A stretch of 35,369 nt of DNA. Origin: Butyrivibrio sp. GTDB lineage: Bacteria; Bacillota; Clostridia; Lachnospirales; Lachnospiraceae. Of this stretch, positions 1-35,369 are shown one piece after another. The stretch covers positions 1 through 35,369 of the forward strand of contig JAILMY010000136.1 in NCBI GenBank assembly GCA_024692165.1, written 5' to 3'. The notes under the pieces are model-generated. The model did no database searches and was not told where the DNA came from. It was given only the letters and a program-made list of their open reading frames with translations. Position 1 is the first letter of the stretch; each line of letters begins with the position of its first letter. A program made the position numbers and the translations under genes.

Positions 1-177
1 GATATCCAGTTCCTTTAAGATGTCTTTTTTGTACTGCTCCTCTCCGTCTTCAGTGGAGATTATGACTGCCTTCCCATCGAGGATCTCTCTTTTTGACAAG
101 AGCATGCCCTGCAGAGCTGTTGTCTTGCCGCTTTCGAGAAAACCCGCAAATACAAATACTGCTACCGAATTTGCCAT
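1..177 (-). CDS. CobW/G3E-family P-loop GTPase, N-terminal fragment running off the left edge
   Basis: Reverse-strand translation MANSVAVFVFAGFLESGKTTALQGMLLSKREILDGKAVIISTEDGEEQ... has a G3E-like Walker A (GFLESGKTT). Confidence 0.75.
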   Translation of the reverse strand, partial: MANSVAVFVFAGFLESGKTTALQGMLLSKREILDGKAVIISTEDGEEQYKKDILKELDI

Positions 178-194
178 GTTTATACCTGCCTTTT

Positions 195-209
195 TGCAAC
201 ACAGTTGCA
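195..209. promoter_or_regulatory. Perfect palindrome TGCAAC-ACA-GTTGCA, candidate Fur-family operator upstream of the CobW-like gene
   Basis: Exact 6-3-6 inverted repeat 18 bp upstream of the CobW start; near-identical copy at 250-264. Confidence 0.5.
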
Positions 210-249
210 TTTTATTATATTTACCCATTTTATCCGTGTCAATACAAAA

Positions 250-264
250 TGCAACAATGTCGCA
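250..264. promoter_or_regulatory. Second palindrome copy TGCAAC-AAT-GTCGCA
   Basis: One mismatch between arms; 55 bp centre-to-centre from the first copy. Confidence 0.45.
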
Positions 265-277
265 TCTTTTATTACTC

Positions 278-311
278 AAAAAAACACCCGGAAAACGCAC
301 TGTTTCCGGAT
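278..311 (-). terminator. Rho-independent terminator of the Fur-family gene
   Basis: Stem CCGGAAA(288-294)/TTTCCGG(303-309) followed on the minus strand by a T-run (A-run 278-284 on plus). Confidence 0.7.
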
Positions 312-320
312 GCCTGTAGT

Positions 321-725
321 TTACTTTCTGCAATTTTCGCACAGTCCTATGATAACTGTTTTTCCATAATCAATATCTATTCCGTATTCTGACTTCATCC
401 TCTTTTCCGCATCAGCGAAAATGCTGTTGTCGAGATGAAAGATCCTGCCGCATCTTTCACACTCTGCATGTATATGGCTATGGCATGCGCTATGCTCCTC
501 TGAATACTGATAGCATGTGGCATTGACCCCTGATTCCTTATACTTTACTATTGTTCCTTCAATGCAAAGTCTTTCAAGATTGCGATAAATAGTGGATCTG
601 TCCACTCTTTCGCTTCCTTTATTGAGTTCACTGACTATATCTTTTGCAGTAAAACGGGTATCAGCATTATCCTTCAGATACTCTATTATGATATTTCTTG
701 GCTTTGTTTTATAGTTGCTGCTCAT
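321..725 (-). CDS. Fur-family transcriptional regulator (Zur/PerR-like)
   Basis: 134 aa; winged-helix start TAKDIVSELN..VDRSTIYRNLERL, metal-site HSACHSHIHAECERCGRIFHLD, C-terminal CENC. Confidence 0.9.
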   Translation of the reverse strand: MSSNYKTKPRNIIIEYLKDNADTRFTAKDIVSELNKGSERVDRSTIYRNLERLCIEGTIVKYKESGVNATCYQYSEEHSACHSHIHAECERCGRIFHLDNSIFADAEKRMKSEYGIDIDYGKTVIIGLCENCRK

Positions 726-1010
726 AATATCATTCCCCTTACTTTGGTCAATGCTTTGACAAGTCCCAGTGTAGGATTAGTATGGCCATGTGCCGGAATA
801 CAAAACCATATGATTTTCATCAATCTCTCCCCCTAAGCTATCACAATAATGTTATCATATTCATATCTTTGAGAGGAGAAAAGAATTTAGTTTTTGTATG
901 GAGGAAAGTAACTTGGAAAGCAATAAAAGTGGTGGCGACCCACATACCTATTTTAGAGGAATTCTTTCCTGAAGTATTCAATTAAAAAAGCAGTAATAAT
1001 CTAAAATATA

Positions 1011-1051
1011 TACCCTCTTTACTGAACTTTTATCATCCGGTAAAGAGGGTA
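1011..1051. terminator. 12-bp perfect hairpin TACCCTCTTTAC...GTAAAGAGGGTA, probable terminator
   Basis: Perfect inverted repeat (1011-1022/1040-1051), T-rich on both exits. Confidence 0.55.
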
Positions 1052-1063
1052 CATTTTGTTAAG

Positions 1064-1135
1064 TCATGCTACATTGTGTTCTATACCATAAATCTCTTCA
1101 AGCACTTCTTCAATCTTTTCAATAAATTTCTTCAT
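1064..1135 (-). CDS. Candidate small protein, 23 aa (MKKFIEKIEEVLEEIYGIEHNVA)
   Basis: Preceded by strong RBS AAGGAGGGC with about 9 nt spacing; followed by the hairpin at 1011-1051; below ORF-track length cutoff. Confidence 0.4.
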   Translation of the reverse strand: MKKFIEKIEEVLEEIYGIEHNVA

Positions 1136-1305
1136 TACCAAAGCCCTCCTTTTATGAAAGTGTTATCAGTTATGTGGTGAATTATTATTGCTGCCACGTT
1201 TGTTTTCTTTGATGATTTTATGATAACATCTTGTCTTGCTATTGTATAATACATATAATGATAGGAGAGATATACCTTATAGGTATAGAAGAAACGGAGG
1301 AGAAT

Positions 1306-2187
1306 ATGGAGCTTCGACATATCAGATATTTCCTGACAGTGGCGGAAGAAGGCAGTTTTACCAGGGCAGCAGAAAAACTCTGCATAGCACAGCCGCCACT
1401 TAGCAGACAGATACGTGATCTTGAAGAGGAACTAAACACCAGGCTCTTTGTGCGCAGATCAAGAGGACTTGCCCTGACTGAAGCTGGTGTGCGCTTTCAG
1501 CAATATGCACGCCGTATAAAGCAGTTATCAGATCAGTCCGTTGAGGATATCAGCAAGATGCAGGATGGCCTTACCGGCAGACTATACCTTGCTACGGTTG
1601 AAGGACGTGCTCCTGAGCTTTTTGCAAACTGGATAAGTGATTTCAAGAAGAAATATCCTCTTGTTGAATATGAAGTATGGAATGGAAATTCTGATGATGT
1701 TATAAAAAGAGTCCATTCAGGACTAAATGAAGTAGGGGTAATAACATTTCCTTTCGATGAGGAAGGTCTTGATGGACGCCTCATATATACTGAACCCTGG
1801 GTTGCAATAATTCCCAAGGGACATCCCCTGGCAAAGGGCAAGAATGATAGTATAGAGCTGAAAAAGCTCGCACCCTATGAGCTTATTATTCCATCCCGAA
1901 GATCCAGAAGAAAAGAGATTGAAAACTGGTTTGCTCCCCTTGGCTGTGAGCCCAAAATCATCTGCCGTATAGCGCATATGCTAAATGCTTATGAACTCAC
2001 AGCAAAGGGAGTTGGAATTGCCATATATCCTGCTTCTGCCGCTAAATATGTGGGCGAAGATGCTGTTATAAAAAAGATTACAAAACCAAACGTCACAGCC
2101 CGCTACGCTATTGTCAGAAGCGCAGAGCGAGATCTCTCAAAAGTAGCCCAGGAATTCTGGGATATGGTAAGTGAGTCTTCGCAGTAA
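1306..2187 (+). CDS. LysR-family transcriptional regulator
   Basis: MELRHIRYFLTVAEEGSFTRAAEKLCIAQPPLSRQIRDLEEEL is a classic LysR HTH; start moved from 1231 to 1306 because of RBS GGAGG. Confidence 0.93.
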   Translation: MELRHIRYFLTVAEEGSFTRAAEKLCIAQPPLSRQIRDLEEELNTRLFVRRSRGLALTEAGVRFQQYARRIKQLSDQSVEDISKMQDGLTGRLYLATVEGRAPELFANWISDFKKKYPLVEYEVWNGNSDDVIKRVHSGLNEVGVITFPFDEEGLDGRLIYTEPWVAIIPKGHPLAKGKNDSIELKKLAPYELIIPSRRSRRKEIENWFAPLGCEPKIICRIAHMLNAYELTAKGVGIAIYPASAAKYVGEDAVIKKITKPNVTARYAIVRSAERDLSKVAQEFWDMVSESSQ

Positions 2188-2201
2188 GCTCTGTTGTTCG
2201 A

Positions 2202-3197
2202 TTACAAATTCTCATACCATCTTATTGCTCTTTCCGGCCATCCTTCCATGCACATTCCTTCACCATCCGCAAATCCGTGCCCACCGGTTGGTCCGATTTC
2301 CAATCTGCATACAATGCCTGCTTTATCAAGTGCAGCTGCCAGATTCTTTGAATGTTTTGGATCAACTAATTCATCTTCAGCTGCACAAAAAACAGCTGTA
2401 GGAGGAAAGCCGGTTACATGTTCAGGAATTTCAAAGCAGCTGTTGCAGGCTTCTTCCATTGTGCAGCCTACGCTTCTACTTGCATGCTCATCCTTTTCTT
2501 TTTCGTCATCCCATTCTTCTGAATTCATGACGCGGAAAGAAGTTACAGGATAAATGGGAAAACATGCCTTGGGCTTCCTGTTATCAAATGCTTTATAGCC
2601 TTTTTCCGTATTCCACAAACAGACTACATAACCCCCTGCAGAAAATCCGCAAGTAATATAATCTTCCGATTTAAGACCAAAGTCTTCTTTTTTGTTTTTT
2701 ATTATTTCAAGGGCTCTTGCTATATCTTCCATAGCTTTAAGTGCAGAAGCTGTAACCCCAACCCTGTAAGTCAAAATAAAAACATTGTAGCCAAGTTCGT
2801 TGTAAATGCTTGCAACCGGCCATCCTTCAGTCAGATTCCACACGTTGACAAATCCTCCGCCTGGAACCAGAAGTATAAAAGGTCTATTTCCAGCAGCTTC
2901 ATCGGATGACGGCAAGTAGACAAAATTTGCATTTCTTTTAGTGGGGTCCACCTGGCTTTCTTCTTCAGAGTACAGGCTGTAGTAATAATCCCCACTTTCT
3001 GCAGCTCCAAGTAGCCTTGTAAATCCCCTCTCTAAGTTCCTCCAGCCCATATTGTCAGCTATTTCCTGCAAAGTCCAGTTATAAAATTCTTCTTTGGATA
3101 AGTCCCATTTGCTTATCGCATCTTCTGATATTTTTGCAATCAGTGGATCAGTCAATGTGTCTTTCAGTGTCCTTGTGTTAAGCTTTTTGTTCCCCAT
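2202..3197 (-). CDS. Alpha/beta hydrolase fold esterase/lipase-like protein
   Basis: RPFILLVPGGGFVNVWN (oxyanion HGGG-like), GFSAGGYVV nucleophile elbow, DELVDP, GGHGF; start at MGNKKLNT has RBS GGAAAGG. Confidence 0.85.
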   Translation of the reverse strand: MGNKKLNTRTLKDTLTDPLIAKISEDAISKWDLSKEEFYNWTLQEIADNMGWRNLERGFTRLLGAAESGDYYYSLYSEEESQVDPTKRNANFVYLPSSDEAAGNRPFILLVPGGGFVNVWNLTEGWPVASIYNELGYNVFILTYRVGVTASALKAMEDIARALEIIKNKKEDFGLKSEDYITCGFSAGGYVVCLWNTEKGYKAFDNRKPKACFPIYPVTSFRVMNSEEWDDEKEKDEHASRSVGCTMEEACNSCFEIPEHVTGFPPTAVFCAAEDELVDPKHSKNLAAALDKAGIVCRLEIGPTGGHGFADGEGMCMEGWPERAIRWYENL

Positions 3198-3304
3198 AAC
3201 AATACCTTTCCTCGTCTTTCTATAGCACATCAGCACCTTTTTGTAATTGATTAAAAGAAAAATCTTTCCTGCCATCTGTAATTCCCATCTGTTTTTCAGC
3301 GGGC

Positions 3305-4111
3305 CTATGCCGGCTTCTTCGTCAGATACAGCACATAAGTATCATGAAACTCGACTTTATCTCCGCTCGCAAGCACCACACTTCGGAGTCCTTCGAAAAA
3401 CTTCGTTTTGTAGGGCTCGGGGATCAATATGTGATCGCTGTGTGTGCCGCAATACATCACATATTCATCTGCAGAAAACGTGCGCTTTCCGTAAAAATCA
3501 TGCCGCGTCATTTCTACATAGCCATAGTCCGTCGCATGCAGATAGTCAAAAGGCTCCTTCATATTCTTATATTCCGTCATCGGCTTATAATATTCATCGT
3601 AAACCTTCTGTATATTGCTGTACAGCTCCTCATTGGGTGTCTTATAATCCCCAATCAGAAACATCATCGCCAGCGTTCCGCCGGGCTTTAGCAGTTCAAA
3701 TGTCTTGGAAAAAGCGATTTTCTCCGGAATCCACTGGATTGTCGCAGCAGAGTATATCACATCAAACTTCTGCTCCCCAAAATCGTGTGTTATAAAGTCA
3801 TCGTTCACGATGTGGAAATTTGGACTTGCTCCATATTTTTCTTTCATCTTCTCATAGAGATGCTCCCCAAGCTCAATGGCATTATAATCACAGCCGGTAC
3901 TCAGGATCGGATCTGTCGCCTGGCCGGTTCCCGGGCCGATTTCCAGCACCTTCGTCTTAGCTCCAATGCCGGCTTCCTTAATGAAATATTTGAACAGATC
4001 CGCGCTGTAGTGAGGTCTAAACTTATCAAACTGCTCCGGGATTGTATCAAAAACCTTGCGATATTCCATAGTCTCCCCACTCATCCCACTATTCATACCA
4101 TTCTCTCCCAT
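3305..4111 (-). CDS. Class I SAM-dependent methyltransferase
   Basis: KVLEIGPGTGQATDPIL motif I, FDVIYSAATIQWIPE, LLKPGGTLAMM. Confidence 0.88.
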   Translation of the reverse strand: MGENGMNSGMSGETMEYRKVFDTIPEQFDKFRPHYSADLFKYFIKEAGIGAKTKVLEIGPGTGQATDPILSTGCDYNAIELGEHLYEKMKEKYGASPNFHIVNDDFITHDFGEQKFDVIYSAATIQWIPEKIAFSKTFELLKPGGTLAMMFLIGDYKTPNEELYSNIQKVYDEYYKPMTEYKNMKEPFDYLHATDYGYVEMTRHDFYGKRTFSADEYVMYCGTHSDHILIPEPYKTKFFEGLRSVVLASGDKVEFHDTYVLYLTKKPA

Positions 4112-4164
4112 AATCGTATCTCCTCAACCAATTATCAAAAGGAAAAACTCACAGTTTCTTTTTC

Positions 4165-4321
4165 ATATAACCTCATGGTCAATCAGTATTCTGCCTATGC
4201 CTTTATGCCGATAGTCCGGTAAGACTGCAACATTGTCCAAATTCTTCTGCGACAGTTGAAAAAGCTTTCTTTATAAGATCGACACACTCTGGGATTTCTT
4301 CCCTTTTTACTTCTCTGATCA
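4165..4321 (-). pseudogene. GNAT acetyltransferase remnant with internal deletion, frame break and truncated C-terminus
   Basis: Minus strand: MIREVKREEIPECVDLIKKAFSTVAEEFG (GNAT N-terminus), then in another frame NVAVLPDYRHKGIGRILIDHEV (motif A), then stop. Confidence 0.75.
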
Positions 4322-4413
4322 TCTATACTCTGCTCCAATGTTTTAAAGGTCTCTACATACTTCCGATTTGTCTACCCGCTGATTTATCTACCCTGACACA
4401 GCTTACTTTTAAA

Positions 4414-4445
4414 TTATATCAGTATCCAAGCGGCTTACAACCAAT
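4414..4445 (-). promoter_or_regulatory. Probable sigma-A promoter of the GNAT remnant
   Basis: Minus strand TTGTAA-16 nt-TATAAT about 100 bp upstream of the ATG. Confidence 0.4.
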
Positions 4446-4848
4446 TTATGTTGCATGATGATATAAGAGCTCTGGCAAATGTGTAAAAGTGCAGTGAAAT
4501 ACTATATTACGTTGAGATTTACGCCTGATATTCAGATTTGTTCTAAATACAGGTAGCCCTTTTCTGGAGTTACCCCTAGAATCCAATTCTTTTAAATATT
4601 TTAGTAGTCAACGGTCTTGGGAACTACACATTTTTTCTATGGTTTTCCAGACGCCAGGTAATGCTTACCTGTGCATAGGAGAAATGAGATTGTCGCGGGT
4701 ATTCAAATGAAAAATCTTAGAGGATTATTCCTGTTTCTTTACGCAAATAGTTTTGATTTTGAAAAAACACGGGTAATGAAAAAAAGAGGCTACCCTCATA
4801 AATAGGATTCCGGAAAAACAGGCGTAATTAATTACTATTTATCAGAAA

Positions 4849-4925
4849 GATAACTACTGTATTGCAATGGTCGCTGTATTACGATAGCTACTGTATTGCG
4901 ATAGTTGCTGTATAGCGATAATTAC
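4849..4925. repeat. 17-bp degenerate tandem repeat, about 4.5 copies (consensus GATAGYTRCTGTATTGC)
   Basis: Units at 4849-4865, 4866-4882, 4883-4899, 4900-4916 and partial 4917-4925. Confidence 0.8.
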
Positions 4926-4930
4926 ATTTG

Positions 4931-5047
4931 AAGAGCAATAAGACTGCTCACTCTCAGAAATCCATCAAGACCATAGATTATCTACTTACTCCCTACGATG
5001 AGAGATTTGGACATATAAGTGCCGTTATAGAAGATTTGAGTAAATAA
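4931..5047 (+). pseudogene. Possible 3' fragment of an unidentified gene
   Basis: Open frame KSNKTAHSQKSIKTIDYLLTPYDERFGHISAVIEDLSK* ending directly at a terminator; no start or RBS. Confidence 0.3.
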
Positions 5048-5090
5048 AAAGAGATTAGGTTTGAATTAGTCACACTAATCTCTTTATTAT
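5048..5090. terminator. Bidirectional terminator hairpin AAAGAGATTAG...CTAATCTCTTT
   Basis: 11-bp perfect stem (5048-5058/5075-5085) with T-rich exits on both strands. Confidence 0.75.
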
Positions 5091-5102
5091 TCTTTGATAA
5101 AT

Positions 5103-5426
5103 TTACTCTCTGATAAACTGACTCTCGGATCCTGGCGTATCCTTACTTACATACCTTTCAACCTTCATATGAAGATCATACTTCTCCCTTAATTCAGTAA
5201 TTGTCTTCATCATTGGGGAGGCATGGTGGATGTCAATAGCTTCCTGGCTCTCCCATGAATCAATAAGTAGCACCGTCTCAGCATCATCCATGGGTATGAA
5301 ATATTCATAACGCAAATTGCCGGCTTCTGCACGGACTTTCTCAGCCGTTCCGCTCTTTTCCATCTCCTCTGCGAATTTCCTGGCACTGCCATCTTTACCC
5401 GTGTAATAAATGTTAACCGTAATCAT
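5103..5426 (-). CDS. Antibiotic biosynthesis monooxygenase (ABM/YgiN-like) domain protein
   Basis: 107 aa; LRYEYFIPMDDAETVLLIDSWESQEAIDIHHASPMMKTI is typical of ABM proteins. Confidence 0.85.
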   Translation of the reverse strand: MITVNIYYTGKDGSARKFAEEMEKSGTAEKVRAEAGNLRYEYFIPMDDAETVLLIDSWESQEAIDIHHASPMMKTITELREKYDLHMKVERYVSKDTPGSESQFIRE

Positions 5427-5450
5427 AGCCTCTTATACCCCTCCCCTACA

Positions 5451-5545
5451 TTTTTAAATCCACTGCAAAGATTTAAATTCACTAAAATGATTTAAATTCA
5501 CTAAAAAGATTTAAATTCATTAAAAAGATTTAAATCCATTAAAAA
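5451..5545. repeat. 19-bp tandem repeat, 5 copies, each near-complete unit containing GATTTAAATY (perfect palindrome GATTTAAATC in the last unit)
   Basis: Units at 5451-5469 (degenerate), 5470-5488, 5489-5507, 5508-5526, 5527-5545. Confidence 0.9.
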
Positions 5546-6167
5546 GATATATTCCCAAAACCGCGTTAAATCCTATCGCGGAATATATACTACATCTTTC
5601 TGCGATACCAAAGTACTGAGGCGGAAATGCCTGCATACCTATTGGTCCAATCAACATCATAGAAAAAAATATCGCAGCCCAGATTCCGATTCCTCTTACT
5701 TCCTTATTCCTTAATCCGGCGATTATCAAAAGTACAAGTGATACTATAGAAAATATTACCACAAATGCAGTGACAAGCATATGCATGACTTCCTGAAAAG
5801 AATCTATTTCCTTACCTGCATCATCAAGGGCAAACATCGAATATCCAACCTTTGATATCCAGTTCATGACAGTAAACAGGTATATTCCTCCCCGGAACAT
5901 GGCCGTTGAAATCTTCTTATCTGAAACATAAATAGCTACGCATGTGGCACATACCACGCTTCCCGCTGAATATACTGCTAAAAGCTTATCCCAGAGCTGC
6001 CTGGATGGTGCAGACTCTGCCGAAAGATCACTTACAGCAGACTCCATCCAGTTATATCCGGGGAAAGCTCCTCTGCAGAAGTATGCAGCAGCTGCATAGG
6101 ATATAAGTGCGGCAAGACCAGTAAGCCCCATCCAGTTAATCAGTTTTCTGTTCATCTTATGCTCCAA
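5520..6167 (-). CDS. DUF998-like multi-pass membrane protein
   Basis: 215 aa, multiple TM helices; FPGYNWMESAVSDLSAESAPSRQLWD is typical of DUF998. Confidence 0.8.
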   Translation of the reverse strand: MEHKMNRKLINWMGLTGLAALISYAAAAYFCRGAFPGYNWMESAVSDLSAESAPSRQLWDKLLAVYSAGSVVCATCVAIYVSDKKISTAMFRGGIYLFTVMNWISKVGYSMFALDDAGKEIDSFQEVMHMLVTAFVVIFSIVSLVLLIIAGLRNKEVRGIGIWAAIFFSMMLIGPIGMQAFPPQYFGIAERCSIYSAIGFNAVLGIYLFNGFKSF

Positions 6168-6243
6168 TCTGATGGCTTAACCACCTGTAAAAAACAATTA
6201 TGTTCTTCGGGACAGGTCTTCCCTCTTCCCTTAAACTCATATT

Positions 6244-6272
6244 CATTAGTTATGATACTAATGTTCATTAGT
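6244..6272. promoter_or_regulatory. Three-half-site operator-like array CATTAGT-N6-ACTAATG-N2-CATTAGT
   Basis: Exact 7-bp inverted repeats about 80-105 bp upstream of the DUF998 start. Confidence 0.5.
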
Positions 6273-6284
6273 CTCGTCAACAAA

Positions 6285-6334
6285 AATAAAAAAATGCATT
6301 CCTGAGCACCAAATCTACAGATTCAGGAATGCAT
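6285..6334 (-). terminator. Terminator of the EAL/PAS/GGDEF gene
   Basis: 12-bp perfect stem ATGCATTCCTGA(6294-6305)/TCAGGAATGCAT(6323-6334) followed by a minus-strand T-run. Confidence 0.8.
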
Positions 6335-6337
6335 CAT

Positions 6338-8803
6338 TTAGTTTTTAAATTCATCCAGCACTGCCGTGTACATATTTTCGTCGGTTATGCCCTCATCGCT
6401 TCTTAGCTTGCAGCCTATGCGGATCTTGACTGTTATGTCATTACCTTCAATCTTTTTAATATCTTCAAGCTTTGTCCTGAGTTCTTCAATCAAAGTGTTT
6501 ATCTCTTCAGGTTTGGTATCATCTGTCACAACAGCAAAGTCAGAACCAATGCATTTAGCTACAGCGCATTTTCCTTCCGTAACATCAACGATAATCTCTG
6601 CAGCTCGCTTAAGAAGCTTGTTTCCAAAACCATCACCGAAATCTTCGACTATACGATGATGATTTTCGTTACGAAGTATAAGAAGCGCAAAGTCTGTTTT
6701 CTTGGTAGCATAGTTATGTGTAAAGGTCCTGGTAACATCTGCCAGGGCTGAGACATTCATAAGTCCTGTAACAGGATCCAGCCTTCGTTCATTGTACAGT
6801 TTGTCCAGATATGAAAGCTGCTCATCCACATCTATACAATGCCCAATAAGACCGATGATCTGACCATTATCATAAATAGGTCTTTTATCGCTCATAATAT
6901 TATGGGCGATACCATTTACAATACATTGCCCCTGACTCCTCTTCAAAAAGATTCCCTTGTTCAGCACCTCAAGTTCGCCTTCCTCAAGGGCTTTTTCATC
7001 CATGAACCATCCCATATCCTCATCTCTTTTTCCGAGAATATCCTCAATCTTCACATCAAGGAAATCAAGATATGCTTTACTGGCGCCCAGATATCTGCGA
7101 TCAGTGTCTTTCCAGAAAAACTTTATGGACGAATCTGCAACAATGCCTTCAAACAGCTTGGCCTGCACGTCAGCATTCTTATTTGTAAGACCATAGTCCT
7201 CAGGATTATGAACATGGTTATTACTCGAAAGGAAGCGCTGGGCATCATCGGTTGTTGCCTTGGTGCAGATCAGGTACTCTTTTTCTGCAGAACCCGGCAC
7301 CATCATGACACTCATTTCTCTCCACCTGTAATTTCCGTCCTTTTGCTTGAACTTAAAGATATTCTCAATGAATCCTTTTCCGGAAGCAGCAATCCTTTTC
7401 TTAAAAGTAGAACTATCACTGAACGCATTAAATTTTTCCCTGTCACTGGGTGCAATGCACTCATTGGCAAGTCTTTCTAATTTCTTCTGCAGGTTATTTG
7501 TGTCACCATCAGTTACGACATATTTATCCTTACCAATCAAAGGCTCAATAGTCTGTTTCTCTATATTGACAAGCATAACTGTCTCAAAGAGATGGTTCAG
7601 CTCCCTGAGCTTTCCTCCAACACTTGTCTTGGTCTTAAAGTCACTGTCTATGGAAATATTCCTGATAGAACCCTTGATCAGGTGCTTGCCTTCCCATTCC
7701 GCCAGTTCTTCTCCCTGGAAGCACAAAATGTTACCGTCGAAAGTATAATAGAAGGTCTCACGATTCTTGGTGCTTTCGATAGTATTGGCATACTCACGGT
7801 ACTTCTGTATCAAAGGAGAATTGGTATGATACACAAGCTCATCCAGTTCTTCCAAAGTATACTCCGATGAAACAATCTGCCTTTGATATGCTTTATTCAT
7901 GAAGAGAGTGCGGAAATTCTCACCATCATCTTCTATGATTTCCAATGGCTCCTCGGTATATCTTGCGCTAAAGCTGGCCTTCTGATAGTAATGACGCAAC
8001 TTTCTGGGTTCTATTGTTATGCCGGTTCTGGCAATATGATCAAAAAACTCATCCAGCGGCATGGGCTTACCATAGAAATAGCCCTGAAGTTTGCCACAGC
8101 CTATGGAATAAAGAAAATCTACCTGCTCAGCTGTTTCAACGCCCTCTGCCAGGGTCTTGACTCCGATATCCTTAGCCATTGATATGGCAGAAGTCATGAT
8201 AGACTGAGATTTTTCGGTAAAAGAGGACAAGAACTCCATATCCATCTTGACAGTATCAAACTGATAATCCTTAAGAAGGTTCAAAGAAGAATATCCGCTT
8301 CCAAAATCGTCCATCCAGATTTCAAATCCTGCATTTCTGAAACTCTCAATAATTCTTTCCATGAGAAGAGCATCAGAAACAATCATGCTCTCTGTTATCT
8401 CGATATGAAGGTAATCCCTAGGAATGCTATATTTTTCAATGGCATCCTCTACAACCTTAAGCATGTCGGCAGTTTCAAAATCCAATCTGGAGAAATTAAC
8501 AGATACCGGAACAGCCTCAAGGTTATCATTTAATCTCTTCGAAATATCGGAGCAGACCTTTTCAACAACAAAGCAGTCCAGCTTATGAATCTGCTTGCTG
8601 TCCTCCAACGCTCCAATGAATTTATCCGGGGAAAGAAGTCTGTGAACCGGATCCTTCCATCTTGCCAAAGATTCAGCTCCGCAGAGCTGTCCAGTAAGCG
8701 TGCGAATAACAGGCTGGTAATAGACCTCAATCCAGCCCTCCTTGATGGCAGCATCAATGTTTTTTACCACATATTCAGTTATCTGGCTATTTTCATTTTT
8801 CAT
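6338..8803 (-). CDS. Cyclic-di-GMP signalling protein: N-terminal EAL, central PAS-like region, C-terminal degenerate GGDEF
   Basis: GAESLARW, ITESMIV, DDFGSGYSSL, LAEGVET (EAL); FFWKDTDRRYLGASKAYLDFL (PAS); DPVTGLMN...CIGSDFAVV (degenerate GGDEF). Confidence 0.9.
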   Translation of the reverse strand: MKNENSQITEYVVKNIDAAIKEGWIEVYYQPVIRTLTGQLCGAESLARWKDPVHRLLSPDKFIGALEDSKQIHKLDCFVVEKVCSDISKRLNDNLEAVPVSVNFSRLDFETADMLKVVEDAIEKYSIPRDYLHIEITESMIVSDALLMERIIESFRNAGFEIWMDDFGSGYSSLNLLKDYQFDTVKMDMEFLSSFTEKSQSIMTSAISMAKDIGVKTLAEGVETAEQVDFLYSIGCGKLQGYFYGKPMPLDEFFDHIARTGITIEPRKLRHYYQKASFSARYTEEPLEIIEDDGENFRTLFMNKAYQRQIVSSEYTLEELDELVYHTNSPLIQKYREYANTIESTKNRETFYYTFDGNILCFQGEELAEWEGKHLIKGSIRNISIDSDFKTKTSVGGKLRELNHLFETVMLVNIEKQTIEPLIGKDKYVVTDGDTNNLQKKLERLANECIAPSDREKFNAFSDSSTFKKRIAASGKGFIENIFKFKQKDGNYRWREMSVMMVPGSAEKEYLICTKATTDDAQRFLSSNNHVHNPEDYGLTNKNADVQAKLFEGIVADSSIKFFWKDTDRRYLGASKAYLDFLDVKIEDILGKRDEDMGWFMDEKALEEGELEVLNKGIFLKRSQGQCIVNGIAHNIMSDKRPIYDNGQIIGLIGHCIDVDEQLSYLDKLYNERRLDPVTGLMNVSALADVTRTFTHNYATKKTDFALLILRNENHHRIVEDFGDGFGNKLLKRAAEIIVDVTEGKCAVAKCIGSDFAVVTDDTKPEEINTLIEELRTKLEDIKKIEGNDITVKIRIGCKLRSDEGITDENMYTAVLDEFKN

Positions 8804-8943
8804 TCGTAAGCCCTATAACCTCATCTTATTTATTCGAAAACTCTGTGGAATAAACATAGAAAACACGATATAGTAATTCCAATATAAGTTTACTATATTT
8901 AGCACGATACAATTATTAAATTGTGATAAATTATGTCTTAATA

Positions 8944-9012
8944 TTCGTGGGAAGGTTTCCAACTCCCCGAGATGAAATAGGCGGGCTGCCACAATCCGTC
9001 CCTGGGATTGGT
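8944..9012 (-). ncRNA. Possible structured RNA/5' leader upstream of the EAL gene
   Basis: Minus strand CAATCC-CAGGGAC-GGATTG hairpin and GGGGAG...CTTCCC hairpin in GC-rich sequence inside an AT-rich intergenic region. Confidence 0.3.
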
Positions 9013-9018
9013 ATAGAT

Positions 9019-10869
9019 TTATTTTCCGCTCATTAGAATCTTTTTGACAGTTATTATATTATCCCTGTCGCTCTGCTTATAGTCCACGTTCCTGCCGGTG
9101 ATGGCGTTCTCGTAGTCTGAAAGTTCATCCAGATCATCCCAGGGGATGAGACATGCGTGAAGTTTATTTGCCGGATCCTTGGTGATCCTGGTCTTCCCGT
9201 CCTGCTTGTACATTTCGGCCCGCTTATCTTTTTCCTCATCACTCATGGTTGAATAACCCATGGAGAAATGGAAGGCGCACCATCTGTGGTGCTCGGACTT
9301 AGCCAGGTTCTCCAGCTTCTCTCCGTCAATAGTTAAATCTTTTCCGATAAATCCAAGGCGCTGGAACAGTGTCTGCAGATAGTCCGCGCTGGCTCTGCAG
9401 CTCATGCGGCTGAAGTAGTCGCATTCTGCCCACTGTTTATCTATACTTCCATCATCGCCGCAGTAGTAGTGATTGATTTCCATTGCCAGCTGGTCCATCT
9501 TGCCGGTGTAGAGAATGTCTGCGTCATAAATGGCGCTCTTTTTCCTCTCCTTGCCTACCCGGTAGCAATATACTCTGTCCTTAAGGCACTGGTAGATGGG
9601 CATTGAGATTCCTCTCTCTCTGAGAATCTCCTGAAATCCATAGGCAATCTCTCTGCCTGTCTTCTCATCTCCCACCGCCACAACGATGTATTTCAGCGAC
9701 TTTGCATGTTCCATCACATATTCCGTGGCGCTGATGCTTCGGCCATCGGAGGATGAAAAATCGATGTTATAGTTATCAAGCATTGACTGATAGCGCATCT
9801 TAAACAGGCCATTGGTCTCATCAAGAGCTGAGTCAAAGACCTTTACGTGGAAATTACTGCCCTCGAACTGTCCGTTTGCCACCAGCTTACGAAGAACCTC
9901 CTGCCCCAGGTGGCCAAATCCCACCAGAAGACACTCTGCATCCGCAGTTGCCCTATAGTTTTCGTCAAATGTAATTGCGTTACACAATGGATATTTCTGT
10001 AAAAGAACTCTCGCCACCAGCTCTGCTCTGTCAAAGACCTTTACGGAGCCGTAGCCGTATCTCTCTGAAGTATTAAAAAAGACTTCACCCTGAGTTTCTT
10101 CTCTTCCAAGCATCACAAGCTTGGTCTGCTCGGGCTTTATGCCGCAGTCCTCCAGGGTTTTAAGGAGCATTCTGGCATAGGAGATATTGGAGTCCACATC
10201 ATCCGCCAGGGCGTTAAGTCTAATGGAGCCGCTACCTTTTTTTACAGATAAGCGCTTTAAGAATTTGGGTCTGACCTTTGTTGCTATCTCATCTGTGTAT
10301 AGCATTCCGCCTAGAGCCCTTATATCCGCTTCTCTTGAGGATGAATCAGAAACGTAGACCACTGAGACCTTCTTGTTTGTAGCCAGCTTTTTGCCAAATT
10401 CAATGGCGTTGTCATCAGTACCGTAGATAAGCTCAATATCATGGATTCTAAAGAGCCAGGCTCTGAGCCTGTTGATGGCATTTTTGCCGAGGGTTGTCAC
10501 CACGGCACTTACCAAAGCATAGTAGCCAAAGAAATGGATTACCCAGAAAACCAGTATCCAGCCCGGTGCTCCATCCACAAGCTTGGAGAAGTCGTCCACT
10601 CTGTTGACACCGCCGAACATCCTGACGATATCGATCATGGTGCGGAGGATTGCAACAGGGCTAAAGCCCACCACAAAGGCATTAATGCTGCCGTATATAA
10701 AAATTCCTCCAAGGATAGCCACAGTAAAGGCTATTCCCGACCATTTCTCCCTATTGTCCGCATCCAGCGCCAGGTAACTTATAAGTGCCAGAAACAGCGC
10801 TGCTGATAATGCGATTACTGCTAAACTTTGTGCCCAAACCATACAAAACTCCCACAGGACCGCTCCCAA
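9019..10869 (-). CDS. Membrane protein with about 3 N-terminal TM helices, two TrkA-N/RCK-like Rossmann segments and a C-terminal RyR domain
   Basis: TM helices; IELIYGTDDNAIEFGKKL and CLLVGFGHLGQEVLRKL; C-terminal LENLAKSEHHRWCAFHF...KLHACLIPWDDLDELS resembles the RyR domain. Confidence 0.8.
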   Translation of the reverse strand: MGAVLWEFCMVWAQSLAVIALSAALFLALISYLALDADNREKWSGIAFTVAILGGIFIYGSINAFVVGFSPVAILRTMIDIVRMFGGVNRVDDFSKLVDGAPGWILVFWVIHFFGYYALVSAVVTTLGKNAINRLRAWLFRIHDIELIYGTDDNAIEFGKKLATNKKVSVVYVSDSSSREADIRALGGMLYTDEIATKVRPKFLKRLSVKKGSGSIRLNALADDVDSNISYARMLLKTLEDCGIKPEQTKLVMLGREETQGEVFFNTSERYGYGSVKVFDRAELVARVLLQKYPLCNAITFDENYRATADAECLLVGFGHLGQEVLRKLVANGQFEGSNFHVKVFDSALDETNGLFKMRYQSMLDNYNIDFSSSDGRSISATEYVMEHAKSLKYIVVAVGDEKTGREIAYGFQEILRERGISMPIYQCLKDRVYCYRVGKERKKSAIYDADILYTGKMDQLAMEINHYYCGDDGSIDKQWAECDYFSRMSCRASADYLQTLFQRLGFIGKDLTIDGEKLENLAKSEHHRWCAFHFSMGYSTMSDEEKDKRAEMYKQDGKTRITKDPANKLHACLIPWDDLDELSDYENAITGRNVDYKQSDRDNIITVKKILMSGK

Positions 10870-10902
10870 AGTCCTAAATTCTTTTTCTCTCGAATAAATA
10901 AA

Positions 10903-11895
10903 TCAATCTTCGATGCCCAGCTGCTTTCTGCACTCGGTATTAAACATTTCCAGAACATTGTCCGGCCCGATGATCTTTACCAGGCCGCCCATGGCAAATA
11001 CCCAGCCAAAGAACTGCCCGCTTATCATGACCGTAACTCTTGTATCGGACCAGCCCTCCTCGCCTGAGGGTTTAATGGGAATGTCTTTTCCGAATCTGTC
11101 GATGACAATTCCCACCATATCATTTTTGAACCTGAGATTAACAGGTACCCCTGCTGCCTTTCCGAACATGCCAAAATTCATGTTGATATAGCTGGCCATG
11201 TCGATGGCTTCAAAGACATCCCTTCCCTCTCTCTTTTTGTCCACGATGGTGAGATCTCTGATCTTGTCTACCCTGAAGTGCTTTATCTTGGCTTCCTCAG
11301 TGTCATAGGCAATAAGGTAGTAGTTTTCATCATCCCAGGTCAGTGCCCAGGGGCTTTCCTCGTAGAGCCCCTCCCTCCTTGGCACCAGCTCTTTTTTCAG
11401 GTTCCAGGTAAGATACTCAAAGGTTATCTGCTTGTTACCAAGAATGGCTGTGTGGAGCTCATCGACTATGTAGTAGATACTCTCATTCATAGTCTTGACC
11501 CTGCCCTGAACCTCCACCTGACGCCTTAGCTCTTTTGCCTGATATTCACTGACAAGACCGGTTATCTTATCAATGAGCTCGTCAGACTTTTTGGCGGTGA
11601 TGAATTTGGAGGACTGGACCGCGTCCACAAGGAGCTTAAGTTCAGCCATTTCAAACTGCCTTGCTCCTAAGTGGTAGTAGTAACTACGCCCCTCCTGCTC
11701 CATGATAATGTCAACACCCAGACCACGAAGAGCCTCTATGTCGTCATAGATACTCTTTCTGTCCGCCTCAATGCCATATTCTTCCAGGTGCGAAAGTATC
11801 TCAGGCATAGTGAGGTAGTGCTCATCATCAGTATATTTGGTCATTATCTGGTTGAGATAATACAGTTTCAGCTTTTGATTTGCACCCCGTGCCAT
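10903..11895 (-). CDS. HTH + WYL-domain transcriptional regulator
   Basis: DRKSIYDDIEALRGLGVDII (HTH), SPWALTWDDENYYLIAYDTEEAKIKHFRVDKI (WYL core and WCX-like C-terminus). Confidence 0.92.
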   Translation of the reverse strand: MARGANQKLKLYYLNQIMTKYTDDEHYLTMPEILSHLEEYGIEADRKSIYDDIEALRGLGVDIIMEQEGRSYYYHLGARQFEMAELKLLVDAVQSSKFITAKKSDELIDKITGLVSEYQAKELRRQVEVQGRVKTMNESIYYIVDELHTAILGNKQITFEYLTWNLKKELVPRREGLYEESPWALTWDDENYYLIAYDTEEAKIKHFRVDKIRDLTIVDKKREGRDVFEAIDMASYINMNFGMFGKAAGVPVNLRFKNDMVGIVIDRFGKDIPIKPSGEEGWSDTRVTVMISGQFFGWVFAMGGLVKIIGPDNVLEMFNTECRKQLGIED

Positions 11896-11957
11896 TTTTG
11901 CCTCCTTGCCTGAATAATACGCGCATAACGGATTGCTCCGCTACACTCCCACAATCC

Positions 11958-13979
11958 TTACATGCGCTCAAAGACCGGCATGTAGTCTATTGGAGCGTCC
12001 ACCTTCACAGTCTGTCCGCCTTCGAAGGTAGTGCCATCACTTGTAAGCTTCCACTGTCCCTTAGGAAGGTAAACTTCTCTCTCAAACTCATCAAGATGAA
12101 GAATAGGCGCTACAAGGTACTTGTCACCGAACATGAACTGATCCTGAAGGTTCCAGCACTTCTCATCCTCAGGGAACTCATAGAACATTCCTCTCATAAG
12201 AGGTGAACCGTTCTCTGATGCTTCCTTGTAAAGAACTGCAATATAAGGCTTTAAGCTGATTCTGAGGTCATAATATTTCTTCATGATCTTGAAGTTGTCA
12301 TCGCCATAGCTCCACATCTCGTTGTCCTGGCCTGTGTGAAGATATCCGCCGCCCCAGTCTCTGTCGTCAAGAGCAGGGATATTGTAAGGGCCTCTGTCAC
12401 CGTGCAGTCTGAACACTGCAGTAAATACCGCAAACTGATACCATCTGATAAGGAGCTGCCTGAAGTCAGGGTCCTCCACATCATCTGTCATGAAACCACC
12501 GATATCTGTATTCCACCATGGAATACCTGCTATACCCATGTTAATACCGCACTGGATCTGATCCTGAAGTGACTCGAAAGTACTTGGAACATCTCCTGAC
12601 CATACAACATTTCCATACTTCTGGCTGCCTGCCCATGCACATCTAAGAAGGTTAACAACGCCTCCCTTTCCCATATCCTTCATCTTGTCAAAAAAGACTC
12701 TTGAATACATCTGTGGGTACATGTTGCTTATCTCAAGTGCTGCCCCATCGCTGTAGCGGAAATTATCAAAATCATATACGCCGTAATCAGGCTCTGAGTT
12801 ATCAAGCCAGAAGCCATCGATTCCAAGGTCATAGTAGTTCTTCTTGCAGACTTCCCATACATACTCTCTTGTCTTTGGATTGAAGCAGTCTATCTCTACG
12901 CAGTCTCCCTGGTAATCGTAGGTCTGAAGCGCACCTCTCTCAGTTCTGATAAGAAGGCCCTTCTCCAGCATTGGGTAAAAATTCTCACTTCTTCTGTCAA
13001 CTGATGGCCATACTGAAACCACAACTCTGATGCCCATGCTGTGAAGCTCATCAACCATAGCCTTTGGATCAGGCCAGTAGGTCTTGTCAAACTTCCAGTC
13101 GCCCTGAACTGTCCAGTGGAAGAAGTCGATGATGATCTGATTGATCTTAATTCCAAGTTCCTTGTACTTACGTGCGATTGAAAGAACCTCATCCTGGGTA
13201 CGATAGCGAAGCTTGCACTGCCAAAGTCCCATTAGTTCTTCAGGGTATTCACCTGCGCGGCCTGTTACAGCTGTATAGTTTTCAACAATCTTTTTGGGAG
13301 TATCTGCCACAGTGAGCCAGTAGTCCATATCCTTAACGGACTTCATATCCCAGAGGGTTAAGTTGTTGCCGAAGGTAACCTGTCCAACTCCAGGATTGTT
13401 CCAGAGCATACCATACATAAGGTTTGATACATAGAAAGGAACAGATATCTGTGAATTTCTCTGGGCAAGTTCCAAAGTGCAGCCCTTAAGATCCATCTCC
13501 TGCTGCTGGTACTGTCCCATACCAAAGATTTTCTCTCCCTTATTACTCTCAAAACGAACCTGCAATGCGTAGTTATTACCGCCGCAAAGGCCTTTCCACT
13601 GTCTGTTCACAACCTTAAGGCATCTGCTCTCCTTGGAGATAGTGCCGCCGTAGCTTCTGAAGTACTCACGTAAAAAGAGCTTGTCATCTCTGTAAAAAGA
13701 GATTACGCCGGCATAGTTTACCTCTGCCTTAATGCGTCCGTTGGTGATGCTTGCCCAGGTGTTCTCGAAGATGCCATCGCCGGTCTTCTCCTTTACCTGG
13801 TAGGTCTTAACGTCGCACTTACTCTTTTCTGCCTTTTCTGTGAGAGCCCAGCATCTGTCTGTAAGCTCTGTATTCATGGTAGCTCTGACTCTTAAAGAGT
13901 CCTTGCCCCATCCTTCAATTAAAAGTGTCTCGCCCTGTCTGCAACATACAAGCGCATTTTCTCTAACTTCAAATTCCAT
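11958..13979 (-). CDS. Glycoside hydrolase family 31 (alpha-glucosidase/alpha-xylosidase-like)
   Basis: GIDGFWLDNSEPD nucleophile motif; VVWSGDVPSTFESLQDQIQCGINMGIAGIPWWNTDIGGF. Confidence 0.93.
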   Translation of the reverse strand: MEFEVRENALVCCRQGETLLIEGWGKDSLRVRATMNTELTDRCWALTEKAEKSKCDVKTYQVKEKTGDGIFENTWASITNGRIKAEVNYAGVISFYRDDKLFLREYFRSYGGTISKESRCLKVVNRQWKGLCGGNNYALQVRFESNKGEKIFGMGQYQQQEMDLKGCTLELAQRNSQISVPFYVSNLMYGMLWNNPGVGQVTFGNNLTLWDMKSVKDMDYWLTVADTPKKIVENYTAVTGRAGEYPEELMGLWQCKLRYRTQDEVLSIARKYKELGIKINQIIIDFFHWTVQGDWKFDKTYWPDPKAMVDELHSMGIRVVVSVWPSVDRRSENFYPMLEKGLLIRTERGALQTYDYQGDCVEIDCFNPKTREYVWEVCKKNYYDLGIDGFWLDNSEPDYGVYDFDNFRYSDGAALEISNMYPQMYSRVFFDKMKDMGKGGVVNLLRCAWAGSQKYGNVVWSGDVPSTFESLQDQIQCGINMGIAGIPWWNTDIGGFMTDDVEDPDFRQLLIRWYQFAVFTAVFRLHGDRGPYNIPALDDRDWGGGYLHTGQDNEMWSYGDDNFKIMKKYYDLRISLKPYIAVLYKEASENGSPLMRGMFYEFPEDEKCWNLQDQFMFGDKYLVAPILHLDEFEREVYLPKGQWKLTSDGTTFEGGQTVKVDAPIDYMPVFERM

Positions 13980-14092
13980 TTGTTTTTCCTCCGAATTCTA
14001 ATCAAATATTAACAAGTATCATTCATTGGAATCAGCTAATGAACCCACATATTACTCTCCTTTGTATTCTAAAATCTATGCACACGCGCCTT

Positions 14093-16156
14093 TTATATCC
14101 TCATCGCAACCTCGTAAGCTCTCCAGATAACTGTCCGAAGATTCCCCACTTCTTTGCAGTCCCCGACATAGTCCATGTTGCTCTCCCTCTCGTTTGGGGG
14201 CACAACAGGAGCCGGAATATATCCGGCACTGCTGATGACGCTGTCGCATTCTATTGTAAACTCCTTACCATCCTTGTCGGTGCAGACTATGCAGTCTTCC
14301 CACACCTCTTTCAGGGTGGATTCCAGATAGATCGGTACTTTATAAAGATCAAACCACTCTCTTAAGTATGAGCTGTTGGCAAGGCACACGCCCTTCTGGG
14401 CGATAATGTCATCCTTCATCTCAACGATCACAGGCTCTTTTTCCAAAAGGGCCAGCTCGTAGGCTATTTCGCACCCTGTAAGGCCTCCGCCCACAACTGC
14501 CACCTTCTGTCCCACTTCTTTTCCAAGAAGAAACTCCGTGGCCTCTATCATGAGGTCATGACCGGGAACAGAGCTAAGGATCCTGGGTTTGGCACCGGTG
14601 GCTATGATAATGTCACTCTTTCCGAACTGCTTAACATCCTTGACCTCGGTATTGTAATGGATCTCAATATCCAAAAGATCCATCTGCCTCCTGTACCAGG
14701 CGAGCAGTGCTCTCATGTTGCACTTATAGGACTCTGAGCTGGCTGCGATAAGGGTTCCTCCCAGCCTGTCGGTCTTCTCATAAATAACAGGTTCATGCCC
14801 TCTTAGCTTAAGAACTCTTGCAGTCTCCATTCCGCCGACTCCGCCGCCGATGATGATAACCTTCTCAGGACGTATGGCCGGTCTGATATGGTGCTTGTCC
14901 TTCTGCATTGTCTCAGGATTTATGGCACATCTTGCCAGATGAAGCGAATCATAAAGATCCTGATCATTGGGAACGCCCTTGTAATGGCACATATTAAAGC
15001 AGCCGTTGTGGCACTGAATGCAGGGTCTTATGTCATCCTCTTCATCATTCATGAGCTTGGTGATCCACTGCGGATCAGCCAAAAACTGCCTTGCAAAGCC
15101 TGCTCCGTCCAGAGTTCCGTCGGCGATGGAATCCGCCGCCACCTCAGGATTAAGTTTTCCGGCACATACCACGGGAATATCCACGTATTTCTTCAAATTC
15201 TGAACATCAGCCAGATTACAGTTCTCCGGCATATAAATTGGCGGATGAGCCCAGTACCAGGCATCATAGGTGCCGTTGTCGCAGTTTAGCATGTCATAGC
15301 CCGCATTCTGCAGGTACCTGGCAGCCTTTTTTGACTCTTCAAAATCTCTTCCGACTTCGTCGTAGTCCTCCCCCGGCATAGCTCCCTGTCTGAAGCCTCT
15401 GGTCTTGGATACAACACTGTAACGAAGAGACACCGGAAAATCTTTTCCGCAGGTCCTCTTGATTTCCTGAACTATCTCAACTGCAAAGCGGTATCTGTTC
15501 TCGAAGCTGCCGCCGTATTCATCCCGTCTTTTGTTGACATAGGGAAGGGTAAACTGGTCCAGAAGATATCCCTCGTGAACCGCATGGACCTCCACACCGT
15601 CCACTCCGGCATCCTGTAAAAGCTTCGCACACTTGCCAAAGCTGATCACGTATTCCCTGATTTCTTCCTTCGTCATCTCCCTTGATGGCACCTTGTCTGA
15701 CCATCTGTTGGGAGCTTCACTGGCTGATGCCGTGATCTTGTCCAGATCCATGAAGGGCTTGGATAGTACCCTAAGGGTCTTATTGGTATATAGGGTCTCC
15801 ATCATGGGACTTATGGTAAAAGACCTGCCGAAGCCCGCCGTGAGCTGCACAAAGAGTTTCGCTCCTGTCCTGTGAAACTCCGGCATCCATTTTGCCAGAT
15901 CCTGATACATTTTCTTGTTCTTATGAAGCCACTGCCCAAACATTGGGTTATAAACAGGCTGGCAACCGGGAAGAATAAGGCCCACGTTATTTTTGGCCAC
16001 TTCCAGAATGAAGTCTGCGCCGGCCTTGTCAAAGTGATTCCTTTCCATCCAGCCAAAAAGATCTGTTCCACCCATGGAAGTCATGACAATCCTGTTTTTT
16101 ATGGTAAGATTGCCGATTTTCCACGGTGTAAATAAAGGCTCAAAAACTTTATCCAT
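14093..16156 (-). CDS. NADH:flavin oxidoreductase (old yellow enzyme / 2,4-dienoyl-CoA reductase / BaiCD-like, Fe-S)
   Basis: FEPLFTPWKIGNLTIKNRIVMTSM; GVDGVEVHAVHEGYLLDQF; CIQCHNGCFNMC; IIIGGGVGGMETARVL FAD/NAD region. Confidence 0.92.
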   Translation of the reverse strand: MDKVFEPLFTPWKIGNLTIKNRIVMTSMGGTDLFGWMERNHFDKAGADFILEVAKNNVGLILPGCQPVYNPMFGQWLHKNKKMYQDLAKWMPEFHRTGAKLFVQLTAGFGRSFTISPMMETLYTNKTLRVLSKPFMDLDKITASASEAPNRWSDKVPSREMTKEEIREYVISFGKCAKLLQDAGVDGVEVHAVHEGYLLDQFTLPYVNKRRDEYGGSFENRYRFAVEIVQEIKRTCGKDFPVSLRYSVVSKTRGFRQGAMPGEDYDEVGRDFEESKKAARYLQNAGYDMLNCDNGTYDAWYWAHPPIYMPENCNLADVQNLKKYVDIPVVCAGKLNPEVAADSIADGTLDGAGFARQFLADPQWITKLMNDEEDDIRPCIQCHNGCFNMCHYKGVPNDQDLYDSLHLARCAINPETMQKDKHHIRPAIRPEKVIIIGGGVGGMETARVLKLRGHEPVIYEKTDRLGGTLIAASSESYKCNMRALLAWYRRQMDLLDIEIHYNTEVKDVKQFGKSDIIIATGAKPRILSSVPGHDLMIEATEFLLGKEVGQKVAVVGGGLTGCEIAYELALLEKEPVIVEMKDDIIAQKGVCLANSSYLREWFDLYKVPIYLESTLKEVWEDCIVCTDKDGKEFTIECDSVISSAGYIPAPVVPPNERESNMDYVGDCKEVGNLRTVIWRAYEVAMRI

Positions 16157-16225
16157 TTCTGCTCCTGAATATCAAAGTTAATTAATTCACACTATTTCTA
16201 TTTTACATCATAATCCTCTTTAATA

Positions 16226-17056
16226 TCAGAGGGATTTGATATATTCTTCTCCTGCCGCGCGGCCAAGCTGATATACACGCTCAAGCTCCGCCGGATCCTT
16301 CTCGATGGGACTTATATTAAGAGGTGCCTTTGGGCGAATGACCTTAATTTCTCCCTTAAGCTCTTTTTCCCTTATGTATCTCTTTTCCTCGTTGTACATG
16401 AAATGCCTGCGTTCAAGGCACTTTATCATCTCAGGGTATTTGCGCAGAGTCATCCTTACAAGAGGCATGAATTTCTGGGGTGATTTGACATAGTCTACAG
16501 GCTGGGTCTCGATAACAAGAATGTCGTCGTAGCCCTTATCCTCCATGAATTTCAGCGGAATGGAATCTGAAGAGCCGCCGTCCAGATAAACGCCGCCGTC
16601 AATCTCCACAGGTCTTGAAACTATTGGCATTGAAGCAGAAGCCCTGATCCACTCTATATCCTCTTTTTTGCCATCGGTGCATTTGTGATATACGGCCTTG
16701 CCGGTTTTGGCATCGGTAGCCACGCAGTAAAACTCCATGGGATTAGCTTCAAAGGCCTCTATATCCCACTTATCCAGCTTATAGGGAAGCTCATCGTAGC
16801 AAAATTGTACGTTGTAGATGTCCCCTGTGGTCAAAAGGGACCGGATACTGTGATAGCGCTTGTCAGTGCAGTATTTTCTGTTATATCTGAATGCCCTTCC
16901 GATCTGATGGGACTTAATGTTTATTCCAAAGGTTGCCCCTGCGGACACACCTATTGCTCCGTCAAAAGAAATATCGTTCTCCATAAGGACGTCGATAACG
17001 CCACAGGTGAACATTCCCCGCATGGCTCCGCCCTCCATAACAAGCCCTTTTTTCAT
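16226..17056 (-). CDS. Patatin-like phospholipase family protein
   Basis: MKKGLVMEGGAMRGMFTCGVIDVL, GVSAGA nucleophile elbow, DGGSSDSIPL. Confidence 0.9.
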   Translation of the reverse strand: MKKGLVMEGGAMRGMFTCGVIDVLMENDISFDGAIGVSAGATFGINIKSHQIGRAFRYNRKYCTDKRYHSIRSLLTTGDIYNVQFCYDELPYKLDKWDIEAFEANPMEFYCVATDAKTGKAVYHKCTDGKKEDIEWIRASASMPIVSRPVEIDGGVYLDGGSSDSIPLKFMEDKGYDDILVIETQPVDYVKSPQKFMPLVRMTLRKYPEMIKCLERRHFMYNEEKRYIREKELKGEIKVIRPKAPLNISPIEKDPAELERVYQLGRAAGEEYIKSL

Positions 17057-17112
17057 AAGTCTTTCCTCTCAGGTATTTTTTCAAATGCACTGAGCTATCA
17101 GCGCACAAACAT

Positions 17113-17142
17113 AAAAAGGAGTAGCCAAACTCAGCTACTCCT
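17113..17142 (-). terminator. Terminator of the downstream-facing EAL gene
   Basis: GGAGTAGC...GCTACTCC stem followed by TTTTT on the minus strand. Confidence 0.75.
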
Positions 17143-17176
17143 CTAATAATACCTATCCATTGCTTACAATGTAAAG

Positions 17177-19069
17177 CTATTTACTATAGATTTTGACAAA
17201 TTCTTCCATAGGGATCGGTCTTGAAAAATGATATCCCTGCAGGAATGTAACTCCTATATCAGTCATGCTCTTTGCCATCTGCTCATTTTCAATTCCCTCC
17301 GCAGTAATGGAAAAACCCAGCTTTTGAAGTGTCTCAACAACATTTGGAATAAGCACATCCGGCTTGCTGCAATAATCCCAGACTATGCTCATATCCAGCT
17401 TGATATTTATGAAAGGACACTTTTTTAACCTGGCAATATTGGAATAGCCCTTGCCGTAGTCATCCAGGGCAAAAGAGAAGCCCTTCGCCATAAGGGACTC
17501 CATCTGTTTCATGAGCAGAGCCTCATCTACCATAGCCTCTTCAGTTATCTCAAGATGTATGGATTCGGGCTTTATATGGTATTCCTTGATATAAGAAACC
17601 AGCCTGTCGGCAATATCCGAGCGCATGAACTGTATGGGTGAAAGGTTAACGTTTATCCATGAAAGTCCCATGGCATCAACATTGGTATCCCTGATAAATT
17701 TGCAGGTCTTTTCAAATACTATATTCCCCAGCTGGTTTATCATGCCATTTTTTTCCGCAATGGGAATAAAAAGATCCGGCCGGATTATATTTCCGTTAAT
17801 ATCAACAAGCCTGGCCAGGGCTTCTGCCCCCTCAAGCTTCCCGGATTTTGAATTGATGATTGGCTGCAGGAAAACCTTTACCTGGTCATGTTCAATGGAA
17901 TACTTGAGAATCTTTTTGATCTCGCTCGTCTCAGTGATCTTTATCTGTTCATCACTGCTCATAACGATAAGCTCATCTCCGTCTGACTTGGCCGCACTGT
18001 CATATCCACTGCTCAGAATGCTAATGACATTTTCTAAAGAAATCCGCCTGTCTCCAAAGTGAATTATAGCGCCGCGGACATCCAGATAAAGCTCTGCATC
18101 ATCAGTATTCCATCTATGCTTGAATATCTCTTTTATAGAGCTGTAGATGCTTACATAGTCAAAATCATTTTCACTTAGGATAGAGAATCTGCCGTCCCTA
18201 TCATAGAAAATCATTACATTTTTAAAGGTTTCTTCCAGATAGCTTCCGATAAGATCTATTCCCTGATTCATCTGTCTTGCGCCGTAAAGATCCCTTAAAT
18301 CAAAATAATTATCTATCACCAGTTCAAGGACGGTAAACTTTTTCTTGTTATTTATCTCCCCGATATACTCCCTCAGGGCTCTGCTATTGAATATCCAGGT
18401 TCTCGGCTCCAAAAAGAAATCCGGATTAACGAAGGAAAGATAAATGACTATAAGGGCCAGCAGACAGAAGGTATCCATAAGAAGATACTTTGGAAAAGCA
18501 TATCTTACAAAAATACCAATGAGCAAAATAGCGTTATACCAGATAACACTGACGAATTCCCGTCTTCTCCTTACTTTTACACGGTGCTTTAATATCAGGA
18601 TAAATGCGCCGGTCATATAGGCCACAAACAGCGTGTATAACAGATTATACAGCTTTCCTGAATGATAGCCTGTTCCGTCTATGTAAAAGAACCAGTAAGT
18701 CCAGGGCGTACTTATAACAACCAGTGACAAAATAATCGCAGGAATATGCGAAATCATGCACTTTAGAGGATCAGTACTGGCAGATGATTTTAGAATAGTT
18801 GCAGTAAACAGGAAAAACATGAAAGCCCGGAAGAAAAAGGTCACAAAATAGGCCTCATTAAGAAGATATATAAGCCATATCGGTAAAATCTCATAGTTAA
18901 TACAAGCCCATGTAGAAACAATATCAGTCGCCATAACAACGAATTCAATCGCCACCAGCTTAACGAAGTATCTATTTATGCTTATAGGGATTCTCGGAAG
19001 CCCATAGTAATAGCCCATGAATACGACTAATACCAGTAGGGTTGGAATCACATAATTAAAGTTCCACAT
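17177..19069 (-). CDS. Membrane protein with N-terminal multi-TM sensor region, degenerate GGDEF-like region and EAL domain
   Basis: About 7 TM helices; GAEALARL, INVNLSP, EITEEAM, LDDYGKGYSN, AEGIEN, LQGYHFSRP. Confidence 0.9.
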   Translation of the reverse strand: MWNFNYVIPTLLVLVVFMGYYYGLPRIPISINRYFVKLVAIEFVVMATDIVSTWACINYEILPIWLIYLLNEAYFVTFFFRAFMFFLFTATILKSSASTDPLKCMISHIPAIILSLVVISTPWTYWFFYIDGTGYHSGKLYNLLYTLFVAYMTGAFILILKHRVKVRRRREFVSVIWYNAILLIGIFVRYAFPKYLLMDTFCLLALIVIYLSFVNPDFFLEPRTWIFNSRALREYIGEINNKKKFTVLELVIDNYFDLRDLYGARQMNQGIDLIGSYLEETFKNVMIFYDRDGRFSILSENDFDYVSIYSSIKEIFKHRWNTDDAELYLDVRGAIIHFGDRRISLENVISILSSGYDSAAKSDGDELIVMSSDEQIKITETSEIKKILKYSIEHDQVKVFLQPIINSKSGKLEGAEALARLVDINGNIIRPDLFIPIAEKNGMINQLGNIVFEKTCKFIRDTNVDAMGLSWINVNLSPIQFMRSDIADRLVSYIKEYHIKPESIHLEITEEAMVDEALLMKQMESLMAKGFSFALDDYGKGYSNIARLKKCPFINIKLDMSIVWDYCSKPDVLIPNVVETLQKLGFSITAEGIENEQMAKSMTDIGVTFLQGYHFSRPIPMEEFVKIYSK

Positions 19070-19217
19070 AAAGGCCTCTAGTCAAAAAATAGCGCAATAA
19101 TGTATATTAATTTACTCTATTATCATATAATAATCACAAGCATAATTGTTATCTTTTAGAAATATATAATAATTGTTTATATGAGGTTAATTATTGGTCG
19201 GAAAAAGAAATTACGAA

Positions 19218-19246
19218 TTGACAAAAACTACAAAAAACAGTATAAA
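19218..19246 (+). promoter_or_regulatory. Sigma-A promoter of the aldo/keto reductase gene
   Basis: TTGACA (19218-19223), 17-bp spacer, TATAAA (19241-19246). Confidence 0.75.
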
Positions 19247-19251
19247 TATTT

Positions 19252-19270
19252 TATTCAATTCAATTGAATA
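19252..19270. promoter_or_regulatory. Perfect 19-bp palindrome TATTCAATT-C-AATTGAATA, candidate operator
   Basis: 9-1-9 inverted repeat overlapping the predicted transcription start. Confidence 0.6.
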
Positions 19271-19306
19271 CCATGTATAATTATGCGTAGTTTAAGGAGG
19301 TTTCAG

Positions 19307-20491
19307 GTGGAGTATAGAAATAATAAAAATGGGGAGCAAATATCAATCCTTGGTTATGGCTGTATGCGTTTTACCACAAACGGCAGAGGCATAGATGTTC
19401 CCAAAGCTGAAAAAGAAATAATGGCTGCCTATAACATGGGTGTAAACTATTATGACACTGCCTATGTTTACCCCGGAAGTGAGGCTGCTCTGGGGGAGAT
19501 TTTAGAGAAAAACGGCATCAGAGAGAAGGTAAACATAGCAACAAAGCTTCCTCAATATCTGGTAGGAAGCAGAACTGCCCTGGACAGATATTTTGACGAG
19601 GAGCTTAAAAGGCTTCGCACGACTTATGTGGACTACTATCTCATGCACCACATGACTGCCATGAATCAGTGGACCAAGCTGGAAGCTCTCGGTGTTAAGG
19701 ACTGGATCGAGGAAAAGAAAAAGAGCGGTCAGATCAGAAATATAGGTTTTTCATATCACGGAAATACTGAGGATTTCATCGGTATCCTGGACGCCTACGA
19801 CTGGGATTTCTGCCAGATTCAGTACAACTACGTGGATGAACACACTCAGGCCGGCAGAAAGGGTCTTGAACACGCAGCAAAGAAGGGCATTCCTGTAATT
19901 ATCATGGAGCCTCTTCGCGGCGGCAAACTGGTAAATCTTCTTCCTTCAAAGGCAAAAGAACTTATCGCTGCCCAGCCAAATGGCTATACCCCTGCTGAGT
20001 ACGGTCTTCGCTGGCTTTGGAATCAGCCTGAGGTTACCTGCGTTCTCTCGGGAATGAATTCCACTGTCATGGTTGAGGAAAACTGCCGTATTGCTTCAGA
20101 TGCCAAGGCAGGTTCCTTCACACCAGAGGATTTTGCTGTTATAGAGCAGGTAAAAAAGATCATCTCCGAGTCTGAGCTTGTTGGCTGCACAGGCTGCAGA
20201 TACTGCATGCCGTGTCCTAAGGGCGTGGACATTCCTGCCCTCTTCAGGAGTTACAACATGACAGCTGTTGATGGTAAGCGCAATGCCCGCTTCGAATACG
20301 CCCAGAGCGTTGGACTTCGTTTGGAGCCGGCTTTCGCCACCCAGTGTATTGAATGCGGCAAATGTGAACAGCACTGTCCTCAGAACATTCCAATCCGCCA
20401 GAAGCTCAAAGAGGCCGACAAAGCCATCAGACCTCTTCCCTACAAGGTCGGCATAAATGTGGTAAGGAAGTTCATGTTAAGAAATAAATAA
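19307..20491 (+). CDS. Aldo/keto reductase with C-terminal ferredoxin-like 4Fe-4S region
   Basis: ISILGYGCMRF, NYYDTAYVYPGSE, YYLMHHM; CTGCRYCMPCPKGVDIP and CIECGKCEQHCPQNIPI; likely GTG start at 19307 after AAGGAGG. Confidence 0.9.
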   Translation: MEYRNNKNGEQISILGYGCMRFTTNGRGIDVPKAEKEIMAAYNMGVNYYDTAYVYPGSEAALGEILEKNGIREKVNIATKLPQYLVGSRTALDRYFDEELKRLRTTYVDYYLMHHMTAMNQWTKLEALGVKDWIEEKKKSGQIRNIGFSYHGNTEDFIGILDAYDWDFCQIQYNYVDEHTQAGRKGLEHAAKKGIPVIIMEPLRGGKLVNLLPSKAKELIAAQPNGYTPAEYGLRWLWNQPEVTCVLSGMNSTVMVEENCRIASDAKAGSFTPEDFAVIEQVKKIISESELVGCTGCRYCMPCPKGVDIPALFRSYNMTAVDGKRNARFEYAQSVGLRLEPAFATQCIECGKCEQHCPQNIPIRQKLKEADKAIRPLPYKVGINVVRKFMLRNK

Positions 20492-20503
20492 TATGCAGAA
20501 CAA

Positions 20504-20550
20504 AGGGATATGACGATTTTCCAAAACGAATCGTCATATCCCTATATTTT
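20504..20550. terminator. Terminator between converging aldo/keto reductase and aminotransferase genes
   Basis: 15-bp perfect stem AGGGATATGACGATT/AATCGTCATATCCCT (20504-20518/20529-20543) then ATATTTTT. Confidence 0.85.
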
Positions 20551-20556
20551 TGCTTA

Positions 20557-21846
20557 TTACTCTGCGTTTTCAAGCATCTTTTTGATGGCGCTGATACGAA
20601 CGCAGACGGTGAAAATATCCATGGCAGTGCGAAGATCTGCCAGTGAAGGGAAGGTAGGTGCAATACGAATATTTGCATCGTGGGGATCCTTCTTGTAAGG
20701 ATAGGTTGCTCCGGCTCCTGTCATGGTTACACCGGCTTTTTTAGCCCGGGCAACAACATCCTTGGCACAACCATCCGGTGCATTAAAGCTGATGAAGTAA
20801 CCTCCCTTTGGCTTGGTCCACTCGCCAATTCCGCATGGGGTGAGGTCTCTGTCTAAGATTTCAAGAACTGCTTCAAATTTAGGTCTTATAATATCAGCAT
20901 GCTTTCTCATGTGAGCCTTCATGCCATTAATATCCTTAAAGAATCTTACATGACGCAGCTGGTTAACCTTATCATGACCGATGGTCTGGTTTGTAAGCTG
21001 TGCTGTAATGTCATCCAGGTTGTTAAGTGAAGTAGCAAGAGCTGCAATTCCGCTTCCGGGGAATGTGATCTTGGAAGTAGAAGCAAATTTGTAAACCATA
21101 TCAGGGTTTCCTGCCTTCTTACACTCAGCAAGGATCTCGATAAGATAATCCTGATCATCATCGTAAAGATGGTGGATTCCGTAGGCATTATCCCAGAAAA
21201 TACGGAAGTCCTTGGCTGCAGGCTTAAGTCTTGCAAATCTTCTTACAGTTTCGTCAGAATATGAGTACCCTTGAGGGTTTGAATACTTAGGAACACACCA
21301 GATACCCTTTATGGAATCATCAGTAGAAACAAGAGCCTCTACCTGATCCATATCAGGACCTTCCGGAGTCATGTCCACATTTATCATTTCAATTCCGAAG
21401 TATTCCGTAATGGCAAAGTGCCTGTCGTATCCGGGAACAGGGCAAAGGAACTTGACCTTATCCAGTTTACACCAGGGAGTGTTGCCCATGATACCATGAG
21501 TGTATGCACGTGAAACTGTATCATACATAACATTAAGAGAGGAGTTACCGTAGATAATGATGTTCTCAGGCTTATTTTCCATCATAGCGCCAATGAGAAC
21601 CTTTGCCTCATCAATACCTGTCAGAACGCCATAGTTACGACAGTCTGTTCCATCTTCACAGGAAAGATCAGCCTCAGAGTTAAGTGCATCCATAAGTCCC
21701 ATGGAAAGATCAAGCTGTTCGATACAAGGCTTTCCTCTTGACATATTAAGACTAAGACTCATTTCCTGGTACTTCTTGTACTCAGCTTTGAGCTTTACCA
21801 GTTCTTCGTTAAGCTCCTGCTTGTTCATTTCTACGTATTTCTTCAT
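20557..21846 (-). CDS. Class I/II-type PLP aminotransferase (aspartate aminotransferase-like, PF12897-type)
   Basis: SLNMSRGKPCIEQLDLS, IIYGNSSLNVMYD, KYSNPQGYSYSDETV, FASTSKITFPGSGIAALA; start trimmed to MKKYVEMN. Confidence 0.9.
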   Translation of the reverse strand: MKKYVEMNKQELNEELVKLKAEYKKYQEMSLSLNMSRGKPCIEQLDLSMGLMDALNSEADLSCEDGTDCRNYGVLTGIDEAKVLIGAMMENKPENIIIYGNSSLNVMYDTVSRAYTHGIMGNTPWCKLDKVKFLCPVPGYDRHFAITEYFGIEMINVDMTPEGPDMDQVEALVSTDDSIKGIWCVPKYSNPQGYSYSDETVRRFARLKPAAKDFRIFWDNAYGIHHLYDDDQDYLIEILAECKKAGNPDMVYKFASTSKITFPGSGIAALATSLNNLDDITAQLTNQTIGHDKVNQLRHVRFFKDINGMKAHMRKHADIIRPKFEAVLEILDRDLTPCGIGEWTKPKGGYFISFNAPDGCAKDVVARAKKAGVTMTGAGATYPYKKDPHDANIRIAPTFPSLADLRTAMDIFTVCVRISAIKKMLENAE

Positions 21847-21921
21847 AAAAATCTCCTCACGTAACAGATTGTATACAAAAATACATTTATTCAATCTTAC
21901 AACGTCGCAGTTAATTTTTCA

Positions 21922-21957
21922 ATAAAAAAGTTGCAACACATTAAAGTGCTGCAACTT
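21922..21957 (-). terminator. Terminator of the histidine phosphatase gene
   Basis: AAGTTGCA.../...TGCAACTT stem (21928-21957) followed by a minus-strand T6. Confidence 0.75.
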
Positions 21958-21963
21958 ATATTT

Positions 21964-22539
21964 TCAACGTATGCTGTCAATTGTCCTGTGCTGTCCGTTT
22001 ATGGACTCATAAATGCGGATTTCACAGTTCTTTGGTCTTGGTCTCCAGATGTAGCCCCTCTTTGCATCCTCAAGATAGCCCCTGATCACTCTGATGATTC
22101 CTCCATGACACGCCACCAGCACGTTTTCATAGTTCTCTTTTTCAAGCTCCCGGAAAAAAGACTGAACTCTCTCGATCATCTGGGCAGTAGTCTCTACGGT
22201 TCTGGGTGCGGGAAAGATCTCCGGAATTGCCCAGTAAAGCGACATAGGAATTCCCACTCCGCAGTAAGGCTTCATCTCATATTTTCCAAATTCCGCCTCG
22301 ATAATCCGCTCGTCGGTTATCACCCTGTCCATAGGGACATTTCCTATTATTGATGCGGTCTCCACTGCTCTTGACAAAGGGCTTGAGTACACCGCATCAA
22401 ACTTAATGTCTCCGATCTTTTCTCTGGCGGCACGAGCCTGCTCTCTTCCTGTGTCATTAAGAGGATAGTCGCTTCTGCCCTGCATCAGCTTTTTAGCATT
22501 AAGATCTGTCTGTCCGTGTCTTGTTACGTATATCTTCAT
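21964..22539 (-). CDS. Histidine phosphatase family protein (phosphoglycerate mutase-like)
   Basis: MKIYVTRHGQTDLNAKKLMQGRSDYPLNDTGREQA; VYSSPLSRAVETA; VLVACHGGIIR. Confidence 0.92.
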   Translation of the reverse strand: MKIYVTRHGQTDLNAKKLMQGRSDYPLNDTGREQARAAREKIGDIKFDAVYSSPLSRAVETASIIGNVPMDRVITDERIIEAEFGKYEMKPYCGVGIPMSLYWAIPEIFPAPRTVETTAQMIERVQSFFRELEKENYENVLVACHGGIIRVIRGYLEDAKRGYIWRPRPKNCEIRIYESINGQHRTIDSIR

Positions 22540-22557
22540 AGTTGTCTCACCTTACGA

Positions 22558-23517
22558 TCAGCGCCTGGCCTTTTTACTGTAGTCTACTCTCATGTTCTTA
22601 AGTTCTTCCCATAGAACCTTGTAGTTGTCGTATCTTACCTGAGAAATCTTACCCTGGGAAAGAGCCTCTTTTACTCCGCAGTCAGGCTCTGCAATGTGGG
22701 AGCATCCTCCAAAGCGGCACAGGGGCTCATACTCCACAAATTCAGGATAGTACTGCATAAGGGTGTCAGCCGTAACATCTCTCATTTCAAGGGATGTAAA
22801 GCCCGGAGTGTCAATAACGTAGGTTCCGTTATCACCTCGGTCATCTTCCTGCTTTGAACCATCACTGTCTCTGTCATCTCCAAACAGCTCTTCCACAAAA
22901 AAGAGCTCAGAGTGTCTTGTGGTGTTCTTGCCTCGCTCAATCTTTTTGGAAAGCTCCCCTGTCTGCATATCCGCATCGGGCACCAGTTTGTTAAGAAGCG
23001 ATGACTTACCTACGCCACTGGGACCTGCCAGGGTTGTGGTTTTTCCCTTTAACAGCTCTTTTAGCTCATCCAGTCCCTTTTCCTCCCGGACGCTTATAAA
23101 AAGAACCTTGTAACCGCACTTTTCATAGGCATCATAGAGCTCCTGCTGCTCCTCTTTGGTGGCTATATCCTGCTTATTAAAGCAGATGATAACCGGGAGA
23201 TTCTGCTGGCGCATCTGTATAAGGAATCTGTCCAGCAGGTTGTAGCTTGGATTTGGCTTAACTATGGCAAACAAAATAACCGCCTGGTCCACATTGGCAA
23301 CAGGCGGTCTAAGCAGCTGATTTTTTCTTGGGAATATCTCTGTGATATTTCCCAGCTTTTTTTCATCGTCGATAATATCAATCTCGACATTATCGCCCAC
23401 CAAAGGTTTAAGATTTGATTTCCTGAATATGCCTTTTGCCTTACATTCGTATGCCTTTTCATCAAAGGTTTCCACGTAGTAAAACCCGGCAATTCCCTTT
23501 AGGATTCGTCCCTTCAT
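22558..23517 (-). CDS. rsgA: Ribosome small subunit-dependent GTPase A
   Basis: MKGRILKGIAGFYYVE; circularly permuted GTPase GPSGVGKSSLLN, DTPGFTS; zinc site C-GGCSHIAEPDC. Confidence 0.96.
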   Translation of the reverse strand: MKGRILKGIAGFYYVETFDEKAYECKAKGIFRKSNLKPLVGDNVEIDIIDDEKKLGNITEIFPRKNQLLRPPVANVDQAVILFAIVKPNPSYNLLDRFLIQMRQQNLPVIICFNKQDIATKEEQQELYDAYEKCGYKVLFISVREEKGLDELKELLKGKTTTLAGPSGVGKSSLLNKLVPDADMQTGELSKKIERGKNTTRHSELFFVEELFGDDRDSDGSKQEDDRGDNGTYVIDTPGFTSLEMRDVTADTLMQYYPEFVEYEPLCRFGGCSHIAEPDCGVKEALSQGKISQVRYDNYKVLWEELKNMRVDYSKKARR

Positions 23518-25532
23518 TAATTCTCCTGATTAAATGTAACTGCCCTTGTAACTGTTACTTCCTTGGTCTCTCCTCCGGTAGTCTCACCGGTTTCAGGATT
23601 GGTTGTAGTAGGCGCTGTAGCTGTATATACAAAAGTGATTGTTCCTGTAGGAGATGTGATTCCCTTGGAATTCATCTGAATAGGAAAATCTGAAGTAGTT
23701 GTATTAAGAAGTGTCGTGCCATCGGTTGTAACCAGTGTTACATGTACGGAAAGACCTGCAGTGTAGTTCTCACCCTCTGTCGGTGCTCCGATATCCGATG
23801 TATAGCTGTAGGTAACCTTAGCAGGACCTGTTGAAAGCTCCATGTTTATCACAGTTCCCTCAGATACTGAGGTTCCAACTGCTATGGACTGGGCACAGAT
23901 AAGGCCTGTGAGGTTTGTGTCCTCATTGCTGGTCTCCACAACGTTACCTGCCTGAAGACCTGCCTCAACCAGTGTAATAACCGCATCCTCTGAGGTCATA
24001 CCAATTACATTTGGCACAGTAACCTGACCCTCAGCCTTGGCAACTGTAACTTCCGTGGTTGCAGCCGCTGTAGTAGCATTAGCACCTGTACTTACATAAA
24101 CTGTGATGGTCGATCCGCTGGCTGCTCTGTTTCCTGCTGCAGGATTGGAATAAGAAACTGTATCCTTTGCCAGAGTGCTGCCGGCGTCATCAGCTCTTTC
24201 TACCTTAAAGCCCTTTTCGTTCAAAGCTGCCACAGCTTCTGCGTATGCCTTGCCGCTTACATCAGGAATAATGATTCCCTCTGATGATCCGGCGTTTGTA
24301 TCGCTGACAGCTGATGAAGCTGCGTTACTTGCCTGGTTACCGCCTTCGTCTGAGGATCCGAAAATTCCAAGGCTTCTTCCCACAAGAAGAATTACCATGA
24401 AGCCGATAAGAAGCGCCAGGATAATAGCTATAGCTATGGTTATCTTCTCCATAGAGCCCGGTGCCGGGTTTGAGGAACGACGTCTGTCTCTGTCATACTC
24501 GTAGAGATCGTCATCGTCGTAATTCCTTCTCCTGGGACGTCTGTCTCTATCATAATCGTCGTAACGATTGTCCTTGTCATAGTCGTCTTTGAGTCGCATA
24601 GGCTCAGTGTCGGAAATCCTGCCGCCATTTTTGACAGCTGAGGTTTCTTCCTCTGAAGCGACTCTTGTAGCCCCCTCTTCGTCCGGGTCTACCAAATTAA
24701 CGAAATCCTTATCAGGAGTGATAAGTGATCTCTTAAGGTCTGAAATAAGCTCTGCAGCGTTCTGATATCTTCTGTCAGGGCTCTTCTGACAGCACTTGAG
24801 GACTATCTTCTCAACGCTGATCGGTATATCATCGCCATAATCCGCAGGACTTGGAAGGTCCTCCTGGATATGCTTGATGGCTATAGCAACGGTTGTGTCG
24901 CCGTTGAACGGCACACGGCCTGTAAGCATCTCAAATAAGGTAATACCCAGTGAATAAATATCACTCTTGGCATCACTGTAACCACCTCTTGCCTGCTCCG
25001 GTGAGGTGTAATGAACCGATCCCATAACATTGGAAGTGATGGTGTTACTGGTTGCAGCCTTAGCGATACCAAAGTCTGTTACCTTAACCTTGCCTTCCTT
25101 GGAGATCATAATGTTCTGAGGCTTGATATCTCTGTGGATAATATTGTTGTTATGAGCAGCCTCAAGGCCCATTGCAACCTGTATAGCTATACTAACGGCT
25201 TCTTTCACCGAAAGTCTTTGTTTCTTCTCTATATATTTCTTAAGGGTAATACCGTCAACCAACTCCATTACAATGTAGTTGATGCCATCTTCATCACCAA
25301 CATCATATACATTTACGATGTTAGGATGCATAAGTCCTGCTGTTGACTGGGCTTCTACACGGAATTTGGAAACGAAATTCTCATTCTCCGAAAATTCCTG
25401 CTTGAGCACCTTAACTGCCACAAGGCGGTTCAGCTTATGATCTTTTGCTTTATATACATCGGACATTCCGCCGGTTCCGATCTTTTCCAGAACCTCATAG
25501 CGATCTCCGATCACCATTCCTATCTTAATCAT
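23517..25532 (-). CDS. prkC: PASTA-domain Ser/Thr protein kinase
   Basis: IIHRDIKPQNIM, DFGIAKA, VHYTSPEQARG; one TM; two PASTA domains (IIIPDVSGK..., VTVPNVIGM...). Confidence 0.95.
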   Translation of the reverse strand: MIKIGMVIGDRYEVLEKIGTGGMSDVYKAKDHKLNRLVAVKVLKQEFSENENFVSKFRVEAQSTAGLMHPNIVNVYDVGDEDGINYIVMELVDGITLKKYIEKKQRLSVKEAVSIAIQVAMGLEAAHNNNIIHRDIKPQNIMISKEGKVKVTDFGIAKAATSNTITSNVMGSVHYTSPEQARGGYSDAKSDIYSLGITLFEMLTGRVPFNGDTTVAIAIKHIQEDLPSPADYGDDIPISVEKIVLKCCQKSPDRRYQNAAELISDLKRSLITPDKDFVNLVDPDEEGATRVASEEETSAVKNGGRISDTEPMRLKDDYDKDNRYDDYDRDRRPRRRNYDDDDLYEYDRDRRRSSNPAPGSMEKITIAIAIILALLIGFMVILLVGRSLGIFGSSDEGGNQASNAASSAVSDTNAGSSEGIIIPDVSGKAYAEAVAALNEKGFKVERADDAGSTLAKDTVSYSNPAAGNRAASGSTITVYVSTGANATTAAATTEVTVAKAEGQVTVPNVIGMTSEDAVITLVEAGLQAGNVVETSNEDTNLTGLICAQSIAVGTSVSEGTVINMELSTGPAKVTYSYTSDIGAPTEGENYTAGLSVHVTLVTTDGTTLLNTTTSDFPIQMNSKGITSPTGTITFVYTATAPTTTNPETGETTGGETKEVTVTRAVTFNQEN

Positions 25533-26289
25533 TTAGTCCTCCGTCATGTGCCACTTCATCAGCGAACGGCTCAATAAGGATAACTGCAATATTATCCTTC
25601 CCCCCATTGTTATTAGCCGCAATTACAAGCTTCTGAGCTTTTTCAATAATATCTCTCTGACCGCTTACGATCATGCGGATTTCCTCATCCTCCAGCATGT
25701 TTGTAAGACCGTCGGAACACATGAGAACTATGTCCCCTCTGTTTAATTCCACGTTAAAAAAATCGATGTCTACATTCTTCTCGGCACCGATAGCCCTGGT
25801 AATAATATTTTTGTCCAGGGAATGTCTGGCGGTTTCTCTGTCAATTCCGCCCATCCGTACCATTTCCTCCACAAGAGAATGATCCCTTGTGATCTGAGTG
25901 ATACCACTGTCATTAATGACGTAAAGTCTTGAATCACCTACATTGGCAACCTGAAGATACCTCCCCAGAACGGTGCAGGCAACAACAGTAGTCCCCATAC
26001 CAAAAAGCTTGGGGTCTTCAGAAGCCTTTTCAATAAGCTTGCTGTTGGCAGTCTTGATAGCCTTCTCCAGAATCTTCACAGGGCTCTGTTCAAAAGACTT
26101 CTCGATCTCCTCTACCATAGTGTCCACGGTAAATCTTGAAGCGTAATCTCCGGCGTTATGACCGCCCATGCCATCTGCGACGATAAAGACATTGGAGAGA
26201 TTTCCAAGCTTTCTGTCTGAAGAAAAGACATAATCCTGATTCAGTTTTCGTTTTTTTCCTATGTCCGTTACGGAAAAGGTCTTTAACAA
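25525..26289 (-). CDS. prpC: PP2C-family Ser/Thr phosphatase
   Basis: RKLNQDYVF, VADGMGGHNAGD, VANVGDSRLY, LMCSDGLTNML, KDNIAVI; overlaps kinase start. Confidence 0.95.
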   Translation of the reverse strand: MLKTFSVTDIGKKRKLNQDYVFSSDRKLGNLSNVFIVADGMGGHNAGDYASRFTVDTMVEEIEKSFEQSPVKILEKAIKTANSKLIEKASEDPKLFGMGTTVVACTVLGRYLQVANVGDSRLYVINDSGITQITRDHSLVEEMVRMGGIDRETARHSLDKNIITRAIGAEKNVDIDFFNVELNRGDIVLMCSDGLTNMLEDEEIRMIVSGQRDIIEKAQKLVIAANNNGGKDNIAVILIEPFADEVAHDGGLND

Positions 26290-26337
26290 GTAAGTTGCCT
26301 CCAGCTATCTTTTTTCATCACACAAAATAGACAGGTG

Positions 26338-27375
26338 TTACTCTTCTTCCAAGTGGCGCCTACGCAGCTGACCACAAGCTCCGTCTATATCCCTGCCCAT
26401 TTCTCTTCTAATAGTAACATTTATATGATTTTTTTCAAGTTTGTTTTTGAAAGAGAGCGCTCCGGCGCGGTCTGTAGGCTTAAAGGTTCGCTCTTTTATC
26501 GGATTTACGGGGATTAGATTAACAACAGCATTGATTCCCTTTAAAAGTTCTGACAATTCAGCCGCATCCTCTTCGGTATCGTTGACTCCGCTCACCAAAG
26601 AGTACTCGAATGTCAACTGCCTGTCTGTCTTGTCAAAATAGGTCTTGCAGGCATCCAGAACCTCGTGGATCTCGTACTGATTGGCTATAGGCATCAGCTC
26701 TTTTCTCTTATCGTTATTGGACGCATGAAGAGAAAGTGCCAGATTTATGGAAAGGTTTTCCTCTGCCAACCTCAGGATATTTGGCACAATTCCGCAGGTG
26801 GAAACCGTAAGGTTCCTCTGGCTCATATTGATGCCGTTTTCATCGGTAAGGAGCTTTATAAACTTCAGCAGATTGTCGTAGTTATCCAGGGGCTCTCCGC
26901 TTCCCATGACTACAACGCGTGATATCTTTTCCCCGGTGATCCTGGCGATGGAATATATCTGATCCAGCATCTCCGACGGCAAAAGATTTCGCTCAACGCC
27001 GTCCAGTGTTGATGCACAGAATTTACACCCCATTCGGCAGCCCACCTGAGATGATATGCAGACGCTGTTGCCGAATTTATACTTCATGAATACGCTCTCA
27101 ATGACGTTTCCGTCTGACAGAGCAAAAAGAAATTTCTTGGTGTCGTCAATCTGTGACTCCTGAACTCTCACCGCTCTCAGGCAGGTATATGCGAAGTTGT
27201 CCGAAAGCTTCTGTTTCAAAGCCTTGGAGATGTTAGTCATCTCCTCATAGTCCCTGGCCATTTTCCTGTGCATCCACTCATAGAGCTGCTTGGCACGAAA
27301 GGCCGGTTCTCCAAGACCCTTGATGGCTTCGGTGAGCTCTGCCAGTGTCAGAGACTTGATATCTGTTTTTTCCAT
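26338..27375 (-). CDS. rlmN: 23S rRNA/tRNA adenine-C2 methyltransferase RlmN (radical SAM)
   Basis: CRMGCKFCAST radical-SAM motif, VVMGSGEPLDNYDN, RREMGRDIDGACGQLR. Confidence 0.96.
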   Translation of the reverse strand: MEKTDIKSLTLAELTEAIKGLGEPAFRAKQLYEWMHRKMARDYEEMTNISKALKQKLSDNFAYTCLRAVRVQESQIDDTKKFLFALSDGNVIESVFMKYKFGNSVCISSQVGCRMGCKFCASTLDGVERNLLPSEMLDQIYSIARITGEKISRVVVMGSGEPLDNYDNLLKFIKLLTDENGINMSQRNLTVSTCGIVPNILRLAEENLSINLALSLHASNNDKRKELMPIANQYEIHEVLDACKTYFDKTDRQLTFEYSLVSGVNDTEEDAAELSELLKGINAVVNLIPVNPIKERTFKPTDRAGALSFKNKLEKNHINVTIRREMGRDIDGACGQLRRRHLEEE

Positions 27376-27623
27376 TTTTATAATCCTATAAAGCTATGTA
27401 CTCTGAATTCTTGCAAAAGCCGATAATATACGGCTAATATCATTTTTTATATGCACATTTGCTCTTCTTTTTGACTTTTTGTTCTAAATTTGTCCTATAA
27501 ATCAGATAAATATTGTCACTCTATATGTCTTTTCCCTTATAATCGCCCTTTTACCATACAAAAAAAAACATATAATACTTTAAATAAGTTCAGTTTTATA
27601 TGAAATCATCCTCTAGAACAACA

Positions 27624-29009
27624 TTAACTAATACGTCTAAGCTTAGCAATGAAAAATCCGTCGGTGCCGTGCTTTCCCGGAATGAGCTGGATCTGGCCGA
27701 CCGAGGTCTTGCCTGCGGCGTCTTTTGGCTGCTTAACACTATCCGCCAGCTCTTTAGGAAGTTTGTCGAAAAAATCCACTGGTTCGAAAGGCAGCTCATC
27801 GCAGATGCGCTTCACCATATCTTCGTTCTCTGCCTTGTTAACGGTGCAGGTGGAGTAGATAAGATATCCACCGACCTTTACATAGTCCCATGAAGATTTT
27901 ACGATCTCCCACTGAAGATGCTCCAGCTCCTCCAGGCCTGAGGGCTTTACATTGAGCTTTATGTCGTTCTTACGGCCAAGGATTCCAAGGCCGGAACAGG
28001 GAACATCCAGGTATAGAATGTCCGCAGAACCATTCAGCTTCTCGTCGTGGATCTTGGCATCATGAACCTGTGTCAAGATATTGGAAAGTCCAAGGCGCTC
28101 CGCGTTATCCCTGATAAGATCGCACTTTCTCTCGGATATGTCTCTGGAAATTACCTTGCCTTCTACTCCGACCCTCTCTGCTGCATGCAGAGACTTGCCT
28201 CCGGGCGCAGCACAGACATCAACAACCATCTGCCCGGGCTGTGGGTCTGCTATCTGAGTTACCAGCATGGAGCTGACGTCCTGAACAGCATACTTTCCTT
28301 CCGCAAATCCCGGCAGGAACATGATGTTATCTGTCTTTTCAAGTTCAAGTGCATAGGGCAAAAGAGAATTTCTCTTAACCTGCGCTCCGGCTGCCGTAAG
28401 CTCTTTTTCCAGAGTCTCAATATCACAGCTCTGGGGCAATCCCCTGGTAACCCTGATGGTTGTGGGCCTTGCTGTCAAAAAGAACTTAAGCATGTCCTCA
28501 GTTCTTTCAAAGCCGTATTCCGAAAGCCACATTTTACAGAGCCACAGCGGAGTTGAATAGACCACGGAAAGGTAGTCCACACCACCGCCACTCTCCTTGG
28601 ATGGGTACTCTATTTTGTCTTTATTTCTTGAAATGTTGCGCAGAACTCCGTTAACAAAGCCCTTAAGGCCGCTGAACTTATGCTTTATGGCAAGCTTCAC
28701 CGCCTCATTGCAGGCAGCACTGTCCGGAATCTGATCCATGAACATTATCTGATAAACGCTCATGCGCATCAGACTTCTGATGAAGGGCTGCATCTTTTTT
28801 ACCGGTGTCTTGGAAAAAGAGTCCAGAACATAATCAATCTGGATATTTCTCTCAAGGCACCCGTCAGTAACCCTTTTGATAAAGGCCTTGTCTCTGGTCT
28901 CAAGATAGTCATATTTAGTCAGGGTATCCTTGAGAAGAGACTTCTTTCTGGTATCTGACTTGTCATATTCCATAAGTACGCTGAGTACTATTTCTCTTGT
29001 ATTTGGCAT
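27624..29009 (-). CDS. rsmB: 16S rRNA m5C967 methyltransferase RsmB
   Basis: NusB-like N-terminus, QDVSSMLV, VCAAPGGKSLHAAE, LDVPCSGLG, YSTCTVNKAENE. Confidence 0.95.
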   Translation of the reverse strand: MPNTREIVLSVLMEYDKSDTRKKSLLKDTLTKYDYLETRDKAFIKRVTDGCLERNIQIDYVLDSFSKTPVKKMQPFIRSLMRMSVYQIMFMDQIPDSAACNEAVKLAIKHKFSGLKGFVNGVLRNISRNKDKIEYPSKESGGGVDYLSVVYSTPLWLCKMWLSEYGFERTEDMLKFFLTARPTTIRVTRGLPQSCDIETLEKELTAAGAQVKRNSLLPYALELEKTDNIMFLPGFAEGKYAVQDVSSMLVTQIADPQPGQMVVDVCAAPGGKSLHAAERVGVEGKVISRDISERKCDLIRDNAERLGLSNILTQVHDAKIHDEKLNGSADILYLDVPCSGLGILGRKNDIKLNVKPSGLEELEHLQWEIVKSSWDYVKVGGYLIYSTCTVNKAENEDMVKRICDELPFEPVDFFDKLPKELADSVKQPKDAAGKTSVGQIQLIPGKHGTDGFFIAKLRRIS

Positions 29010-29012
29010 AGT

Positions 29013-29717
29013 TTATCTTCTTCTGTTGTTTATCATTATAAGTCTGAGGAGCTGTACAACTGCTGATGCAGCGCTGGCCACATAGGTCATGGCTGCAGCA
29101 CGTAAAACCTTTCTTGTATCACCGATCTCATCGTGGCCAAGGATTCCGTATTCCTCCAGCATTACCAGTGCTCTGCCCGATGCATTGAACTCAACAGGCA
29201 GTGTCACCAGCTGGAAAAGAACTGCCAAAGAAAATACCATTATTCCAAGGGTAATGAGGGGTCTGAGACTTAAGAACATTCCCAGAATAAGGAGTGGGAT
29301 TCCGGCTCTTGAACCAATGTTGGCCGCCGGCAGGATAGCTGTTCTTACCTGAAGGGGCAGGTAAGCATTGTAATGCTGGAGCACATGTCCGCACTCATGG
29401 GCAGCAACCCCCACCGCCGCTACGCTGTTTGAGTTATAGGTGGCATCTGAAAGATTAACTGTCTTATTTCTTGGGTCATAGTGATCTGTAAGATTTCCAC
29501 TCACATGCTGCACTGTTACATCATTTATTCCATTTCTTCTGAGAATTTCCATTGCTGCCTGGGCTCCGGTAAGTCCGCTCATGCTGCGGATCTTCGCATA
29601 CTTCCTGTAAACCGATGAAACCCTAGCACTGGCAACCATGCAAAGAATTCCCATAATGATAACCAAAATATACATTGGATCTATTCCGTATCCATATCTC
29701 ATTCCACCGTAATACAT
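29013..29717 (-). CDS. yugP: YugP-like zinc metallopeptidase (membrane)
   Basis: VGVAAHECGHVLQH HExxH-type motif, LPVEFNASGRAL, multiple TMs; located between fmt and rsmB. Confidence 0.92.
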   Translation of the reverse strand: MYYGGMRYGYGIDPMYILVIIMGILCMVASARVSSVYRKYAKIRSMSGLTGAQAAMEILRRNGINDVTVQHVSGNLTDHYDPRNKTVNLSDATYNSNSVAAVGVAAHECGHVLQHYNAYLPLQVRTAILPAANIGSRAGIPLLILGMFLSLRPLITLGIMVFSLAVLFQLVTLPVEFNASGRALVMLEEYGILGHDEIGDTRKVLRAAAMTYVASAASAVVQLLRLIMINNRRR

Positions 29718-29786
29718 AACTTTTTTCGCCTCTTTTCAAATTATTATTTTGTTACAGCCAATATATTTGCAATTTCGCTCCGCTCT

Positions 29787-30725
29787 TCACTTTCCAAGCT
29801 TCGTTCCCACACAAAGTTTATAGCCAAGAAGGAAATTCTTTACCGCCATCCTCTTTTTGCCCTCAAGCTGAAGCTCGAGAATCTTAAGGAAGCCCTCGCC
29901 GCATTTAACAGTAAAAGAATCCTTGGAAACTTCCACAACTGTACCGCTCTCTGCTGCGTGATTACTTGCATCGGATAAAACCTGTGCGTCCCAGATTTTG
30001 AGCATCTTGCCATCGAGATGAGTGAAGGCACTGGGCCAGGGATTAAGACCCCTTACAAGGTTTCTTATGCTGTCTGCATCTTTATTAAAGTCGATTAGTC
30101 CCATGTCCTTGGAAAGTTTGCCGCACTTGGTGGCCTTAGCTTCGTCCTGGGGTACCGGGGTAAGCTCGCCCCTTTCAATCATGGGAAGTGCCTCTACAAT
30201 AAGCTCTGCTCCAAGAACAGAGAGCTTGTCAAAAAGACCTCCTCCGGTCTCATTTTCATCAATCGGAATTGTCTTCTGAATCAGGATGTCGCCTGTATCC
30301 ATGCCTGCTGCCATCTGCATGATGGTAACGCCTGTCTCCTTTTCCCCGTCGATGATGGACTGCTGAATAGGAGCTGCCCCTCTGTACTTGGGAAGAAGAG
30401 ATGCATGGATGTTTACGCATCCAAACTTTGGAATATCCAGGATCTCCTGGGAAAGAATCTGACCAAAGGCCGCTACAACGTAGATATCCGCATCATATTT
30501 TTTAAGCTCAGCCACGTTCTCAGGAAGCTTTATCCTGACCGGCTGGAAAACATTAAGGCCATGCTCAACAGCGCACTGCTTAACCTCCGAAAACTGCAGC
30601 TCACCGCTTCTGCCCTTGGGCTTATCAGGCTGGGTCACTACAAGTACCACTTCATGCCCCGCCTCTATTATTTTCTCCAGAGCACCCCTGGCAAAATCAG
30701 GAGTCCCCATAAATACTATCTTCAT
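29787..30725 (-). CDS. fmt: Methionyl-tRNA formyltransferase
   Basis: MKIVFMGTPDFARGALE, NIHASLLPKYRGAAPIQ, GLNPWPSAFT. Confidence 0.97.
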   Translation of the reverse strand: MKIVFMGTPDFARGALEKIIEAGHEVVLVVTQPDKPKGRSGELQFSEVKQCAVEHGLNVFQPVRIKLPENVAELKKYDADIYVVAAFGQILSQEILDIPKFGCVNIHASLLPKYRGAAPIQQSIIDGEKETGVTIMQMAAGMDTGDILIQKTIPIDENETGGGLFDKLSVLGAELIVEALPMIERGELTPVPQDEAKATKCGKLSKDMGLIDFNKDADSIRNLVRGLNPWPSAFTHLDGKMLKIWDAQVLSDASNHAAESGTVVEVSKDSFTVKCGEGFLKILELQLEGKKRMAVKNFLLGYKLCVGTKLGK

Positions 30726-30747
30726 TATTGCCTCCTTAAATCAGGAC

Positions 30748-30793
30748 ATAAAAATCCCTAAAATGATATTTCTAGTTTACCATTTTAGGGATT
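30748..30793 (-). terminator. Terminator of the thi operon (thiC end)
   Basis: 13-bp perfect stem AATCCCTAAAATG/CATTTTAGGGATT (30753-30765/30781-30793), TTTT on minus. Confidence 0.8.
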
Positions 30794-30849
30794 ATATGTC
30801 ATTTGCTTCGCTACCGGCCGGGTAACGAGCCACGTATTTTCATTTTCTT

Positions 30850-32154
30850 TTACAGAATATCAATATGCTCACCTGCGAGAGCCTTGTTCATACTGCGGAC
30901 TGCACAGAATTTGCCGCACATTGAACAGGTGTCATCAAACTCAGGAGCTCTGTCAGCTCTGATTGATCTTGCTGTTTCAGGATCAAGGGCACACTCCCAC
31001 TGCTTATCCCAATCAAATGCCTTTCTTGCATCCGCCATCTGGTTATCTATATCCATTGCATGTGGGATTTTCTTGGCAATGTCAGCTGCATGCGCTGCGA
31101 TTCTTGAAGCAATTATGCCCTGCTTAACATCATCGACATTCGGAAGTGCAAGGTGCTCAGCAGGTGTCACATAGCAAAGGAATGCTGCCCCTGCTGCCCC
31201 GGCTATAGCCCCGCCTATTGCAGAAGTAATGTGATCGTATCCAGGTGCAATATCTGTAACAAGAGGTCCAAGTACATAGAAAGGAGCGCCTCCGCAAATG
31301 GTCTGCTGCATTTTCATGTTCGCTTCAATCTGATCCATAGGCATATGTCCAGGGCCTTCAACCATTACCTGTACATCTTTTTCCCAGGCTCTCTTTGTGA
31401 GTTCCCCAAGCCTTACCAGTTCCTCAATCTGGCATACATCAGAAGCATCTGCAAGGCATCCGGGTCTGCAGGCATCTCCTAAAGAAATGGTCACATCGTA
31501 CTCCCTGCAGATCTCAAGAATCTCATCGTAATACTCATAGAAAGGATTCTCCTCTCCTGTCATGGTCATCCAGGCAAAAACAAGGGATCCACCTCTTGAA
31601 ACAATATTCATTTTCCTCTTGTGATTCTTTATCTGATCTATTGTCTTTCTGGTGATTCCGCAGTGGAGAGTCACAAAATCAACTCCGTCCTGAGCGTGAA
31701 GCCTTATTACATCAATAAAGTCCTTGGCTGTAAGCTCAGAGAGGTCTCTCTGATAATGGATAACACTGTCATAAACCGGCACTGTTCCAAGCATAACCGG
31801 ACACTCATCAACGAGTTTTTTTCTAAAAGGCTGGGTATTTCCGTGAGAAGACAGATCCATAATGGCATCAGCTCCCATATTAACTGCAGCCATGACCTTC
31901 TCCATCTCAATACTATAATCCTTGCAGTCTCTTGAAACGCCAAGGTTAACATTTATCTTGGTCTTAAGCATGGAGCCCACTCCCTTTGGCTTTAAGCACT
32001 TGTGGTTTTTGTTTGCGCAGATTGCAACCTGTCCCCTTGCTACAAGATCCCTAATTTCCTCTGCAGTCCTGTATTCATCCTGTGCCACAGCTTCCATCTG
32101 TGGTGTGATGATACCATTTCTTGCTGCTTCCATCTGTGTTACGTAATTCTCCAT
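30850..32154 (-). CDS. thiC: Phosphomethylpyrimidine synthase ThiC
   Basis: [47 protein letters not shown]; start trimmed to MENYVTQM. Confidence 0.97.
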
Positions 32155-32199
32155 ATCAATCTCCCAACCGGGCATGCGCCCTCTTTTTTTCATATCTGC

Positions 32200-32245
32200 G
32201 CTGCGATTAACAGCGAAAAACTCATTTTGTGCTGCGATTAACAGC
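32200..32245. repeat. Tandem copies of GCTGCGATTAACAGC (31-bp period) between thiD and thiC
   Basis: Exact 15-mer at 32200-32214 and 32231-32245, each able to form a GCTG/CAGC stem. Confidence 0.7.
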
Positions 32246-32268
32246 AAAAAATCCCTCTTCAATGTCTT

Positions 32269-33195
32269 TTAAATGTTTATGCTATGAATAAGCGGCCCTC
32301 TTCCATGACCGATTTCAAGCTCCGCTCTTATGCAGGCTTCTATATACTTCCTGGCATGCTTTACCGCTGTTTCAAGATTCATGCCAAGTGCAAGGTTACT
32401 TGCTATGGCGCTGGACAAGGTGCATCCTGTGCCATGAGTGTTCGGGTTATCTATCCGCTCTCCGAAAATCCATACCTTCACAAAGGGCTCCGCGCTCTGA
32501 GCATTCTTATGAGCGTCTTTTACCGCCTTGGTTTGCGACTCTCTTTTCAGGTTGACTAGGAGCAGGTCATTTGATGTGTTGTCAAAAGAGGTGCCGTCTA
32601 TGCTTTTCTCTTCCGGTCCAAAGCTATTGCTGTGTCCCCCCTTTAAAAGAACACTGCAACCATAGTTCTCCGAAAGGCATTCTGCTGCCTTTTCCATATC
32701 CCTGTAAGAAGTAATACTCATTTCACTAAGCCTTTCAGCTTCCGGAATATTCGGGGTTATGAGCCTTACACGGGAAAATAGCTCTCGCTTTAATGTAGAC
32801 AACGCCTTTTCTCTTGTCAGCTCTGTCCCTGATGTGGAACTAAGCACAGGGTCCAGAACGACATTCTTACATTCATACTTATCAATTATTTTGGCAACTG
32901 CAAGCATAGCATCGCTCCCCGGCAGCATTCCGACCTTCACTGCATCCGGCACTATGTCATCAAAAACAGACCTTAGCTGCGCTCCTATGAAATCCGCAGC
33001 AACAGGCATTACCCCTTGTACTCCAAGAGTATTCTGGGCTGTGAGCGCTGTGACTACGCTCATACCGTATACTCCATGCGCTTCAAAGGTTTTTAGATCT
33101 GCCTGTATACCAGCGCCTCCCGAAGAGTCACTGCCCGCTATACTAAGTACACTTTTCTGGTTCATATATTCCTTCCCAGGCCGTAAGCCCTTCAT
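32269..33195 (-). CDS. thiD: Hydroxymethylpyrimidine/phosphomethylpyrimidine kinase ThiD
   Basis: [60 protein letters not shown]. Confidence 0.96.
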
Positions 33196-34661
33196 ACTTC
33201 CTTATGGATTTCTTCAAATCTCTCCAGCAGCTTAGCAGCCTCTTTTCCCGAGTCCTCAGCCTTCATGATTGCTGAAACAACGCATATTCCTGCTATCGGA
33301 ACGCCTTTGAGAATATCGATGTTATCCTTATTAAGGCCGCCTATGGCATTTACGGGTATCGGGACAGCGCCGCATATGTCTCTTAGCGTATCCACAGAGG
33401 TCAGAACAGTCTTAACCTTGGTAGTTGTAGGGTAAATCGCTCCAACTCCGAGATAGTCCGCACCCTGCTCGTATGCTTCAAGTGCCTGGGGAACAGTCTT
33501 AGTAGTTGCTCCAATGATCATTGACTTTCCAACGATTTTTCTTGCAATATAAACCGGCATATCACTCTGACCAAGGTGCACTCCCTCTGCGCCTACAGCC
33601 ATAGCCACATCCAGGCGATCATCTATGATTAGTGGTACATTATAGGCCTTGGTTAACTCATGGACCTTTGACGCCAGGTTCATGTACTCCCTTGTAGACT
33701 TGTCCTTTTCCCTGAGCTGAAGGATTGTAACTCCGCTCTTAAGGGCTGCTTCCACCTTTCCAAGAAAAACTTCTTCAGAAAGCCCCGTACTGTCAGTAAC
33801 CAGATATAACCTCATCTGTTCTTTGCTAAGTCTATTCATGTCCTGTCTGTTCTCCTGCTCTTCTTCATAGGAAAAATAAAGTTCATCCAAAAGTGCCGTC
33901 TGAAAACTTCCGGCCCCTGTTCTTTCGCCTTTAAGCAGGGGGATTTCACCACTTTCACCAGCGCTACTGCCTTTTGCTCCGAGCCTGTATGCTGCTTTTT
34001 CTCCTGCACTTCCAAATAGGAAACAGGCTTTTTTCACGGATTTAAGGGAAGGTTCCTTTGCAAGGAGCGTAGCACAGATAGCCCCTAGCATGCAGCCGGT
34101 ACCTGTAACCATGCTCATCATGAAGTGTCCCCTGTCGTTAAGATATACCAGGTCGCCATCTGTGATAATGTCTCTTTTTCCTGTGGCAAGAATAAAAGCT
34201 GCGAACTTTTTCGACAGCATTTTTGTTATCTCTGCCACTTCATCAGCAGTATCGTTTCCTTCTGCATCCACACCCCTGCTCCTATATGTGCAATCCGCAA
34301 GAGCCTTTATTTCTGAATAATTCCCCTTAATGAGCAGGGTCTGTCTTTTGCCAGGCTCTTTCCTTAAATCCAGAAGTTCAAAAAAGAAATCCCTTCTAAG
34401 TTTTGAACAGGCTACTCCAACAGCATCTATCACGATCGGAATCTCTTTTTCCAGGGCAGCCTTAAAAGATATCCTCATAGCTTCCATTCTTGTATCAGAG
34501 ATATTTCCGAAATTCAGCAAAAGAGCCTGCGCTACGTCTGTTATTTCTTTTACCTCACGTGGGTGCTCTGCCATTATAGGCTTTGCATCAAGGGAAAGAA
34601 CTGCATTTGCACACAGCATCATCGAAATTGGATTTGTTATGCAGTGAATGAGATCCGACAT
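33192..34661 (-). CDS. Fused hydroxyethylthiazole kinase (ThiM) - thiamine-phosphate synthase (ThiE)
   Basis: N-half [33 protein letters not shown] ... TGTGCMLGA (ThiM); C-half [10 protein letters not shown]...TILQLREKD...[21 protein letters not shown]...[11 protein letters not shown] (ThiE). Confidence 0.95.
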
Positions 34662-35198
34662 TTATGCTGCCTTCTTTCTCTCGATTTCTTCACCTGAGAG
34701 GCTGTTTTGAATCTTCGTAAGAACTCCTGCATGCTTGAGGTGAAGCAATAGTACAAGCGCAATGCTTCCGCCGATCAACGTTCCCATGATGAAGGAAGGA
34801 ACATAGAAAAACCAGGTAAGGCCCTCTTTTCCCCATAAATAGGTCATTACCGGGTATGAAACTATGGCGCCGATGACACCTGTTCCAAATATTTCGCCCA
34901 GAACAGCGGCTATTATCTTACCTTTTGATAATCTGTAGAGAATACCTGACAGTGCAGCACCGAATACCGCACCAGTAAGAGCCAGCGGGGGAATCCCCAT
35001 TATCATCATCCTGATGATGCCAATAAGAACTGCGCAGGTGATTGAATAAACAGGTCCCATAAATACCGCGCAGGTGATGTTGATAAGATGCGCCATGGGA
35101 CACATTCCTTCAACCCTGAGGATCGGTGATATAACAACCCCCATTGCCACAAACATAGCAAGCATAACCATCCTCAACAATTTGTTACTTTTCTTCAT
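34662..35198 (-). CDS. thiW: ThiW-like ECF transporter S component (predicted thiazole/thiamine precursor uptake)
   Basis: Multi-TM; VISPILRVEGMCPMAHLINITCAVFMGPVY; directly 5' of thiM-thiE; start trimmed to MKKSNKLL with RBS AGGAGG. Confidence 0.85.
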   Translation of the reverse strand: MKKSNKLLRMVMLAMFVAMGVVISPILRVEGMCPMAHLINITCAVFMGPVYSITCAVLIGIIRMMIMGIPPLALTGAVFGAALSGILYRLSKGKIIAAVLGEIFGTGVIGAIVSYPVMTYLWGKEGLTWFFYVPSFIMGTLIGGSIALVLLLHLKHAGVLTKIQNSLSGEEIERKKAA

Positions 35199-35242
35199 AT
35201 CATTTCCTCCTGATGTTTGGCGGAATGTTTGTAAAACAAGAA

Positions 35243-35293
35243 AGCATGTTGCTTGCAACATGCTCGCGCCGAGCGCGGTTGCATTTATGCAAC
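35243..35293. repeat. Cluster of palindromes in the thiW leader
   Basis: AGCATGTTGC-TT-GCAACATGCT (35243-35264), GCTCG-CGC-CGAGC (35262-35274), GTTGCAT-TT-ATGCAAC (35278-35293). Confidence 0.75.
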
Positions 35294-35369
35294 ATTTGCC
35301 TATCGCGCGAGTGCGCATCCATAGCGGAGCGTTTTTTATGATATAGGAATTTCGGAGAAATTTCCTATA

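What the first reader, a model, noticed from the sequence alone, without database searches (positions are those of the whole stretch)
9019..11895. WYL regulator + TM/TrkA-N/RyR protein: candidate uncharacterised nucleotide-sensing or stress/defence module
Two minus-strand genes only 33 bp apart. Seen: the downstream 616-aa product combines N-terminal TM helices, two nucleotide-binding Rossmann-like segments (GTDDNAIEFG; GFGHLGQEV) and a C-terminal RyR-like domain (LAKSEHHRWCAF...HACLIPWDDL); the upstream product is an HTH-WYL regulator. Knowledge: prokaryotic RyR domains have been linked computationally to nucleotide-centric conflict systems, and WYL regulators often control defence loci and respond to nucleic acid or nucleotide ligands. 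Inference: the pair may form a ligand-regulated membrane effector/sensor. No K+ channel selectivity filter (TVGYG) is seen, so a simple potassium channel is unlikely.
Basis: partly seen in the sequence, partly recalled or inferred. Interest (0 to 1): 0.62.

Follow-up and report, generated by a model that had tools for sequence, protein, structure and literature searches.

The report
TIR-linked RyR-domain channel-like membrane protein
A rumen bacterium carries a channel-like membrane protein ending in a ryanodine-receptor-type ligand pocket, and across bacteria its relatives sit beside potassium-channel partners and TIR enzymes, which suggests a bacterial system in which a TIR-made NAD-derived signal controls an ion channel.

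Summary
The RyR call is right; the WYL partnership is not the story. The window is Butyrivibrio. The minus-strand protein ('A', 607 aa, 9022-10842) folds confidently (pLDDT 92.8) as an extra helix, a two-helix pore module, tandem RCK domains and a C-terminal RyR domain; best fold matches are GsuK, TrkA and MthK. It lacks TVGYG but keeps a conserved MFxGxN pore loop. In 47 of 80 homologous loci A sits directly beside a paralogue, 'B', a true K+ channel (TTVGYGD) with RCKs and a RyR domain; in 44 of 80 a TIR gene lies within 6 kb, same strand; 68 of 80 have one or both. Among Butyrivibrio, TIR lies near 13/28 A matches against 1/107 other K+ channels. WYL is adjacent in only the three closest genomes and is present in 59/79 regardless. 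RyR ligand residues defined in a phage enzyme that binds and cleaves 2'/3'cADPR are kept. Best reading: a TIR-made ADP-ribose-type signal gates a RyR-RCK channel pair. Ligand, conductance and antiphage role are untested. In this genome A, B and TIR are on separate contigs. A 2025 TIR-systems preprint that may cover this was not readable.

The parts
9022..10842 (-). Gene A: TM + tandem RCK + RyR protein, 607 aa (stop codon at 9019-9021; alternative TTG start 10869)
10765..10839 (-). Extra N-terminal transmembrane helix (residues 2-26)
   Evidence: AF2; hydropathy
10669..10761 (-). Outer pore-module helix (residues 28-58)
   Evidence: AF2
10567..10659 (-). Pore-helix-like segment and loop (residues 62-92) with conserved MFxGxN in place of TVGYG (M75 55/57, F76 53/57, G78 55/57, N80 38/57)
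10444..10566 (-). Inner pore helix running into the cytosolic part (residues 93-133)
   Evidence: AF2
9946..10440 (-). RCK/Rossmann domain 1 (about residues 135-299), no GxGxxG
9502..9945 (-). RCK/Rossmann domain 2 (about residues 300-447), GFGHLG intact
9022..9447 (-). RyR (R12-type) domain (about residues 466-607); ligand-type residues H518, W521, H562, D592
10903..11895 (-). HTH-WYL-WCX regulator immediately upstream; same strand, no terminator-like site between it and A, but a local adjacency only

Best explanation
A is a membrane receptor-effector of a TIR signalling system. A TIR protein (cytosolic TIR, one membrane helix, outer repeat-type sensor) is activated and turns NAD+ into an ADP-ribose-type signal; the signal binds the RyR domains at the C-terminus of A and of its K+-channel paralogue B; binding moves the RCK gating ring and opens or closes the pore, changing K+ flux and membrane potential, and so arrests or protects the cell. 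Shown by computation: domain architecture and fold of A and B, A-B homology and adjacency, TIR linkage, retained RyR ligand residues, predicted TIR membrane topology. Inferred: that the signal is a cADPR isomer or other ADPR derivative, that it gates the pore, whether A conducts or only assembles with B, and whether the outcome is antiphage defence. In the window's own genome A (with WYL), B and a TIR gene are on separate contigs, and the same split trio is kept in the two nearest genomes; that these three work together there is inference.
For: A fold: GsuK 1e-5, TrkA 4e-5, MthK 3e-4 on a pLDDT 92.8 model. B: GsuK 6e-8, Slo1, KcsA by fold; KcsA ~1e-18 and RyR1 2.5e-22 by profile. A-B homology P 99.85. 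Linkage: B beside A in 47/80, TIR within 6 kb in 44/80, either in 68/80 (48/56 with long flanks), none on the opposite strand; coding frames abut or overlap. Control in the same genomes: TIR near A 13/28, near other K+ channels 1/107, Fisher p 1e-9. All 23 Butyrivibrio genomes with full-length A have a TIR_2 gene, against 33 of 56 others, p 8e-5. Pfam TIR_2 in 47 of 52 partners and ThsB_TIR in 33; the Glu at the usual catalytic position is kept in 49/56. Partners: 53/55 with a TM, 51 single, more K/R before than after it in 52/53, median 626 aa beyond it. Independent annotation of TIR beside A on a B. fibrisolvens plasmid. A split RCK - RyR - DUF4062 cluster on an Arcobacter plasmid beside a type I restriction subunit; DUF4062 is a TIR-like antiphage NADase (PMC13174449). 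RyDEP, a phage RyR-domain protein, binds/cleaves 2'/3'cADPR through H75, W78, H100, D117 (PMC13232231); B has H464, W467, H489, D506 at exactly the same spacing and A has H518, W521, H562, D592 in 56-57 of 57. NUDIX gene next to the own-genome TIR.
Against: No ligand or current has been measured. A lacks a K+ filter. The TIR and B genes of this very genome are unlinked to A. Twelve of 80 loci show neither B nor TIR nearby (some are short contigs, others not, e.g. L035, L036, L038, L039, L080). In the RyDEP study six of eight other phage RyR homologues bound cADPR signals and none cleaved them, so ligand and activity of this branch are open. No defence-island enrichment. EHxRW..AF was the scan pattern, so its invariance among the fetched loci is partly by selection; H562 and D592 were not in the pattern.
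Confidence: 0.6

Rival explanations
1. A membrane-bound sink or hydrolase: the RyR domain of A removes the TIR signal (RyDEP-like glycosidase or sponge) and so damps signalling, with B as the true effector.
For: RyDEP catalytic pair H75/D117 corresponds to residues kept in A (PMC13232231); A lacks a K+ filter while B has one.
Against: A has a complete, confidently predicted pore module and gating ring with its own conserved pore loop, which a sink would not need; many loci have TIR and A without adjacent B.
Confidence: 0.15
2. An ordinary RCK-regulated ion-homeostasis protein (GsuK- or TrkA-like, responding to NAD, ADP, ATP or cations) whose RyR domain is a minor add-on; TIR adjacency reflects shared mobile or stress loci.
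For: Fold matches to GsuK, TrkA, MthK; loci lie among housekeeping genes rather than defence genes.
Against: TIR adjacency is specific to the RyR-bearing family, 13/28 against 1/107 for other K+ channels in the same genomes; patchy distribution (13 of 299 family genomes) is unlike a housekeeping channel.
Confidence: 0.17
3. WYL-RyR regulatory pair: WYL controls and cooperates with A as a defence unit.
For: Same strand, 60 bp apart, no terminator-like site between, kept in three close genomes.
Against: Not kept elsewhere; the WYL protein is far more widespread than A and usually elsewhere in the genome.
Confidence: 0.04

Closest known systems
Thoeris antiphage systems (TIR ThsB plus nucleotide-activated ThsA; TM-macro ThsA variant)
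   Same: TIR gene beside a nucleotide-responsive effector, in one variant a membrane one (PMC11204291); 33 of 52 TIR partners match Pfam ThsB_TIR.
   Different: Effector is a RyR-RCK channel pair, not SIR2-SLOG or TM-macro; the TIR partner is itself a membrane protein with a large outer sensor; no antiphage test. Later Thoeris types (ref. 8 of PMC13232231) could not be read.
RyDEP phage RyR-domain proteins
   Same: R12-type RyR domain with the same four ligand residues, spacing identical in B (3, 25, 17).
   Different: Small phage anti-defence proteins; here the domain is the C-terminus of a host membrane channel.
GsuK / MthK / TrkA RCK channels and gating rings
   Same: Pore module plus tandem RCK; best fold matches.
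   Different: Extra RyR domain; A has an extra TM helix and no K+ filter; TIR linkage.
Swarozyc / DUF4062 TIR-like NADases
   Same: DUF4062 gene beside RyR genes in L025 and an Arcobacter plasmid.
   Different: Swarozyc is described as a portal-activated NADase; the paper's text mentions no channel or RyR partner.

Membership tests
RyR / R12 domain (PF02026) | Profile match | tested here: met
   Not from the single A sequence in Pfam; by family profile RyR1 1.9e-4, via B RyR1 2.5e-22. B and C-type members match PF02026 (B just below the curated cut-off).
RyR / R12 domain (PF02026) | Ligand residues H, W, H, D of RyDEP | tested here: met
   A 56-57/57, B invariant or nearly so; correspondence of D592 in A rests on motif order because A has insertions.
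RCK-regulated K+ channel | Pore module and RCK gating ring | tested here: met
RCK-regulated K+ channel | TVGYG selectivity filter | tested here: not met
   Absent in A (conserved MFxGxN); present in B. A is therefore channel-like, not filed as a K+ channel.
Thoeris | TIR gene adjacent to effector | tested here: met
   44/80 loci; not in the window's own genome, where it is unlinked.
Thoeris | Known ThsA effector type | tested here: not met
   No PADLOC hit for A or B.
Thoeris | TIR product activates the effector; antiphage activity | not testable with these tools
   Needs biochemistry and phage challenge.
WYL-controlled defence pair | Conserved WYL linkage | tested here: not met
   2/80 loci

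The most novel reading that the evidence does not exclude
A bacterial counterpart of cADPR-controlled ion channels: an outer-sensor TIR receptor makes a cADPR-type second messenger that directly gates RyR-RCK channels, one subunit K+ selective and one with an unfamiliar MFxGxN pore, so that TIR signalling acts through ion flux rather than NAD+ depletion or membrane lesions, and animal RyR domains descend from such prokaryotic signal-gated channels.
Probability: 0.3. Interest if true: 0.9.

Novelty: new variant of a known kind. Interest (0 to 1): 0.7.

Why it matters
Whether the animal RyR R12 domain has anything to do with cADPR is an open question that the phage RyDEP work reopened. A bacterial channel with this domain next to the TIR enzymes that could make cADPR isomers gives a small, testable system for TIR-to-ion-channel signalling, and would add gated ion flux to the known outputs of TIR immunity.

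Tried and rejected
WYL pairing as the functional unit (rejected). Pfam/NCBIfam/PHROG/PADLOC labels for A: nothing informative. Foldseek against viral structures: no significant match. Defence-island context by PADLOC on 99 neighbours: only scattered mad3/mad8/capP-type hits, not a system. Burroughs 2015 and Yirmiya 2025 are not held, so priority of the TIR-RyR link could not be checked there. Searches for Thoeris with potassium channel, or TIR with RyR and RCK, found nothing beyond the RyDEP preprint. AF2 coordinates are not exposed, so pocket geometry could not be measured; no multimer prediction was available.

Full report
WHAT IS IN THE WINDOW. The window is a Butyrivibrio contig (closest relatives 81% and 79% at protein level). 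Minus-strand gene A runs 9022-10842 (607 aa, ATG with GGGAG upstream; stop 9019-9021), 60 bp after the stop of a WYL-WCX regulator (10903-11895). Upstream lies a GH31 gene with a terminator-like stem between it and WYL; downstream an EAL/GGDEF gene.

ANATOMY OF A. With 57 homologues AlphaFold2 gives mean pLDDT 92.8, pTM 0.83: helix 2-26, helix 28-58, a short pore-helix-like segment 62-76, a loop, a long inner helix 93-133, two Rossmann/RCK domains and a helical C-terminal domain. Foldseek's best solved structures are GsuK, TrkA and MthK; whole-chain TM-scores are low (0.2-0.3), which I read as a different domain arrangement. The pore loop is not TVGYG but a conserved MFxGxN. The second RCK keeps GxGxxG, the first does not. 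The C-terminal domain is RyR-type: weak from one sequence, 1.9e-4 with the family profile, and carried by strong homology to B.

THE PARTNERS. A search of the window's own genome with the RyR family hit a different gene, B (contig C129): a 2TM K+ channel with TTVGYGD, RCKs and RyR. In homologous loci A and B are usually back to back, in either order, with frames that abut or overlap. An 80-locus census gives B beside A in 47, a TIR gene within 6 kb in 44, both in 23, either in 68, always on the same strand. A with TIR but without adjacent B is common in Synergistaceae and some Butyrivibrio, and B with TIR without adjacent A also occurs, so A and B look like partly independent outputs of TIR. 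The loci span Lachnospiraceae, Oscillospiraceae, Erysipelotrichaceae, Mogibacterium and Synergistaceae, yet the family is rare and patchy.

IS THE TIR LINK MORE THAN CHANCE. In 79 Butyrivibrio genomes of about 2-5 Mb there are 115 TIR_2 hits, so chance proximity within 6 kb is about 1% or less. TIR lies within 6 kb of 13/28 A matches but of 1/107 other K+ channels in the same genomes (p 1e-9). All 23 genomes with full-length A have TIR_2, against 33 of 56 others (p 8e-5). Related genomes are not independent, so the p-values are indicative only. Pfam confirms TIR_2 in 47 of 52 partner sequences. A deposited plasmid of B. fibrisolvens D1 is annotated with a TIR protein about 320 bp upstream of A.

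THE TIR PARTNERS. TIR usually at the N-terminus, one TM helix near residue 190-210, then about 600 residues of WD40, Sel1 or unassigned sequence; 52 of 53 have more K/R before than after the helix, so the TIR is predicted cytosolic and the sensor outside. The own-genome TIR (contig C158) has this layout and lies beside a NUDIX gene and a FRG gene.

OWN GENOME. A+WYL, B+DUF4230 and TIR+NUDIX are three separate loci here and in both nearest genomes, with low dN. So the trio is co-inherited though unlinked; functional coupling in this organism is inference.

WYL. Orthologues occur in 59/79 Butyrivibrio genomes, next to A only in G000, G330 and G335. WYL may regulate A locally, but is no general part of the system.

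MECHANISM. RyDEP shows that an R12 RyR domain can bind and cleave 2'/3'cADPR, with H75, W78, H100 and D117 (PMC13232231). B has the same residues at identical spacing and A has them in order with insertions. TIR enzymes can make such signals (PMC13232231, PMC10022894 abstract). Hence the proposal: TIR sensor, ADPR-type signal, RyR domain, RCK ring, pore. Shown: parts, homology, linkage, residue conservation. Inferred: ligand, gating, ion, outcome.

COMPARISON AND NOVELTY. It works like Thoeris with a membrane effector, but fails the known-effector test and has no activity data, so it is not filed as Thoeris. A is channel-like but not filed as a K+ channel because the filter test failed. A split RCK/RyR/DUF4062 version on an Arcobacter plasmid next to a type I restriction subunit, with DUF4062 now reported as a TIR-like antiphage NADase (PMC13174449), supports a conflict role. 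That prokaryotic RyR domains belong to nucleotide-centred conflict networks is recalled from Burroughs et al. 2015, not checked here. Whether the 2025 TIR-systems preprint already describes RyR channels is unknown and is the main caveat on novelty.

Noticed in passing
L040:5130-8696, L042:7995-11417, L067:7998-11417: Some A proteins are fused to a further TM helix and an outer papain-type C1 protease with a Lectin_like domain; L021 has a clostripain-family gene and L023 an M48 peptidase gene near A. Proteases recur around this system.
   Followed up: partly
L081, L087, L090, L096, L107, L111: Two TIR genes in tandem, the first (about 280 aa) lacking the usual TIR start motif and the W..E glutamate motif: a possible inactive TIR partner beside an active one.
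   Followed up: no
L024:7938-9401, L025:1731-3161, L028:7899-9287: A third subfamily (about 460-490 aa) of TM-RCK-RyR proteins without a K+ filter, single genes beside TIR, TIR-TPR or DUF4062 genes; also present in Butyrivibrio but there not near TIR_2 genes (0/16).
   Followed up: partly
L032:4847-6376 (own genome contig C158): NUDIX and FRG-domain genes directly upstream of the own-genome TIR gene, NUDIX kept in both nearest genomes; a possible ADP-ribose-type signal hydrolase.
   Followed up: partly
L119, L121 (G303, G336): A homologue matches reported with one TAA inside the matched stretch; the gene calls end near there, so this may be only the natural stop.
   Followed up: no
L206 (MT835673.1): A contig deposited as an unverified faecal bacteriophage encodes a distant A-like protein; its viral origin was not checked.
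   Followed up: no
window 3305-4111: 268-aa protein matching PADLOC mad2 (1.3e-16), probably a generic domain match.
   Followed up: no
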